From contig NZ_CP093301.1 of assembly GCF_024362785.1 (NCBI RefSeq), forward strand, positions 1 to 64,000: 64,000 nt of DNA. The letters are read 5' to 3'. Every line of letters starts with the position of its first letter. The first letter of the stretch is position 1. The notes under the pieces are model-generated. The model did not search any database. It had not been told where the DNA came from and worked only from the letters and a program-made list of their open reading frames with translations. Position numbers and translations under genes: made by a program. This stretch comes from Evansella sp. LMS18 (GTDB lineage: Bacteria > Bacillota > Bacilli > Bacillales > Salisediminibacteriaceae). This document shows positions 1 through 64,000 of this stretch, one piece after another.

Positions 1-13
1 TCAACTGTGATAA

Positions 14-502
14 TTATACTGGTCTGTCTGTGATTGTATGATTTGTTGAATTGGAATCCCCGCTGGAACTTTCTCCTGATTCTGAGTCGCTCACTAACTC
101 TTCCTTCGCATCCTTCACTTGAGAGCCTACATTCTGGAGCTCCTCTCCTGCATCTTTTGCTGTGCTAAAAACTTCTTTAGCGTCGTCTTTCACTTCTTTT
201 ACCTGTTCGAGAACTTCCTCATTCGCTATTTCATAAACTCCCTGCAGGTCTTTCACTGCCCCTTTAAGTACGTCAGTGGCATTCTGAACACGTTCCATAA
301 ACTGGTCCTTCTTACCCTCTGGATCCTCTTTTAATTCCTGACCAATATTTACAGCAGATTCTTTCAGCTGGTTAGTACTATCCATTACTTTGGAGCGAGT
401 ACTTGAATTTAACATCATGACCGCCGCTCCTGCTAATGCGCCGACAGCCATACCTGCTACTATTTTCCCTGCGGCTCCGCCTTGTTGTTGTTTTTTATCC
501 AT
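14..502 (-). CDS. YtxH-domain general stress-type protein
   Basis: A 162-residue protein with a short Gly/Ala-rich hydrophobic segment near the N terminus (about residues 9-31), followed by a long Lys/Glu/Asp-rich, probably coiled-coil region with recurring V-K-D/E motifs. It ends in a Ser/Asn-rich tail. This architecture is that of the YtxH/GvpP family: small single-pass membrane-anchored proteins often induced by general stress, with no known enzymatic activity. The start is well supported by a GAGGAGAGA ribosome binding site on the minus strand. The stop lies 13 bases inside the window. The family is assigned from overall shape, so the exact role is open. Confidence 0.75.
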   Translation of the reverse strand: MDKKQQQGGAAGKIVAGMAVGALAGAAVMMLNSSTRSKVMDSTNQLKESAVNIGQELKEDPEGKKDQFMERVQNATDVLKGAVKDLQGVYEIANEEVLEQVKEVKDDAKEVFSTAKDAGEELQNVGSQVKDAKEELVSDSESGESSSGDSNSTNHTITDRPV

Positions 503-533
503 GTCACATCTCTCCTCTTTTTAATATTACTTT

Positions 534-576
534 TAAAAACGGTAGAACAATAAAAAAGCTGTCTTTCTACCGTTTT
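534..576. terminator. Possible bidirectional hairpin terminator
   Basis: A 12-bp perfect inverted repeat (AAAAACGGTAGA / TCTACCGTTTTT) surrounds a 19-base loop and ends in a T run on either strand. It could end transcription from either side of the 503-928 gap. No solid gene feeds into it. Confidence 0.4.
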
Positions 577-591
577 TCCACTCAGAGGAAG

Positions 592-723
592 GTGCTAAAC
601 GATATTTTTCAACCCGAGGTGCCTATTCCTGTATATTACTTACTTACAGAAGACGAATATAAAGCCTCTATCGGTCGCATACTCAGTATTAAAAGGCGAA
701 AGGTGGTGCGACAGCTGCAATAA
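592..723 (+). CDS. Possible 43-aa small protein
   Basis: A GTG-started frame preceded by AGAGGAAG. The spacing to the start codon is only about 3 bases, which is poor. The product has a plausible non-random composition: an acidic/aromatic first half with P-x-P-V-Y-Y, then a basic K-R-R-K tail. I recognise no family. It lies in the 426-bp gap between the YtxH-like gene and the lipoprotein gene and is the only plus-strand candidate there besides the tiny hydrophobic frame that follows. It could equally be a gene remnant or a chance frame. Confidence 0.2.
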   Translation: MLNDIFQPEVPIPVYYLLTEDEYKASIGRILSIKRRKVVRQLQ

Positions 724-740
724 ATTGGCAGCTGCATATT

Positions 741-812
741 ATGGGATGGATTATTGCAGTATCTTTAATAGTATTGTTGCTCATAGGTATCGGCTTCCTT
801 ACTTTTCAGTAA
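741..812 (+). CDS. Possible 23-aa hydrophobic membrane peptide
   Basis: ATG-started frame for a 23-residue peptide that is almost entirely hydrophobic (I/L/V/G/F) and would span the membrane once. An AAAGGTGGTG stretch lies 31 bases upstream, too far to be its ribosome binding site. Between them is a 7-bp stem hairpin (CAGCTGC / GCAGCTG, 712-735). Small single-pass peptides of this sort are common in Bacillus, but translation is not demonstrated by the sequence. Confidence 0.22.
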   Translation: MGWIIAVSLIVLLLIGIGFLTFQ

Positions 813-892
813 CGAATCATCTCCTTTTTCAGGAAAGCAGAGGTAGGATTACTGCTCTTAAGGGATGAATTATCTGCAAATTAAATATAAAA

Positions 893-912
893 CCCGCCAT
901 AAAAGTGGCGGG
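893..912 (-). terminator. Terminator of small lipoprotein gene
   Basis: CCCGCCA / TGGCGGG stem followed on the minus strand by TTTTATATTTAA, about 17 bases after the lipoprotein stop codon. Confidence 0.75.
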
Positions 913-928
913 CGGTAAGTAGTAGTAC

Positions 929-1093
929 TTATTCATTTACATTATCAGGAACATTATTTTCTTCAGGGATGGAATCTGGGGTTTCAATCTCATTTTCCCC
1001 TTCAATTGGCTCATTAATTTCAGTGTTGTTTTCCCCGCATGCAGCCAAAATTAAAATAGCTGCGATACCAGTGAAACAAGCCCAGCGCTTCAT
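929..1093 (-). CDS. Small lipoprotein, 54 aa
   Basis: A 54-residue protein with a basic N terminus (MKRW), a hydrophobic segment and a lipobox L-A-A-C with the lipid-acceptor Cys at residue 19. The mature part is only about 35 residues and very acidic, rich in Glu, Asn and Pro. The start has a strong AAAGGAGCGGTAAG ribosome binding site, and a terminator follows directly. Predicted to be lipidated by Lgt and anchored outside the cytoplasmic membrane. I recognise no specific family. Acidic tails of this type are common among small Bacillus lipoproteins. Confidence 0.75.
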   Translation of the reverse strand: MKRWACFTGIAAILILAACGENNTEINEPIEGENEIETPDSIPEENNVPDNVNE

Positions 1094-1169
1094 CTTACCG
1101 CTCCTTTCTTCTCTATGGGTCCGTTAAGCTTCTATTCCCTTTTGCTGCAACGGATAATCAAAGGAATGA

Positions 1170-1928
1170 TCAGGCGGTTTCAATTTCCAACGCGACAGGA
1201 CAATGGTCGCTTCCAAGAACATCAGCATGGATTTCAGTTTCCTTTATATTGTCCTTTATTTTCTCAGATACAATAAAGTAGTCTATTCTCCATCCAATAT
1301 TCCTTTCTCTCACTTTATTCATATAGGACCACCATGTGTAAGCACCCTCCAGTTCAGGGTATTTGTACCTGAATGAATCGATAAACCCGGAAGAAAGCAG
1401 GGTGTCCATTTTTCCACGCTCTTCTTCCGTAAAGCCAGAGTTCCCTCTATTTGATCGGGCGTTTTTCAGGTCGATTTCCTGATGCGCAACATTTAAGTCC
1501 CCACAAAGAATTACTGGTTTATCATTGTCTAGCTCGTTGAGATATGCTCGGAAGTCATCCTCCCATTGCAGTCGGTACGACAGCCTGGTTAAATCTCGTT
1601 TTGCATTAGGGGTATATACGTTCACCAGATAAAACCGCTCAAATTCAAGTGTTATTACTCTGCCTTCCTGGTCGTGTTCTTCTATACCGAGTCCGTATTT
1701 GACAGACATCGGTTTTATTTTTGTAAAAACAGCAGTTCCTGAATAGCCTTTTCTTTCGGCGTAATTCCAATATTGATAATAGCCCTCCAAATCCAGATTA
1801 ATCTGACCTGCCTGGCATTTCGTTTCCTGAAGGCAGACGATGTCTGCATCAGCTTCATTGAAATATTCGATAAATCCCTTTTTGACACACGCGCGAATTC
1901 CATTTACATTCCAAGATATTAATTTCAT
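1170..1928 (-). CDS. exoA: Exodeoxyribonuclease III / AP endonuclease ExoA
   Basis: A 252-residue member of the EEP (exonuclease-endonuclease-phosphatase) superfamily, the normal length for ExoA/Xth. Visible motifs in order: the N-terminal S-W-N-V-N-G-I-R-A, the metal-binding L-Q-E-T-K (Glu35), the C-G-D-L-N-V-A-H block with catalytic Asp and Asn, the aromatic Y-T-W-W-S-Y loop, and the terminal S-D-H-C-P-V with the catalytic Asp-His. It cleaves DNA 5' of abasic sites and removes 3' blocking groups in base excision repair in the cytoplasm. It is transcribed alone, downstream of the cold shock gene and its terminator. Confidence 0.95.
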   Translation of the reverse strand: MKLISWNVNGIRACVKKGFIEYFNEADADIVCLQETKCQAGQINLDLEGYYQYWNYAERKGYSGTAVFTKIKPMSVKYGLGIEEHDQEGRVITLEFERFYLVNVYTPNAKRDLTRLSYRLQWEDDFRAYLNELDNDKPVILCGDLNVAHQEIDLKNARSNRGNSGFTEEERGKMDTLLSSGFIDSFRYKYPELEGAYTWWSYMNKVRERNIGWRIDYFIVSEKIKDNIKETEIHADVLGSDHCPVALEIETA

Positions 1929-1980
1929 TTTCTGTTTCTCCTCTATTCAGCGATTCTTTATTATTCTTTATTAATACGAA

Positions 1981-2008
1981 AGGAGGCCTTCACGCCTGAA
2001 AGCCTCCT
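1981..2008. other. Hairpin between exoA and the cold shock gene
   Basis: Inverted repeat AGGAGGC / GCCTCCT with a 14-base loop. It precedes exoA on the minus strand. It could be a readthrough-limiting terminator (T-rich on the plus side) or a leader structure. No clear choice is possible. Confidence 0.35.
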
Positions 2009-2065
2009 GGTTTATTTTATATTATATATAAATTACTGACAAAGTAATTGCCTTCATGCAAACGA

Positions 2066-2093
2066 AAAAACACACCTGTATTGGTGTGTTTTT
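2066..2093 (-). terminator. Terminator of cold shock gene
   Basis: AACACACC / GGTGTGTT stem flanked by A and T runs, just after the csp stop codon on the minus strand. Confidence 0.85.
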
Positions 2094-2105
2094 CCCATGA
2101 CTTTT

Positions 2106-2306
2106 TTATAGTTTAGTGACGTTGGACGCTTGAGGACCGCGATCCCCGTCAGTGACATCGAATTGAACACGTTGTCCTTCTTCTAAGGTTTTAAAGCCTT
2201 CTCCCTGAATAGCGGAAAAATGTACGAAAATATCGTCTCCACCTTCTTGCTCGATAAAACCAAAACCTTTGTCAGCGTTAAACCATTTTACTGTTCCTTC
2301 AGCCAA
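2106..2306 (-). CDS. Cold shock protein (CspA/CspB family)
   Basis: A 66-residue single-domain cold shock protein with RNP1-like K-G-F-G-F-I and RNP2-like D-I-F-V-H-F motifs and the starting G-T-V-K-W-F strand. It is an OB-fold single-stranded nucleic-acid binder and RNA chaperone. I chose the TTG start at 2306: GGAGG sits 8 bases upstream of it and the resulting length equals that of the family. A longer frame starting at 2381 or at the ATG at 2321 would read through the ribosome binding site. It is monocistronic, with a terminator immediately downstream. Confidence 0.92.
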
Positions 2307-2494
2307 AACATATCCCTCCATATTTCTTTCAAGATTCTGTATTATAATACCCAAATGGATAGAGGTTAAACCTTTTTTCAAAAAAATTTTTTTTAGCAGT
2401 GAAAAAGCAGCACGTTGGCTTTAAAGGATTCTGTCAAGAGCAGTTGAATTTTATAATTGCGATAGACAAGGGCCGGCTTAAGCCAACCGATTTA

Positions 2495-2557
2495 ATAAAG
2501 TGAACCTTCACTCCTGTTTTAAGGCGGGAGTTTTACGGACGGTTACATCGGGATAAA
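2495..2557 (+). repeat. R1 repeat, short form (second module only)
   Basis: Starts with ATAAAGTGAACCTTCA and then jumps directly to the CTCCTGTTTTAAGGCGGGAG hairpin module, ending in ACATCGGGATAAAT. Relative to the full R1 copies (e.g. 4126-4284) the first hairpin module and the linker are missing. Confidence 0.8.
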
Positions 2558-2750
2558 TAGACGGAAAGATTCCGCTTAATTCCTAATTATTATTGAATAT
2601 GCGCTTAAACAGACGGAGAAATTCCGACTATTAATCCAAAAAAGCCGTAAATGGGAGATTTTGCTTGGAATAACCGGAAAAACTCCCCTTATGTCACCCT
2701 GAAAAGAGCCCCGGTCTCCATATAAGCGAAGAATCTCCGCTTATTTATTC
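2558..2750. repeat. R4 degenerate hairpin-unit array
   Basis: Fills most of the 2307-2985 gap. About five short, partly palindromic units resembling ACGGA-R-AAATTCCG can be seen, at about 2561, 2613, 2644, 2674 and 2726. The first two are near-identical and the rest are degenerate. The last unit forms AAGCG..CCGCTT. No protein-coding signal. The remaining gap sequence (2751-2985) shows nothing recognisable apart from the yneK upstream region. Confidence 0.5.
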
Positions 2751-2985
2751 ATGATTACTCCATTACATTTGAATTTTGAAGGGAGTGAGTTTAATCTTAG
2801 ATTCACCAGGATGATGACCTTAAATTGATGCATTACAGAGACCAGATTTTTATATAAATAAAGTTTTATCCCTGCAGCACTACCTAATCTTTATCCATTG
2901 AGAGACATAAACATCTCTTTCTCCCTTTTCAGAAAGGCTGGAATATCGTACAATATACTACAGTAAGTAGAAGAGGTGATATCTG

Positions 2986-3423
2986 ATGCCAAGTGATCTG
3001 TTTTTTTGGCTGATCGTGCTCTGGTCGATCTTTTTGATAACAACTGTTGGTATCGGCGGTTTTTTTATGTTCAGGAAATTTCTTAAGAGACTGCCTAAGG
3101 AAGACGGCAAATCTATCCTTGACTGGCAGGATTATTATATTGAGAAAACGCGGCATCTGTGGTCTGAGGAAGATAAAGCTCTCCTTGATGAACTTGTGGA
3201 ACCTGTCCCTGAGCTGTTCCGCGATATTGCCAAAGGGACAATAGCAGGCAAAATCGGGGAAATGGCTTTAAATGAAAAGGCCGATAAAATGACCCAGGAA
3301 CTAATTATCAAAGGTTACATTGCGGCTACCCCAAAACGCGACCATAAGTTCCTCGTAAAAAAACTCAAGGAGAAAGAGATTGATATTGACCAGTACAAGC
3401 CATACTTTAAAGAGTCCGTATAA
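2986..3423 (+). CDS. yneK: DUF2621 membrane protein YneK
   Basis: A 145-residue protein with one N-terminal transmembrane helix (about residues 5-28) and a conserved cytosolic domain, including W-x-D-Y-Y-I-E-K-T-R-H-L-W and a late K-R-D-H-K-F-L motif. It matches the YneK/DUF2621 family found beside ccdC in Bacillus. No biochemical function is known. The GAGGTGATATCTG ribosome binding site supports the ATG. It is convergent with ccdC and shares a bidirectional terminator with it. Confidence 0.85.
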   Translation: MPSDLFFWLIVLWSIFLITTVGIGGFFMFRKFLKRLPKEDGKSILDWQDYYIEKTRHLWSEEDKALLDELVEPVPELFRDIAKGTIAGKIGEMALNEKADKMTQELIIKGYIAATPKRDHKFLVKKLKEKEIDIDQYKPYFKESV

Positions 3424-3442
3424 TTCCTGAGAAACAGGCTGC

Positions 3443-3513
3443 ATAAAGTGAAAAATTCAACAGCAGGGCTTCTGTATTTTTCAACTGGTTGTTAGTTGAC
3501 TAATCGGGATAAA
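3443..3513 (+). repeat. R1 repeat, degenerate first-module copy
   Basis: ATAAAGTGAA at the left, GTTAGTTGACTAATCGGGATAAA at the right and a different central hairpin. This is the R1 first module with diverged stem. It lies just downstream of yneK and abuts the yneK/ccdC terminator. Confidence 0.5.
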
Positions 3514-3514
3514 C

Positions 3515-3563
3515 AAAAACCCGGTACATGAGGATACTTAATCCTCACGGTGCCGGGTTTTCT
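3515..3563. terminator. Shared terminator of yneK and ccdC
   Basis: A long stem (ACCCGG..GAGGAT / ATCCTC..CCGGGT) with A and T runs on both sides. It serves converging yneK (+) and ccdC (-). The last codons and the TGA of ccdC lie inside the stem. Confidence 0.85.
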
Positions 3564-4063
3564 GTTTGCATATTAAGTGGTATTTTACTGTTTACCTGTT
3601 TTGATTTCAGTTCTCGCTCCACTTGCCTGAATTTCACGTACATAGCGATACGCCACGGAAGGATCATAGCAAATGCAAGAATAAAGAACATGCCTGCCAG
3701 TACTTCATACTCAAAGTGAATTCCGAGCACTGATTTAAAAATCAGCCTTACAGCAAGCAGTCCCAGCAGGATGAACGGAAACGCCTTCGATTTTTTCATA
3801 TAGACGGCATTTTCCCTTATTTCAAATGAAGACAATTTAATCAGTACAATTGAAAATATTAATCCCACTGCTATAGCTTCGAGCACCTCCAGGGAGGTGG
3901 GACGTGCCGGCTCGTACAAAAACATTAGAAATCCCGTTGACATCGCAACAGGCGGAATCAGAATTTTTCTTGCATTAGCTGGCTTTTTCATGGATTTCAT
4001 TCGTACAAAAAGAGCTAAGAAAGCCATAATGACAGCACCTGCACCTAAAACAATTTCCACCAT
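3545..4063 (-). CDS. ccdC: CcdC family membrane protein
   Basis: A 172-residue protein with about five transmembrane helices, matching CcdC/YneJ in its conserved blocks (K-S-M-K-K-P near the start, L-Y-E-P-A-R-P-T and L-P-W-R-I-A-M-Y). In Bacillus the gene sits in the ccdA-yneI-ccdC cluster linked to cytochrome c maturation, but CcdC itself is dispensable there and its role is unknown. Here ccdA and the response-regulator-like yneI are absent from the neighbourhood. A thioredoxin-like/Lgt-like pair occupies the upstream side. The stop codon is embedded in the shared terminator. Confidence 0.85.
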   Translation of the reverse strand: MVEIVLGAGAVIMAFLALFVRMKSMKKPANARKILIPPVAMSTGFLMFLYEPARPTSLEVLEAIAVGLIFSIVLIKLSSFEIRENAVYMKKSKAFPFILLGLLAVRLIFKSVLGIHFEYEVLAGMFFILAFAMILPWRIAMYVKFRQVERELKSKQVNSKIPLNMQTENPAP

Positions 4064-4125
4064 GGGAGATTCACCCCCTCATTTTTCCTCTGTGATTAAT
4101 AGTATAGCATATCCTCACGTATTTT

Positions 4126-4284
4126 TATAAAGTGAACCTTCAATCAGTGGGGATTTTATTCATCCCCCACTGATTGTTAGTTGAACCAATCGGGATGTTA
4201 GCGTCCGATATCTCCTGCCTAAACATCTTCGCTTCCACTCCTGTTTTAAGGCGGGAGTTTTACGGACGGTTACATCGGGATAAA
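4126..4284 (+). repeat. R1 repeat, full-length copy
   Basis: About 159 bp from TATAAAGTGAACCTTCA to TACATCGGGATAAAT. It has two hairpin modules: CAATCAGTGGGGGAT / ATCCCCCACTGATTG, and the longer GTCCG..CTCCTGCC / GGCGGGAG..CGGAC. Each module ends in ATCGGGAT. It lies between ccdC and the Lgt-like gene, with no coding signal. Confidence 0.85.
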
Positions 4285-4303
4285 TCGATTTATATCTGTT
4301 TGT

Positions 4304-4918
4304 CTACACCTGGAATGGCGCTGCCAGCCCATAAGCAATCACCAGTCCTGTGAGCATCGTTATTGATCTGGCATATTTCTTACTGGAAGGCACGAGTAGT
4401 ACAGCTGCCAGCAGTACGAGAAGGAACAACCAGCTGTAATAAAAATTAACAGGATGGTATATCACTCCTTCATATATATATCCAAAAGAAAAAGGGGAAG
4501 GCAGCCCATATTTTTTTACACCAAGGGAAAATACAATCAGAGCGGTTGTTATGGCAGCCATAAAACTGTCCAGGCTGTGATGGCTCCATTTTTTCCTTAC
4601 ACTTTGAAGTAAAAAGTAAATTACTGCAGCTCCTGCAGAAGCATACGCCGCATATGGCCCTCCTGCAAAATAAAGCAGGTTGCCTGGGGACGTAAGCAGC
4701 TTAGGGTCCAGTATAAACGGCCACATTTTATAAACAACTGCGCAAATAATTAGCGATGTCAAAAAGGTGTCCAGTATTTCTCCCCTGTTTCCAACACGCT
4801 GTTCTTTCAGGTATAGGCTCATAGCTCCATATCCGGATGCTGCTGCGATAAAGATGAAAAGCATCTGGGCTGAAATCGTAAACGGACCAACAGACCATGT
4901 AATAAACGGTTCAGTCAT
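4304..4918 (-). CDS. Lgt-like polytopic membrane protein lacking Lgt active residues
   Basis: A 204-residue protein with about six or seven transmembrane helices. Its order of features resembles prolipoprotein diacylglyceryl transferase (Lgt). There is an N-terminal helix after S-V-G-P-F-T-I-S, a conserved-looking S-P-G-N-L-L-Y-F-A-G-G-P-Y segment matching the Lgt G-G loop, a D-S-F-M-A-A helix, and Y-H-P-V-N-F-Y-Y-S-W matching the Lgt H-P-x-x-x-Y-E box. However, the G-R-x-G-N-F-x-N-x-E signature and the histidine of the G-G loop are absent, and the protein is about 60 residues shorter. It is therefore probably not an active Lgt. The gene follows a thioredoxin-like gene by 2 bp, so the two are likely cotranscribed. 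Similarity is judged by eye. Confidence 0.55.
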   Translation of the reverse strand: MTEPFITWSVGPFTISAQMLFIFIAAASGYGAMSLYLKEQRVGNRGEILDTFLTSLIICAVVYKMWPFILDPKLLTSPGNLLYFAGGPYAAYASAGAAVIYFLLQSVRKKWSHHSLDSFMAAITTALIVFSLGVKKYGLPSPFSFGYIYEGVIYHPVNFYYSWLFLLVLLAAVLLVPSSKKYARSITMLTGLVIAYGLAAPFQV

Positions 4919-4920
4919 AA

Positions 4921-5478
4921 TCAGTCAGCCTCCTTTAACCGGCTGATTTCCTGCTCCAGTTCCGCGGTTGTAACAGCCCCGGTCTTCCTGTATACAATTG
5001 TTCCGCCGCTGTCAACAAAGAACACAGCCGGAACAGGGGGCACATAATACATATCTGCCACAGTGCCATCCTGGTCCATTACATTGGGAAAAGTGATGCT
5101 ATGTTCCTCAAGGAAGTCTTCTGCTGCCTGTATTGAATCCTGGCTGGTAACATTAACTCCGATAAGCTGAATACTCTCCCCATGCACTCTGTGGGTTTCT
5201 TCCACCGCTTCCATAGAAGCAGAGCAGAAAGGGCACCAGGAAGTCCAGAAATACACCACTGCACCGGTATGGTTCCTGGCGGCTTCTCTTAGGTGAACCG
5301 GTCCTTCTCCTGACAGCTGATCCAGGATAAAGTCAGGAGCTGAATGTCCTGGATGAGGGAGGGATGCTCTTTGCCCATCTGTTCCACTCGTAAAGTTGTT
5401 CTGCTGCTGCTCCATCCAGAGAAAGGCTCCTGCGCTTGCAACGAGAATTACAATAAGGATTTTTTTATGTAAGGACAT
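4921..5478 (-). CDS. Membrane-anchored TlpA/ResA-like thioredoxin
   Basis: A 185-residue protein with an N-terminal signal anchor (about residues 6-22), a short linker and a thioredoxin domain of the TlpA/ResA type. The active site is W-C-P-F-C (Cys82 and Cys85) and the cis-proline loop is V-P-P-V-P-A-V-F-F-V-D. It is expected to reduce disulfides on the outer face of the membrane, for example during cytochrome c maturation or in spore or envelope proteins. The linked gene encodes an Lgt-like membrane protein, and ccdC lies beyond. The electron donor normally needed by such proteins, CcdA, is not in the window. TlpA-like assignment is firm; the substrate is unknown. Confidence 0.85.
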   Translation of the reverse strand: MSLHKKILIVILVASAGAFLWMEQQQNNFTSGTDGQRASLPHPGHSAPDFILDQLSGEGPVHLREAARNHTGAVVYFWTSWCPFCSASMEAVEETHRVHGESIQLIGVNVTSQDSIQAAEDFLEEHSITFPNVMDQDGTVADMYYVPPVPAVFFVDSGGTIVYRKTGAVTTAELEQEISRLKEAD

Positions 5479-5522
5479 GGATAACCCCTTCTGTATCTGT
5501 TTGATAAGTTAGAAAAAATAGC

Positions 5523-5547
5523 AAGACGCCGGCATTGCCGGCGTCTT
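5523..5547 (-). terminator. Terminator of the copper chaperone gene
   Basis: AAGACGCCGGC / GCCGGCGTCTT perfect 11-bp stem with a 3-base loop, followed by GCTATTTTTTC on the minus strand. Confidence 0.9.
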
Positions 5548-5557
5548 ATGTTTAAAA

Positions 5558-5773
5558 TTATACTACATCGTATCCCTGGTCTTCAATTTCCTCTTTCATT
5601 TTATCCACTGTTACTACATTCTCATCATAGTCAACAGTTACATTTTTCGCATCAAGGTTTACTTCCGCACCCTTTACACCATCTAAGTTGTTTAATGTAC
5701 CTTCTACTGCTGCTTTGCAATGGTTGCATGTCATACCTTCGACCTGAATTACATCTTTCTTCATTTCTGCCAC
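5558..5773 (-). CDS. copZ: Copper chaperone CopZ
   Basis: A 71-residue heavy-metal-associated (HMA) domain protein with the copper site G-M-T-C-N-H-C (Cys16 and Cys19) and the usual beta-alpha-beta-beta-alpha-beta length. It binds Cu(I) in the cytoplasm and hands it to a CopA-type ATPase, which is not in this window. The gene stands alone between its own promoter/operator and its own terminator. A copper-responsive (CsoR-type) palindrome overlaps the promoter at 5882-5898, in agreement with the assignment. Confidence 0.9.
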   Translation of the reverse strand: MAEMKKDVIQVEGMTCNHCKAAVEGTLNNLDGVKGAEVNLDAKNVTVDYDENVVTVDKMKEEIEDQGYDVV

Positions 5774-5878
5774 ACTCCTTTCAGCCGCTGTTAATTCAAT
5801 AAGCTTGCTCTCCTAAGCTGGAAGTTCTGCAAGCTCCATGAGAAATAAGGTAAGCAATTTTTATTTCTTTATACTTAC

Positions 5879-5907
5879 ACCATACCCCCCGGGTGTATAA
5901 AAGTCAA
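5879..5907 (-). promoter_or_regulatory. copZ promoter with CsoR-type operator
   Basis: On the minus strand a -35 TTGACT (5902-5907) and -10 TATGGT (5879-5884) are separated by 17 bases. The palindrome ATACCCCCCGGGTGTAT (5882-5898) fills the spacer and part of the -10. G/C-rich palindromes flanked by ATAC/GTAT are the known operators of the CsoR copper repressor. Binding there would block copZ transcription until Cu(I) is present. The regulator gene itself is not in the window. Confidence 0.65.
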
Positions 5908-5952
5908 GGAAGAGATACATTTGGCGGGGGAAACTTATTTGTATTAACGAAA

Positions 5953-6070
5953 GTGTCACTATGACACGTGCCACTATGACTCATGGGATTATGTAAACAA
6001 AAAAACCTCCCACACCCTATTATATCAATGGTTTGGGAGGTTTTGCCCAAAGGCAACTGTCACTATGACG
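5953..6070. repeat. Short dispersed GTCACTATGAC repeats
   Basis: GTCACTATGAC-like motifs occur at 5953-5967 (as a perfect palindrome GTGTCACTATGACAC), 5970-5983 and 6059-6070. The last overlaps the stop codon of the SRPBCC gene. Confidence 0.5.
6002..6044 (-). terminator. Terminator of the SRPBCC gene
   Basis: AAAACCTCCCA / TGGGAGGTTTT stem with a 21-base loop, 19 bases past the stop codon on the minus strand. It could also act on the plus strand. Confidence 0.8.
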
Positions 6071-6503
6071 TAAGCTGGTCGTATAAATTAATCAGATGGT
6101 CGTGTTCTTCTTTCTTAAGCATCCGGATAAGCAGAGGACGGGTTAACTTTGTGCGGATACCTGTTGTTTTAATATCAGCAGTAAATCTTACCCTGGTGCC
6201 CTCTCCTACTTCTTCACAAAAATATTCATATACCATCTTCATACCGGCAGCACTGCTTTCATAAACAACCCTCTGGTTATCCTGCAAATCCACAATTTTA
6301 TAATCTGTACTGACTTTTCGGTTTGAAAGGTCCCTTATTTCCTTAAACCGGTCCCCTTTTTCCCAGCCTTCTCCTTCTCCGAGCTTCGTTACCTCTGCAA
6401 CATTTACATACAGCTCGGTGCGGTTTTCCGGATTAGCCAGAAAAGCATATACCTCGTTTAGCGATGCATCCACTTTGATCTCCTGGTGAATATCTGCCAT
6501 CAT
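6063..6503 (-). CDS. SRPBCC (START-like) family protein
   Basis: A 146-residue protein that fits the small SRPBCC/polyketide-cyclase fold: an N-terminal I-K-V-D-A-S-L-N-E-V-Y-A-F-L-A-N-P-E-N helix-strand motif, alternating strands, and a long C-terminal helix. Such proteins bind hydrophobic ligands in a central cavity, and the CoxG subgroup looks like this. No catalytic residues can be assigned. The gene lies downstream of the ABC exporter pair, about 40 bp away, and could be cotranscribed with it. The last three codons overlap a short dispersed repeat. The start may be either of two adjacent ATG codons behind GGGGAG. Confidence 0.7.
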   Translation of the reverse strand: MMADIHQEIKVDASLNEVYAFLANPENRTELYVNVAEVTKLGEGEGWEKGDRFKEIRDLSNRKVSTDYKIVDLQDNQRVVYESSAAGMKMVYEYFCEEVGEGTRVRFTADIKTTGIRTKLTRPLLIRMLKKEEHDHLINLYDQLTS

Positions 6504-6545
6504 TACTCCCCTTTCTGCTGTGTATCACATGTAATAATCAGTTAA

Positions 6546-8363
6546 TCACAGCTGTTCCGCTTTCATTTCTTCAATCTTTTCCTCAAGTTTTTCTGCACCT
6601 TGCTGTAGAAGGTACATCTTATGGTACAGCCCTCTCTGCTCAAGAAGCTCATTGTGAGTTCCCCGTTCAACAATCTCACCTTGATGAAGGACCAGTATCT
6701 GATCCGCATCTTTTATTGTGGAAAGCCTGTGGGCGATTGCAATAGTGGTTCTTCCTCTACGCATTTTTTCAAGGGCCGCCTGTATAAGCGTTTCCGTTTC
6801 CGTATCAACACTTGCAGTAGCCTCATCGAGAACAAGCACTTTCGGTTTCTTCGCCATCGTCCTGGCAAAAGAAATGAGCTGGCGCTGGCCGCTGGAAAAA
6901 GTAGAGCCCCGTTCCCCAACCTTCGTATTGTAGCCATCGGAAAGCCGTTCAATAAAGTTGTCTGCATGGACAAATTCCGCTGCCTCTTTTACATCCAGAT
7001 CTGAAATATTCTCATCAAACAACCGGATATTATGTGTAATATCTCCTACAAACATGAACGGATCCTGGAGCACGAGCCCCATTTTTTCCCGGAGCTCACT
7101 GTCATCATAATTTTTCAGCGGCACTCCGTCAATCAGGATCTCTCCCTGTTTTATCTCATAAAACCTCATCAGAAGATTTATAATGGAACTTTTCCCGCTC
7201 CCTGTATGGCCGACAAGGGCAAGTGTGTCTCCTTCGTTAACAGTAAAGCTGATATTTCTCAGGACATCCTGCCTGCCATCATAAGAAAATGTAACATTTC
7301 GGAATTCAATAACACCGCGCTTTATCTCCGGGTCTTCTGCACCTTGCTTTACCGGAGCAAGCTCATCATGGTCCATTAGCCGGAAGACACGCCCTGCTGC
7401 GATCATTGCCTGCTGGAAAATAGACAGCCGCTGCATCATCTGGTTGACCGGTTCAAAAAAACGGTCAAGATAATTGACGAATGCATAAAGAACTCCGATT
7501 TCAACTGGGCTGTTCAAAGACGTAATCCCAAAAAAGCTCAGCACAAGGACAAGGGTCATGATGGAAATGAAATCAACAGCCGGACGGAGAAGAAGTCCAT
7601 CCAGTTTAATGCTTTTGAAATAAGCATCATGATGTTCCTTGTTTGTCTTCTGGAATTCTCTGTTCATCCGGCGCTCCTGCCGGAAAACCTGAATGATCGC
7701 CATTCCCTGTATCGATTCGTTCAGCCTGGCATTCAGCTGGCTCAGCTTCTCGCTCATCTCTGCATAATACTTGGAACTAAAACGGCGGTAAAGCTGCATT
7801 ACCAAAATGATTAGCGGCAATATGACCAGACAGAAGAGCGCCAGTTGCACATTCAGCACAAACATAGCGATAAATATACCTATAAGGAAGACGATATTCT
7901 GGACAAAAATTGCCAGCACACTGACGTACAGCTCTTTCACCTGTTCTGTATCGTTCGTAATCCGTGAAACGAGGCCTCCCGCCGGAAACTGGTCGAAAAA
8001 TGACAGTCCCAGCTTTTCCACCTTTGCAAACACATCAATCCTCAGCTGCTGGATGATTCGTAATGCGATTTTCTGGAACAAAAGCAGCTGGGAATAATTC
8101 ATAACTGCAGCTGAAACATGAAGCAGCAGATAGCCTGCTCCAAGCATGATTAAAGGCTGCAGCTCAAAAACTCTCGGTGTTAAAAAATCATCAATAAATA
8201 TCTTAATTAAAATAGGTCCTAAAATTTCCGCCCCTGTCCCGCCAACAAGAAGGAGAAAGGCAATGAGAATCCACTTCAGGTGTGGTTTACCGTATGCCAT
8301 CAGCCGCTTAAAGACCGGCCCCTGGGGAAGCGGCACCAGTAAGTGTTTATGTCTCTCTATCAT
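6546..8363 (-). CDS. ABC exporter half-transporter, canonical-Walker B subunit
   Basis: A 605-residue half-transporter with a six-helix membrane domain (about residues 25-325) and a C-terminal ATPase domain (about 350-580). Walker A is G-H-T-G-S-G-K-S. Walker B with catalytic Glu is V-L-V-L-D-E-A-T-A-S-V-D. The H-loop is I-A-H-R-L-S. The signature motif is degenerate, F-S-S-G-Q-R-Q instead of L-S-G-G-Q. The upstream partner has a complementary defect, so the two form a heterodimer with one canonical and one degenerate ATP site, as in BmrCD-type multidrug exporters. The ATG overlaps the partner's stop codon by 4 bp. The substrate cannot be told from sequence. Confidence 0.88.
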   Translation of the reverse strand: MIERHKHLLVPLPQGPVFKRLMAYGKPHLKWILIAFLLLVGGTGAEILGPILIKIFIDDFLTPRVFELQPLIMLGAGYLLLHVSAAVMNYSQLLLFQKIALRIIQQLRIDVFAKVEKLGLSFFDQFPAGGLVSRITNDTEQVKELYVSVLAIFVQNIVFLIGIFIAMFVLNVQLALFCLVILPLIILVMQLYRRFSSKYYAEMSEKLSQLNARLNESIQGMAIIQVFRQERRMNREFQKTNKEHHDAYFKSIKLDGLLLRPAVDFISIMTLVLVLSFFGITSLNSPVEIGVLYAFVNYLDRFFEPVNQMMQRLSIFQQAMIAAGRVFRLMDHDELAPVKQGAEDPEIKRGVIEFRNVTFSYDGRQDVLRNISFTVNEGDTLALVGHTGSGKSSIINLLMRFYEIKQGEILIDGVPLKNYDDSELREKMGLVLQDPFMFVGDITHNIRLFDENISDLDVKEAAEFVHADNFIERLSDGYNTKVGERGSTFSSGQRQLISFARTMAKKPKVLVLDEATASVDTETETLIQAALEKMRRGRTTIAIAHRLSTIKDADQILVLHQGEIVERGTHNELLEQRGLYHKMYLLQQGAEKLEEKIEEMKAEQL

Positions 8364-10117
8364 GAGGACTGTCCCCCTCTCTCGACGAGCGACTCCAGCT
8401 GCTGGTGTTCATACATTTTTCTGTACCAGCCATTACCGGCCATCAGCTCTTCATGGTCCCCCTGTTCGACGATTTTACCGTCATCCAGTACGAGAATCAG
8501 GTCTGCATGTTTAATAGCACTGAGTCTGTGGGCAGTAATAAAAGTCGTTTTCCCTCTGCGTATAGCGCGGAGTGCCTGGAGGATCTGTTCCTCTGTTTTT
8601 GCATCAACCGCAGACAACGAATCGTCAAGAATCAGCAGTTCAGGGTTGGAAAGAAGCGCCCTCGCAATGGAAATTCGCTGCTTTTGCCCCCCGGACAATG
8701 TGACTCCCCGCTCACCTACAATCGTTTCGTAACCTTCCTCGAAACGGATGATATCGTCATGGATAGCTGCAAGCTTTGCCGCCTGAATAATTTCCTGATA
8801 GCCTGCTTCCGGGTTAGCAAAGCTGATGTTATCTGCGATGGTCGCAGAAAAAAGGAAATGGTCCTGAGGCACATATCCGATTGATGCTCGTAAAGCATCC
8901 AGGGTGTAATTATCGACCGGCTTACCGTCGAATATTATTTCCCCATCTTCAATGTCCGAATCTCTCATAATTGTTTTTATGAGCGTAGTTTTCCCGCTTC
9001 CTGTCCGGCCTGCAATGCCTAAAGTCTGCCCCCGTTCCAAACGGAAATGGATATCCCTTAATGCATCCTCAACGCTGCTTTCGTAGGAAAATCCGTTAAT
9101 CCTGAATTCAATATCCCCTGCCGGCGGTTCCTCAGAAGCTCCAGGCTTATCGACAATATCCTGTTTCACTTTAAGTAGTGCGGATACCCGGTCATAAGAG
9201 GCCCTGCCCCGTTCGACGATATTAAACAGCCAGCCAAATGCGAGCATGGGCCAGATTAACAGCCCGAGATAAACGGTGAAGCTCGTAAGCTGACCGATAG
9301 TAAGCTCATCCATCACTACGTATCTCGCTCCGAAAACGATAGACAGGAAAAAGGACAATCCAACAATTATTGAAATCGTCGGGTCAAAAAGCGCGTCTAC
9401 TTTCGCTACGTGAATATTTTTTTCCACAACGTCATCTGATTCTTTTTTAAAAGATTTTACGTCTTCTTCTTCATAGCCAAACGTCTTCGTAACCCTTATA
9501 CCGGTCATACTTTCCTGAACTTTGTCATTCAGGGAAGAGAAGGCTGCCTGGGCTTTTGTAAACCTCGCATGAAGCATGGAGCCATACTTGCTCGTAGCAT
9601 ACGCCATCACCGGCATAGGAAGCAATGCAATCAATGTAAGTTCCCAGCTGATCGTGACAGCCATTGTGATAATGACGAAGCCGCCCATAGTAATAGAATC
9701 TACGAGAGTAAGAACGCCCGCTCCGGCGGTTTGTTCGATTGCCCTAATATCATTTGTGGAGTGGGCCATGAGATCCCCTGTTCTCCTTTTCTGGAAAAAG
9801 GAAGAAGACATTCTCGAAAAGTGATCGTACAACTGGTTGCGCAAAAGCCTGGCCAGGCGGATTGCGGAACCAAAAATCAATATTCGCCATAAGTACCTTA
9901 GTATGTAAACGGTTACCGCAACACCAAACAACAGGAGCATCCACCTCAGTAAGACATCTTCTGTTAATGTGCCTGAATCAATGTGGTCAACGATTACTCC
10001 TACCACATAAGGCGGAAGCAAAGACAACAAAGATACAAGGGCAAGCACGAGGATACCCCCGCCGTAGTTCCATTTTTCCTTTTTAAAATACCACATCAAA
10101 TCTAAGAAGACCCGCAT
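8360..10117 (-). CDS. ABC exporter half-transporter, degenerate-Walker B subunit
   Basis: A 585-residue half-transporter: membrane domain about residues 10-310, ATPase domain about 335-565. Walker A is G-R-T-G-S-G-K-T and the signature L-S-G-G-Q-K-Q-R is canonical. The Walker B end is L-L-I-L-D-D-S-L, i.e. the catalytic Glu is replaced by Asp. This is the typical degenerate half of a heterodimeric exporter (BmrC/YheI-like). The start at 10117 is chosen because AGAGGTG lies 7 bases upstream. A longer frame from 10138 would put that ribosome binding site inside the gene. It forms an operon with the partner through a 4-bp stop/start overlap. Confidence 0.88.
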   Translation of the reverse strand: MRVFLDLMWYFKKEKWNYGGGILVLALVSLLSLLPPYVVGVIVDHIDSGTLTEDVLLRWMLLLFGVAVTVYILRYLWRILIFGSAIRLARLLRNQLYDHFSRMSSSFFQKRRTGDLMAHSTNDIRAIEQTAGAGVLTLVDSITMGGFVIITMAVTISWELTLIALLPMPVMAYATSKYGSMLHARFTKAQAAFSSLNDKVQESMTGIRVTKTFGYEEEDVKSFKKESDDVVEKNIHVAKVDALFDPTISIIVGLSFFLSIVFGARYVVMDELTIGQLTSFTVYLGLLIWPMLAFGWLFNIVERGRASYDRVSALLKVKQDIVDKPGASEEPPAGDIEFRINGFSYESSVEDALRDIHFRLERGQTLGIAGRTGSGKTTLIKTIMRDSDIEDGEIIFDGKPVDNYTLDALRASIGYVPQDHFLFSATIADNISFANPEAGYQEIIQAAKLAAIHDDIIRFEEGYETIVGERGVTLSGGQKQRISIARALLSNPELLILDDSLSAVDAKTEEQILQALRAIRRGKTTFITAHRLSAIKHADLILVLDDGKIVEQGDHEELMAGNGWYRKMYEHQQLESLVERGGQSS

Positions 10118-10153
10118 CGGTATGCACCTCTTTTTCATCTGTCACTAAAAACT

Positions 10154-10313
10154 TATAAAGTGAGCCTTCAATCAGCGGGGGGGGTGTTCATCCCCCACTG
10201 ATTGTTAATTGAACAAATCGGGATATCAGCTCCGGTATCTCACGCATAAAGAACATCTTCGATTCCACTCATGTTTTGAAGCGATAGTTTTACGGACGGT
10301 TACATCGGGATAA
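10154..10313 (+). repeat. R1 repeat, full-length copy
   Basis: About 160 bp, TATAAAGTGAGCCTTCA to TACATCGGGATAAA, with both hairpin modules. The first stem carries an expanded G run. It occupies most of the 306-bp gap between mnmH and the ABC exporter operon. Confidence 0.85.
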
Positions 10314-10343
10314 AGCAAAAAGACATTACAATCATACCAAAAG

Positions 10344-10396
10344 AAAAATCTCCGGAAAAGTTAAACTTTTCTTAATTTTACTTCTCCGGAGATTTT
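10344..10396. terminator. Terminator of mnmH
   Basis: AAAAATCTCCGGA / TCCGGAGATTTTT 13-bp stem with an internal AAAAGTTAAACTTTT hairpin in its loop. T runs are present on both strands, so it may act in both directions. Confidence 0.8.
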
Positions 10397-10444
10397 TTAT
10401 GGGCAATATTCAGTTTTCTTTATCCGGCACTCAGTTTTCTCATC

Positions 10445-11521
10445 CTATATCACGTTCATCTGGTTCATGACATAACCCTCGATTTCCTGTACAATCATTT
10501 TTTCAGCTTCTGCTTCATCCAGACCTGAAAGACTGATTTTGCTGTGAAGGTTGTAATATTTCTCAGAATGGTTATATCTTAAATCGTAATAGTCGAGTAA
10601 AAGTAATCGGAAAATTTTTCGGTAATCTTTTTCTGAGAAAGCATAGTCGATTTCTTCCCTCGTTTCAGCTGTGAGCCTGCTTTTGATGCTCCCGTATGCT
10701 TCAAATAGAGCATCATGATGTTCCAGAGGGGCATAGTCCTCAAAAATACGCTCCACCCTGTTTTCTATATTATCCTCTAAATAAATTGCTTTCCCCTGCT
10801 TTTTTAAGTTAATCAAAAAATCCGGAACAATAATATTTCCAATTCTCCTGCTCTCCGCTTCCATTATCAGGATCCCCTTCTCTTTAAGCTCTTTAAGCTT
10901 TTGGACAAGATGGTATTCGAATTGTTTTTGGGATCTTGGTTCAAGACCTACGTGGCCAAATATTGAACCTCTGTGTTTTGCCAGGCCCTCCAGGTCAAGT
11001 ACTGGAAAACCTTTTGATTCCAGCATATTTAACCATTTCGTTTTGCCAGTGCCAGTATTTCCAGATAAAACGACAGTTTGCCAGGACATTTCCGCCAGTT
11101 CGTTTAATTCTGCAGTAACGTTCTTCCGGACGGATCGAACCCCTCCTGAAAGCTGGCGCACAGGCAACCCAAGAGAGCTCATCATTGATACAAACGCGCC
11201 GCTTCTCATTCCGCCTCTGGCACACATCACCACTGCTACCTTCCCAGGGTTGGAGTTGATAAGCGATGTCCATGTCTCATAAAAATGAGGAAGCTTTTCC
11301 GAGAAAATGGTGAGTCCTTGTTTTTTCGCTACATCGGGGCTCACCTGTTTATATAATGTTCCAATATGCTTTCTTTCCTCATTAGTAAAAAGCGGTATAT
11401 TAACAGAGCCAGGAACATGAAATTCATTATATTCCCCTGGTGATCTGACGTCGATTAAATAGTTGTTATCCTTATTTAAATCATTATAATTTATTTGTAA
11501 TTCATGCAATGCTGCCAGCAT
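10445..11521 (-). CDS. mnmH: tRNA 2-selenouridine synthase MnmH
   Basis: A 358-residue protein with an N-terminal rhodanese domain (C-A-R-G-G-M-R-S, catalytic Cys100) and a C-terminal P-loop domain (G-N-T-G-T-G-K-T, 154-161). This fusion is diagnostic of MnmH/SelU (YbbB). It converts 2-thiouridine at the tRNA wobble position to 2-selenouridine by way of a geranylated intermediate, using selenophosphate. The selenophosphate synthase gene selD is not in this window. The start at the fourth methionine-like codon (11521) is preferred because AGGTG lies 7 bases upstream. It sits between the ABC exporter and yneF, an insertion relative to the Bacillus order. Confidence 0.88.
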   Translation of the reverse strand: MLAALHELQINYNDLNKDNNYLIDVRSPGEYNEFHVPGSVNIPLFTNEERKHIGTLYKQVSPDVAKKQGLTIFSEKLPHFYETWTSLINSNPGKVAVVMCARGGMRSGAFVSMMSSLGLPVRQLSGGVRSVRKNVTAELNELAEMSWQTVVLSGNTGTGKTKWLNMLESKGFPVLDLEGLAKHRGSIFGHVGLEPRSQKQFEYHLVQKLKELKEKGILIMEAESRRIGNIIVPDFLINLKKQGKAIYLEDNIENRVERIFEDYAPLEHHDALFEAYGSIKSRLTAETREEIDYAFSEKDYRKIFRLLLLDYYDLRYNHSEKYYNLHSKISLSGLDEAEAEKMIVQEIEGYVMNQMNVI

Positions 11522-11628
11522 GAACATCACCTGCCTTTAATTGCTTTTCTGCATTATTATTTAATTGCTTCAAAGCTGGTTACCGTCTTCATTTACTTAT
11601 CGTTCGTCCGGTCGTCTATCCATGTAAA

Positions 11629-11653
11629 AAACACTCCTGAAAACGGAGTGTTT
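11629..11653 (-). terminator. Terminator after yneF
   Basis: AAACACTCC / GGAGTGTTT stem followed by a T run on the minus strand, about 145 bases past the yneF stop codon. Confidence 0.7.
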
Positions 11654-11796
11654 ACTAAAATATTATTTTTGTGTAAAAATTGGCGCCGAAGTGTGTCCAC
11701 TCCAGTATGATAATACGTAATCAATCCCCGCGTTCCCCGGTAAATTCACCAGGCTTCACGGGAGAAGAGGAAGAAAGTTCTTCCCCGCACTCCTTA

Positions 11797-12009
11797 TTAT
11801 TTCGTATTATTCTGCATTGCTTTCATCATTTGATTAATTTTCTTTTGCGATGGATTCATGCCCATTTGCATCATCATAACTCGCAGCATTTTTTCATTAA
11901 TTGGCGGATTCTTTTTCATATAACTCATCATATACTGTCGGGCAATAAAGAAACCAATGGCGATTCCTGCCAACAGAGCGATGACACCGATTAGAATATA
12001 CATCCACAT
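11797..12009 (-). CDS. yneF: YneF family (UPF0154) small membrane protein
   Basis: A 70-residue protein with one N-terminal transmembrane helix (about residues 3-25) followed by a basic, Met-rich tail carrying the family signature [10 protein letters not shown] and G[11 protein letters not shown]. It matches the UPF0154/YneF family, a short membrane protein of unknown function conserved in Firmicutes next to sirA and tkt. The GGAGGGTCACCGAAT ribosome binding site supports the start. Confidence 0.88.
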
Positions 12010-12121
12010 ATTCGGTGACCCTCCTTCTCTCTATGTTGTCTTCCAAATATATCAAACATCGGTTTGGACCTTATATATTATAACCTATTGCCCGTAACAA
12101 TTAAAGAGTATTTAATTAGAT

Positions 12122-12592
12122 TCATTTAAATGCCTTATTTGACTCCGACAATTCAGCAATCTCCAGAGACTTTAAAGGTTTTAACCAGCCATATTGCTCT
12201 CTCGAAAAATCCATAGCAATGAATGTGCCGTCATAATTTCGCAGTGCCTCGAAGAAACAGGCTTCCGAATCCTGGCTCCCCTCTGAAAATAGTTTTATAT
12301 GCATCTTATATATACATAACCCGGCTTGGCTATTTCTCTTTGGGGACATGATATAATGCTTATTATCTCTCATAATATAGCCTTCTGTTTCTCTTAAGTA
12401 TTTATTTAAATGATCCTGTATCTCCACTTTATTAACTTGCTGGATAATATATTGAATCTGTTTTTCAGTAGCTTCCTTTAATCTTCCTTTAGCTTCCCTG
12501 TTTTCCTGAAAAAGCTGAAATAATTTCGTTTCCATTCCATAATAATCTAAAGCGACATCTTCCCGAATTTTATAGATATGATATTCCCTCAT
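12122..12592 (-). CDS. sirA: Sporulation inhibitor of replication SirA
   Basis: A 156-residue protein with the SirA/YneE N-terminal motif R-E-Y-H-I-Y-K-I-R-E-D-V-A and the following F-x-L-F-Q segment, in the conserved place between tkt and yneF. SirA binds domain I of DnaA at the onset of sporulation and blocks new rounds of replication. In B. subtilis it is Spo0A-controlled. A TTGTCTAA sequence at 12684-12691, one base off the 0A box consensus, lies about 90 bp upstream. The C-terminal half is more divergent, as is usual for this family. Confidence 0.8.
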   Translation of the reverse strand: MREYHIYKIREDVALDYYGMETKLFQLFQENREAKGRLKEATEKQIQYIIQQVNKVEIQDHLNKYLRETEGYIMRDNKHYIMSPKRNSQAGLCIYKMHIKLFSEGSQDSEACFFEALRNYDGTFIAMDFSREQYGWLKPLKSLEIAELSESNKAFK

Positions 12593-12773
12593 TATTTTCA
12601 GCTCCCCATCGTTCGTCTTTTTCTAAGTATAGCGAACATGTTCACTGCATGATGTCATAATCTGTCTCATAAAATGACTAATTTTGTCTAAAGTTTGAAA
12701 ATTCTATCTTTTATACCATTTATACATACTTGTATCAATTTAATTTTTCAAGATTTTCAACTTTTATGTGAAG

Positions 12774-12980
12774 ATTATCTTAAAAAGTTATCCTGTTGTT
12801 CGATTTACGCTACAGACGGACGCGTTCTGCGGGCCAGGCTTCAACTAATTTTTGACGGCTGAATGCCCTCAAAAAATGGATTTTCAGCTTTTCATGCTTT
12901 TCCCGCCAGAGTCGCCGTCTTACGCTACAATCGACAAGTAATGTTCGGGTTTTTATTGAAAGTCTATATATGAAATTCAT
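12774..12980 (+). repeat. R2 repeat, copy 1
   Basis: About 200 bp in the 12593-13096 gap between sirA and tkt. Nested inverted segments TCGAT/ATCGA and GACGG/CCGTC flank two direct copies of TACGCTACA (12807-12815 and 12921-12929). The middle contains CTGCGGG..CCCGC. The second copy is at 45180-45468. No coding potential. Similar elements (with CTGCGGGA..CGTCCG..CTGTAGCG segments) are, from memory, widespread in Bacillaceae genomes. Confidence 0.8.
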
Positions 12981-13061
12981 ACACTTTGTTAAACTTTATA
13001 GTTGATTTTCACCTTGCGATTATCCGATAACGAAGATCGTTTAACAAAGCCAAAAAAAAAA

Positions 13062-13085
13062 GGACACACAGATTTTTGTGTGTCC
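13062..13085 (-). terminator. Terminator of tkt
   Basis: GGACACACA / TGTGTGTCC stem with T-rich tail (nine Ts) on the minus strand, just past the tkt stop codon. Confidence 0.9.
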
Positions 13086-13096
13086 CATGGTGTCTA

Positions 13097-15097
13097 TTAT
13101 TGTTTGTCCAATAGCTGTTTGAACTGAGCTGCAACGTTTTCAGCTGTAAAACCATACTCTTTAATTACTTTGTCTCCAGGTGCTGAAGCCCCGAATTTGT
13201 CAATCGCCAGCACTGAACCTTTGTCTCCTGTGTAACGTTCCCATCCAAGAGATGCAGCCATCTCAATACCCAGGCGGGCGGAAACATGAGGAGGAAGGAC
13301 TGATTCTTTATATTCCTTGCTCTGTTTTTCGAATTTGTCCCAGCTTGGCATGCTGACAACAGATACATAGATGCCTTCTTTTTCAAGAGCTTTTTGGGCA
13401 TCGACTGCAAGAGGAACTTCAGAACCGGTTGCAAGGAGAAGTCCGTTTGGATCACCGTTAGCTTCCGAAACAACATAGGCGCCTTTTTTAACGCCTTCAT
13501 ATGCTTTTTCCTTCGTTCCTTCGAGTGTTGGAAGTCCCTGACGTGTCAGTACAAGAGCAGTTGGCTCGTTCTTGCTTTCAACAGCAAGCTTCCATGCAGC
13601 AATTGTTTCATTTCCATCTCCAGGGCGAATAACTGAGATACCTGGCATTGCACGTAAAGCTGGAAGCTGTTCAACAGGCTCATGTGTAGGGCCATCTTCC
13701 CCAACAGCTATACTGTCATGTGTAAATACATAAGTTACAGGTACCTGCATTAATGCTGAAAGACGCATCGCAGGGCGGAGATAATCTGAGAATACGAAGA
13801 ATGTTGCGGCATATGGCTTCACTCCACCGTGAAGTGCCATACCGTTTGCAGCAGCAGCCATTGCAAATTCCCTTACACCAAACCAGATATTTCTTCCGGC
13901 GTAATTATCTCTCGAGAAGTCGTTCTCATCTTTAAGCATCGTTTTGTTTGAAGAAGCAAGGTCCGCTGAACCGCCAAACAAATAAGGAACATTTTTAGCA
14001 AGGGCGTTCAACGCTTTCCCGCCTGATTCCCTTGTAGCGACCTTGTCACCAGTTGCGAATTCCGGAAGGTCATTATCCCAGCCTTCAGGGAGTTCTCCTT
14101 TAATTGCAAGGGACAGCTGCTCTGCAAGCTCAGGGTACTCCTTCTTATATTCGTCGAACATTTCATTCCATTCTTTTTCTTTTTTCGCTCCTTCTTCCGC
14201 AAGCTTATTATAATGTTCAGCTACTTCATCAGGAACATGGAAATCCTTTTCGAACGTCCACTTATATGCTTCCTTCGTCATTTTAGCTTCTTCTTCACCT
14301 AATGGTGCTCCATGGGAAGCAGACTTCCCGCTTTTCGAAGGTGAACCGTAGCCGATAACCGTTTTTACTTCAATAAGAGTTGGGCGGTCATCTTCTTTTG
14401 CTTTTTCAACAGCATTTTCCAAAGCTTCAAGATTATTGCCGTCTTCTACACGGATTACCTGCCATCCATAAGCTTTAAAGCGATCTTCTACGCTTTCCGA
14501 GAAAGACTCATGAAGATCTCCATCAAGAGATATATCGTTTGAATCATACATTACAATTAGTCTGCCCAGTTTCAGGTGGCCAGCTAAAGAAGCAGCCTCT
14601 GCAGAGACGCCTTCCATTAAATCGCCATCCCCGCATATGCTGTATGTATAATGATCAACTACATTAAAGCGGTCGCGGTTATAAGTCGCAGCTAAATGCC
14701 TTTCAGCCATTGCAAATCCAACTGCCATTGCAACGCCCTGCCCTAAAGGACCGGTAGTAGCTTCAACTCCTGCAGTGTGTCCGAATTCAGGGTGGCCCGG
14801 CGTGCGGCTTCCCCACTGCCTGAAGTTCTTCAGGTCCTCCATTGTTACATCATAACCGTGAAGGTGCAGTAAGCTGTATAGCAGCATGGATCCGTGGCCT
14901 GCGGATAAGATGAACCGGTCGCGGTTAAACCAGTCCGGATTCTTTGGATTATGATTCATATATTTTGCAAAAAGGGTATACGCCATTGGAGCTGCCCCCA
15001 TCGGCATGCCCGGGTGGCCTGACTGAGCCTTTTCAATTGCATCGATTGATAATGTACGAATCGTATTAATAGAGAGGTTATCGATATTGCCAGACAT
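13097..15097 (-). CDS. tkt: Transketolase
   Basis: A 666-residue thiamine-diphosphate enzyme of normal length. Visible landmarks: the N-terminal [12 protein letters not shown]; the ThDP/metal motif [11 protein letters not shown] running to the D-S-N-D-I-S-L-D-G segment; and the pyrimidine-domain G-V-R-E-F-A-M with the catalytic Glu, followed by F-V-F-S-D-Y-L-R. It moves two-carbon ketol units between sugar phosphates in the non-oxidative pentose phosphate pathway. It lies in the conserved lexA-yneA-yneB-ynzC-tkt order, transcribed separately from the SOS operon, with its own terminator downstream. Confidence 0.97.
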
Positions 15098-15259
15098 AAA
15101 AAAGTCATCCTTTCATTGGAGATATTGGTGTAATCTGCTACTTAACCATCATATACTTTCTAACTGGTTTAGACAACAGATTACGTATGGGTTTTACCCG
15201 GAATTACGAATGCTTATTCACAGATTATTCATAAGTTACGGGTCAAATGGCCAAAAAAT

Positions 15260-15284
15260 ATAGCTACCCATTTAGGATAGCCAT
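15260..15284 (-). terminator. Terminator of yneA-yneB-ynzC
   Basis: ATGGCTATCC / GGGTAGCTAT stem (one G-U type mismatch set) followed by ATATTTTTTGG on the minus strand, about 85 bases beyond ynzC. Confidence 0.65.
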
Positions 15285-15367
15285 TAAACGGTAATTCATG
15301 TGAAAAAGGAATTGACTTCTTTTTACAGCTCTTTACCGGCATCTGCAAGAGTTCAGATACAGCAAGT

Positions 15368-15616
15368 CTAGTGCCGGAAACCATTGCCGCCGAAATTTTT
15401 TTTCTTCTCTTCTTTCAGCTTCTCGGGAGTAACATCGGTTCCTTCTTTATCAACTACCTTGATGGATTTAAGCTGATTCTTAAAAGAACTCCTTACACCT
15501 TTTAGGTATTCCTCCCTTAATTTCTGCTGTTCCCTCTGTTCTTTTAATGTAAGGCCGTCGTTTTTTGCTTTTCTGGCCAGGAAATTTATTCTGTCAAGCT
15601 TGTTTTTTTCTAACAT
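15368..15616 (-). CDS. ynzC: DUF896 protein YnzC
   Basis: An 82-residue basic protein with the DUF896 signature: I-N-F-L-A-R-K-A-K, then [18 protein letters not shown], two helices forming a hairpin. Its function is unknown. In B. subtilis it is the third gene of the LexA-controlled yneA operon. The GGAGGTAATGGT ribosome binding site supports the ATG. The C terminus is rich in Lys and Gly/Asn. Confidence 0.92.
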
Positions 15617-15738
15617 ACCATTACCTCCAGGTTACTTTTAAACATGCCCTTTTACAGGGCTGTATGAAAAAGTATTTACTTATCATTACCTTTTGAATTA
15701 CTTTTTTAATCCTACACAACAATAAGGCCCCTTGCAAG

Positions 15739-16706
<968 letters not shown>

Positions 16707-16725
16707 CCAAATCACCTCGTAATAA

Positions 16726-16791
16726 GAATGTTTGTTCGCATTAATTATACAAAGAACGTCTGTTCGTGTCAATAAACAGAACGAATGTTTG
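16726..16791. promoter_or_regulatory. Three LexA boxes and divergent yneA/lexA promoters
   Basis: LexA (DinR) boxes of the GAAC-N4-GTTC type lie at 16726-16738, 16754-16766 and 16779-16791. The yneA promoter on the minus strand has -35 TTGACA (16767-16772) and -10 TATAAT (16744-16749), 17 bases apart, with the middle box in the spacer. The third box abuts the lexA -35. LexA binding would therefore silence both genes until RecA-stimulated cleavage. Confidence 0.92.
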
Positions 16792-16817
16792 CACATTGTT
16801 TTTTCACATGGTATAAT
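16789..16817 (+). promoter_or_regulatory. lexA promoter
   Basis: -35 TTGCAC (16789-16794) and -10 TATAAT (16812-16817) with a 17-base spacer. Its -35 is overlapped by the third LexA box, which gives autoregulation. Confidence 0.85.
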
Positions 16818-16923
16818 GTTCCTAATTAATAGATTCCTATTTTTTCTACAGAAATGAACACTGCCGATGATGACTTATTGAAATAAATCTCTTCTATTTT
16901 TACAGAAAACGAGGTGTGGTAAA

Positions 16924-17547
16924 ATGACAAAACTGTCGAGACGTCAACAGGACATACTGGATTTTATTAAGGATGAGGTCAGTAAACGGGGATACCCCCC
17001 TTCTGTCCGTGAAATCGGGGAAGCTGTTGGACTTGCTTCCAGCTCCACTGTACACGGGCACCTGTCAAGACTTGAAAAAAAAGGATTTATCCGACGCGAC
17101 CCTACTAAACCGAGAGCGATAGAAATAATCGGCGCGGAGAAGGAAGTGCAGAATGTCACAGAAAGCCCTTCCATCTATGTACCAATCATAGGTAAGGTTA
17201 CAGCCGGACAGCCTATCACCGCCATTGAAAATATTGAAGAATATCTTCCTCTGCCAGCCAGTTTCGTGCAGGATGAAAACTCTTTCATTCTTGAAATTTC
17301 CGGTGATTCCATGATTGAAGCGGGGATCTTTGATGGCGACTATGTTGTGGTACGCCAGCAGCGGGATGCTTCAAACGGAGACATTGTTGTAGCAATGACC
17401 GAAGACGAAGAAGCTACAGTAAAACGCTTCTTTAAGGAAAAGGATTATATCAGGCTCCAGCCGGAAAACTCCACTCTGGAACCTATCATCTTAAGAAATG
17501 TCCACATCCTCGGAAAAGTTATCGGAGTATTCCGCTCCGTACATTAA
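16924..17547 (+). CDS. lexA: SOS repressor LexA
   Basis: A 207-residue repressor with an N-terminal winged helix-turn-helix (about residues 1-65) and a C-terminal S24 peptidase domain. The self-cleavage site is A94-G95 in V-T-A-G-Q. The catalytic Ser129 is in I-S-G-D-S-M and the Lys167 is in A-T-V-K-R. It represses SOS genes and is inactivated by RecA-stimulated autocleavage. In this window its boxes are seen upstream of lexA, yneA and recA. Confidence 0.97.
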
Positions 17548-17550
17548 ACA

Positions 17551-17589
17551 AAAAAGAGTATCACGCCTATAAGGCGCGATACTCTTTTT
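17551..17589 (+). terminator. Terminator of lexA
   Basis: AAAAAGAGTATC..CGCC / GGCG..GATACTCTTTTT long stem ending in a T run, right after the lexA stop codon. It also faces the convergent secreted-protein gene and may serve both. Confidence 0.9.
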
Positions 17590-17619
17590 TATTGCCTTTA
17601 ATCAGTTTTTCAGCTGACT

Positions 17620-17895
17620 TTAGTTCACTACTACCTCAATTGCCCGTTTATCGCTCCCCGGGCCAGTATGAAGCATATAATGAATCGGGTGCAGGCCACG
17701 CTGGTCGTCATAATGCTTGTTGTTTAAAATCTTACCGTTAGTAGGGTCTGTACCGTGAAATGGTTCTTCTTTAATGATAACTTCGTTTCCATTTGGTGTA
17801 ATAATCTTATGCTCGTGTGCTGAAACGCCTGCTGCCGCGCTAAATACAAATGCTGCTGTCAGGCACATAATAACCGCTTTTTGAAATTTTCTCAT
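17620..17895 (-). CDS. Secreted small protein of unknown function
   Basis: A 91-residue protein with a clear Sec signal peptide (basic start, hydrophobic core to about residue 22, cleavage near A-G-V-S-A-H). The mature part of about 65 residues is His-rich, with H-E-H and several further histidines, and contains a P-N-G-N-E-V-I-I-K strand. I do not recognise the family. The number of histidines could suggest metal binding, but that is a guess. It is monocistronic, converges on lexA, and has an R1 repeat upstream. Confidence 0.65.
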   Translation of the reverse strand: MRKFQKAVIMCLTAAFVFSAAAGVSAHEHKIITPNGNEVIIKEEPFHGTDPTNGKILNNKHYDDQRGLHPIHYMLHTGPGSDKRAIEVVVN

Positions 17896-18101
17896 ACTTA
17901 TCCTCTCCTTGATTCTTCACTCTAATAAATATAATTTTAACTCATAAATCCTGTTTACCTTCAAAAATTATAAAAATGAGGACTTTTATCCAAAAATTTT
18001 AATTCTAAAACACTAAGAGAAATATATTTCTGTAATTATTTCTAAACAGCCCCCCTGCTTATGAACCGGGACTTTTTTTGTTGATGTTCCGCATATGATG
18101 A

Positions 18102-18260
18102 TATAAAGTGAACCTTCAATCAGCGGGGGATTATTCATCCTCCACTGATTGTTAGTTGAACCAATCGGGATGTTATCGTCCGTTATCTCCCGCCTAAACC
18201 TCTTCGATTCCACACCTGTTTTGAAGCGGGAGTTATACGGACGGTTATATCGGGATAAAT
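18102..18260 (+). repeat. R1 repeat, full-length copy
   Basis: About 159 bp, TATAAAGTGAACCTTCA to TATATCGGGATAAAT, with both hairpin modules. Paired changes in the first stem keep it mostly intact. It lies in the 17896-18351 gap between the secreted-protein gene and the DUF523 gene. The rest of that gap shows nothing recognisable. Confidence 0.85.
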
Positions 18261-18351
18261 ACAATTCTGTAACCTTGTTAGTTAAAAAAATATTCCAATT
18301 ATACAAAGCATTAGTACAACAGGAACTAAAATATGAGTTGGCAGAGCAATA

Positions 18352-19326
18352 CTAAGCATAATTCCTACCCTTCCCTGAGTCTGTTATGTCAATAAGCTGA
18401 TCCGGGTAAGGGTAAAAAAATGTCTGTGCACGCAAATAGACATTTTGAAAACGTACGATCCAGGCTCTTAACACCCCTGCCGGACTGCTGAGGGGCACCT
18501 GGTTTTCTCTGTATTGTTCCACAAGCCCCAGAAAAAAAGCCTTTTCTTCTGTGGTAAGCTCTTTCGAGAAATATCCCATGATGTGATGCAGTACATTTAT
18601 TTTCGAGGTGAAGCCTGGCGGTTCCTCCAGCAACTCATAAAGGACTTTTTCATAGGATTCATAAACCTGCAGCGGTTCTCCTTTCTTATTATTCGCAATA
18701 ATGCGGCCCAGTTGTTTCAGCTTAACTTGATCATACGCCATGAATAAGTACTTATTTTTCGTGTGAAAATCCAGCAGAGCCTTAAATGAGCTGCTTTTTT
18801 TTATTTGTCTGAACCGTGAAAGTGTAAAGAGCTTTATTAAGAAGTGTTCTCTTATCTGGAAATTTCTGAGCCGCCCTTCATCTTCGATTGCCAGATGAGA
18901 ATACTTCCTGTTGACCGCACTGCCAAAAAAACCTGCACTCTTACCTATTGTGGGTCCCCTTTCTGCTCCTTTCATAACTTTCGCATCAGATATACCACAG
19001 CTTGGTGAACGGTTCTTTAAAATAAATCCATCCACCTCCCCCAGTGAATCAAGAAATACATTTGAAAAATCATTCATCTTATCAGAAATATCCCTGTCTT
19101 CTTCCGGCTGAACCAGACGCAATTCTCCTTCGCCAGCTGATACGATCCTAATAGGTTTCCTTGGAGTTCCGAGACCAATTTCAACCTCCGGGCAGACTGT
19201 CACATAATTGACGAACGGGGCAAGCTTTTCTGTGAACTTATCGTTTATAATATCACCATTAAACCGGCACGAATCAAAACCGAGACATTTGCTGACCACA
19301 ACAATTGGTTTTTCAAAATTATCCAT
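18352..19326 (-). CDS. DUF523-DUF1722 two-domain protein
   Basis: A 324-residue protein. The N-terminal DUF523 domain (about residues 1-150) has its conserved cysteines in S-K-C-L-G-F-D-S-C-R, V-C-P-E-V-E-I-G-L-G-T-P-R and K-N-R-S-P-S-C-G. The C-terminal DUF1722 (YbgA-like) domain (about 190-310) is helical. The fusion is known in many bacteria. DUF523 members have been linked to thiouracil desulfuration and Fe-S chemistry (TudS), so a sulfur-related role is possible but not shown here. It is transcribed alone between glnA's terminator region and an R1 repeat. Confidence 0.8.
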   Translation of the reverse strand: MDNFEKPIVVVSKCLGFDSCRFNGDIINDKFTEKLAPFVNYVTVCPEVEIGLGTPRKPIRIVSAGEGELRLVQPEEDRDISDKMNDFSNVFLDSLGEVDGFILKNRSPSCGISDAKVMKGAERGPTIGKSAGFFGSAVNRKYSHLAIEDEGRLRNFQIREHFLIKLFTLSRFRQIKKSSSFKALLDFHTKNKYLFMAYDQVKLKQLGRIIANNKKGEPLQVYESYEKVLYELLEEPPGFTSKINVLHHIMGYFSKELTTEEKAFFLGLVEQYRENQVPLSSPAGVLRAWIVRFQNVYLRAQTFFYPYPDQLIDITDSGKGRNYA

Positions 19327-19532
19327 TTCCGCAGCTCCTTTTTAGTTATACAGTTACCGCTTAAAATGATACCTGTTCAGAGGCTGAATAATCCTCATAA
19401 TACTTCCACATTCCCGATTTATTTTTATTGTTAACTCAGTACGGCAATATCATAATAAATAATTTCAGACTAAATAAGTCCACTATTGAACGAAAAGATG
19501 ACCAGGAGACATTTTTTAAACCAAACCAGGAA

Positions 19533-19564
19533 AAAGCCCTCGGCATCCGATTGCCGAGGGCTTT
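19533..19564 (-). terminator. Terminator of glnA
   Basis: AAAGCCCTCGGCA / TGCCGAGGGCTTT perfect 13-bp stem directly after the glnA stop codon. Confidence 0.92.
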
Positions 19565-19569
19565 CATTA

Positions 19570-20907
19570 TTAATACGTACTCATATACTGTTCTCTCTCC
19601 CAAGGATGGACCTGGGTTCTGAACATATCCCATTCGATTTCTTTTGCTTCTACGAAATGCTCTAAAGCGTGCTCTCCAAGGGATTTTGTGATAACTTCGT
19701 TCTTTTTCAGTGCGTTAATCGCTTCCTTCAGTGTAGCTGGCAGTGCCTTAATACCTTCTGCATCACGCTCCTCTTCATCCATTGCATAGATGTTTCGGTT
19801 CGTTTCTTCCGGAGGAGTCATTTCATTGCGGATTCCGTCCAGGCCGGCTGCTAGAAGTGCCGCCATTGCCAGGTAAGGATTCGCTGCAGGGTCCGGGCTA
19901 CGTACTTCAATACGTGTGCTGATCCCTCTGGAAGAAGGAATTCTTACAAGCGGTGAACGGTTACGCATGGACCAGGCGATATAGCAAGGTGCTTCATAGC
20001 CAGGAACAAGACGCTTATAAGAGTTAACTGTCGGATTAGTGATTGCAGTAAAGGCATCTGCGTGTTTTAACGTTCCTGCAAGGAACTGCATTGCCGTTTC
20101 GCTCAGCTGATTTTCTGTATCAGGATCGAAGAAAGCATTCTCATTGTTTTCACGGAAGAGGGACATGTTGGCGTGCATTCCGCTTCCGTTAACACCGAAT
20201 AATGGCTTAGGCATGAATGTTGCATGCAGGCCGTGTTTACGGGCGATTGTCTTAACAACGAGTTTGAATGTCTGGATATTATCACATGTAGTTACCGCAT
20301 CAGCATATTTAAAGTCAATTTCATGCTGTCCTGGTGCTACCTCGTGGTGGGAAGCCTCAATTTCAAAGCCCATGTCTTCCAGTTCAAGCACGATATCACG
20401 TCGGCAGTTTTCACCAAGATCAGTCGGCGCCAAGTCGAAATATCCGCCTTTATCATTAAGCTCCAGAGTCGGCTCACCTTTTTCATCATTTTTGAATAAG
20501 AAAAATTCAGGTTCTGGACCGATGTTGAAATTAGTAAATCCAAGGTCTTCCGCTTCTTTCAGAACCCTTTTCAATACTCCGCGGGGATCTCCGGCGAATG
20601 GAGTTCCATCCGGGTTGTATACGTCACAGATAAGCCTTGCAACTTTCCCTTTCTCCGGCGTCCATGGGAAGATAACCCATGTGTCCAGATCCGGGTATAA
20701 ATACATGTCGGATTCTTCAATTCGAACAAAACCTTCGATGGAAGATCCATCAAACATCATTAAGTTATCCAGCGCTTTAGTAAGCTGGGTAACAGGGATT
20801 TCCACGTTTTTAATGATTCCCATTAAATCTGTAAACTGGAGTCTGATAAATCGTACATTTTCTTCGTCTGCCATTCGTAAAATATCTTCTTTAGAAAACT
20901 TGCTCAT
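19570..20907 (-). CDS. glnA: Glutamine synthetase, type I
   Basis: A 445-residue GSI-alpha enzyme, the Bacillus length. Landmarks: the N-terminal F-T-D-L-M-G, the D-G-S-S-I-E-G-F loop, the metal-binding G-P-E-P-E-F-F-L-F, the [12 protein letters not shown] block, G-S-G-M-H-A-N, and [13 protein letters not shown]. It makes glutamine from glutamate, ammonia and ATP. The start at 20907 sits behind GGAGGAGAAATTTTAC. Unlike in B. subtilis, the repressor gene glnR does not precede it. A TnrA/GlnR box and a structured leader do. Confidence 0.96.
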
Positions 20908-20989
20908 GTAAAATTTCTCCTCCTCAGAATGTTGTGCCACTTTGTCGTGTGGCTTAGTAAGTCTAACCTTCCACTTTCCTTACTGTTGT

Positions 20990-21036
20990 AAACGAGTCGG
21001 CAAATCCTGTTGATTTGCTCACTATGTAACTCGTTT
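20990..21036 (-). other. Nested hairpin in the glnA leader
   Basis: Two nested inverted repeats: outer AAACGAGT (20990-20997) with ACTCGTTT (21029-21036), inner GCAAATC (21000-21006) with GATTTGC (21012-21018). It lies in the probable 5' untranslated region of glnA, with no T run, so it is not a standard terminator. Confidence 0.6.
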
Positions 21037-21089
21037 AACTATTAGCTTAACTGTATTCTAACGGACATTATTTATCCTGTGTTAAATCG

Positions 21090-21106
21090 TGTCAGATTAT
21101 CTGACA
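21090..21106. promoter_or_regulatory. TnrA/GlnR box upstream of glnA
   Basis: TGTCAGATTATCTGACA is a perfect 17-bp palindrome matching the TGTNA-N7-TNACA consensus shared by the MerR-type nitrogen regulators TnrA and GlnR. It is about 180 bp upstream of the glnA start. Possible promoter elements follow it on the minus strand (TAGAAT near 21058-21063), but the -35 is not clear. Confidence 0.85.
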
Positions 21107-21206
21107 CGTTAATTTTTCTGACAAAACAAAACATTTTCACAAAGCCCGTCACAGCAGCAAGAAAAGAGGAAAGGATATTATTACTCCTTCCCCCTTACTT
21201 GCCTCC

Positions 21207-22484
21207 TTAATCCTCTTTTAATCGAAGCAACCCCTCTTTGAGAAGCCGTGCCGCTGCATCAGTTACTGCAATTTTAACATGTTCATATGTAAGCCCGCCC
21301 TGTACATAGGCAGTGTATGGAGGCCGCAGCGGCCCATCCGCTGTAAGTTCAATGCTCGCACCCTGGATAAAAGTTCCGGCTGCCATGATGACATCATCTT
21401 CATACCCTGGCATCGGACTTGGCTGAGGACTCACATGAGCATCAACCGGCGAAGCACCCTGTATCGCCTGGCAAAAAGCTATCATCATATCTTTATCCGG
21501 AAAGCTTACAGACTGAATTAAATCCGTTCTTGGAGCATCCCAGGCCGGAGAAGTTTCCATGCCTGCAAGAGATAAAAACCGGGACGTAAACATCGCCCCC
21601 TTTAGTGCCTGGCTTACTACGTGCGGCGCCAGAAAAAGGCCCTGGTACATTTCCAGCAGGCTGTATAACGAAGCTCCTCCCTTACTGCCTATTCCTGGTG
21701 CAGTAAGGCGGTTGGCGCATTTTTTTATATACTTTTCCTTACCTGTAAGATAGCCCCCTGTTTTTACAAGGCCTCCCCCTGGATTTTTTATTAACGAGCC
21801 AGCCGTTACATCGGCTCCCACATCTCCAGGTTCCTGCAGCTCTGCAAACTCGCCGTAGCAGTTATCAACAAAAACAATGAGTTCTTCATTTATTTCCTTT
21901 ATAAACCGGACCATTTCCCCTATCTCAGCAATGGTGAACGATGGGCGGTTATCATACCCTTTTGAGCGCTGAATCCCGATTACTTTTGTTTTCGAGGTAA
22001 TTTGGCTTTGCACATTTTCATAGTCCACTCCGCCATCATCTTTAAGAGGGACATATTTATAAGTGATGCCAAAATCCATTAAGGACCCGTCCATGTCTCC
22101 TCTTAACCCGATAACTTCCTCCAGGGTATCATAAGGCTTACCTGTTATATAAATCAGCTCATCTTCCGGGCGGAGCAGGCCGAATAGTGCTGTGCTGATT
22201 GCATGTGTCCCCGATACGATCTGGGGCCTCACAAGGGCGGCTTCTCCGCCGAACACCTGGGCATAGATACTTTCCAGTGTTTCTCTGCCGGAATCGTCAT
22301 ACCCATAGCCTGTCGATGGGTTAAAATGGAACTCTGAAACTTGATGTTTCCGGAAAGCCTTTAACACTTTCCGCTGATTTGCTTCACTGATTTTCTCTGT
22401 TTCATAAAAAAGCGGAGCCAGGTCCTTCTGTGCTTTTTCCGCAAACTCCTCAAGCAGTTTTAAATTCTGTGTGTTTTCGTCCAT
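21207..22484 (-). CDS. ynbB: PLP-dependent YnbB (methionine gamma-lyase-like family)
   Basis: A 425-residue fold-type I PLP enzyme of the family often labelled aluminium resistance protein or methionine gamma-lyase family. Landmarks: F-N-P-S-T-G-Y-G-Y-D-D near residue 45, the V-S-G-T-H-A-I substrate loop, F-V-D-N-C-Y-G-E-F with the PLP-ring Asp, and G-S-L-I-K-N-P-G-G-G with the probable Schiff-base Lys. The substrate is not established. The start at 22484 follows GAGGAG and lies 1 bp from the hflX stop codon, so the two form an operon. In B. subtilis glnRA comes next; here only glnA does. Confidence 0.88.
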   Translation of the reverse strand: MDENTQNLKLLEEFAEKAQKDLAPLFYETEKISEANQRKVLKAFRKHQVSEFHFNPSTGYGYDDSGRETLESIYAQVFGGEAALVRPQIVSGTHAISTALFGLLRPEDELIYITGKPYDTLEEVIGLRGDMDGSLMDFGITYKYVPLKDDGGVDYENVQSQITSKTKVIGIQRSKGYDNRPSFTIAEIGEMVRFIKEINEELIVFVDNCYGEFAELQEPGDVGADVTAGSLIKNPGGGLVKTGGYLTGKEKYIKKCANRLTAPGIGSKGGASLYSLLEMYQGLFLAPHVVSQALKGAMFTSRFLSLAGMETSPAWDAPRTDLIQSVSFPDKDMMIAFCQAIQGASPVDAHVSPQPSPMPGYEDDVIMAAGTFIQGASIELTADGPLRPPYTAYVQGGLTYEHVKIAVTDAAARLLKEGLLRLKED

Positions 22485-22485
22485 C

Positions 22486-23760
22486 TTACTCTCCTCTGCC
22501 AGATCTCTTCTGCATTTCATGATAAATAGCTGTGTCCGGGTGTGCGTAACCCCTCACGATATACTGTTCATTATCCTCCACAAACTTTTGCTCAGAAACA
22601 ATTGTCTCCTTCTGAAGACGATGGAGCCACTTTCCCTCGGCTGCATTTATGTGAATAACGTACGGGGAAAAATTTTCCTCCATGACACTTTCGATTTTCC
22701 GCTGAAGCTTGTCCAGATCTTCTTTCTCCCTGGCACTTATCAAAACAGATGGCCCCTCTGTAAAGCCAAAGAAATCGCTCTTCAGTAAATCCCTTTTATT
22801 ATAAACAGTAAGAAGTGGTATCTTGTCCGCTTCCAGTTCTTCTAACAGCTTATAAACGGTCTTCTCGTGGTTTGGAAAATCAGGGTTTGCTCCATCTACA
22901 ACATGCAAAATTAAGTCCGCTTCTTTTACCTCCTCCAATGTAGAGCGAAACGCAGCAATCAGTGCAGTAGGAAGCTGCTGGATAAACCCTACCGTATCCG
23001 TAAGGAGCACCTCGATTCCCGATGGCAGCTTCATTTTCTTTGTCGTTGGATCCAGAGTGGCAAACAGCTGATCTTCCACATAAACATCTGCTTCCGCCAG
23101 CATACTCAATAAAGTGGATTTCCCTGCATTCGTGTAGCCGACAAGGGAAATTTGAAACGCCTGGTTTCTTTTTCTTCTGCTTCGGTATCTTTCACGATGA
23201 GAAACTATCTGCTCAAGCTGATGGCGAATATCTGTCATTCTGTTTCGTATATGCCGCTGGTCTGTCTCCAGCTGGGTTTCCCCAGGGCCCCTTGTACCAA
23301 TTCCGCCCCCGAGACGGGAAAGCATCTGGCCCTGCCCCCGCAGCCGTGGGAGAAGGTAATTAAGCTGGGCAAGCTCTACCTGCAGTTTCCCTTCCCTGGA
23401 TCCTGCACGCTGCGCAAAAATATCAAGGATAAGCTGGGTGCGGTCAATAATCTTTACATCAAGTCTGTCAGTCAAATTCCTTAGCTGGGAAGGAGAGAGC
23501 TCATCATTGAAGATTACGAGCTCTATTTCCTTCTCTTCGATTACTGCTGTGATTTCCTCTACCTTGCCTTTACCTATATAAGTAGCAGAATCAGGACGGT
23601 CTTTATTCTGAATTGCTTCAGCTGCTACCTTGCCTCCAGCTGTTTTTACAAGCGCAGCAAGCTCCTCCATCCGGTAGAGAAACGCTTCTTCGTCCGTTGT
23701 TTGTGTTTTAAGCCCAACCAGCAATACTTTTTCTTCGTCTATGTTTACACGAGGCTCCAA
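22486..23760 (-). CDS. hflX: Ribosome-associated GTPase HflX
   Basis: A 424-residue protein with the HflX N-terminal domain (about 1-190, including the [17 protein letters not shown] glycine-rich linker) and a GTPase domain (G1 [10 protein letters not shown]3 D-T-V-G-F, G4 N-K-R-D). HflX binds the large subunit and splits or rescues stalled ribosomes after stress. The start codon is TTG at 23760, with GGAGGTAAAT just upstream. Immediately beyond it lies an R3 repeat element. Confidence 0.94.
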
Positions 23761-23818
23761 ATTTACCTCCCCTTTCTTTCTTATAAAATTAAGAAAGTTG
23801 CACCTTCATCACATTAGT

Positions 23819-24010
23819 TGTCCAGTTCCAGCGACGAGCGTTTACATCTCGAGTATGCTTCGTGTTGTCTCGACGGATGCACCTCGAAGTGCTGCTAGAA
23901 GAGGAAGAGACAGCTACCGAGGTCACTTCAGGCCTTTTCGGAAGCCAAAGGGCGGCTTCTGTCAAAGTCCTTCCAGTGCTTGTCGCTCGTGAGCAAGGCG
24001 CTTACACTTT
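23819..24010 (+). repeat. R3 mosaic repeat, short copy
   Basis: About 190 bp between hflX and spoVK. It runs from GTCCAGTTCCAGCGACGAGCG to TCGCTCGTGAGCAAGGCGCTT. It contains a module CGTGTTGTCTCGACGGATGC..AGAGGAAGAGACAG (23861-23914). An inverted, longer copy lies at 26129-26518. It ends 3 bp from the spoVK stop codon. Apart from this repeat, the 23761-24013 gap holds nothing. Confidence 0.8.
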
Positions 24011-24013
24011 TCT

Positions 24014-24970
24014 TTATCCCAGCTTCAGGTCGCTGCTGTGGAAGGCTGCTGTAAGGTCAGCGCTTTTAATTAACATTAGCTGATCTCTTTCATAACTTTC
24101 TTCATCAAGCAGTCTTTTTGCCTGAGCGCGGATTGATTTTTCCAGAAGGTTCCTGATAAACCTTCCATTGCTGAAATGCTCCTCATGCTTGCTTTTCATG
24201 AAGGCGAGCAAGTCTCTTAACGTTTCTATTGCACGATTTTCCAGTTTATAATCTCTTTCCTGCACCATTTTTTCTGCCATCTTCACTAATTCTTCGACTG
24301 TATAATCAGGAAAAGTAATTTTCATGGAGAAGCGGGAAGGCAGCCCAGGGTTCAGTTTCAGGAACCGGTCCATTTCCTTTGGATAACCTGCTAATATGAG
24401 TACAAAAGCATGCTGCTGGTCTTCCATCGCTTTAACGAGGGTGTCTATCGCTTCTTTCCCGAAATCTTTTTCTCCGCCTCGTGCCAGGGAATAAGCTTCA
24501 TCCACAAAAAGTATTCCACCGAGAGCTTTTTGCACAAGATCCCTTGTTTTCTGCGCAGTATGCCCAATGTATTCACCTACGAGATCAGCTCTCTCAGCTT
24601 CAATTAAATGCCCTTTCTCGAGCACGCCCATCTCTTTAAACATTTTCGCCACAAGACGGGCTACGGTCGTTTTTCCAGTCCCCGGATTACCCTTAAAAAC
24701 CATATGAAGTACTTGTTTACCGGTTTTCAGGCCATTTTCCTTTCGTTTCTGGTTTAAATAAAGCCAGGCATATATTTCTTTCATAAATTCCTTTATTCCG
24801 GAAAGCCCGACGAAAGCTTCAAGCTCACGCTGTATCTCTTTATACGCGTGGTGTTCCGGCTTCTGGAGAAGATCGGATGTATGCTGTGAGAGAAGGGCCG
24901 GCTCATTTGCTGCCTTTTTAAGAACAACATTTATCTGCCCTTTTTTTCTCATTCTGGCTGTCTGTTCCAT
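24014..24970 (-). CDS. spoVK: AAA+ ATPase SpoVK
   Basis: A 318-residue AAA+ protein with Walker A G-N-P-G-T-G-K-T-T (about residue 95), Walker B G-G-I-L-F-V-D-E-A-Y-S-L, sensor 1 L-I-L-A-G-Y and the arginine-finger P-G-L-P-S-R-F. It matches the CbbX-like SpoVK, a mother-cell protein needed for spore maturation in B. subtilis. The start at 24970 is preferred because GGATGGTGA lies 5 bases upstream. An ATG at 24982 has no spaced ribosome binding site. It is divergent from the recombinase-like gene at 25155, and its stop codon abuts an R3 element. Confidence 0.9.
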   Translation of the reverse strand: MEQTARMRKKGQINVVLKKAANEPALLSQHTSDLLQKPEHHAYKEIQRELEAFVGLSGIKEFMKEIYAWLYLNQKRKENGLKTGKQVLHMVFKGNPGTGKTTVARLVAKMFKEMGVLEKGHLIEAERADLVGEYIGHTAQKTRDLVQKALGGILFVDEAYSLARGGEKDFGKEAIDTLVKAMEDQQHAFVLILAGYPKEMDRFLKLNPGLPSRFSMKITFPDYTVEELVKMAEKMVQERDYKLENRAIETLRDLLAFMKSKHEEHFSNGRFIRNLLEKSIRAQAKRLLDEESYERDQLMLIKSADLTAAFHSSDLKLG

Positions 24971-25154
24971 CGAGGTCACCATCCTCTATTGTATAGTGGA
25001 AATTATTCTCTCACAACTACTATACGCAGACAGTGCGTACACGTGACAAATGCCTATACAAAACCTGGTGGTGAATAAAAAGTTTTTACAGGACAAAGTT
25101 CAGTAAAGTGAATTATACTCTAATTAACTAATCCTTACAAAAGTGGTGAAGTGT

Positions 25155-26114
25155 ATGGACTATGAAAAGGAAATTGTACGGTTTATCAGTTACCTTTCCC
25201 CTGAAAAACAGCCGAGCACCTTGAGACGCTACAGGTACGACCTTATACAGTTTTTTGCCTGGCTCGAAAAAGCGGGTGATGATGAGAAAGAGCAAAGACT
25301 GCCGGGAAAAGACGAAGCCGCTGCGTATTACTCGTATATAACAGAAGAAGCCGGTTACGCTCCAGCCACTAAAAGAAGGATACTGGCGGTGCTCAGACAA
25401 TGGTTTTTATATTTTGAAGATTACCTTGCCGTTAATTTGATTGAAGGTTTTATTAATGAAACAAAGGTTTCTCCCTCTTCGGATGAGCCGCCGTTTTTAC
25501 TGCCGGAAGAGGTGGAAAGAATCTTTGAAACTCTGCCTTCAGACAGAGGGCTGACCGAAAACCAGCTGAAATACCGACATTTAATAAGAGACAGGAATGA
25601 ATCTGTTTTCCGCCTGATTTTATTTTACGGCCTTACCATTCAGGAGCTCACCAACCTTACAATGGATCATATTCATTTCGCTTCAAATGAACTTGAACTC
25701 ATCAGCCGAAAAGGGAAAAAACGAAAAAAAGCCATTGACCCGGAAGACCGTAAAAAGTTGTTTCAATATTATATGAATGTGCCCGAGCCAGTAAGACCTA
25801 ACCGGTATGACAACGCCCCTTTCCTGATTGCTTTTGACTACCAGAGGGGAACATACCGCTGGGATTATAAAAATAACCTTCCTAAAAATCTCACGGAAGT
25901 TTCTCTCCAGAAAATGATACGCCAGGAGATGCAGCGTGCCGGACTGCCGAATAAATCAGCACAGCAGCTGAGAAAAACGTATATCATTAATCAGCTCATC
26001 CAGGGAACAGATAAAAAGGCGCTTCGGGATGAACTGGCATTTGAAACAACACAGCCTCTCGACGACCTGGCAGAATGGGCCGTGCAGATTAAAGAAAGAG
26101 GATTTATCAGATAG
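25155..26114 (+). CDS. Tyrosine recombinase-like protein lacking catalytic residues
   Basis: A 319-residue protein with the layout of a phage-integrase/XerCD protein: a SAM-like core-binding domain (about 1-105: T-L-R-R-Y-R-Y-D-L, A-T-K-R-R-I-L-A-V-L-R-Q-W) and a C-terminal catalytic-like domain (about 115-310). Aligned by eye, the box I Arg is Thr161 (Y-G-L-T-I-Q-E-L), the H-x-L-R His is Gln270 (Q-Q-L-R, Arg273 kept), the L-G-H is L-A-F (294-296), and no Tyr lies at the nucleophile position. It is therefore probably unable to cleave DNA. The ATG at 25155 follows AGTGGTGA. The gene sits between spoVK and hfq in place of genes found there in B. subtilis. Confidence 0.7.
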   Translation: MDYEKEIVRFISYLSPEKQPSTLRRYRYDLIQFFAWLEKAGDDEKEQRLPGKDEAAAYYSYITEEAGYAPATKRRILAVLRQWFLYFEDYLAVNLIEGFINETKVSPSSDEPPFLLPEEVERIFETLPSDRGLTENQLKYRHLIRDRNESVFRLILFYGLTIQELTNLTMDHIHFASNELELISRKGKKRKKAIDPEDRKKLFQYYMNVPEPVRPNRYDNAPFLIAFDYQRGTYRWDYKNNLPKNLTEVSLQKMIRQEMQRAGLPNKSAQQLRKTYIINQLIQGTDKKALRDELAFETTQPLDDLAEWAVQIKERGFIR

Positions 26115-26128
26115 CCTGCTGCAGGAAC

Positions 26129-26518
26129 AAAAGCGCAAGCGCTTTGGTCACGAGCGACAAATGCGGCCTGCGTTGCTTCGAAGCGTAAATTTGGGCCGAG
26201 TAACCGCAGGCCCAAGCACTGCCTCTTCCTCTGCGAGTGCAGCTCCGGAGTGTATACGTCGAGGCAACTCGCAGCTTTTCAAGTGGCTATGCTCGTTGGA
26301 CAGCTTACTCGAGGATGCTATTCAGAAGCCGCTCTTTGGCTTCAAGTGCTCCTGCGATTACTCGTCGCAAGTCAGCATAGATGCCAATTCAGGTAGTAGC
26401 CTGCCTGAAGTGACCTCGGTAACTGTCTCTTCCTCTTTCAGAAGTGCTTCGAAGTGTACCCGTCGAGACAACTCGAAGCATACTCGTGATGTAAACGCTC
26501 GTCGCTGGAGCTGGACGA
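26129..26518 (-). repeat. R3 mosaic repeat, long copy
   Basis: About 390 bp filling the gap between the recombinase-like gene and hfq. It is inverted relative to the 23819-24010 copy. It shares both ends with that copy, starts 15 bp after the stop codon, and carries two modules (26222-26272 and 26422-26478) built on a CTCGACG..AGAGGAAGAG core. The extra length lies between the modules. No coding signal in either strand. Confidence 0.8.
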
Positions 26519-26562
26519 CTTATCCACAGAATTAAACTTTTATAATTTCCTAAACAAAGAAA

Positions 26563-26599
26563 AAAACAAGCTTCCACAAAGCAAGTGGAAGCTTGTTTT
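26563..26599 (-). terminator. Terminator of hfq
   Basis: AAAACAAGCTTCCAC / GTGGAAGCTTGTTTT 15-bp stem directly abutting the hfq stop codon. Possibly bidirectional. Confidence 0.9.
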
Positions 26600-26842
26600 T
26601 TATCCGTTATTGTTTTCCTGATTATTAAGCTGAACGTTTCTTTGTGGTGAGAAAGTAGAGATAGCATGTTTATAAACTAACTGCTGTTTTCCGTCCGTAT
26701 CTAAAATTACCGTGAAATTATCAAAGCTTTTTACAAAGCCACGGAGCTGGAAACCGTTCAATAAGAAAACCGTTACTGGGATATTTTCTTTTCTTAATTG
26801 GTTCAAAAATTGATCCTGAATATTTACTGGTTGCTGTTTCAT
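26600..26842 (-). CDS. hfq: RNA chaperone Hfq
   Basis: An 80-residue Sm-like protein with the Q-D-x-F-L-N-Q-L-R proximal-face motif, the [13 protein letters not shown] Sm1 and the Y-K-H-A-I-S-T Sm2 motif. It forms a hexamer that binds small RNAs and A-rich RNA. The ATG at 26842 is chosen for family length. A TTG two codons further upstream (26848) is closer to the GGGAGG ribosome binding site and is possible. It follows miaA in the conserved miaA-hfq order. Confidence 0.95.
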
Positions 26843-26888
26843 CGTCAAGCAGGCCTCCCTCTATTTACATTATTATCTATATTCGCTA

Positions 26889-27809
26889 TTAATAACAGCT
26901 TTCCTTCACAAATTGGTGAATTTCTTTCAGCTTTTTTTCTCTGTCTCCGGCCATATCGAACCAGGTTAAGTCCATTTTATTCCGGAACCATGTGAGCTGC
27001 CGTTTAGCATATCTCCGGGAATTTCTCTTTAACAGTTCAATGGCGTCCTCTCTGGAAAGCCTTCCTTCGAGGAATTCATATATTTCCTTATACCCGATTG
27101 CCTGAACTGACTGGCATTCTTTAATCCCCGCGTTGTAAAGTCGCTCAGATTCTTCAATCAACCCCTGGTCAACCATCAGATCTACTCGTTTATTGATTCG
27201 CTCATATAATAATTCCCGCTCCATCGTCAGCCCGATCAAAGCAGTATCGTAAGGAGATTTATCAGGTTGCCGAGGTCTTTCTGCGATTGTTTTGCCTGTC
27301 AGCTTATATACTTCCAGCGCACGGATAATTCGCCGCACGTTATTAGGATGCAGCTCCCCGTAGCTATCAGGGTCGATGCTTTTCAGTTTATTATGTAAGG
27401 CTTCAGCTCCGTGCTGACGGGCAAACTCTTCCATTTCCTTTCGGTATTCCGGGTCTCCCTCTGTCTCTGAAAAATCATAGTCGTAAATCACCGCATTTAA
27501 ATAAAGCCCGGTACCCCCAACAATGATAGGCAGCTTTCCTTTATTATTAATTTCCTCAATTAACTGTCTGGCCCGCTCCTGAAATTCCGCTGCAGAAAAC
27601 GAGTCTCTCGGATCTTTTATATCTATCAGGTGATGAGGGACGCCCTCCATTTCCTCCGGAGTCACTTTTGCCGTTCCGATGTCCATCCCTTTATACACCT
27701 GCATAGAATCCCCACTGATCACTTCCCCGTTGAACTCCTTCGCAAGGGAGATACCAGTGTCTGTTTTTCCAACAGCTGTTGGACCGGCAATAACTATTAA
27801 CTTCATCAT
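26889..27809 (-). CDS. miaA: tRNA dimethylallyltransferase MiaA
   Basis: A 306-residue enzyme with the P-loop G-P-T-A-V-G-K-T, the G-D-S-M-Q-V-Y-K-G-M-D-I-G-T-A-K substrate motif, V-P-H-H-L-I-D and the I-I-V-G-G-T-G-L-Y loop. It adds a dimethylallyl group to N6 of adenosine 37 in tRNAs reading UNN codons. MiaB, encoded at 36408-37955, then thiomethylates the same base. GGTGGAATTAA precedes the start. The preceding methyltransferase gene ends 12 bp upstream, suggesting cotranscription. Confidence 0.96.
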   Translation of the reverse strand: MMKLIVIAGPTAVGKTDTGISLAKEFNGEVISGDSMQVYKGMDIGTAKVTPEEMEGVPHHLIDIKDPRDSFSAAEFQERARQLIEEINNKGKLPIIVGGTGLYLNAVIYDYDFSETEGDPEYRKEMEEFARQHGAEALHNKLKSIDPDSYGELHPNNVRRIIRALEVYKLTGKTIAERPRQPDKSPYDTALIGLTMERELLYERINKRVDLMVDQGLIEESERLYNAGIKECQSVQAIGYKEIYEFLEGRLSREDAIELLKRNSRRYAKRQLTWFRNKMDLTWFDMAGDREKKLKEIHQFVKESCY

Positions 27810-27820
27810 TTAATTCCACC

Positions 27821-28612
27821 TTAGCTGTTTAATTCAATTACGCCAAAATGATAGGTTGCTGAAGGCCTGACCTGCACTTCAAAACCAAACCGGCTGAATC
27901 TGCTGCTCCGGAAATGGTCTTTTAGCACCACACGTTTTTTCGCCACTCTCAAAGCTTCCTCCACAGCTTCCCCGGTTAACGGCTGATGCTCAGTAAAAGG
28001 CCTCATTGCATCAAACCCGTCTGAACCGGATACCGACTCTTCAAACATAGGATCAAAATAGATGATGTCAACAGAGTTATCTGATTGTTTTTTTAACCAG
28101 TCAAAGTGTGAAGTGCCTGTAACACGGACTCTTCTCATTGCTTCATCAACTTCAGCGAGACCGCTGGTATACTCCATCATTCCTTGTTTTACGATATACG
28201 CAATAATCTCCGATTGCTCTGCTCCAGTCACCTCTCCCGTTTTTCCAGCTGCGAGGCTGGCGAGAATGGAGTCAGAACCAAGCCCAAGAGTGGCGTCAAA
28301 AAAACTGTCTCCTGGTTCAATCCTGCAGGCGTCCGTTAAAGGATCCTCCTTTGTTTTAAGCCAGTGCTTCGCCCGGAACATAGCTGCGTTCGGATGGAAG
28401 AAAAATGGAGGACGTTCTGGTTGCGCAGGATAAACAGCCAGCTTGTCTGCCCCTGCTGTGATAAGAGGTAAACGATGTGCCTCAATTAATTGTTTCACCG
28501 TCCTCTTTTTCCTTTCAATATACAGAGCGTTCAGGTTCCTCGCCGTCTGCTTTGCTTTGGACACTGTCCCTTCCGTAGGACGTCCAGCTGTAGTTACAAG
28601 TAATTTATCCAT
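27821..28612 (-). CDS. RsmJ-like class I SAM methyltransferase (YpiP-like)
   Basis: A 263-residue protein whose C-terminal half is a Rossmann methyltransferase: the glycine-rich motif F-F-D-A-T-L-G-L-G-S-D-S, a T-G-A-E-Q motif, and I-I-Y-F-D-P-M-F, the catalytic-type D-P-M-F resembling RsmJ's D-P-M-Y. The N-terminal about 85 residues form a separate domain with Y-P-A-Q-P-E-R-P-P-F-F-F-H-P-N. It resembles the uncharacterised Bacillus YpiP group. A guanine-N2 rRNA target is possible by analogy only. It lies between mutL and miaA. Confidence 0.75.
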   Translation of the reverse strand: MDKLLVTTAGRPTEGTVSKAKQTARNLNALYIERKKRTVKQLIEAHRLPLITAGADKLAVYPAQPERPPFFFHPNAAMFRAKHWLKTKEDPLTDACRIEPGDSFFDATLGLGSDSILASLAAGKTGEVTGAEQSEIIAYIVKQGMMEYTSGLAEVDEAMRRVRVTGTSHFDWLKKQSDNSVDIIYFDPMFEESVSGSDGFDAMRPFTEHQPLTGEAVEEALRVAKKRVVLKDHFRSSRFSRFGFEVQVRPSATYHFGVIELNS

Positions 28613-28725
28613 ACCTCAGCCTCTTCTGCATTGCTGATTTTTTCCGCAGATTACTATTTTACCTGCAAGGAAGAAGATATAAACCTATTTTCCTGTTAAA
28701 AGATATGTCCGTCCCCTCCCCTATG

Positions 28726-30759
28726 TTACATAATCCGTTTAAACATGCGCTCCATTTCATAGGTGGAGTACTGAATAACAACAGGCCTCCCATGGGGGCA
28801 GGTGTATGGTTCCTCACATGTACGGAGAGTTTCAAGCAGGCGGAATATCTCATCTTTAGTTAAATATCTGTTGGCTTTAATGGCCGATTTACATGACATC
28901 AATATGGCTGCTTCTTCCCGCAGCTTCCCTATATCAACAGACTCCTTATCTTTAACCTGCTCCAGCATGGCTTCGATAAGTTCCTGTTCACGCCCCTTTG
29001 GAAACCAGGCCGGATGAGAGCGGACAAGGTATGTTCTTGAGCCAAAGGGCTCAAGAACGATCCCCGCTTTCTCCAAAATATGACCCCGCTCTTTGACTCT
29101 CTCCTCTTCCGCCTGTGTGAGTTCCACAGTGAGGGGGACGAGAAGATCCTGAAGTTCAGGCGCTGTTTTTGCCAGTTTCTCTCTGTAATACTCGTAATTA
29201 ATTCTCTCCTGCGCCGCATGCTGATCGATAATATACAATCCATTCTCGTTCTGGGCAAGTATATAAGTGCCGTGGAGCTGACCGATTGGATACATGACAG
29301 GCAGCGCCTTTTCATCAGCCGGAGAACTAACCTGGTTAATCTGTTCAGGTTCTTCCAGCTCTTCCTGAAATGTATCACTGTCATGTTCCGGGCTTATTGA
29401 GGTATCTTCAGCTTGCTCCATTTCCACACCACTGGTCCCTGGATCAAAACCACTATCTTTCTGTTCTTCCTGCTGGTGCTGTGTAGTACGTAAAGCTGTA
29501 TTGGCTGCATTCACTGTATATCCAGCGTCCTCTGTTTCTTCCTTAGAAACGGAGGTACGTTCTGTCTCACTGTTCAGCCCTGTCATTCCAGGGATGTTTG
29601 CCGCCTCGCCAAACTTCTCCCCTGGAGGATTCTCCGCTCCATCTGTATATTCCGCTGTCTGTTCTTTTGCTTCTTTTCTGTGGGCACTGTCCCCAGTGTC
29701 ATGACTCAGCTGGAAAGAGAGCTGTTCCGACTGCTGTTTTTTTATCCTCGGTGCATTCACTTCAGGAATAAGTCTCGTCTTTTGAAAAACCTTTTTAATT
29801 GATTCCGTCACCAGCTCCTGCAACGCCTGCTCTTTACTGAGGCGCACTTCCAGCTTGGATGGATGTACGTTCACATCGATTAAAATCGGATCCATGTTAA
29901 TTTTCAGCACCGCGATCGGAAATTTACCAATTGGCAGCAGGGTGTGGAATCCTTCCTGGATAGCTTTCATCAATGGAAAGCTGCGTATATATCTGCCGTT
30001 TATGATTGTGGTCATGTAAGACCGGTTTGACCTCGTAACTTCCGGAAGTGCCATATAGCCTTCTATTTTAAAATCGAGTGATTCTGCTTCCAGGGGCAGC
30101 ATTTTTTTCGCTGTTCCTGAACCATAAATAGCAGCAATCACACGGAGGAGATCTCCGTTTCCTGCCGTTTTCAGCAGCGGCTTCCCATTATGTGTCAGAT
30201 GGAAGGAAATTTCCGGGTGAGCGAGTGCCATCCTGTTTAACACATCAGAAATATGGCCAAGTTCGGTAGGGATCGTCCTCAAGTATTTTAACCGGGCCGG
30301 AGTATTATAAAACAGCTCGGATACCGCTATTTCCGTACCTTTTCTTGGTGGAGAAGAACCCTTGTGGAGAATTTTTCCCCCTTCAAGTTTTATCTCGTTT
30401 CCATGGCTTCCTCCATTGCTCGTTTTCATCGTCACTTTTGCTACAGAAGCTATACTTGGCAGTGCCTCGCCACGAAATCCAAGTGTAGCAATTCGGAAGA
30501 GGTCCTTGTCATTTCGAATCTTACTGGTGGCATGCCGGTAAAAAGCAGTCTCAAGGTCGTCATCTTCAAGGCCGTCTCCATCATCAAGCACCCTGATAAG
30601 GGATAGCCCTCCTTCTTCAATATCGACACGAATTTGAGAGCTGTTCGCATCAATCGCATTTTCCACCAGCTCTTTTACTACAGAAGCGGGGCGCTCCACC
30701 ACTTCACCAGCTGCTATCTTATTGGAAAGCTGATCATCCAGCTGAAATATTTTACCCAT
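28726..30759 (-). CDS. mutL: DNA mismatch repair protein MutL
   Basis: A 677-residue protein. The GHKL ATPase domain (about 1-330) has [15 protein letters not shown] and [11 protein letters not shown] long acidic, Gln/Glu-rich linker (about 340-480) follows. The C-terminal dimerisation/endonuclease domain has [21 protein letters not shown] and C-P-H-G-R-P-V, the Zn-binding nicking site of MutLs from bacteria that lack MutH. It follows mutS by about 56 bp in the normal mutSL operon. Confidence 0.96.
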
Positions 30760-30815
30760 ATTGTCCCACCACCTTTTTCTGAGAACTTCTATTGATAATA
30801 TTACTCTGCCGGAGC

Positions 30816-33476
30816 CTAGCCCTGTCTCCCCATTGCTTTACGCTGCAGCTTGTCCAGCAGCTGAATCGCTTCAATAGGGCTGACATGCAGAAGATTTAAC
30901 GACTGCAGCTCCTGAATGATTTTCTTTTCTTCTTCGGAGAGCTGCTTTCCGGTGTATTCCTGGACTCCGGCGGATGTTTTCTCTTCCGCTGGTTCCTCCC
31001 CAAATAAAGTCAGCTGCATAATCCCATTATTGGATTCTTCCTGTTCAGGGTCCGTTTCCGAGGCAATCTGTTTTTCTGAACGAACCGCTGTATACTGGTC
31101 ATTCTCAAACTCATGCAGAATTGTTTTCGCTCTGGAAATGAGTCTAGAAGGGAGTTCAGCGAGCTCGGCAACATAGATTCCGTAGCTTCTGTCAGCCGCG
31201 CCGTCAACCACTTTATGAAGGAAAACAACTTTTCCGTCCTCTTCCATAGCAGAAACATGAACGTTTTTCAGTTTCGGCAAATCGTCAGCAAGTGACGTTA
31301 ATTCATGATAATGGGTGGAAAACAACGTTTTTGCCCCGATTTCATCATGAATATATTCCACAATAGCCTGCGCAAGGGCCATCCCGTCATATGTGGAAGT
31401 ACCACGCCCGATTTCGTCGAGGAGAATCAGGCTTTTATCTGTTGAGCGGGAAACAGCGTGCTTCGTTTCCAGCATTTCTACCATAAAGGTACTTTGCCCC
31501 TGGGCGAGATCATCAGCAGCGCCAATTCTTGTGAAAATCTGGTCGAATACAGGCAGAACTGCGGAACTTGCAGGGACATACGAACCTATTTGCGCCATAA
31601 CCGAAACAAGGGCCAGCTGGCGCATATACGTACTTTTACCAGCCATGTTAGGCCCTGTGATAAGCAGCATGGACTCTTCCTCATCAAGGATAATATCATT
31701 ACTGACATATTCGCCCTGGTCGATCATCTTTTCAACGACCGGATGCCGGCCATCCTTTATGTGAACGCCGCCTTCCGGATGGATTTCAGGCTTCACATAC
31801 CTGTTTTGCTCCGCCACTTCCCCGAAGCTCTGGAGAACATCAAGGGTACTCAGTACAACGGCAAGCTCCTGCAGAGGCCGGATAAACAGTTTTACCTGTT
31901 CACGGAGTTCCATGAATAATTCATACTCCAGCTTTTCACTTTTCTCCTCTGCTTCAAGGATCAATGCTTCTTTTTCTTTCAGCTCTTCGGTAATGAACCG
32001 TTCGGCATTGGCGAGCGTCTGCTTTCTCTCATATCTTCCCTCCGGAAGTGAACCAAGGTTGGAACGTGTTACTTCTATATAATAGCCGAACACTTTATTA
32101 AAACCGATTTTAAGAGATTTAATGCCTGTTTCCTGCCGCTCTTTCTGCTCGAGGGATGCTATCCATGTTTTTCCGTTCCTCATCGCATCACGATATTCAT
32201 CTAATGCCGCGTTAAAACCATCCTTAATTATTTCTCCCTCTGTAATGGATACCGGGGGATCTTCCTGAATACTCTTGTCAAGGAGCTGTTCCAGGTCGCT
32301 GCAGTCATCCACTCCGTTTATAAGAGAGGTAGCATAGCCATTAGAAAGGCCTTTTACAGTTTCAAATATTTGCGGCACTGCCCTCAGAGATCTCTTCAGC
32401 TGAATCATATCCCTTGCATTCACGTTGCCGAAAGCTACTTTTCCTGCGAGGCGTTCCAGGTCATATACACCGCTCAGCTGTTCTTTCAGTGTTTCTCTTT
32501 CAAAGAAATGCTCTATCAAGGCTTCCACAAGACCAAGCCTTTGTTCAATGGCTGTTTTTGAAACAAGGGGGCGTTCCAGCCATTGTTTCAGGAGCCTCCC
32601 TCCCATAGCGGTTTCCGTTTTATCAAGCACCCATAAAAGGGAACCTTGTTTTTTCTTATCCCGCATCGTTTCAGTCAGCTCAAGGTTTCTCTTTGAATGA
32701 GCGTCAAGCCCCATGAATTCTCCAGGGAGAAAATAAACGGCTGGCTTTAAATGTTCCAGGCTTCTTTTTGTCGTACGGTTTACGTACTGGATAAGCCTCC
32801 GGCATGCTTCTCCTGCCTTTTCATCTTCTATCTCATCGAGAAGTAAACCGGTAATACTATCTCCTCCAAGTTCCTCCTCATAAGAAACCGTAACACCAAG
32901 CCTTTGCTTCAGTTCAGCCTGGTCCGATTCAGGGAAAGCGGAGGATAGCACGATTTCTTTCGCTTTGAACTTTGCTGCCTGATGAATGAGGTCTTCCAGG
33001 CTGCCGGTGAGAACCGTTGCAAGAAATTCCCCTGTTGACATATCTGCGGCAGCCAGGGCGAACTTATTTTCTGAAAAAGCGGATACGGACAGGAGATAAT
33101 TATTTTCTTTTTCAGACAGCATGGCGCCTTCCATGACTGTTCCAGGTGTTATAACCTGAACTACTTCTCTCCTTACTACCCCTTTCGCCTGCTGCGGGTC
33201 CTCCGTCTGTTCACAAATAGCCACTTTATAGCCTTTATTAATTAACTGTGATATGTAGGATTCCGCCGAATGGTAAGGTACACCGCACATAGGAATGCTG
33301 TCTTCCCCTTTTCCCCGGCGAGTTAAAGTGATCTCAAGTTCTTTTGCAGCTTTTTTTGCATCTTCAAAAAACAGCTCGTAAAAGTCACCGAGACGAAAAA
33401 ATAAAAAGGCATCATCGTATTCTGCCTTAATTCGTAGATACTGCTCTATCATAGGAGTTGGTTTTGTAATTGCCAT
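30816..33476 (-). CDS. mutS: DNA mismatch repair protein MutS
   Basis: An 886-residue MutS with the mismatch-binding F-x-E motif (F-Y-E-L-F-F-E near residue 31), connector, lever and clamp domains. The ATPase has Walker [10 protein letters not shown], Walker [14 protein letters not shown] and the [10 protein letters not shown] motif. The end carries the usual helix-turn-helix dimerisation part after an acidic linker. It recognises mispairs and recruits MutL. ACGGAGGGC precedes the ATG. Confidence 0.97.
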
Positions 33477-33554
33477 TTTTGCCCTCCGTACTTATATTCC
33501 AAATAACAGACATAATCAGTCATAATCCAATTATAACATACGTTTTTCGATCTG

Positions 33555-34616
33555 CTAATCTGTTAATTCTTTCAGAAAATGCTGCCAGTCTTCCAGTCTC
33601 GCAGCATCCTTTTTTGTTAAGTAAGGGGAAATTTTCCCAAAGCTTTCCTTGGCTGCTCTTTTTAATTCCTGCCTGTCTCCGGAATAATAAGCTTTTGCGG
33701 TCTCCTGAGATACGGGTAGAGCCGGAAGAGTTTCATTAAAAAATAAAGTTTCTGTCCACTGAAAAAATGGAAGCCCATCATCAATTAAATGGAACCATGT
33801 TGGCAGGCTCCGGTATTCAAACCCATTAAACTTATTCAGCCTGCATGCCCCAAGCCGACCATATGTCTGCCGTCTGGAAATGGAAGGAGAGATTTGACTT
33901 GAGGCCAGTGGTATCGTAAGCAGTGAATCCAGCAGAGAAATCCTCCTGTATGTCGGCATCTGGCTGGACACATGGAAATGACCACCAAGCAAAAAGCGAC
34001 CAACTGGATTTTCTTCTGATACGATTCGCAGATTTTTTGCCCTCGCTTTTGCCTCGATTAACCGTTTCAATCGGCGGAATTCCAGATGAAGTGCTTTACC
34101 ACCAGGCTGGGGATTTGCTCTCAATTCAATGACCGGCTGATAAAAATGATGTTCTTTTCGGATTAATGCCTGGTCGACCCCGATTTCATTCTGCAAATCA
34201 TACTGCAGAGGGACTGCAGTAAATCTGCCTGAGTGTTTATTAAGGAGCATGATTTCCAGATCAGCCCCTAAAAGTGATAAAGGGTTCTCAGCAGGATGCT
34301 CCTCATTTGATCCGGTTCCCTGTGCTGTCTTTGCTTCAGTTACGGAAACTATGCCCAGCTCTTTCCCTTTACGCTGTACTGTTGCTGTGAAATTGGGTAT
34401 CCCTGAATAGTAGGCTGACATCAGTGCCAGATCGAGCATTTCTTTCCCGGAATAAAACTTTGAAACATCTCTTTGCCGATTGAGCGGGTGGCGCTTATTT
34501 TCTGCGTCTGAAAATTCAATAGTAATGGGAACGAATTCCTCGCCAGTAACGGTTAACTGAACGGCTGTTGATTCCTTATTCATTGTTTTTATATAATGCT
34601 TCTCCCACGGTGTCAT
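33555..34616 (-). CDS. COOH-NH2 ligase type 2 / putative amidoligase
   Basis: A 353-residue protein with features of the glutamine synthetase-fold COOH-NH2 ligase family known from phages and Bacillus: G-A-D-L-E-I-M-L-L (usual family form G-A-D-P-E-F), E-I-G-V-D-Q near residue 145, P-V-I-E-L-R-A-N-P-Q-P, G-G-H-F-H-V-S and F-E-Y-R-S-L-P-T-W. These supply metal- and ATP-binding Glu/His residues. Such enzymes are predicted to form amide bonds on peptides, but no substrate is established. The gene lies between cotE and mutS, an addition relative to B. subtilis. GGAGGGGAAAA precedes its ATG. The first about 100 residues are less conserved-looking. Confidence 0.65.
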   Translation of the reverse strand: MTPWEKHYIKTMNKESTAVQLTVTGEEFVPITIEFSDAENKRHPLNRQRDVSKFYSGKEMLDLALMSAYYSGIPNFTATVQRKGKELGIVSVTEAKTAQGTGSNEEHPAENPLSLLGADLEIMLLNKHSGRFTAVPLQYDLQNEIGVDQALIRKEHHFYQPVIELRANPQPGGKALHLEFRRLKRLIEAKARAKNLRIVSEENPVGRFLLGGHFHVSSQMPTYRRISLLDSLLTIPLASSQISPSISRRQTYGRLGACRLNKFNGFEYRSLPTWFHLIDDGLPFFQWTETLFFNETLPALPVSQETAKAYYSGDRQELKRAAKESFGKISPYLTKKDAARLEDWQHFLKELTD

Positions 34617-34780
34617 TTTTCCCCTCCTTCCTGGTTTCTGTCCAGCTGCCGTTTATGTGGTAAAAAAAAAGGGTTGTCCTTTTTTCCTTTATAAGCTTTG
34701 AATCGTAATGGCTTGTATGGAGGATTTCCAGCTAATTGCCGGAGTGGCTCCAGCTTGCAGGTTTTAAACAAAAGAAATAA

Positions 34781-34802
34781 GGAAGAAGAGTGGTCTTCTT
34801 CC
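34781..34802 (-). terminator. Terminator of cotE
   Basis: GGAAGAAGA / TCTTCTTCC stem with a 4-base loop, 8 bases beyond the cotE stop codon. The minus-strand tail is T-rich. Confidence 0.7.
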
Positions 34803-34810
34803 CTGGCAGA

Positions 34811-35383
34811 CTATTCTTCTAAATCACCCATGAGGAAGTTCGGATCAAGATCCTCAAAGTCTTCATCTTCTACATCATAATCCCAGACTTTCTCATCCCA
34901 GTCATCATTGATTCCATCAGGATTAACATATACACAAACCTTTGTTTCCCCGATTACTTCTACAAGGAATTCCCTCTCTACCTGGACATTCACATCGTTT
35001 CCATTTGAAGCGATGGTAGCTTCCAGCGTATTAGGCTGCTGTATGGCTCTGGCAACTACTTCCATTTGGTTTGAAAGGACGTTTTTATCCTGCATTGTAA
35101 GAGGCACTACGTCCTTATAATAAACCGTCTCAGTTGCCACGTTCGTTTTCGTATTGTTGCTGTAGGAGTACCAAATGTTGCAATCGTAATGGCCGTTGAT
35201 CTCAATTGCGTCTCCTTTTTTCGCTGCCTCATATTTGTGGTTAATAATCCAGCATCCTAAAATACTTGAAGGCTGCTGTGCAGGCGTGATAGCGTGGCTT
35301 GCCTGCGAAAACTTTCTTCCTTTGCCGCAAACGGCTTTCGTTATTATCTCTCTGTAATTTAGCTCTCTGTCTGCTGGTGACAT
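34811..35383 (-). CDS. cotE: Outer spore coat morphogenetic protein CotE
   Basis: A 190-residue protein matching Cot[15 protein letters not shown] near the start, [20 protein letters not shown], and the highly acidic tail with D-D-W-D-E and D-L-D-P-N-F-L. CotE is made in the mother cell, encircles the forespore and organises outer coat assembly. It sits in the conserved miaB-ricA-cotE-mutS neighbourhood. An AGGAGGGAAAAG ribosome binding site precedes the start. Confidence 0.95.
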
Positions 35384-35770
35384 GCTTTTCCCTCCTCAAA
35401 CAATTGATTGACGCGCAGCAAACTAAAAATCTTAAAAATCAAGACGGTTTCACTTGCATCATATGCAAGACAAATGACCAATGTGTCAATTAATCTCTGC
35501 CTAATTCATCGTATGAAGAAGATGAAAAAATAGTTCTTGGAATTCTTTTTTTAAGTTTGAGAGAAAAAGAAAACCAGATACCAGCACTCATAAGCATGCA
35601 CTCTCCTCCACAGTTCAATTATTTATATGTCGTCAAGACGAGGTTCATGAATGAGAATTGGATTTTTTGATTTATTTATTAAATAATGTACGGTATGTGA
35701 AATATATTCGAGGCGGATTATTAAAAAGTGTGATGGTGTTGCGCTAACAGTTATTACTATATAGAAGGAT

Positions 35771-35861
35771 ATCGGCGAAATTGTTTTTTTATCGGCGAAG
35801 TGGGGTGATTTATCGGCGAAATATTAATTTTATCGGCGAAATCATCTTGTTTATCGGCGAA
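35771..35861 (+). repeat. R5 array A: five TATCGGCGAA repeats at 20/21-bp spacing
   Basis: ATCGGCGAA begins at 35771, 35791, 35812, 35832 and 35853, i.e. spacings of 20, 21, 20 and 21 bp. All five copies are identical across ATCGGCGAA. The spacers are AT-rich and unrelated to each other. The array sits alone in the 35384-35985 gap between cotE and ricA. The 35384-35760 part of that gap shows nothing else I can name. The period is not a multiple of three over two units, so it is not a coding repeat. Confidence 0.85.
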
Positions 35862-35937
35862 AATCCAATCAATGGAAATCCAGCGCTTGATGGCCCCCAA
35901 ACCAACTGCCTGCCTGTTGCCTTTCCTGAACAACAAA

Positions 35938-35966
35938 AAACCACCGTCCCCGATGAACGATGGTTT
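35938..35966 (-). terminator. Terminator of ricA
   Basis: AAACCACCGTC / GAACGATGGTTT stem with a T-rich end on the minus strand, about 20 bases past the ricA stop codon. Confidence 0.8.
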
Positions 35967-35985
35967 CTGTATCTTCCATTAATTA

Positions 35986-36408
35986 TTAACAGCCATGAGA
36001 GTCAAACGGGCTCTTTGTAGTAGTCCCTTTGAGCAAATCTCCGCCAGTTGACTTAATAATTTCGTTTGTTACTGTATTGGAAATCGTGCTGCTTACAAGC
36101 TGAAGCAGATTATTCACTTCCTGCTGTGACTGCTTAAATTCCTTAACAAGAGGAATGCTGTCCAGCTCATCCTGCAGTGCATCAATTCTCTCCTCCACAG
36201 CCTTCAAAGCTTCTGTTTTCTGGTAATGCTGAAGATTTACCGCTTCTTTCTGTTCTGATTTAATTTTTCCGATGATCTCCTGTACTTTCAGATGCTCATT
36301 AATCTGAAGCTCTGCACGTTTGAAGAAATCAACCTCTTCTGTCTCAGCGATCATCTTAGCTAGTTCTTTCGCGCGGTCTACAACTTCCTGTTTTGAATAG
36401 TTTGCCAT
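35986..36408 (-). CDS. ricA: RicA (YmcA) family protein
   Basis: A 140-residue all-helical protein of the YlbF/YmcA family with the typical A-K-E-L-A-K-M-I-A-E-T-E-E-V-x-F-F-K-R-A-E start and a central coiled coil. RicA works with RicF and RicT in a complex that affects mRNA maturation by RNase Y, biofilm formation and sporulation in B. subtilis. The C terminus ends in H-G-C. Its ATG shares a base with the miaB stop codon (TAATG). RNase Y itself is encoded at 45505-47067. Confidence 0.9.
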   Translation of the reverse strand: MANYSKQEVVDRAKELAKMIAETEEVDFFKRAELQINEHLKVQEIIGKIKSEQKEAVNLQHYQKTEALKAVEERIDALQDELDSIPLVKEFKQSQQEVNNLLQLVSSTISNTVTNEIIKSTGGDLLKGTTTKSPFDSHGC

Positions 36409-37955
36409 TAGTTTTTCACCTCTGCCGTTTCTGCTGCCTGGCCATCAAGTGACCATGACTTAGCTTCTGTTATTTTTACGTTTACAAGCTGGCCAATGGC
36501 TGATTTCGGACCTTTAAAGTTAACGCGTTTGTTAGTTCTTGTACGTCCGGAAAGGACATCAGGGTTTTTCTTGCTTTCCCCTTCTACAAGAACTTCCACC
36601 ACCCGTCCTTCGTATTCTTTATTTTTCTTCGCCGAAATCTCATTAACAGCTTCGTTCAGCCTGGCCAGACGCTCTCTCTTTACTTCCATTGGTACATTAT
36701 CCTGCATTTTGGCAGCCGGAGTGCCTTCACGAGGTGAATAAATGTATGTGTATGCACTGTCATACTCCATTTCTTTCACAAGGGAAAGGGTATCCTCGAA
36801 CTGCTCCTCTGTTTCATTCGGGAAACCGACAATGATATCAGTCGTAAAGGAAGCATGTGGTATAGCTTTTTTAATTTTATTTGCGAGCGTTACATATTGC
36901 TCGCGTGTATACTTTCTTGCCATCAGCTTCAGCACATCACTGTTGCCGCTTTGTACCGGCAGATGAATATGCTCTACAAGGTTCCCGCCTTTGGCAAGAA
37001 CTTCGATTAAATGGTCATCAAAGTCCCTCGGATGGCTCGTTGTAAACCGTACCCGCGGTATATCGATCTTACGGATTTCGTCCATTAAATCCCCGAGTCC
37101 GTATTCCATATCCGCCAGGTCTTTCCCGTAGGCGTTCACATTCTGGCCGAGAAGCGTGATTTCTTTATAGCCATTTCGCGCCAGATGGCGTACTTCTTCA
37201 ATAATATCTTCAGGGCGGCGGCTTCGTTCTTTACCACGTGTATACGGAACGATACAGTACGTACAGAATTTATCGCAGCCATACATAATGTTGACCCAGC
37301 CCTGGAACTGGCCTTTGCGGGCACGAGGCATATTTTCAATGATATCCCCTTCTTTTGACCACACTTCAACAACCATTTCTTTGTTAAAAATAGCGTTCTG
37401 AAGCAGTGTCGGAAGGCGGTGGATATTATGCGTGCCAAAAATCAGGTCGACGTGCTGGTGCTTCTGGAGGATTCTGTTCACTACAGCTTCTTCCTGTGAC
37501 ATACAGCCGCAGACACCGACAATAAGCTCTGGACGGTCCCGTTTAAGTGTTTTTAAATGGCCGATTTCACCAAAAACTTTATTTTCAGCGTTTTCCCGGA
37601 TAGCACAAGTGTTAAGAAGGATAACATCTGCATCTTCTGTGCTGGAAGTAGACTGAAATCCCATGTTCAGAAGGATTCCCGCCATATTTTCCGAATCATG
37701 TTCGTTCATCTGGCAGCCGTAAGTGCGGATCAGAAACTTCTTTCCTTTTCCGATCCCTTTCATATTTTCAGGAATATCAAAATCATAATGGATTTCAACA
37801 TCTTCTTTTCCGCGTTTCTTCGCCTTTTTCAGGTCAGGCGCTACATAGGTCGTCTGAAAATACTGGGAATAGTCTTTTTCCAGTCCGGATTTTTTGTCCG
37901 CGGAAACAGATCCTTCCAGAGCCTGCGTCTGCTGTTTTCGCTGTTCTTCATTCAT
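36408..37955 (-). CDS. miaB: tRNA methylthiotransferase MiaB
   Basis: A 515-residue radical SAM enzyme. The N-terminal MTTase domain has Cys residues in [16 protein letters not shown] and G-C-M-S. The radical SAM cluster is [19 protein letters not shown] domain (about 440-505) follows. An N-terminal extension of about 65 residues is typical for Bacillus. It adds methylthio to C2 of i6A37, acting after MiaA. AAGGAGTTTCGG precedes the start. Confidence 0.96.
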
Positions 37956-38090
37956 TTATACCGAAACTCCTTTTTGGGATTTTTTTCAGACTTTCATTGG
38001 ATATATGTCTCACAACCTATAAGTATAAAGGGTTTTTCACTGAATCACAATAGCAGGATGGGCCCGTTCATTTTTTCGACACAAAGAGAA

Positions 38091-38137
38091 AGACTGACCT
38101 GAAAGCCATAATACAAAACAGCTTTTAAAGTCAGTCT
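38091..38137 (-). terminator. Terminator of tdh-kbl
   Basis: AGACTGAC / GTCAGTCT stem with an inner AGC..GCT helix, followed by TTCTCTTTG on the minus strand. Confidence 0.7.
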
Positions 38138-38151
38138 CCTGTAAAACTCAA

Positions 38152-39327
38152 TTAGATTAACCCAAGTTCTTTCCCTGCTTTTTCAAATGCATCAAGAGCT
38201 TCCTGAAGCTGTTCCTTCGTGTGCTCGGCCGTTACGATCGTGCGGACACGGGCAGATCCTTTAGGAACTGTCGGGAATGCGATTCCCTGGGCAAAAACAC
38301 CGTAAGTTAACAGTTTGTCAGACAGTTCATGAGATTTTGCACCGTCACCTACAAGAACAGGAGTGATTGGCGTGTCGCTTCTGCCTGTCTTAAATCCAAG
38401 TTTGTGAAGTCCTTCTTTAAAGAATTTCGTGTTATCCCAGAGACGGTCGATTCTTTCCGGCTCTTCCAGTAAAATATCGATGGCCTCAGAACATGCCGCA
38501 GTTACTGCTGGCGGATGGGAGGTGCTGAAAAGGAACGGACGCCCTTTATGGATAAGGTAGTCTCTTACAGCCTGTGTGCTGGCAATATAGCCGCCAAGTA
38601 CTCCAATTGCTTTACTAAGCGTTCCAACCTGGATATGAACACGGCCGTTCAGATCAAAGTGATCTACAGAACCACGTCCGTTACGTCCGAGAACACCGCT
38701 GGAATGAGCATCGTCCACCATAATGAGTGCGTCATACTTTTCACATAGCTCCACGATTTCAGGGAGAGGAGCGATGTTTCCATCCATGGAAAATACTCCG
38801 TCAGTTACTACGAGACGTTTACGGTAACCCTGGGATTCCTTAAGTGCTTCCTCAAGGCTTTCCATGTCCACATGCTTATAAATTTTTCTTGCTGCTTTTG
38901 TAAGACGGATACCGTCAATAATAGAAGCGTGGTTTAACTCATCGGAAATTACTACGTCTTCTTTTGTCAAAATTGATGACAGAATTGCCTGGTTAGCTGT
39001 AAAACCTGATTGCAGCACGAGCGTTGCTTCTGTGTGCTTAAATTCAGCAAGTTTTTTCTCAAACTCTTCGTGCATGGAGAATGTACCTGCAATAGTTCTT
39101 ACGGAGCCAGTACCTGCACCGTATTTTTCAGCCGCTTTTACTGCTGCCTCTTTCATACGGGGGTGAGCTGTCAATCCTAAATAGTTGTTTGAAGAGAGCT
39201 GTATAACTTCTTTCCCGTTAATTACTACTGTAGCTGCCTGGTCTGATTCTAAAGGTACTAAAGAGCGAAATACTCCTTCTTCCTTCATTTCCTGCAATTC
39301 CTGTTCTAAATACTCAAAACCTTTCAT
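38152..39327 (-). CDS. kbl: Glycine C-acetyltransferase (2-amino-3-ketobutyrate CoA ligase)
   Basis: A 391-residue PLP enzyme of the alpha-oxoamine synthase family: S-N-N-Y-L-G-L near residue 45, [16 protein letters not shown], and [13 protein letters not shown] with the PLP Lys. It cleaves 2-amino-3-ketobutyrate with CoA to glycine and acetyl-CoA. It directly follows tdh (25 bp), the enzyme that makes its unstable substrate, so the two form the threonine degradation operon. Confidence 0.94.
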
Positions 39328-39352
39328 TAGTACAGTCCTCCCTTTTTTTCAC

Positions 39353-40396
39353 TTATGGGTGCAATACCACTTTTCCACATTTTCCTGCTTTCATCAAGTC
39401 AAAACCCTTTTCAAATTCTTCTAAAGGAAAGTGATGGGTTATCATTGGCTTTACGTCAACCTGACCTGAGCTAAGCAATCCGGAAACTTGCTGCCATGTT
39501 TCGTACATTTTGCGTCCTGTAATACCCTGGACAGTGATTCCTTTAAACACAATATCATTTGTAACATCGATTTCAACCGGTCTTACCGGAAGGCTTAAAA
39601 TTGATACGCGCCCGCCGTTCGTAACCATTTTGAAACCTTGATCCATAGCGATCGGGTGCCCGCTCATTTCACAAATCACGTCTATCCCGTTTCCGCCAGT
39701 AAGCCTGGAAGCAACTTCAAGGGGATCTTCATTTTTGGAATTGACGACCGTTGTTGCTCCCATTTCCTTAGCAAGCTCAAGACGGTAATCGTTCAGGTCA
39801 AATGCGATAACCTGTGACGCGCCCGCTGCTTTGGCAACACCGACAGCCATGATGCCAATCGGCCCGCAGCCAATAACGGCAACTGTTTTACCTGCCACGT
39901 CACCAGCCAGCACTGTATGCACAGCGTTTCCAAACGGCTCCTGTACACTAGCCACGTCGAAAGGCAGTGCCGGATCGTTTTTCCACATGTTTTCTGCTGG
40001 AAGTGCTACATACTCAGCAAAACAGCCGTCACGGTCCACACCGATGATCTCTGTGTTTGCGCAAATATGGGCCTGGCCGGTTAAACATTGAGGGCAGTGT
40101 CCGCAAACGATATGTGTTTCTGCTGATACATGGTCCCCTACTTCTACATTCTTTACAAGTTTCCCTTTTTCCACTACTACTCCTGCAAATTCGTGACCGA
40201 ATACATAAGGAGGCTTAACCCTGCTTTGAGACCATTCATCCCATGTATAAATATGAAGGTCAGTGCCGCAGATAGAGGTTGCTTTCACTTTAATAAGAAC
40301 TTCCTGGTCCCCGATTTCCGGAACCGGTACTTCCCTGAGAACAGCACCTGGAGCTCTTTCTTCCTTCACGATCGCTTTCATCATTTTTTTCTCCAT
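39353..40396 (-). CDS. tdh: L-threonine 3-dehydrogenase
   Basis: A 347-residue zinc-dependent medium-chain dehydrogenase. The catalytic zinc ligands lie in T-S-I-C-G-T-D-L-H and G-H-E-F-A-G. The structural zinc loop is C-G-H-C-P-Q-C-L-T-G-Q-A-H-I-C. The NAD-binding G-C-G-P-I-G-I-M-A-V follows. It oxidises threonine to 2-amino-3-ketobutyrate. The Y-T-W-D-E-W segment is typical of Tdh rather than other alcohol dehydrogenases. GGTGGGAAACAA precedes the ATG. Confidence 0.95.
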   Translation of the reverse strand: MEKKMMKAIVKEERAPGAVLREVPVPEIGDQEVLIKVKATSICGTDLHIYTWDEWSQSRVKPPYVFGHEFAGVVVEKGKLVKNVEVGDHVSAETHIVCGHCPQCLTGQAHICANTEIIGVDRDGCFAEYVALPAENMWKNDPALPFDVASVQEPFGNAVHTVLAGDVAGKTVAVIGCGPIGIMAVGVAKAAGASQVIAFDLNDYRLELAKEMGATTVVNSKNEDPLEVASRLTGGNGIDVICEMSGHPIAMDQGFKMVTNGGRVSILSLPVRPVEIDVTNDIVFKGITVQGITGRKMYETWQQVSGLLSSGQVDVKPMITHHFPLEEFEKGFDLMKAGKCGKVVLHP

Positions 40397-40430
40397 TTGT
40401 TTCCCACCTTTACAAAATAAATATGATTGC

Positions 40431-40506
40431 TTTTATCCCGGTTAGTTCAACTAACAATCAATGGGGATTGAATTAAAATCCCCGTTGATTGAAGGTTCAC
40501 TTTATA
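40431..40506 (-). repeat. R1 repeat, short form (first module only)
   Basis: Minus-strand R1 copy containing ATAAAGTGAACCTTCAATCA, the CCCC/GGGG hairpin and GTTAGTTGAAC, then jumping directly to CGGGATAAA. The second module is missing, the reverse of the 2495-2557 copy. It lies upstream of tdh. Confidence 0.8.
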
Positions 40507-40655
40507 CGTTCTTATGAATCTATTATTTTTGTATGAATGCTTCAATTTATTTTAGCACGGGGGAGTGTATTCGTAAACAGAACAGTCCATGGAGTACGGA
40601 CAAATTTGTTAGGGATGCGTTTTGGGAAAGCTAATAGTTTACTGTAAAGCCTGTT

Positions 40656-40746
40656 TCGCCAATAAACTGCTGGATATCGCCAATAAAATTAAATTTTCGC
40701 CAATAAACCCCTGGGTTTCGCCAATATAATGAGCGTTTCGCCAATA
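40656..40746 (-). repeat. R5 array B: five TATTGGCGAA-type repeats at 20/21-bp spacing
   Basis: Plus-strand TCGCCAAT begins at 40656, 40677, 40697, 40718 and 40738, spacings 21, 20, 21 and 20. On the minus strand the unit is ATTGGCGA, one base different from array A (ATCGGCGA), and this variant is shared by all five copies. It lies in the 40397-40842 gap between the oxidoreductase beta gene and tdh, next to an R1 copy. Nothing else is recognised in that gap. Confidence 0.85.
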
Positions 40747-40804
40747 AATCAACAAACCACCGTATATTCAGCCACTACCTGCATAATTAAACCATATATA
40801 AACA

Positions 40805-40830
40805 AAAAGATGCCGGGATTGGCATCTTTT
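40805..40830 (-). terminator. Terminator of the 2-oxoacid oxidoreductase operon
   Basis: AAAAGATGCC / GGCATCTTTT stem 13 bases past the beta subunit stop codon. Confidence 0.88.
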
Positions 40831-40842
40831 TTGTTACTTATA

Positions 40843-41709
40843 TTACATAAATTCATTTACGAGTTTTTCAAACTGCTCTTCGCCAAGTTCAAGGTCCTGG
40901 CTGGCAAGCGGCTCATCTTTGAAACCACTAACGAGAGATTCATAGGACGGCTTTTCTTTATCCTGGTAAATCAGACCTTTTACAAGCCCGTTATGCTTGA
41001 TCAGTGTGCTCATAGCTGAAGCACGGTCTGCAGGATCGTAGCCTTCTATATCTGAAAGTGAAGTAAGATTTTCTTTAAACCAGTCATATGTGTTCACTTT
41101 ATTGAAGGTAACGCATGGACTGAATACGTTAATTAGTGAAAATCCTTTATGCTCAATCCCCTGTTCAATGAGGGAAGTAAGCTCCTTCAGGTCACTGGAG
41201 AAACTCTGGGCCACAAATCCGGCACCTGCAGACAGGGCCAGCTCCATTACACCAAGTGCAGATTCAATGGAACCGTTTGGTGTACTCTTCGTTTTGAATC
41301 CCATCTCACTTCTTGGGGAAGTCTGCCCTTTTGTCAGCCCGTAGATCTGGTTATCCATGACAATATAAGTAACATCGATATTGCGGCGGATCGCATGGAT
41401 CGTGTGGCCCATACCGATCGCAAAACCGTCGCCATCACCACCGGACGCGATTACTGTTAAATCACGGTTGGCCATTTTCACGCCTTGTGCGATTGGAAGT
41501 GAGCGCCCGTGAATGCCATGGAAGCCATAGGAGTTAATATAGCCTGATATCCTTCCTGAACAGCCTATACCGGAAACTACAGCAAGATCATCAGGTGTTA
41601 TCCCCACATTAGCTGCCGCACGCTGAATGGCAGCCTGTACGGAAAAATCTCCGCACCCCGGGCACCAGTTAGGTTTAACATTGTTTCGGAAGTCTTTAAA
41701 GGTAGCCAT
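40843..41709 (-). CDS. 2-oxoacid:ferredoxin oxidoreductase, beta subunit
   Basis: A 288-residue thiamine-diphosphate subunit: N-W-C-P-G-C-G-D-F-S-V near residue 14, G-I-G-C-S-G-R, G-I-H-G-R and the ThDP motif G-D-G-D-G-F-A-I-G-M-G-H running to M-D-N-Q-I-Y-G-L-T-K-G-Q. It matches the KorB/OorB type acting on 2-oxoglutarate or related 2-oxoacids, but the substrate is not fixed by sequence alone. The start at 41709 follows AAGGAG and lies 1 bp past the alpha stop. The longer reading from 41769 overlaps the alpha gene. Confidence 0.9.
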   Translation of the reverse strand: MATFKDFRNNVKPNWCPGCGDFSVQAAIQRAAANVGITPDDLAVVSGIGCSGRISGYINSYGFHGIHGRSLPIAQGVKMANRDLTVIASGGDGDGFAIGMGHTIHAIRRNIDVTYIVMDNQIYGLTKGQTSPRSEMGFKTKSTPNGSIESALGVMELALSAGAGFVAQSFSSDLKELTSLIEQGIEHKGFSLINVFSPCVTFNKVNTYDWFKENLTSLSDIEGYDPADRASAMSTLIKHNGLVKGLIYQDKEKPSYESLVSGFKDEPLASQDLELGEEQFEKLVNEFM

Positions 41710-41710
41710 A

Positions 41711-43453
41711 TTAGAACAACTCCTTGCATTTCGTATGAATTTCAGCCGGAAGGAACGGATTTCCGTCATATTTTAAAATGGAGTGAATATCCTGCATCGC
41801 AAGATTCATTTTGATCAGGCTGGCAAGCTGCCCTGTCGCGTTATTTTCCACAACTACAACTTTTTTCGCCTTTTTCGCCATCTCCTGTACTTCATCTGCA
41901 GGGAATGGATGGAGAAGCCTGATTTGTCCATGGTTGACTTTCAGACCGTCTGCTTCAAGGCGGGGAAGCACTTCCTGGATAGTACCTCTTGTGGAGTTGA
42001 ACCCAAGAACGAGAAGGTCCGCTTCTTCATGGCGCTCATCTTTATATACTGGATCAGGGAAAACTTCTGTAAGGTTATTCAACTTCCTCATACGCTTATC
42101 CATCTGCGCCTCACGGTTTTCAGGTGCTTCCGAAGGTTTACCCTGTTCATTGTGCTCGACACCAGTTACATGGAAAATTCCGTTTTTCATGCCTGGAAGC
42201 ACACGAGGGGAAACCCCGTCTTCCGTTAGTTCATAACGCTTGAAGTACTGGCCTTTTTCCAGCTCTGGTAATTCTGCATTTAAATCCAGCTTCCCTCTGC
42301 GGATCTCTACTTTGCTGAAATCCAGCCGCTCAACCGACTGTTTTCCAAGTGAAAGAGCAAGATCTGACAGGAGGATAACCGGAACCTGATACTCTTCCGC
42401 GATATTAAACGCTTCAATAGTGTCATAGAATGCTTCCTCAACTGTGGAAGGAGCAATGACAACTTTTGGAATTTCGCCGTGAGTCCCGTAAATCATAGCA
42501 AAGAGGTCCGACTGTTCCTGTTTTGTCGGAAGGCCAGTACTCGGTCCGCCGCGCTGCGTATCAACAACAACTAATGGCGTTTCAGTAATACCGCTAAGCC
42601 CGATAGCTTCCATCATCAGTGAAAGACCTGGACCTGCAGATGCTGTGAGACTTCTTACCCCGGCATAGTTGGCGCCGATCGCCATCGTACATGCCGCGAT
42701 TTCATCTTCCGTCTGAATGACAGTTCCGCCGAATTCCGGAAGCTTTTTAATCAGATATTCCATGATTTCAGATGCAGGCGTAATTGGATAAGCCGGCATA
42801 AAACGCGCCCCTCCTGCAACCGCACCTAATGCGATTGCATCGTTTCCAATCATGTACATTCTTTTCTCGCCATCTGCTTTTTCAAGCTGGAAGTCTCCGG
42901 TAAGGCCCTTTGCCTCATTCGTAAAGTACTCCATTCCTTTTACGATGGCCTCCATATTTTTCTCCACTACAGATGCGCCTTTCCTGGCAAAGATCTGATC
43001 TACCACACTTTGGAAAACTTCTGCCTTCAGGCCAAGCAGTGCGCTCGTTGCTCCCACTGCCACCATATTTTTCATCAGAGATGTCCCCAGCTCTGTCGCA
43101 ATCTCTGTAAAAGGCACAGAATACAATCTTGCATTACATCCTTCCGGAAGCTTTGGTGAAAACTTGCTGTCCCCAATAATTACGCCTCTGCTGCTAAGTT
43201 CATGGTGGTTTAAATCTATCGTTTCCTGATCAAAAGCTACTAAAATATCTAAATCGTCTGATATAGAATTCATCGGTTCGATGCTCACGCGAATTTTATT
43301 ATTCGTGTGGCCCCCTTTAATACGTGAAGAAAAGTGGCGATACCCGTACAGGAAATAGCCTTGACGGCTTAATGCCATTGAAAAAATTTCTCCGGTACTT
43401 TCGATTCCCTCTCCCTGTTGTCCGCCAACTTTCCAGGAAAGCTGCTTGATCAT
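41711..43453 (-). CDS. 2-oxoacid:ferredoxin oxidoreductase, alpha (gamma-alpha fused) subunit
   Basis: A 580-residue subunit in which the gamma domain (about 1-190, G-G-Q-Q-G-E-G-I-E-S-T-G) is fused to the alpha pyrimidine-binding domain (about 200-560: A-Y-P-I-T-P-A-S-E-I-M-E, T-A-S-A-G-P-G-L-S-L-M-M-E, R-G-G-P-S-T-G-L-P-T-K). With the beta subunit it oxidatively decarboxylates a 2-oxoacid with CoA and reduces ferredoxin. No ferredoxin or delta subunit gene is adjacent, as in many aerobic two-subunit forms. The 43454-43792 gap upstream contains the spoVS terminator and probably its promoter. Confidence 0.9.
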   Translation of the reverse strand: MIKQLSWKVGGQQGEGIESTGEIFSMALSRQGYFLYGYRHFSSRIKGGHTNNKIRVSIEPMNSISDDLDILVAFDQETIDLNHHELSSRGVIIGDSKFSPKLPEGCNARLYSVPFTEIATELGTSLMKNMVAVGATSALLGLKAEVFQSVVDQIFARKGASVVEKNMEAIVKGMEYFTNEAKGLTGDFQLEKADGEKRMYMIGNDAIALGAVAGGARFMPAYPITPASEIMEYLIKKLPEFGGTVIQTEDEIAACTMAIGANYAGVRSLTASAGPGLSLMMEAIGLSGITETPLVVVDTQRGGPSTGLPTKQEQSDLFAMIYGTHGEIPKVVIAPSTVEEAFYDTIEAFNIAEEYQVPVILLSDLALSLGKQSVERLDFSKVEIRRGKLDLNAELPELEKGQYFKRYELTEDGVSPRVLPGMKNGIFHVTGVEHNEQGKPSEAPENREAQMDKRMRKLNNLTEVFPDPVYKDERHEEADLLVLGFNSTRGTIQEVLPRLEADGLKVNHGQIRLLHPFPADEVQEMAKKAKKVVVVENNATGQLASLIKMNLAMQDIHSILKYDGNPFLPAEIHTKCKELF

Positions 43454-43749
43454 TTGTCAATACACCCCTTTTAGCGTTTAAAAAGTCTCATTGAAAATAT
43501 GCATGCTTACACATTGTTATGTACTTCGCCAGAAAAGTACTCGTTCCCCCTCATAAAAGACCCTGCATCCTGTGCCGCAAAACTACACGGAATGTAAACA
43601 GGTAAAATATGTAAGCATCTCCGTTTAATTGGGTCCGGTTTTATTACTCCTTTATTGTAACACAACTTCCATCAGCCTAGAACATGAATTATCCTGTTGT
43701 TCCGTATTCGCAGGACGGAAAAAGTGCAGAGGCATAAACGGCAAAAAAA

Positions 43750-43774
43750 CTGCCCGGCTGCAGAGGCCGGGCAG
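43750..43774 (-). terminator. Terminator of spoVS
   Basis: CTGCCCGGC / GCCGGGCAG stem followed by TTTTTTTG on the minus strand. Confidence 0.92.
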
Positions 43775-43792
43775 AAAATAGCAATCTTTCAA

Positions 43793-44053
43793 TTAACGAG
43801 GTTCAATTATTAATTTAATTGCAGTACGCTCATCTCCATCAATCTGGATGTCAGTAAATGCAGGAATACAAATCAAATCGATCCCGCTTGGAGCCACAAA
43901 GCCCCTGGCTATTGCGACTGCCTTTATTGACTGATTGAGCGCACCTGCTCCTATTGCCTGAATCTCAGCTGCTCCTCTTTCTCGAATGACTCCAGCTAAA
44001 GCACCAGCGACAGAATTGGGATTAGATTTTGCTGAAACTTTTAATACTTCCAC
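43793..44053 (-). CDS. spoVS: Stage V sporulation protein S
   Basis: An 86-residue Alba-like protein matching SpoVS from end to end (L-K-V-S-A-K-S-N-P-N-S-V-A-G-A-L-A-G and I-P-A-F-T-D-I-Q-I-D-G-D-E-R-T-A-I-K). SpoVS is needed for proper coat assembly and progress through late sporulation. It may bind nucleic acid, as its fold suggests. An AAGGAGGTTCG ribosome binding site precedes the ATG. It follows ymdB as in B. subtilis, but 170 bp apart. Confidence 0.97.
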   Translation of the reverse strand: MEVLKVSAKSNPNSVAGALAGVIRERGAAEIQAIGAGALNQSIKAVAIARGFVAPSGIDLICIPAFTDIQIDGDERTAIKLIIEPR

Positions 44054-44223
44054 TTTCGAACCTCCTTAAGATTAAATGGTGGTTGAGAGATTAATACAAC
44101 ATATCGAAGTAGATATCATTTCTGTAATTTTTATCCACATCGCTATGATACTCAAAAAAATGGCTTATTAATTGTTTCTCTTTTTGTATATATTCGAAAC
44201 CTGTTTAAATAAGAATAAGTTTT

Positions 44224-45018
44224 TCAGTCAAAAAAAGGCCTGTCTTCATTAATGGAAATTCTCTGGATCGATTCGGCAAGGCCGGTATTATTGTTCAGAG
44301 TAATAAACACTCCATTACATTGTTCCCGCCCCCCTGTCACTTCAAACCTTCCTGGAAGATTTGTCAGAAATTTATTAATTATCACTTCTCTGTCCATCCC
44401 CAGAATTCCATCATAAGGTCCTGTCATCCCTGCGTCTGATATGTAAGCCGTTCCTCCTGGAAGGATTCGCTCGTCTGCTGTCTGAACATGGGTATGAGTA
44501 CCGACCACGGCGGAAACCCTCCCATCAAGATACCAGCCAATTGCCTGTTTTTCACTTGTGGCTTCCGCGTGAAAATCCAGGAATATAAAAGGAGTTTTTC
44601 TTCGGACTTCTTCTACAATATCTTCGATCACACGGAATGGATCGTCTATAGGTGGCATGAAAGTCCTGCCCTGGCCGTTTATTACGGCAATTTTTTTATT
44701 CCCTGCTTTTTTTATTACGTAGCCGGTCCCAGGGTTGCCTTCCGGAAAATTTGCCGGGCGCACGATGGAATCAGCATCATCTATAAAATCAAAAACTTCT
44801 TTTTTATCCCAGGCATGATTTCCGAGGGTGATTACGTCAGCCCCCGCTTCACGTATCTCATGGTATATTTTATCGGTGATTCCTTTCCCGCCTGCGGCAT
44901 TCTCTCCGTTTACGATAGTGAAATCCGGCCGGAATTTCGCTTTAATTTTCGGTAAAAATTCTTTAAGAGCTTTCCTGCCAGGTGAACCGACAATATCGCC
45001 AATAAATAAAACTTTCAT
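44224..45018 (-). CDS. ymdB: Metallophosphoesterase YmdB
   Basis: A 264-residue phosphodiesterase: F-I-G-D-I-V-G near the start, N-G-E-N-A-A-G-G-K-G, T-L-G-N-H-A-W-D and V-G-T-H-T-H-V-Q-T-A-D, which supply Asp, Glu, Asn and His ligands for the two-metal site. In B. subtilis it hydrolyses cyclic nucleotides in vitro and controls biofilm and late adaptive gene expression. It follows rny in the usual order, but an R2 repeat lies between. Confidence 0.95.
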   Translation of the reverse strand: MKVLFIGDIVGSPGRKALKEFLPKIKAKFRPDFTIVNGENAAGGKGITDKIYHEIREAGADVITLGNHAWDKKEVFDFIDDADSIVRPANFPEGNPGTGYVIKKAGNKKIAVINGQGRTFMPPIDDPFRVIEDIVEEVRRKTPFIFLDFHAEATSEKQAIGWYLDGRVSAVVGTHTHVQTADERILPGGTAYISDAGMTGPYDGILGMDREVIINKFLTNLPGRFEVTGGREQCNGVFITLNNNTGLAESIQRISINEDRPFFD

Positions 45019-45179
45019 TTTTTACAGACTCCTTTAGTTCAATTTATGATGATTTACCCATAGAGTTTACATGAATGGTGTGTAAAATTCTATTATATGT
45101 AACGATCCGGATAATATGTTCATTATATCCATACGTTTAAAATATACCAATGAATCAATTTCATAATTGTTAATACGAA

Positions 45180-45468
45180 TATTATCTTAAATGTTACTTT
45201 TTTGTTCGATTAACGCTACAGACGGACGCATTCTGCGGGCACGGCTTCAACTAATTTTTGACGGCTGAACGCCGTCAAAAATGGATTTTCAGCTTTTCAT
45301 GCTTTTCCCGCAAGAACGAGCATCTTCTTCACCGCAAATGCGTCGAGTTGTCTCGACGGATATTCCACGGAGCTAAGCTGTCAGAGGAAGAGACAGTCAC
45401 CGCCGTCTTACGCTGCAATCGAAAAGCAATGTTCGTCTTTTTATTCAAAGCCTATATATGAAATTCAT
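45180..45468 (+). repeat. R2 repeat, copy 2, interrupted by an R3 module
   Basis: Same end segments as the 12774-12980 copy, but with about 88 extra bases (45313-45400) between the CCCGC and CCGTC parts. The insertion carries the R3 core: CGTCGAG-TTGT-CTCGACG hairpin (45341-45358) and AGAGGAAGAGACAG. It fills the gap between rny and ymdB. Confidence 0.8.
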
Positions 45469-45482
45469 TCCAAAATGTAAAA

Positions 45483-45509
45483 AATAAAGTGGCGGAAAGC
45501 CACTTTATT
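45483..45509 (-). terminator. Terminator of rny
   Basis: AATAAAGTGGC / GCCACTTTATT stem. The rny stop codon lies in its 5' arm on the minus strand. Confidence 0.85.
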
Positions 45510-47067
45510 TTGCATACTCAACTGCCCTTGTTTCACGGATCACTGTTACTTTTATGTGACCTGGATAATCGAGTTCATCTTCAATTTTCCTGGTAATCTC
45601 ACGAGCAAGCCGGTACGAGTCCTCGTCTGTAATAAAGTCCGGTTTTACCATGATGCGGACTTCACGGCCAGCCTGGATAGCATAAGTCTTTTCAACGCCC
45701 TCGAAGGACTCTGAAATTTCCTCAAGCTTTTCGAGACGCTTAATATAAGTTTCCAGCGTTTCTCTTCTCGCTCCCGGTCTCGCAGCGGACAACGCATCTG
45801 CTGCAGCCACCAGGGTTGCGATCACTGAAGTTGCTTCGGTATCTCCGTGATGTGATGCAATACTGTTAATTACTACTGGATGTTCTTTGTACTTCGTTGC
45901 AAGCTCAACACCGATTTCCACGTGGCTTCCTTCAACTTCATGATCGATGGCTTTACCTAAGTCATGCAATAAACCTGCACGACGGGCAAGCTGAACGTCT
46001 TCCCCTAATTCCGCGGCCATCAGCCCGCTCAGATAAGCTACTTCCATGGAATGCTTTAACACATTCTGGCCATAACTCGTTCTGAACTTCAGTCGGCCGA
46101 GTATTTTTATAAGGTCAGGGTGGAGTCCATGTATCCCCATTTCGAAGGTTGTCTGTTCACCGTATTCACGAATCAGTTCGTCTACTTCGCGACGGGCTTT
46201 GTCCACTGTTTCTTCGATTCGTGCAGGGTGTATTCTTCCGTCCTGTACGAGTTTCTCCAGAGCTGTTTTCGCAATCTCCCGGCGAATCGGGTCGAAACCG
46301 GATAAAATTACAGCTTCCGGTGTATCATCAATAATTAAGTCTATCCCGGTCAATGTTTCAAGAGCCCGGATATTACGTCCTTCCCGCCCGATGATTCGGC
46401 CTTTCATTTCATCATTTGGCAGGTTAACTACTGATACTGTTGTTTCTGTTACATGGTCTGCTGCACAGCGCTGAATAGACATGGATAAAATTTCTTTTGC
46501 TTTTTTATCCGCTTCTTCTTTCGCTCTTGTAACAGCATCTTTAATCATGACAGCCTTATCGTGGGTTAATTCCTCATCCACTGACTTCATGATGATTTCA
46601 CGTGCTTCATCTCTTGAGAAGCCGGAAATGCGTTCCAGTTCCTGTTGTTGTTCTTTTACCATTTCCTCGACCTTGCTATTCATCTCGTCGATTTGTTGCT
46701 GACGCTTTGACAATTCTTCTTCTCTCTTATCGAGAGCGTCCTCTTTCTTGTCTAACGTTTCACTTTTTCGGTCCAATACTTCTTCCTTTTGAACTAACCG
46801 GTTTTCCTGCTTCTGAATATCGTTGCGTCGATCCCGGACTTCACGCTCTGCTTCCATACGGATTTTATGAGCTTCATCCTTCGCTTCCAGGATTGCTTCT
46901 TTTTTGCTGGCATCTGCTTCACGCTTAGCATCTTCAATCGTTTGCTGCGCGAGATGCTCTGCACTGGAAATCTTAGCTTCTGCGATAGATTTACGAACGA
47001 AGTATCCGATCAAGATACCGATCACTGCAGTGAATAGCAAAATGAGGATTTGAACTATGATGTTCAA
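45505..47067 (-). CDS. rny: Ribonuclease Y
   Basis: A 520-residue protein: N-terminal transmembrane helix (about 4-22), long charged coiled coil (about 28-200, including repeated [10 protein letters not shown]), a KH domain ([10 protein letters not shown]), and an HD domain ([12 protein letters not shown]) with the catalytic His-Asp pair. It is the membrane-bound endoribonuclease that initiates mRNA decay in Bacillus, with RicA-RicF-RicT as modulators. The penicillin-binding gene pbpX, found between recA and rny in B. subtilis, is absent. The 47068-47481 gap holds only the recA terminator and presumably the rny promoter. Confidence 0.97.
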
Positions 47068-47421
47068 GACTGATTCACCTCCTCATGCTATTTCTTTGTT
47101 TTGTTTGTTGCTGATTTCATTGGAATTACACATGTTCATTTTCAATAAAAAAGTATACATCCAGCACAGCTCATTCAGTATGAGTATGTGATAAGGTAAG
47201 GCAGTATTCTTTCTAATTGTATGCTTCATATTTTACAATGTCAAGCATTGGTAAGGCTTCATTCCTGCAACATTGGACAAATTATGCATTAACATCATGA
47301 AAAAAGGGAATATTACGAGTTTACAGTTTATTTGTGTGCCTTATCCATTGCCTGTAATATTTGATAACACGAGAAAATTATTCGTATTTCCCCAGGCAGC
47401 CAGCATGATTTAATGCAAGTG

Positions 47422-47470
47422 AGAAAGCCCGGACGACTGATCTTCTGAAGGATCAGTATCCGGGCTTTCT
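47422..47470 (-). terminator. Terminator of recA
   Basis: AGAAAGCCCGGA / TCCGGGCTTTCT with an inner CTGATC / GATCAG hairpin, just beyond the recA stop codon. Confidence 0.9.
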
Positions 47471-47481
47471 ATGACTATAAC

Positions 47482-48525
47482 TTATTTAAAATCGAGAGTC
47501 ATATCCTCATCTTCCGAATCCGCTGGAATTTCCTTCGGAGCATCAAGGGTGTGGTACTCTCTTATCTGCTTATCTATCGCATCTGTGATCTCAGGATTTT
47601 CCCTCAGGAACTGTTTGGCATTCTCCCTGCCCTGTCCTATACGGTCCTCGTTATAGGAATACCATGCGCCGCTCTTCTGGACGATATCCAGGTCTGAGCC
47701 GATGTCGAGGATGGAGCCTTCACGGGAAATACCTTGTCCGTACATAATATCCACTTCCGCTACTTTAAACGGAGGAGCAACTTTATTCTTTACAACCTTT
47801 ATTTTCGTCTTGTTACCGACCATATCGTTACCCTGCTTTAACGTTTCCGCACGGCGTACTTCAAGCCTTACAGAGGAATAGAACTTTAATGCCCGTCCGC
47901 CCGGAGTTGTTTCTGGATTCCCGAACATAACTCCAACCTTTTCACGAATCTGGTTGATGAATACTGCGATAGTTTTTGATTTGTTAATAGCTCCGGAAAG
48001 CTTACGCAAAGCCTGAGACATTAACCTTGCCTGCAAACCAACGTGGCTGTCTCCCATTTCACCTTCAATTTCCGCTTTAGGTACAAGGGCAGCCACTGAG
48101 TCCACGACAATAATGTCGACCGCTCCGCTTCGTACAAGAGCTTCAGCAATCTCAAGCGCCTGCTCTCCTGTATCCGGCTGGGAAAGAAGAAGTTCGTCGA
48201 TGTTTACACCCAGTTTCTGTGCGTATACCGGGTCGAGAGCGTGCTCAGCATCCACAAATGCAGCCTGTCCACCGTTGCGCTGAACTTCTGCTATAGCATG
48301 AAGGGCTACTGTCGTCTTACCTGAAGATTCAGGGCCGTAGATTTCTACGATTCTTCCTTTAGGGTAGCCTCCGACACCAAGAGCGATGTCAAGGGCCAGG
48401 GCGCCACTTGATACAGTTGATACTCTTTGTTCCGCCTGTTCCCCGAGTTTCATGATTGAACCTTTACCGAACTGTTTCTCAATCTGGCGCAGGGCCATGT
48501 CCAATGCTTGTTTCCGATCTGACAT
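47482..48525 (-). CDS. recA: Recombinase RecA
   Basis: A 347-residue RecA with Walker [10 protein letters not shown], the V-D-A-E-H-A-L-D block, Walker [11 protein letters not shown], loop L1 [10 protein letters not shown] and the L2 region [17 protein letters not shown]. The C-terminal tail is acidic as usual. The start at 48525 follows AAGGAGAGAGAAAC. It forms filaments on single-stranded DNA, drives strand exchange and triggers LexA cleavage. A LexA box overlaps its promoter. Confidence 0.98.
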
Positions 48526-48591
48526 GTTTCTCTCTCCTTTATATATATAAAATTGCAAAGAATGTATAAAGCAATTTAACTTTCTAATAGT

Positions 48592-48631
48592 ATTTTAACC
48601 TATGTGAATCAGAATTGCAAACATTCGTTCG
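48592..48631 (-). promoter_or_regulatory. recA promoter with LexA box
   Basis: On the minus strand, LexA box CGAACGAATGTTTG (48618-48631) overlaps the -35 TTGCAA (48615-48620). A -10 TAAAAT lies at 48592-48597 with a 17-base spacer. The box is identical over 13 bases to the third box at the lexA promoter. Confidence 0.88.
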
Positions 48632-48679
48632 TGTTTTTTGCAAAAAGATTTAACTCCCATACCAAATAATAAAACACAT

Positions 48680-48720
48680 CCAGCTGAAGATCTTCCGGAA
48701 TGTCAGGAAGATTCAGCTGG
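48680..48720 (-). terminator. Terminator of the cinA-helicase unit
   Basis: CCAGCTGAA..ATCTTCC / GGAAGAT..TTCAGCTGG long stem after the helicase stop codon, with a T-rich stretch beyond. Confidence 0.8.
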
Positions 48721-48734
48721 ACTCTGTTTCTGTC

Positions 48735-50315
48735 TTATTTCCTTTTCGGACGGGGCTTCGCAGGCTCAAGATTAATTCTTGCTCCGTTCACCCTTGAGTA
48801 TTTAAGCCCTTCATAGACGAACGGCGCTACCTCTTCAGGTACTTCCATAAAGGTGAAGTTTTCAAATATATCGATTCTGCCAACTGCAGTTTCCGGAATA
48901 CCAACGAGGTGGGAAACTTCTGCCGCCAGTTTTTTCGGTGTCAGTTCAATGTTACGCCCGACGTTGATAAAGAATCTGGTCATCCCTTTCTGAGCGCCTG
49001 TTTCTCCGAAATCATACCCGTCGTCATTGAGGTCATCATGGTTGTAGAACGCCAGTTTCATTAAGGAAGCCACAATTTTTTCTGGCGGATACTGTTCAAG
49101 CAGCTCAGAAACGATGGCATCATACAAGCCGGCTTCTTCCTCATCGGATTCAATCATGTCAACAATCTGGCCTTTCCAGACATGCTGCTGTTTTTCAACT
49201 ACTTCTTCTACAGAAGGAATCCGTTCAGAAGGGATAGTCATTTTAATTTCCGATTCAATGGAGCGGAGATGCTTCATTTCTCTCGGTGTAACGAGAGTGA
49301 CAGCCGCACCTTCTCTTCCGGCTCTTCCTGTACGCCCGATGCGGTGCACATAGCTCTCCGGGTCCTGAGGTATATCGTAGTTAATAACGTGGGAAACCTT
49401 TTCCACATCTATACCTCTGGCAGCGACATCTGTTGCAATCAGGAATTCTACAGACGAATCCCGGAATTTCTTCATGACGAGATCACGCTGGGACTGAGTC
49501 AGGTCGCCATGAAGGCCGTCAGCCATGTACCCACGAGCCTGAAGCGCTTCTGTGAGTTCAGCAACACCTTTTTTCGTGCGGCAGAAAATGATGCCAAGTT
49601 CTACATTTTCACTGTCGATTACCCGGCAGAGAGATTCAAGCTTATTTTTCTCAAGCACTTTATAATATACCTGTTTAATGGAAGGAGCGGTTACCTCCCC
49701 TTTACTTATCGTCACCTGTGTCGGGCGGCTCATATATTTGTTGGACAGCTTTCTGATTGGCGGAGGCATAGTGGCCGAAAATAACAGTGTCTGCCTCTCT
49801 CTGTTTACCTGCTGAAGTATTTTTTCAATGTCCTCAATAAAACCCATATCAAGCATTTCATCTGCTTCGTCAAGAATAAGAGTGTGCACATTCCTCAGCT
49901 GGAGAGTGTTTCTGCTTAAATGGTCCAGAACTCTTCCAGGAGTTCCAACAACCACCTGCACCCCTCTTTTCAGGGAGCGAATCTGATGCCCGATAGACTG
50001 TCCGCCATAAATAGGAAGAACATGCATATTTTTATATTTGGAGAGTTTCTGCAGTTCCCCGGCAACCTGGATTGCCAGTTCCCTTGTTGGTGTCAAAATT
50101 AAAGACTGCACATGCTTATCTTCTGTTACATGCTCTATTAAAGGGATACCGAAAGCAGCTGTTTTACCAGTCCCGGTCTGGGCTTGTCCGATAACATCCT
50201 GTTTTTTCAGGATTTCAGGGATTACTTTTTCCTGAATCGGCGAAGGTGCTTCAAATCCCATGTCTTTAATCGCCTTTTTAATTTCACTTGATATTTCAAA
50301 ATCCTCAAATCTCAT
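48735..50315 (-). CDS. DEAD-box RNA helicase with DbpA-type RNA-binding domain
   Basis: A 526-residue helicase with all core motifs: Q-motif near residue 22 (P-S-P-I-Q-E-K), A-Q-T-G-T-G-K-T, P-T-R-E-L, D-E-A-D, S-A-T, A-R-G-I-D and H-R-I-G-R-T-G-R-A-G-R. After a linker it ends in a DbpA/CsdA-type RNA-binding domain (about 445-520, M-T-R-F-F-I-N-V-G-R to V-N-G-A-R-I-N-L). It resembles CshA/DeaD-like helicases of ribosome assembly and RNA decay. The start lies 2 bp past the cinA stop codon. Its place between cinA and recA is unlike B. subtilis. Confidence 0.9.
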   Translation of the reverse strand: MRFEDFEISSEIKKAIKDMGFEAPSPIQEKVIPEILKKQDVIGQAQTGTGKTAAFGIPLIEHVTEDKHVQSLILTPTRELAIQVAGELQKLSKYKNMHVLPIYGGQSIGHQIRSLKRGVQVVVGTPGRVLDHLSRNTLQLRNVHTLILDEADEMLDMGFIEDIEKILQQVNRERQTLLFSATMPPPIRKLSNKYMSRPTQVTISKGEVTAPSIKQVYYKVLEKNKLESLCRVIDSENVELGIIFCRTKKGVAELTEALQARGYMADGLHGDLTQSQRDLVMKKFRDSSVEFLIATDVAARGIDVEKVSHVINYDIPQDPESYVHRIGRTGRAGREGAAVTLVTPREMKHLRSIESEIKMTIPSERIPSVEEVVEKQQHVWKGQIVDMIESDEEEAGLYDAIVSELLEQYPPEKIVASLMKLAFYNHDDLNDDGYDFGETGAQKGMTRFFINVGRNIELTPKKLAAEVSHLVGIPETAVGRIDIFENFTFMEVPEEVAPFVYEGLKYSRVNGARINLEPAKPRPKRK

Positions 50316-50317
50316 AT

Positions 50318-51574
50318 TTATCCATCCACCTTTTCCATTTCCTTACGCAAGAATTGTATCAAATAATACGCTCCATATTTAACGGAACGCTCTCTCACAC
50401 CAGTTCTGCTTCCAGCAAGCCTGAGCTCATAGCTTTCCGCAGCTTCCCGGGAAGCAATACCAATATAGACGAGCCCGGGAGGCTTCCCTTCAGAAGAATC
50501 CGGTCCGGCCACGCCTGTAAAGCTTATCCCGTAATCAGATTCTCCCTTTAGCCTTGCTCCCTTTGCCATCTCCTCAGCGCATTCCCGGCTGACTGCCCCG
50601 TGTTTGTGAAGAATCTCCTCAGCTACATTGAGGGTATTCGCTTTCCCTTCATTTGTATACGTCACAAAGCCGCCTTTAAAGATAGCGGAAGCTCCCGGGA
50701 TATTTGTTAACTCTGCAGAAAAGAGACCGCCTGTAAGGCTCTCAGCAGCTGCAATCGTCACATTTCCCTCTTTAAGCTGCAGGAATACCTGCTTAAAGAG
50801 TGAGTCATCATTTAAACCATAGAAATACTTATCAAGCCGGGCAAGAACGATTTCCTGCAGATTATTAAGCTTCCTTTGGTTCTCCGCTTCGTCGCTGCCT
50901 TTTACTGTTAAACGCAGTGTTACGTCACCATCTCCGGCAAGGGGAGCAATCGTGGGATTCACCTGGTTTTCAATTAAGTCATCGATCTGCTCCACAAGCT
51001 GGGATTCACCAATATCAAAAAAACGGAGCACTCTTGACTGAATGAAAGTTGTATCCTTCAGCTGGCTTTTTAAATACGGGTTTGCATACTTATTGAACAT
51101 TGGCTTTAATTCCTTCGGCGGCCCGGGCAGAAGGATGAACAGACAGCCATCCGATTTAACAGCCATGCCGCATGCCAGGCCATTGTCGTTCTGGAAAACC
51201 ACAGATCCTTCAATAACCAGCGCCTGCTGCAGATTATTTTCTGCCATGTACCTGCCAGTCTTCTTGAAGTAATCAGTTATTCTTCTTTTAGCAGTTTCAT
51301 CATATATTAGTTCTCTGCCTAATACTTCAGCTAATGTTTCCTTTGTTAAGTCATCTTTGGTAGGCCCAAGCCCTCCGGTAAGTACTACGAGATCGCATCT
51401 TTTACGGGCGTTTTCGATAACGGCTGCCAGCCTTTCCCGGTTATCTCCTGCTACGGAATGATAGTAAATATTAATCCCAAGCTGGTTCATCTGTTCTGAA
51501 AGGAACTGGGCATTTGTATTGGCAATCTGGCCTAGAAGGAGTTCAGATCCTACTGCGACTATTTCTCCATTCAT
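50318..51574 (-). CDS. cinA: CinA (competence/damage-inducible, NMN deamidase)
   Basis: A 418-residue two-domain protein. The N-terminal MoaB-like domain (about 1-170) has G-S-E-L-L-L-G-Q-I-A-N-T-N-A and L-T-G-G-L-G-P-T-K-D-D. The C-terminal PncC-like domain (about 255-410) has A-A-A-E-S-L-T-G-G and G-V-A-G-P-D. The family hydrolyses ADP-ribose and deamidates NMN in NAD salvage. In B. subtilis it lies directly upstream of recA and is part of the competence regulon. Here a helicase gene intervenes. Confidence 0.95.
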   Translation of the reverse strand: MNGEIVAVGSELLLGQIANTNAQFLSEQMNQLGINIYYHSVAGDNRERLAAVIENARKRCDLVVLTGGLGPTKDDLTKETLAEVLGRELIYDETAKRRITDYFKKTGRYMAENNLQQALVIEGSVVFQNDNGLACGMAVKSDGCLFILLPGPPKELKPMFNKYANPYLKSQLKDTTFIQSRVLRFFDIGESQLVEQIDDLIENQVNPTIAPLAGDGDVTLRLTVKGSDEAENQRKLNNLQEIVLARLDKYFYGLNDDSLFKQVFLQLKEGNVTIAAAESLTGGLFSAELTNIPGASAIFKGGFVTYTNEGKANTLNVAEEILHKHGAVSRECAEEMAKGARLKGESDYGISFTGVAGPDSSEGKPPGLVYIGIASREAAESYELRLAGSRTGVRERSVKYGAYYLIQFLRKEMEKVDG

Positions 51575-51595
51575 CAGTTTTCACCTTCCGGTAAA

Positions 51596-52174
51596 CTACT
51601 TTGTATTTTTTATAACATGTTTATTTTTTATAAAATAATCAATACCCGAAATAAGTGTGAGTATAACTGCTGCATACACCATTATTTCAGCAAACGGTAT
51701 TGCCAGCATTTCAAAGATAATATTATGTAGCATAATTGCAGATGCAGCGACGATCTGGCTGACCGTTTTCCATTTACCCCAGTTGCTTGCCGCGATTACT
51801 TCGCCTTCCCCGGAAGCAACCAGCCTGAGCCCGGTTACCGCAAACTCACGGCTTAAGATCAGAACTGCGGCCCATGCCGGAAACATATCCAGACCTGTTA
51901 ATGAAACAAAAGCAGCGGTAATAAGGAGTTTGTCAGCAAGTGGGTCAAGAAATTTCCCCATATTGGTAACGAGATTATGTTTCCTGGCATAATACCCGTC
52001 CAGCCAGTCTGTAGCAGCAGCAACAATAAATATGATTGCAGCAATTAAATGTGATACAGGTATCTCAGTCCCGAGCAGTGCCATTTCACCCCACCCAAAC
52101 GGAACGAGGAGAAAAATCATAAACACTGGGATTAAGAAAATACGCGATATAGTAATTTGATTAGGTATATTCAC
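51596..52174 (-). CDS. pgsA: Phosphatidylglycerophosphate synthase
   Basis: A 192-residue membrane enzyme with the CDP-alcohol phosphatidyltransferase motif D-W-L-D-G-Y-Y-A-R-K-x-N-x-x-T-x-x-G-K-F-L-D-P-L-A-D-K, here starting about residue 60, and about five transmembrane helices. It makes phosphatidylglycerol phosphate from CDP-diacylglycerol and glycerol 3-phosphate. The start is GTG at 52174, with AGGAGGATCCAAA immediately upstream. A longer frame from 52216 would include that ribosome binding site as coding sequence. Confidence 0.95.
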   Translation of the reverse strand: MNIPNQITISRIFLIPVFMIFLLVPFGWGEMALLGTEIPVSHLIAAIIFIVAAATDWLDGYYARKHNLVTNMGKFLDPLADKLLITAAFVSLTGLDMFPAWAAVLILSREFAVTGLRLVASGEGEVIAASNWGKWKTVSQIVAASAIMLHNIIFEMLAIPFAEIMVYAAVILTLISGIDYFIKNKHVIKNTK

Positions 52175-52335
52175 TTTGGATCCTCCTAACTCTGTTAGAG
52201 ACAGGCCTTGCCTCATTGCTCCAGTACGTAAGCTTTATCAATTTTAACAGAATAACTGTTATAATGCTAATATGAGCGGCACCGGAAAAAGAGGAATTGA
52301 GTCTATGCTTCACACTAAAAAACACAACTAAAACA

Positions 52336-52360
52336 AAGAGAGCTGGCAACCAGCTCTCTT
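52336..52360 (-). terminator. Terminator of rodZ
   Basis: AAGAGAGCTGG / CCAGCTCTCTT stem with a 3-base loop, right after the rodZ stop codon. Confidence 0.88.
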
Positions 52361-52364
52361 TTCA

Positions 52365-53288
52365 TCAATCCTCCTGCTCAAGAGGTTCAAAATTGACTGT
52401 CACATACTGCCGTGTCACTTCCAGCTCATATTCCAGCAGCTCATCATTGATATAAATATCGACAGTCGGAGTGTGCCCAAGGTTGAACTCAATTTGTTCC
52501 TCACCGGAAAAATCGAACTCTTCTTCATCACCGGCAGAGTGAGTCTGCATATGAAGACTCTCTCCGGCCCCGTTAGTGAGCTGAAGCCAGCTGTCCCCGC
52601 TGAATTCAAGCCTCACTTCGAAATCGTCAGTGTTTGATAACGTATAAATGGCATTATTGCCCTGGGCCTCTTCAAATTCCAGCGACTGTTCAGGAGCAGG
52701 CTCTTCTTCCTCTTCGTCATTTGCATTTTCAGGCTCATCATTATTGTTATCTGCATCAGGGTCATTTTCCCCGTTAGTGTTTTCTTCATTCTCTTCATTT
52801 TCGTCAATATTATTTTCAGGAATATCCATCTCAGAGGTGCCCTGCTGCTCTTCCCGGGGGATGCCCGCAGGTTCTTCAGCGCCATCCCTCTGGCCAAAAG
52901 CCCATATTCCCACAGCGATAGCTGTAATGAAAATGACTGCAAACAAAGTTGGCACGAGGGCAGCGAATTTAGTTTTCTTCTTCATTATTTTCGGTTTAGA
53001 CCTGCTGGCCCGCGGTGGAAGTTCCGCAGGTTCCCGTTTAGGCTGAGGCAGTTCATCACTGTGTTCTTCAAAGAGTTTTTCAGGGTCGATGCCCACTGCA
53101 TCCGCGTACCTTTTCACAAAAGCACGGGCGTAGAAGTCTCCCGGGAGGCGGGAAAAATCCCCCTCCTCAATAGCTGTTAAATATCTTTTCTGTATTTTGG
53201 TAACCGTCTGGAGTTCTTCCAGCGAATAGCCCTTTTCTTCCCGTGCGGCCTTCAGCCGCATTCCTAATTCTGACAATCGTAACACCAC
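52365..53288 (-). CDS. rodZ: Cell shape protein RodZ (YmfM)
   Basis: A 307-residue protein. It has an N-terminal helix-turn-helix (about 1-70, L-G-M-R-L-K-A-A-R-E-E-K-G-Y-S-L-E-E-L), a basic juxtamembrane stretch and one transmembrane helix (about 108-128). A long Glu/Asn/Asp-rich low-complexity linker (about 135-205) follows. The C-terminal DUF4115 beta-domain (about 210-300) ends the protein. RodZ couples MreB filaments to the wall synthesis machinery. The very acidic, Asn-rich linker is longer than usual. Confidence 0.9.
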   Translation of the reverse strand: MVLRLSELGMRLKAAREEKGYSLEELQTVTKIQKRYLTAIEEGDFSRLPGDFYARAFVKRYADAVGIDPEKLFEEHSDELPQPKREPAELPPRASRSKPKIMKKKTKFAALVPTLFAVIFITAIAVGIWAFGQRDGAEEPAGIPREEQQGTSEMDIPENNIDENEENEENTNGENDPDADNNNDEPENANDEEEEEPAPEQSLEFEEAQGNNAIYTLSNTDDFEVRLEFSGDSWLQLTNGAGESLHMQTHSAGDEEEFDFSGEEQIEFNLGHTPTVDIYINDELLEYELEVTRQYVTVNFEPLEQED

Positions 53289-53296
53289 CTACCAAC

Positions 53297-54070
53297 TTAA
53301 CTAATATCAAAGGAAGAGAAGCCTGATTCTACGGCTTCATATGTGATTTTCTCCCCTTCTTCGCTGCGCAATTCAATTATATAATCGAAGTCATCGAGCG
53401 AATACTCTGTTTCCCTTACAAATATATCCGGATGTTCCACAACTTTCGTCGCAGGAAGCCGCATGATTTCACTCACCAGCATCTGATGCCTTTCAGAAGC
53501 CCGCATAGTGGAAACGATTCCGTCTATGATATAAATATGATCTTCTGATAGTTCGTCATCAGCGAGCTGGCTCCTGATCGTCTGCCTTAATAGTGTTGAA
53601 GAAAGGAAGGACCACCGTTTATTCGCACATACACTCGCAGCTACCACAGATTCCGTTTTTCCTACCCGGGGCATCCCTCTGATTCCCACGAGGCGGTGGC
53701 CGTCTTTTTTAAATAGCTCCGCCATGAAATCAACGAGAAGGCCCAGTTCCGCTCTCACGAAACGAAACAGCTTTTTCTCATCTTCATCCCTCTCGATGTA
53801 CCGGCCATGCCTGACTGCAAGGACATCCCGCAGCTTCGGCTCCCTTATCTTCCTTAATGTTATAATGTCCATCGTTTCCAGAATATATTTCAGGCGCATA
53901 ATCGCTTCGTCATTTTTACTCTTAATCAGCATGCCTCTGCGCTGATGTTCAACACCGTTGATTGTCACAATGTTAATTTGGAGCATCCCCAGCAATGATG
54001 CAATTTCACCAAGGAGACCTGGGCGGTTTTCATTAATCTGATATTCTAAGTACCACTGCTTTTCTTCCAT
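53297..54070 (-). CDS. ymfK: DUF3388 protein YmfK
   Basis: A 257-residue protein with an N-terminal ACT-like region (about 1-80, Y-Q-I-N-E-N-R-P-G-L-L-G-E-I-A-S-L-L) and a C-terminal domain with a G-I-R-G-M-P-R-V-G-K-T-E-S P-loop-like motif. It matches YmfK/DUF3388, conserved beside rodZ and ymfJ. The ACT domain suggests small-molecule regulation and the P-loop suggests nucleotide binding. The function is unknown. Confidence 0.85.
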   Translation of the reverse strand: MEEKQWYLEYQINENRPGLLGEIASLLGMLQINIVTINGVEHQRRGMLIKSKNDEAIMRLKYILETMDIITLRKIREPKLRDVLAVRHGRYIERDEDEKKLFRFVRAELGLLVDFMAELFKKDGHRLVGIRGMPRVGKTESVVAASVCANKRWSFLSSTLLRQTIRSQLADDELSEDHIYIIDGIVSTMRASERHQMLVSEIMRLPATKVVEHPDIFVRETEYSLDDFDYIIELRSEEGEKITYEAVESGFSSFDIS

Positions 54071-54340
54071 CGGCCAACTCCTTTCTCTCCTTCAGGTCGT
54101 CAGTGTTTTTACTCCGGACTTAACAAAGGCTTGACCTTAGGGTCTATTTTCTCTAACTTTAATCATAATCGATTTTTTTCCCTATTTAAAGAGATTTCTT
54201 AGGAACGTCGGATTTTAGCGAAAAATTGCCTATTTTCCATAAAAATATGTACCGGATTTTTACTATTACCCTTTTATAAAATAAAGAAAACCCGCCGATT
54301 GATGAGCTTGCAGGCGAAGACAGAGACAGAATTGCATTAT

Positions 54341-54366
54341 TTTACGGACGGTTACCTCTGGATAAA
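54341..54366 (+). repeat. R1 repeat fragment
   Basis: TTTACGGACGGTTACCTCTGGATAAAA matches only the right end of R1. It lies in the 54071-54420 gap between ymfK and ymfJ. The rest of that gap shows only AT-rich sequence and the ymfJ terminator. Confidence 0.55.
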
Positions 54367-54387
54367 AACTCATTTCGCGACCCTAAT

Positions 54388-54417
54388 AAAAAAGTGCCGC
54401 AGCTGCGGCACTTTTTT
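54388..54417 (-). terminator. Terminator of ymfJ
   Basis: Perfect 15-bp inverted repeat AAAAAAGTGCCGCAG / CTGCGGCACTTTTTT with no spacer, directly after the ymfJ stop codon. Confidence 0.93.
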
Positions 54418-54420
54418 AAG

Positions 54421-54669
54421 TTATCGATGTTGTACCAGCTTGACCATCATGTTGGCGATAGCGTGCTGTTCTTCTTCAGAAGCCACGTTCCAAAGATCGG
54501 CGAGAACCCGTTCCTGCTCGTTTTTAGGATCAACTTGTTCTGCCAGGTATTCTCCAACCTGATAGGCAACTTCATTAATAACAGGTTCCGTCATTCCTTC
54601 ACTCTTCGCCTGGTCAAGCCTGCTGCCAAGGAACTCTTTCCATTGCTGCCAGTTATCTAATACAGACAT
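54421..54669 (-). CDS. ymfJ: DUF3243 protein YmfJ
   Basis: An 82-residue helical protein matching YmfJ/DUF3243 (V-L-D-N-W-x-x-W-K-E-F-L near the start, E-Q-E-R-V-L-A-D-L-W and E-E-E-Q-H-A-I-A-N-M-M-V-K-L-V later). The function is unknown. The start at 54669 follows AAGGAGGAAAATTACC. It is conserved between ymfI and ymfK. Confidence 0.9.
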   Translation of the reverse strand: MSVLDNWQQWKEFLGSRLDQAKSEGMTEPVINEVAYQVGEYLAEQVDPKNEQERVLADLWNVASEEEQHAIANMMVKLVQHR

Positions 54670-54788
54670 GGTAATTTTCCTCCTTAAGATGTAATTCACA
54701 GTTAGTTTTTTCTCTCGGGAAGATAATTATTCATTTTCCTGTAACGATTCTGGTGCCCTGCATTTAATTTAAGGTCCCTGAAGCTGTC

Positions 54789-55523
54789 TTAACAGTACCA
54801 TGCTCCGTTCACCGACAGTATTTGCCCGTTGATATAGCTGCTCTCATCAGATACGAGAAAAGCTGCGGCGGATGCAATATCCTCAGGTGTTCCAAGCCTT
54901 CCTGCAGGTATTTCCTCTTCAAGCATGGCCAGATCTTCCTCTGAAAACCCATCGAGCATCTGGGTCCTCACAGCCCCCGGGGCTATGCCGTTTACCTGGA
55001 TATTACTTGGGGCCGTTTCCTTAGCGAGCGCTTTAACAAACGTATTGAGCCCGCCTTTTACAGTGGAATACAAAACCTCACAGGAGGCTCCAGTAAGACC
55101 CCAGATAGAAGAAATCACGATAATCTTCCCTTTTCTCTTTCTTATCATCTCCGGAAGGAAAGCCTGCGTTATTAAAAATGGAGTGATGAGCCCCTCAGTA
55201 AAACCAAGAGTGACTTCTTCCTCCGACAGATCAGTGATAAGTCCCTGCCTGGAAGTTCCACTGTTATGTATAATGATTTCCGGCGCGGTACCCAGCGCTT
55301 TCAGGTTCCCCAGTGCTTCAGCGGGCCGTGTGAAATCCCCCTGGAACAGGTGGCAGACAGTTTCCCTGTCTGCCTCAAGTTCAGATTTCAGCTGTAAGAC
55401 ACGTTCTTTATTTCTGTTGTAATGCAGAATAAGGTGGAAGCCTTTAGCTGCAAGCTTTTTTGCAATCGCTCCGCCAATATCACCGCTCGCGCCGGAAATA
55501 AACGCTGTTGGTTTCTCCTTCAT
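54789..55523 (-). CDS. ymfI: SDR reductase YmfI (EF-P 5-aminopentanone reductase)
   Basis: A 244-residue short-chain dehydrogenase: G-A-S-G-D-I-G-G-A-I-A cofactor motif, N-S-G-T after strand 4, catalytic Ser-Tyr-Lys in S-S-I-W-G..Y-S-T-V-K-G-G, and the P-G-A-V-R-T motif. In B. subtilis YmfI reduces the 5-aminopentanone on elongation factor P Lys32 to 5-aminopentanol, which supports swarming. The gene follows ymfH by 1 bp. Confidence 0.9.
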   Translation of the reverse strand: MKEKPTAFISGASGDIGGAIAKKLAAKGFHLILHYNRNKERVLQLKSELEADRETVCHLFQGDFTRPAEALGNLKALGTAPEIIIHNSGTSRQGLITDLSEEEVTLGFTEGLITPFLITQAFLPEMIRKRKGKIIVISSIWGLTGASCEVLYSTVKGGLNTFVKALAKETAPSNIQVNGIAPGAVRTQMLDGFSEEDLAMLEEEIPAGRLGTPEDIASAAAFLVSDESSYINGQILSVNGAWYC

Positions 55524-55524
55524 G

Positions 55525-56820
55525 TTACTCTCCCTTTGGCTTTATATAACAAATACTCATCTGGGTCTCTGTATTAAAATGCTCCTTCATCGCATTTTCA
55601 AGATCCTGCTCGTTTAGTGACTCCAGTGTGGGGATGACTTCAAAAAGGTCCATCTTATTAAACTGGTACCGTGTAAACTGGTTTGCAATGAATTCCGGAG
55701 AGTTAAGGGAACGGAGAAAGTATCCGATCTTTTTCTTTCTGATACTTTCCATCTGATCCTTATCAATATTCCCTGAAATGAATGCATCCGTCATCTCTTT
55801 TACACGGCCCGCCAGCTTTTCAGGATGGTCGGTGTCGCCTCCAATAACAGAAAAGCCAAAACCGTATTCTCCTGAATAGTCAAAGGAAAAACTGTCGTCA
55901 ATAAGACCTTCATCAAAAAGCTTCTGGTAATTCTCGCTGCTCTGCCCGAACATCATCTCCAGTATCAACTGAATGGACAGCTCGTGCTTCAGCAGATCGG
56001 CCCCCTGCTTATCAGGCCTTTTATCCTTAAAGCCTGTTAACGACTTCCCAGTATTTACATTCATCTTAATCGTCGTTTCTTTTTCATGTACTTCTTCTGG
56101 TTCAGCTTCAAAGAAGCGCTCGATTTTCTCCGGTGCTTTAAAATCCTTTTTCGCCTGGTTGTTCCTGATCTGTTCGATGATTTTCTCAGGTTCCAGGTTC
56201 CCTACTACAAATACAACCATGTTGCTCGGGTGATAGAACGTTTCATAGCACGTATATAACATATCTTTCGTAATGTCGTTAATAGATGCAGCTGTACCTG
56301 CAATATCAATTTTCACCGGGTGATATTCATACATGCTGCTGATTAGCCCGAAGTAATTTCTCCAGTCCGGATTATCATCATACATCTTAATTTCCTGTTC
56401 AATAATCCCTTTTTCTTTTTCCACTGACTGCTCTGAAAAATAAGGGTCCTGGACAAAATCAAGCAATGTTTCCAGATTTTTTTCTATCTCCATCGTACTG
56501 GAGAATAAATACGCCGTTCGTGTGAAGCTCGTGAATGCGTTCGCGGATGCTCCCTGTTTGCTGAACTGCTGGAATACATCTTCCCCTTCTTCATTTTCAA
56601 ACAGTTTATGCTCCAGAAAATGTGCGATCCCGTCCGGCACCTTAATAGCATCCTTTTTGCCAAGAGGTATGAAATGGTTGTCCATAGAACCATACTTCGT
56701 TGTAAACGTAGCAAAGGTTTTATTAAATCCCTTTTTTGGAAGTACATATACTGATAGTCCATTTGGAAGCTCTTCATGGTAAAGAGTCTCCTGCAGCTGA
56801 TCAAATGTTACTTTATTCAT
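55525..56820 (-). CDS. ymfH: M16-family peptidase YmfH, EF-P modification-associated
   Basis: A 431-residue M16 metallopeptidase-like protein with the inverted zinc motif H-F-L-E-H-K-L-F-E (H-x-x-E-H) near residue 67 and the downstream Glu-rich E-K-G-I-I-E-Q-E-I helix. It is likely the catalytic partner of the YmfF protein encoded just upstream (8-bp overlap). The pair is associated with EF-P 5-aminopentanol modification in B. subtilis. Substrate and activity are not shown. Confidence 0.9.
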   Translation of the reverse strand: MNKVTFDQLQETLYHEELPNGLSVYVLPKKGFNKTFATFTTKYGSMDNHFIPLGKKDAIKVPDGIAHFLEHKLFENEEGEDVFQQFSKQGASANAFTSFTRTAYLFSSTMEIEKNLETLLDFVQDPYFSEQSVEKEKGIIEQEIKMYDDNPDWRNYFGLISSMYEYHPVKIDIAGTAASINDITKDMLYTCYETFYHPSNMVVFVVGNLEPEKIIEQIRNNQAKKDFKAPEKIERFFEAEPEEVHEKETTIKMNVNTGKSLTGFKDKRPDKQGADLLKHELSIQLILEMMFGQSSENYQKLFDEGLIDDSFSFDYSGEYGFGFSVIGGDTDHPEKLAGRVKEMTDAFISGNIDKDQMESIRKKKIGYFLRSLNSPEFIANQFTRYQFNKMDLFEVIPTLESLNEQDLENAMKEHFNTETQMSICYIKPKGE

Positions 56821-58129
56821 TACCTGCTTCCTCCTTCCCCTTCAGGAAATAAACCGTATCAAGCTTAATTTTCTCTGCAACCCTGATAACATCTTCCTTC
56901 GTCACACTGTCGATTTCATCCATCCAGCCGGAAAGCGGGCGTTCCGTGCCAGACAGCCTGTTATGATACTCCAGTTCGATGAACCCTCTAGGAACATCCA
57001 TTGTTTCAAGAAGCTGGTTTTTCAATACAGCTTTTGTCTGTTCTAAATCATCTTCAGAGAAATTACCCTTTTTCATATCTTCCATCTGTTTAAAAATGAT
57101 TTCCGTTGCATCATCAAATTTATTGCTTTCTATACCTGACATCACGATGAGCAGGCCTTTATGGCTTTCCACTCTTGAGGCCGCATAATAGGCAAGGCTC
57201 GCCTTTTCCCTTACATTGATAAATAATTTCGAATGGGAAAATCCTCCGAACACTCCATTAAACAGCTGCAGAGGGAAGTAATCAGCATCGTCGTATGTTG
57301 TATAAGTCCGGTAGCCAATATGAAGCTTCCCTTGCTGAACATCCTGCTCCTCAATTACTTCACGGGAATTCTCCTGGTGTTTCTGCACCGCTTTATTTAC
57401 TTTTTTCTCTTTTCGCTCATTCTTTCCCAGAGCGCCAAAATGTTTGGAAATCAATGTTTCCATCTCAGATTCCACTACATCACCTATAATGTATAAATCA
57501 AGCTGGTCATTTTCGATTGCCTCTTTATAGTATTCATATAAGGATTTCTCATCAATTTCCGAGAGATCGTCTGAATCTCCAAGGACAAACAGGCTGAACG
57601 GTTCATCCTCACACATTTCTTCTGTTAATCGCTTGTTTGCGTATCTCATTTTATCATCATACACAGAAGCCAATTTTTGCTTTAATGCCCGTTTCTCTCC
57701 ATCAACGATGGACTTGTCAAAAGCATCATTTGAAGTTTTCGGGTGAAGAACGACAGAAGCAAGCATCTCAATGGCCCGCTCAAGCAGGGGCCGGTCATCT
57801 GTCAAAAACTTTTCATTAGCGACTTCCATCTTGAATGTCATCAAGTGGTTTTCACCTTTTTTGGAAACATCCACATTAAGTGTCGCTCCGTACAATTCGT
57901 CCAGTTCATGGCGAATATCTTTTCTGGATGGATGCTTTTCCGTACCGCTTTGAAGTACATAAGGCAGCAGAGCCCTTTTTGTAACAGTGTCTTTATCAAG
58001 AGAAGACCTCATATGGAGCAAAAGCGTATTTGTTTTATACGTGGTTGATGGCAGTACGTGCACATTTAATGAGCCCGTTTCAAAATCATGAATTGTATGT
58101 TCGCGCAATTGGACTTCCTCCCTTTTCAA
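56813..58129 (-). CDS. ymfF: M16-like protein YmfF, EF-P modification-associated
   Basis: A 438-residue M16-fold protein without the H-x-x-E-H zinc motif. The equivalent N-terminal region reads L-L-P-Y-V-L-Q-S-G-T. It is thus the non-catalytic half, likely pairing with YmfH as M16B proteins do. The C-terminal G-x-x-S-x-L-F-x-N-V-R-E-K-A-S-L-A-Y-Y-A substrate-binding motif is present. First gene of the ymfF-ymfH-ymfI cluster, with AAAAGGGAGGAAG upstream. Confidence 0.9.
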   Translation of the reverse strand: MKREEVQLREHTIHDFETGSLNVHVLPSTTYKTNTLLLHMRSSLDKDTVTKRALLPYVLQSGTEKHPSRKDIRHELDELYGATLNVDVSKKGENHLMTFKMEVANEKFLTDDRPLLERAIEMLASVVLHPKTSNDAFDKSIVDGEKRALKQKLASVYDDKMRYANKRLTEEMCEDEPFSLFVLGDSDDLSEIDEKSLYEYYKEAIENDQLDLYIIGDVVESEMETLISKHFGALGKNERKEKKVNKAVQKHQENSREVIEEQDVQQGKLHIGYRTYTTYDDADYFPLQLFNGVFGGFSHSKLFINVREKASLAYYAASRVESHKGLLIVMSGIESNKFDDATEIIFKQMEDMKKGNFSEDDLEQTKAVLKNQLLETMDVPRGFIELEYHNRLSGTERPLSGWMDEIDSVTKEDVIRVAEKIKLDTVYFLKGKEEAGNE

Positions 58130-58268
58130 TCTTTTGCCTGTGCTTACCAGGATGAGTAATTACTTATAACTATGATTTTAGCTAAAAGAACTATGCCAAT
58201 GCAAAAATTAAGCTGGAAATTACCGGTATTATGTTAAATTATTTTAAAAACTTCATATATTGGCTTTG

Positions 58269-58742
58269 TTAAGGAGAAGCAAGTCTTAAAAGGACACTCC
58301 TGATAAGAAAACCAATGGCAAGGCCCGGTATCAGAAATAGCATCGGCAGGAAAACGGGACCCGGAAGGACACCGAAAATCCTAAGCTGTGTGGAATACAT
58401 GAGCCCTACAGTAACCAGATAGGCTCCGAAGGCAAAAGGCAGATAGGAATAAGGCCCCGTTTCACCTTCAGCGTCACGGTACGCATCCCACATGGAGAAC
58501 ATATACAGACATGGATAAAACATGAGCCACTGGAAATCTATCACATCAATAGCTTTGTAAATGTACCCCTGAAATGAATACATGATCGCCAGGTTGAACC
58601 TGCTGATTACATTTATCACGATTTCAAGCAGGACAAATGAAGCCCCTTTTATAAATTTACCGTTAAGGATCTGGGCAAAACCTGGCAGTGCGATGCTCCA
58701 TAAAATTGCTTCGAGCTTTTTAACTTTCTTATTCATACTCAT
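58269..58742 (-). CDS. Polytopic membrane protein of unknown function
   Basis: A 157-residue protein with about four transmembrane helices and a basic N terminus. The first helix carries L-P-G-F-A-Q-I-L-N-G-K-F-I-K-G, a pattern seen in small TM2-like and DUF5683-like membrane proteins. A soluble turn M-W-D-A-Y-R-D-A-E-G lies mid-protein. I do not recognise a named family. Its start overlaps the end of the 42-aa gene by 14 bp, so the two are likely translated from one mRNA. Confidence 0.7.
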   Translation of the reverse strand: MSMNKKVKKLEAILWSIALPGFAQILNGKFIKGASFVLLEIVINVISRFNLAIMYSFQGYIYKAIDVIDFQWLMFYPCLYMFSMWDAYRDAEGETGPYSYLPFAFGAYLVTVGLMYSTQLRIFGVLPGPVFLPMLFLIPGLAIGFLIRSVLLRLASP

Positions 58743-58857
58743 CCTCTGCCCATCTCGAGGTTATATCTGGCTGCTGTGCACTTTTTCCGGCCGGATATAC
58801 TGTCACTTCCAGGTATTCTTCAGGGTATGATTTTAAAGCATTATATACATAAGCCAT
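58729..58857 (-). CDS. Small 42-aa protein of unknown function
   Basis: A 42-residue protein starting at 58857 behind a near-perfect AAGGAGGAAGAAGGCT ribosome binding site. It is soluble, with Y-P-E-E-Y-L-E-V-T-V-Y-P-A-G, and ends in W-A-E-D-E-Y-E. The longer upstream reading to 58986 crosses the ymfC terminator and is not used. It overlaps the following membrane-protein gene. No family recognised, but the ribosome binding site makes it a likely real gene. Confidence 0.65.
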   Translation of the reverse strand: MAYVYNALKSYPEEYLEVTVYPAGKSAQQPDITSRWAEDEYE

Positions 58858-58930
58858 AGCCTTCTTCCTCCTTCGTGTTAAAGTTATTGTTTGTTTAATT
58901 TTGTTATTTATTATTGATAAAACAAAAAAT

Positions 58931-58955
58931 CCCTCTGGCCGCAGGGGCCAGAGGG
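58931..58955 (-). terminator. Terminator of ymfC
   Basis: CCCTCTGGCC / GGCCAGAGGG 10-bp stem followed by ATTTTTTG on the minus strand. Confidence 0.9.
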
Positions 58956-58966
58956 TGATATACATA

Positions 58967-59686
58967 TTATACTCGTTTTCGGACAACGTGGAATTTAAAT
59001 TTGTCTGCCCGAAAATAGTTTAAGGAATACAATACAGGACGTTCTTTTTCGTCATAGTGAAGCTGCTTTAGCACAAGCAGAGCCGTTTCAGGTCCGCATT
59101 GCAGGATCTCGGATATTTCATCATGATAACCGAGAGGTTCAATCTGAGTTACCGCATGGCTGATCGCGATCCCCGCATCTTCCAGCTGTTCGAAAATAGA
59201 TTGCTGATGGTGTGATACAGCATCAGGAAGATACATCTTCGGAATTTTATCAAGACAGTATACAACCGGCTCTTCATCTGCTGTTCTTACACGCTCAATA
59301 ATGGTCATTTCGTTAACTTTTCCATTATTGAACCGGTTTCTGTCCTCATCCGAAGCTGGAGAAACCACGGAAGAAAGAAATATGGTTCCCGGCTTTTTAT
59401 TTGCCCTCTGAATCATATCAGTGACACTGAAAAGCTCCTCTATTCCGGAAGAGAATAAGGGTTTGGTATTTATAAAAGTTCCTACACCATGCTTACGAAT
59501 GATAATATTTTCGTCTTCAAGCATTCGCAAAGCTTCTCTTAATGTCGCTCTGCTGACTCCAAGCTGCCTGGACAGCTGAAATTCTGAAGGAAGTCTCTCC
59601 CCCGCTTCGTATATACCTTTATCTATATCTTCTTTAATTTTATCAATAACCTGGAGGTAAAGCGGCCTGTGGTCTGACTTAATCAT
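58967..59686 (-). CDS. ymfC: GntR/HutC-family transcriptional regulator YmfC
   Basis: A 239-residue regulator with an N-terminal winged helix (about 1-75: [25 protein letters not shown]) and a C-terminal UTRA ligand domain (about 90-235). HutC-type regulators sense small metabolites and control nearby genes. The ligand here is unknown. Conserved neighbour of spoIIIE. A GGGGGGAG-type ribosome binding site precedes the start. Confidence 0.9.
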
Positions 59687-59773
59687 TGGAACTCCCCCCT
59701 TGTAAAAGCACTCAAAGTATACTGGTATAATTAATGTACCATGAATTAATATGTAAGACTATAAAAAATTATA

Positions 59774-59803
59774 AGCAGCCATTCACCTCTGGGAATGGCT
59801 GCT
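59774..59803 (-). terminator. Terminator of spoIIIE
   Basis: AGCAGCCATTC / GAATGGCTGCT stem after the spoIIIE stop codon, followed by TTATAATTTTTTATAG on the minus strand. Confidence 0.85.
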
Positions 59804-59820
59804 CAGATGTTTTTCCTGAA

Positions 59821-62226
59821 TCAACCTGAGATTTCACTATTTTCCGGTTTGCCGATTAATACTTCTCTCGGTTTACTTCCTTCATAAGGGCCGACAATCC
59901 CCCTCGCTTCCATTTCATCAATAAGTCTTGCCGCCCTTGTGTAGCCGATCCTGAAGCGTCTCTGAAGCATGGACACCGACGCAGTCTGCATCTCCGCAAT
60001 AAGGCTTACTGCATCATCGTATAACTCATCATCAACCTCTCCGGAAACTGTTTCTTCTCCTTCCTGAGGCATCATTTCCTCAGAGTACTGTGCTTTCTGC
60101 TGTTCAATACAGTGGTTAACAATTCTTTCCACTTCATCATCCGACAAAAACGCTCCCTGTATTCTCGTTGCTTTATTTGCCCCTACCGGCAGAAACAGCA
60201 TATCCCCTCTTCCTAACAGCTTTTCTGCTCCGTTACCATCGAGAATGGTCCGTGAATCTGTAGAACTGGAAACACCGAAGGCAATTCTGGAAGGAATATT
60301 TGCTTTGATTACCCCGGTTATAACATCCACTGACGGTCGCTGTGTGGCAATAATTAAATGGATTCCTGCAGCCCTGGCCATTTGTGCAAGCCTTGTGATG
60401 GAGTCCTCCACATCAGAGGAAGCAACCATCATAAGGTCGGCAAGCTCGTCCACAATTACTACGATATACGGCAGTGGCTGATACTGCTCTGTTTCGTCCC
60501 GTTTTTTATTTTCCTTCGCAATGTAGGCGTTATACCCTTCAATGTTCCTCGTTCCTGAATAGGCGAATAATTCATAACGCCTTTCCATTTCATTAACAAC
60601 CTTTTTAAGAGCCTGAGAAGCTTTCTTTGGGTCTGTAACAACCGGAGACAGGAGGTGAGGCACTCCATTGTATACGTTCAGCTCCACCATTTTCGGGTCA
60701 ATCATCATCAGCTTCACCTCATGGGGCTTGCTTCTCATAAGAATGCTGACCACTATTCCGTTGATACATACACTTTTCCCGCTTCCTGTGGCTCCGGCAA
60801 CAAGTAAGTGAGGCATCTTATTCAGCTCAGCCACCACCGCTTCCCCGGAGATATCCCGGCCAAGGGCGATCGCAAGCTTATTATTCTTCTCTTTCATTTG
60901 CGGCGACTCAATAACTTCCCTTAATGTAACCATGGATACTTCCTGGTTCGGAACTTCAATCCCTATCGCCGACTTACCCGGTATTGGCGCTTCCATTCGA
61001 ATGTCCTTCGCTGCCAGGGCAAGAGCAAGATCATCCGTTAAGTTTACTATTTTGCTCACCTTAACCCCGGTACTGGGATATACTTCATATTTTGTAACCG
61101 CCGGTCCTAAGTGAACTTTTGTGACCTTTGCGCTGACACCGAAGCTTTCCAGCGTCCTTTCAAGCTTCCTTGCATTTTTTGAAAGCATAGAATGCTCACG
61201 GGACTGGTTAGCTTTCGCCGGGTTTGCAAGAAGGTCGATCGAAGGCACTTCATAAAACTCATTTTCTTCAGCGCTAACAACGAAGGATCCGTTTCCTTTG
61301 CTGCTTTCCTCCTTACGCTCTTTCTTTTCAGCAGTCTTGTTCACCTGTTTTTCAGATTGCTCTTCCTTTGAAGCAGGTATAATTTCTGTTTCTGACTCCG
61401 AACCTTTACTTACCGGCTCCACATCAATAATTTCCCCTGTTTCCGTATTATAGGCTTTCGTGGAAAAATCGTAAATTTCCGGCTCTCCTGCAGGTTCCTG
61501 TTCTTCTTCATCCAGCGGTTTTACGCTGTATGTGTCAGTTTTCTTCTCTGATCTGTTTCTTTCCTGCCACTTCCCTTTCAGCCCTTTTAGAGCAGTGCCT
61601 GCTTCAACAGCCTGTTTCCAGAGCCAGTCCCTGAATTTAAGTGCCAGGGAGGCTGACCCTCCGCCGCCTCTTTTAATGACGTCCATAAACGACCTTCCTG
61701 TTATAAGTACGAGTGCAGTCAGAATTAATCCGACAGCAAAGGCGATTGTCCCCCCGGAAGAAAACAGGAAATGTGTCAGCGCAAATCCAAGAGCTCCGAC
61801 CATGCCTCCGCCTATTTCATCAATTACTCCCTGCCCCTGTATCTGCATCCAGTACAGATGCCACGTATTCCTGATTACAGAGTTGTCAACAAATTCCCCG
61901 TGGTTCGACAGCTGGCGAAATAAATTTACATGGCTGAGCAAAGTGAATGAAAAGATGAGTAAATAAGTCCCTGTCAGCCTTCTTGTCCATAAATACGGAA
62001 TCTTTCTTTTCCCCATAATGTAAAGGGAGAAAATAAATAACCCGATTGTAAGTACGATATGCCAGCTGCCAAGAAAGAATCGGAACAGCTGCACGAGGCC
62101 TTCGCCCACAATACCCAGTCTCGCAAATGTTATAAGTGAAATAATTAACAGAAAAAGTCCAAGTAATTCATATGTAAGTTGTTTTTTCCATTTTCTCTGC
62201 TGTTTTTTCCGGCGTTTGCCTGCCAT
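59821..62226 (-). CDS. spoIIIE: DNA translocase SpoIIIE
   Basis: An 801-residue FtsK/SpoIIIE protein: N-terminal four-helix membrane domain (about 20-185), charged linker (about 210-340), alpha domain, RecA-like motor with Walker A G-A-T-G-S-G-K-S and Walker [11 protein letters not shown], and a C-terminal winged-helix gamma domain (about 725-790, [19 protein letters not shown]) that reads orienting sequences. It pumps the chromosome into the forespore across the sporulation septum. Position between ylzJ and ymfC matches B. subtilis spoIIIE rather than its paralogue SftA. Confidence 0.95.
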
Positions 62227-62260
62227 AAAACCACCTCTGTTTTTTTTGCAAATGGAAGAA

Positions 62261-62279
62261 GCAGCCGAAAAACGGCTGC
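62261..62279 (-). terminator. Terminator between ylzJ and spoIIIE
   Basis: GCAGCCG / CGGCTGC stem on the minus strand, about 250 bases past ylzJ. No strong T run follows immediately on the minus strand; weak call. Confidence 0.45.
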
Positions 62280-62462
62280 CTATAAGGGATGTCGAACGCT
62301 TGTTTTCATTATTATAGCAGATTTTTTTTCCATTTGCTATAAGGCGAAGGGTTCTAATTGTTCTTATCTAGTTGTTTTTTTAGACGGTGCATCAGGGAGA
62401 CGTTAAGTACCTCTGGTTTTCTCACGAATGCTTCTGTATGCTCCTGGTTTTATCCTGGCACT

Positions 62463-62492
62463 TTGGTTCCAGGAACGATGGTTCCAGGAACC
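62463..62492. repeat. Tandem GGTTCCAGGAAC repeat
   Basis: GGTTCCAGGAAC occurs twice, separated by GAT, inside the 62227-62533 gap downstream of ylzJ. Each unit is itself nearly palindromic. The rest of the gap shows no gene. Confidence 0.6.
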
Positions 62493-62533
62493 TCGGGGAC
62501 ACGTTGAACTGCTCGCGTTTCCTCACGAAGTAC

Positions 62534-62782
62534 TCAGCCAACTGGCCCGTCATATACTTCTCCTGGCTGGTATTTGGTTTCAAGATACATATTCGGGTCA
62601 GTAGACAGAAGTTTTACGATCCGGAATTTTCCTGAACCGCTCCCCGCCACACTATTTTCTGCGGATGGTACAGGTTCCACAAGAAGCTGGCCCCCTGGTA
62701 TATCCACAAGCTGTTGTTTGTTGTAATCATCTTCGTTAACAGGAAAGATGGATTCCATTGACTGGTAAGTATAAAGGATCAC
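62534..62782 (-). CDS. ylzJ: YlzJ-like protein
   Basis: An 82-residue protein with the YlzJ pattern: a hydrophobic-aromatic start ([13 protein letters not shown]), [12 protein letters not shown] in the middle, and [13 protein letters not shown]-x-x-K-Y-Q-P-G near the end. The function is unknown. It starts with GTG overlapping the tepA stop codon by 4 bp (GTGA), so it is translationally coupled to tepA. Confidence 0.85.
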
Positions 62783-63522
62783 TGGATCACATCCTCATTT
62801 TGTTCTGGTTTCCCTGCGGCAATTAATTCATTCAGCTTTTTAATGGCATGGCCGATACCGCCCACCTCATTGATGAGGCCATATTTCACGGCATCTCTGC
62901 CCACTACGTTTGTGCCTATATCTCTCGTAAGATTTCCTTTCGACAGCATGAGTTCCTTGAAATCTTCTTCAGCTATGTTTGAATGCTTCGTTACAAAATT
63001 AATTACTCTGTCCTGCATTTTATCCAGGTACTCAAAAGTCTGCGGGACACCGATTACAAGGCCGGTAAGACGGATCGGATGAATGGTCATAGTCGCCGAT
63101 TCAGCTATATAACTGTAATTGGCTGCCACAGCGATTGGAACACCGATCGAATGGCCCCCTCCAAGTACCAGAGTGACGGTAGGTTTTGACATAGTCGATA
63201 TCATTTCAGCTAACGCCAGCCCCGCCTCCACATCACCTCCAACTGTATTTAAAATAATGAGCAGGCCTTCAAGCTTGTTGTTTTGTTCTGCGGCGACAAG
63301 CTGAGGAATAATATGCTCGTATTTTGTTGTTTTATTTTGGGGAGGCAGCTGCATATGTCCTTCTATCTGTCCGATAATCGAAACAACGTGAATGTTTGAC
63401 TGTTCCATTTGCGGAACATTCGTCTGTCCAAGCTGCTGTATTTTATCCAGCAGGCCTTCTTTCTTTCCCTGATCCTGATCTGTACTAGGCTGGGCCGTCT
63501 GGCCGCTGTTGTTTTCAGGCAT
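62779..63522 (-). CDS. tepA: Translocation-enhancing protein TepA (ClpP-like)
   Basis: A 247-residue ClpP/crotonase-fold serine protease. The catalytic Ser is in G-G-G-H-S-I-G-V-P, and a conserved [13 protein letters not shown] and [10 protein letters not shown] follow the SppA/ClpP pattern, including the probable catalytic His. In B. subtilis TepA aids presecretory protein translocation. Its start follows AAAGGAGTGTGC. The rnjB gene that separates dapA and tepA in B. subtilis is not present here. Confidence 0.9.
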
Positions 63523-63673
63523 GAAAAAAGCACACTCCTTTCCTTCTTAAGGATAGTATGGAGTGTTCACATTCATTTCATTCAAAGGTGTTATCTGCTG
63601 CACTTCTATTCATCACAAAAATGACATGAGCGCAGAAACCACTATTTTTCTATGCCTCCTGCTGACAGAAAAA

Positions 63674-63697
63674 AGCCCTCCCGATGCCGGAAGGGCT
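63674..63697 (-). terminator. Terminator of dapA
   Basis: AGCCCT..CCG / CGG..AGGGCT stem followed by TTTTTTCTG on the minus strand, about 20 bases after the dapA stop codon. Confidence 0.85.
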
Positions 63698-63718
63698 CAA
63701 ATATTCCTGTTATTGATA

Positions 63719-64000
63719 TCAGCGTATGCTGTCCATGATGCGGGACAGGTCGCTTCTTTCTTCAGATGAAAGAGGAAGAAGCGGCAGACGCACTCCCCCG
63801 ACATCCAGTCCCTTAAGCTGCAGAGCGGTTTTGACAGGTGCAGGGTTTGGAGCCATAAACATTCCTTTCATAACCGGCAAAATACGCTGGTGAACCTGAG
63901 CTGCCTCTTTTACATCTCCTGAGTCATATGCCCGGATCATCTCCTGCATTTCATTGCCGATTACATGAGAAGCTACGGAAACAATTCCAGCTCCCCCAAT
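63719..64000 (-). CDS. dapA: 4-hydroxy-tetrahydrodipicolinate synthase, C-terminal part
   Basis: The last about 93 residues of DapA; the gene runs off the right edge. The visible part has I-G-G-A-G-I-V-S-V-A-S-H-V-I-G (the end of the barrel, matching G-x-x-G-V-I-S-V), then P-N-P-A-P-V-K-T-A-L and V-R-L-P-L-L-P-L. DapA condenses pyruvate with aspartate semialdehyde on the lysine and dipicolinate route, the latter being needed for spores. Position beside tepA supports the call. Confidence 0.9.
   Translation of the reverse strand: MGGAGIVSVASHVIGNEMQEMIRAYDSGDVKEAAQVHQRILPVMKGMFMAPNPAPVKTALQLKGLDVGGVRLPLLPLSSEERSDLSRIMDSIR

Follow-up and report, generated by a model that had tools for sequence, protein, structure and literature searches.

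The window analyzed here is a stretch of 64,000 nucleotides from Evansella sp. LMS18, in which two short arrays of direct repeats lie between genes (Table 1). All four genes flanking the arrays are carried by the minus strand, and a terminator-like hairpin, recognized by eye, lies between the ricA/ymcA-like gene and array 1. A motif search of the window found exact copies of TATCGGCGAA in array 1 starting at 35770, 35790, 35811, 35831 and 35852. The first-pass annotation had described five repeats at 35771-35861 with steps of 20, 21, 20 and 21 bp. This description is exact, and its coordinates are correct because ATCGGCGAA starts one base after TATCGGCGAA. Array 2, which that description did not include, contains four exact cores and one with a single mismatch, the fourth in motif order (TATTGGCGAT). 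TATYGGCGAA occurs exactly at nine sites in the window, all within the two arrays (five in array 1 and four in array 2), and six pairs of ATYGGCGAA are 20-21 bp apart, compared with a maximum of zero in 200 first-order Markov simulations.

Table 1. Repeat arrays, their flanking genes in the window and a related array elsewhere in the Evansella sp. LMS18 genome
Feature	Position	Strand	Description
Array 1	35770..35861	+	Five TATCGGCGAA cores, steps 20, 21, 20, 21; terminal inverted copy absent
Array 2	40655..40746	-	Five TATTGGCGAA cores, steps 20, 21, 20, 21 in motif direction; terminal inverted copy absent
cotE, outer spore coat protein E	34811..35383	-	Flanks array 1; Pfam CotE 4.9e-89
ricA/ymcA-like gene (YlbF/YmcA family)	35986..36408	-	Other flank of array 1; Pfam Com_YlbF 1.1e-22
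Zinc-dependent alcohol dehydrogenase-type gene	39353..40396	-	One flank of array 2; gene call and profile search
Ferredoxin oxidoreductase beta-type gene	40843..41769	-	Other flank of array 2; gene call and profile search
ATCNNCGAA array	L215 about 1280-2400; about 2471.8-2472.9 kb of the genome		

A scan of the whole genome (4.9 Mb, a single contig), which the first-pass annotation had named as a possible refutation, instead showed the motif to occur much more often, and at much more regular distances, than expected by chance. YGGCGAA pairs at 20-21 bp numbered 48 (2 for the reversed control pattern), and triples with this spacing numbered 24 (0 for the reversed control). The census holds 21 array loci and one variant; each entry needs an exact pair, so that arrays without one would escape the count of 21. 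Among the 100 sites listed of 188 single ATYGGCGAA sites, all 39 spacings below 80 bp were 20, 21, 40 or 41. Five copies are the norm, being present in 15 of the 21 arrays when up to 3 mismatches per copy are allowed, and in 12 of the 14 arrays retrieved from E. clarkii. An inverted copy directly follows the last core in 14/21 Evansella sp. LMS18 arrays (e.g., TATCGGCGA-CC-CGCCAATAAA). The spacers had initially been called unrelated and AT-rich. In Evansella, those of 20-bp steps do tend to be A/T-rich; those of 21-bp steps tend to be G-richer and certain spacers recur in Mesobacillus-type genomes, so the description as unrelated did not wholly hold. These step-dependent and recurring spacers make a 41-bp dimer the natural unit of many arrays.

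Related forms occur in the same genome: an array of ~1.1 kb in which about 50 degenerate ATCNNCGAA units are organized into a higher-order repeat of 82 bp (four units), and a AATCGGCGAA/AATCAACGAA array. Two arrays about 1.2 kb apart (L034, Evansella sp. LMS18 positions 3981979 and 3983174; L093 in E. clarkii) are present in both species. In E. clarkii they match one another almost exactly, which their orthologues do not; this suggests exchange between the two E. clarkii arrays. E. clarkii also has several 51-52-bp tandem arrays, of the other constant-length class (L222 9000-9530 and 17640-18056; L223 5870-6381 and 11090-11187).

Tandem repeats with constant lengths of 20-21 and 52 nt, of unknown function, have been reported in Bacillus (Subirana & Messeguer 2021, PMC8161180). 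According to the main text of that paper, a genome may contain several families of one length, and Table 4 lists 30 such repeats in B. selenatarsenatis (now Mesobacillus). Its 20-21-nt repeats share with the window arrays their unit length, at least four copies, non-coding location and a short conserved signal per family. The first-pass annotation knew of no described element of this form, whereas this paper had already pointed out that the unit spans two helix turns and put forward a polymerizing protein or small RNAs. Both window arrays are members of the published 20-21-nt class, with five copies each at steps within its unit length. The first-pass view that array 1 is not coding is borne out by an NCBIfam search in which its two overlapping ORFs gave no match and by stops that interrupt the frames in the E. 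clarkii orthologue; a peptide-coding array was rejected on this basis. Array 2 is located between called genes. As in the published class, several families of one length coexist: TATYGGCGAA, ATCNNCGAA with its 82-bp higher-order unit and AATCAACGAA in Evansella sp. LMS18, and AATCGCAACAAG and ATCACGCGGAA among those in E. clarkii. The published families are mostly species-specific in sequence, a trend with exceptions (PMC8161180), whereas TATYGGCGAA spans Evansella, Mesobacillus, Neobacillus and Robertmurraya. The 52-nt repeats also correspond to about whole helix turns but differ in unit length and motif (PMC8161180), and they occur in stretches of E. clarkii as well.

Several other systems were considered. 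CRISPR loci have longer exact repeats, unique spacers and cas genes; with 10-bp cores, 10-11-bp spacers and 21 dispersed loci, the arrays are not CRISPR-like, in agreement with the initial view. Plasmid iterons and ParR/TubR-type centromeres consist of directly repeated sites, sometimes about two turns apart, that are cooperatively bound by one protein. They are replicon-specific and lie beside the gene for their protein, whereas the present arrays occupy about 21 dispersed chromosomal loci; no replication initiator or ParR/TubR-type protein gene is found among the immediate neighbors of the window arrays, and a plasmid iteron origin was rejected given the genes that flank them (cotE, ricA-like, dehydrogenase and oxidoreductase). 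REP/BIME elements have a palindromic unit of about 20-40 bp, and membership in this group was rejected because the arrays are direct repeats, with an inverted partner only at the last copy and in neither window array. A polar replication motif of the KOPS/SRS type was likewise rejected, as the motif strand does not follow replication (8/21 arrays are co-directional, taking dnaA at 1,929,856 as the origin and assuming the terminus opposite).

The exact triple was present in only 2 of the 40 genomes searched (own genome included), those of Evansella sp. LMS18 and E. clarkii, and missing from 38, including 7 of the 9 genomes of the genus. It was not found in the cotE-ricA gaps of six other genus genomes. 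Its function is thus either dispensable or carried by other motifs. In two same-genus genomes (L071 and L074), a different, dispersed-looking sequence replaces the array in this gap. The core itself was also detected in Neobacillus, Robertmurraya, Mesobacillus, Cytobacillus and Bacillus methanolicus (at least 80 loci among the matches listed in a scan of named genomes). It occurred in 3/398 genomes of a class-level sample, own genome included, and in 29/151 genomes of the Mesobacillus-type family. TATYGGCGAA is common to at least four genera, and array ends and step lengths depend on the genus. Steps are mostly 20 bp in Robertmurraya (47/52) and mostly 21 bp in Neobacillus (69/82), and both lengths occur in Evansella and in the Mesobacillus-type group (our own grouping, which includes Cytobacillus and unnamed Bacillus), among arrays caught by a 20-or-21 pattern. 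A phasing of 10.25 bp is therefore not universal. None of the viral contigs scanned carries the three-repeat pattern, and a phage origin of the arrays was rejected on this ground. Mesobacillus-type arrays were seen in a record titled Chryseobacterium sp. ISL-80 (L109, L139), whose label is probably wrong. A match in Paludibacteraceae (L138, 3128-3200), a 21-bp AAAGGCGAAAGG repeat that is probably coding or due to chance, was excluded as a member.

Comparison with E. clarkii was possible for 19 of the 21 arrays (L019 and L038 fell outside it); for alignment, the IS was bridged at the three sites that it interrupts. The array is present in 17 of these 19 orthologous regions, reduced in one (L028) and essentially absent from another (L021). 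Leaving Y aside, the eight core positions differ at 21/675 aligned bases (3%), spacers at 145/769 (19%) and flanks at 648/4932 (p=8e-23 for core versus spacer over the 19 arrays); unaligned bases numbered 61 in cores, 84 in spacers and 768 in flanks. Most of the E. clarkii loci had been chosen for intact cores, which leaves four arrays retrieved by synteny alone as the fair subset; here, 8/101 core and 34/111 spacer positions differ (p=2.8e-5). Such homogeneity of the cores could also arise by gene conversion. Two arrays differ between the species by whole repeat units.

The Y position behaves differently from the rest of the core. It differs at 31/85 aligned cores, and 30 of these 31 are T in Evansella sp. 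LMS18 and C in E. clarkii, a difference that may have arisen in either direction. The differences are concentrated in six arrays that are switched wholly or nearly so. Both species have T at 14 aligned cores, of which L007 and L009 account for ten. Overall, E. clarkii has C at Y almost throughout (71 C, 4 T, with the orthologues of L007 and L009 left out), Evansella sp. LMS18 has both bases (43 C, 37 T) and Mesobacillus-type genomes have T. The unswitched T arrays L007 and L009 are among those whose E. clarkii orthologues (L231 and L235) carry an IS; a third array with an IS (L033/L228) has mostly C in each species. We read the T/C switch as reflecting a putative trans-acting recognizer with a shifted preference. 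Conversion within arrays is the alternative, and the two unswitched arrays favor it somewhat.

The same orthologue comparison exposed a 1.5-kb element that encodes IS3-family OrfA and OrfB proteins. Its OrfB matches NF033516 transpos_IS3 (200.7 bits, cut-off 160) and rve, its OrfA matches HTH_Tnp_1, and its target duplications are 4-5 bp; with an OrfA HTH, an OrfB DDE transposase and a short target duplication, it belongs to the IS3 family. Five copies are present in E. clarkii (L228, L231, L233, L234 and L235) and one in Evansella sp. LMS18 (L229), and no full-length copy was found in the seven remaining genomes of the genus. Every one of the six interrupts a 20-21-bp array; the motif of the array is TATYGGCGAA in four cases and AATGNACGAA in one, and the sixth copy sits in a long AATCGCAACAAG array. 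At three insertion sites the sister species retains the array without the IS, so that the arrays predate the insertions.

Relatives of OrfB (E up to 1e-80) were identified in 20/299 genomes of the order, own genome included, at 25 other loci with 46-63% identity. Nine of the 26 loci represent the same lineage by their ends and by the tree, a membership settled after flanks and ends had been inspected, and most of these nine lie in arrays of differing motifs. A second set, fixed beforehand by E-value, comprised 11 new loci, one of which (L270) was left out, its 3' end lying beyond the contig; 8 of the 10 usable sites are in arrays (7 phased and 1 of 51 bp). As Tandem Repeats Finder missed a known degenerate array beside an IS, periodicity was assessed with 6-mer distances instead, requiring 5 or more pairs at 19-22, 40-43 or 61-63 bp as well as a value above the maximum of 300 shuffles that preserved base composition only. 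Eighteen of the 24 distinct lineage sites pass this test, one more (L266) has a period of 51 bp and is the lineage's single hit in the 52-nt class, and five fail; these sites are partly non-independent, six coming from one genome (G821) and three (L240, L268 and L269) sharing genus and motif. L236 and L229 are one insertion and entered the count once. By eye, three of the failing sites resemble worn arrays (L239, L241 and L255) and two do not (L271 and L272). Only 1 of 104 control windows passed, and this window reaches into an array. In a sliding-window version, 14/18 lineage sites and 1/17 sister elements passed at a threshold of 5, and 12/18 and 0/17 at a threshold of 8 that was picked after the values were seen.

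In the tree, most array-dwelling copies form one supported group (99/96), and L262 lies in a neighboring group together with the failing L271 and L272. Identical or near-identical copies within one genome (E. clarkii; G821) occupy arrays of several motifs; hence, the sites share the period, not the motif sequence. Nine plasmid records carry an OrfB with about 49-51% identity. IS insertion marks the arrays as targets without showing that they serve the host. REP-targeting IS are the nearest precedent that we can offer by analogy for this behavior. Tobes & Pareja (2006, PMC1525189) describe REP elements as landing sites for certain IS (ISPsy8, 5/5; ISPa11, 6/6), including members of the IS3 and IS110 families; IS1397 and ISPsy8 are of the IS3 family, and REP targeting by IS1397 was shown experimentally. 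Both systems involve dispersed extragenic repeats that serve as specific IS landing sites, but REPs are palindromes of fixed sequence (PMC1525189), whereas the targets here are direct-repeat arrays of unrelated motifs with only a whole-turn period in common.

Because phasing gives curvature to any repeated sequence, curvature is a candidate for the feature that IS targets share, beside a protein coat. A wedge model, with provisional parameters, was compared with dinucleotide shuffles. Mean z was -1.47 for Evansella arrays (n=27), -0.51 for other genera (n=47) and +0.09 for window controls (n=63), and -2.45 for IS targets (n=24). The end/contour ratio rose from 0.919 to 0.960 with units 5 bp shorter and was 0.924 with 10 bp added. 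The model thus predicts that arrays curve above chance and IS targets more so.

We infer from these features that a putative protein docks on the arrays. This reading, in which the arrays would be one-face docking platforms for an oligomerizing DNA-binding protein, exploited by a specialized IS3-family lineage, is one that we hold tentatively, at a little short of an even chance; a one-face protein-binding array is nevertheless the best among the readings tested. Array 1 would belong to a set of about 21 such platforms of the constant-period 20-21-nt class, which are non-coding, scattered over the genome and for the most part built of five copies. A sequence-specific protein may bind each TATYGGCGA core, and cores placed every two helix turns would align its molecules, touching, on one face as a short cooperative oligomer. 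The oligomer might bend or hold intergenic DNA, serving nucleoid or loop organization rather than control of a single promoter. Binder and core would drift together, giving C in E. clarkii, a mixture in Evansella sp. LMS18 and T in the Mesobacillus-type group, and the phased array, bare or coated, would be the preferred target of the IS3-family lineage. The first-pass annotation had proposed a cooperative protein-binding array; the evidence favors recognition of double-stranded DNA on one face, and binding itself we infer. Regularity, dispersal, the five-copy norm, core conservation, the T/C switch and IS insertions in unrelated motifs count for the docking reading; the absence of the triple from 38/40 genomes, the missing L021 and reduced L028, the incomplete Y switch and the non-universal phasing count against it. 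A bolder version is possible, though we lean against it: the IS3 lineage would recognize helical phasing itself (period 20.5 or about 51 bp), and a fast co-evolving trans-acting binder would keep the arrays, its change of preference having rewritten the same core base in at least six of them. Phasing might then be read by the transposase itself, or by a host protein that polymerizes along one DNA face and on which the transposase docks. The two arrays without the base switch lower our confidence in both of these readings and raise it for a neutral origin.

Under such an origin, slippage and dispersal would spread a neutral or selfish satellite that is harmless between genes and has no function, with conversion homogenizing its cores. 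We regard this as unlikely, although it retains appreciable weight: the distribution is patchy, copy number changes between species by whole units, the 1.1-kb array has expanded with an 82-bp higher-order unit, end sequences are genus-specific, and T/C differences run array by array with two arrays unswitched. What it explains poorly is that 17/19 arrays are kept in E. clarkii, where cores have changed far less than spacers, that most have five copies, and that 20-21 bp is preferred, as slippage alone gives no such preference. Curvature could instead be what is selected, since sequence repeated in helix phase sums small bends; the arrays would then be maintained as bent DNA at plectoneme apices or for packing, and the transposase would prefer bent DNA. 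The wedge model, in which curvature above dinucleotide shuffles is reduced with 5-bp shortening (half a turn) and regained when 10 bp (a full turn) are added, is in line with this proposal, which would also account for a constant period with variable sequence and for IS targets that have only the period in common. Its effect is modest outside Evansella, the wedge parameters are provisional, and curvature by itself gives no reason for a 9-bp core to be conserved amid drifting spacers; we consider the proposal unlikely.

It is improbable, in our estimate, that the IS inserts anywhere and that only copies in harmless arrays persist. The arrays are indeed intergenic and dispensable in many species; however, sister IS3 elements from this order have survived at sites outside arrays (0/17 versus 12/18 in arrays at the threshold of 8, set afterwards), and the arrays listed span about 1.1 kb of 310 kb in a sample partly chosen for arrays. 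Least probable of all, and by our judgment very improbable, is a role at the RNA level, with the array transcribed and working as a small RNA or an RNA-protein sponge in the way suggested for the 52-nt repeats. The suggestion is in print (PMC8161180; PMC8625621), and the terminal inverted copy could form a hairpin in 14/21 Evansella sp. LMS18 elements. Palindromic-looking spacers were convincing as RNA hairpins by eye, but the shuffle test did not support them: covariation between spacer halves and between core flanks was absent overall (total z -2.59 to +0.96), with pairing above expectation at a single position in 13-nt spacers of other genera (65 versus 45.7 expected, sd 4.3). Five of six stretches folded no better than shuffles and one element reached z -2.21; the window arrays, on both strands, also folded no better than shuffles, and an Rfam scan of the window gave 0 matches above the gathering score. 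Without overall covariation and with folding like that of shuffles, DNA rather than RNA is indicated as the acting form. Array strand relative to genes showed no clear preference either (24 sense, 32 antisense). Divergent gaps hold 1/56 classified arrays in other genera and 6/33 in Evansella, compared with 52/240 background gaps, after leaving out 13 arrays inside ORFs (crude ORF caller) and 5 at locus edges; avoidance of divergent gaps as a property of Evansella arrays was therefore rejected.

We found no core/spacer contrast, T/C switch or terminal inverted copy in the main text of PMC8161180, and it makes no mention of transposition, insertion sequences or mobile elements. In the open-access literature, we found no report of IS linked to 20-21- or 52-nt repeats, and among the matches listed in a search with motif strings, titles look unrelated. 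What appears to be new is the constraint on the core, the switch of one base across whole arrays and, most of all, IS targeting that does not depend on the motif. Constant-period bacterial repeats have so far been catalogued without a known function or partner. Conserved cores, free spacers, an array-wise base difference and a motif-independent IS narrow the question of function, and together suggest a protein or DNA-structural feature common to the arrays, in the way that REP-targeting IS do for REP sequences. An IS lineage that resides mostly in arrays, of any sequence, offers a handle on what these arrays do. If it does read phasing, this IS would provide a first molecular probe for the putative protein responsible for such constant-period repeats in bacteria.
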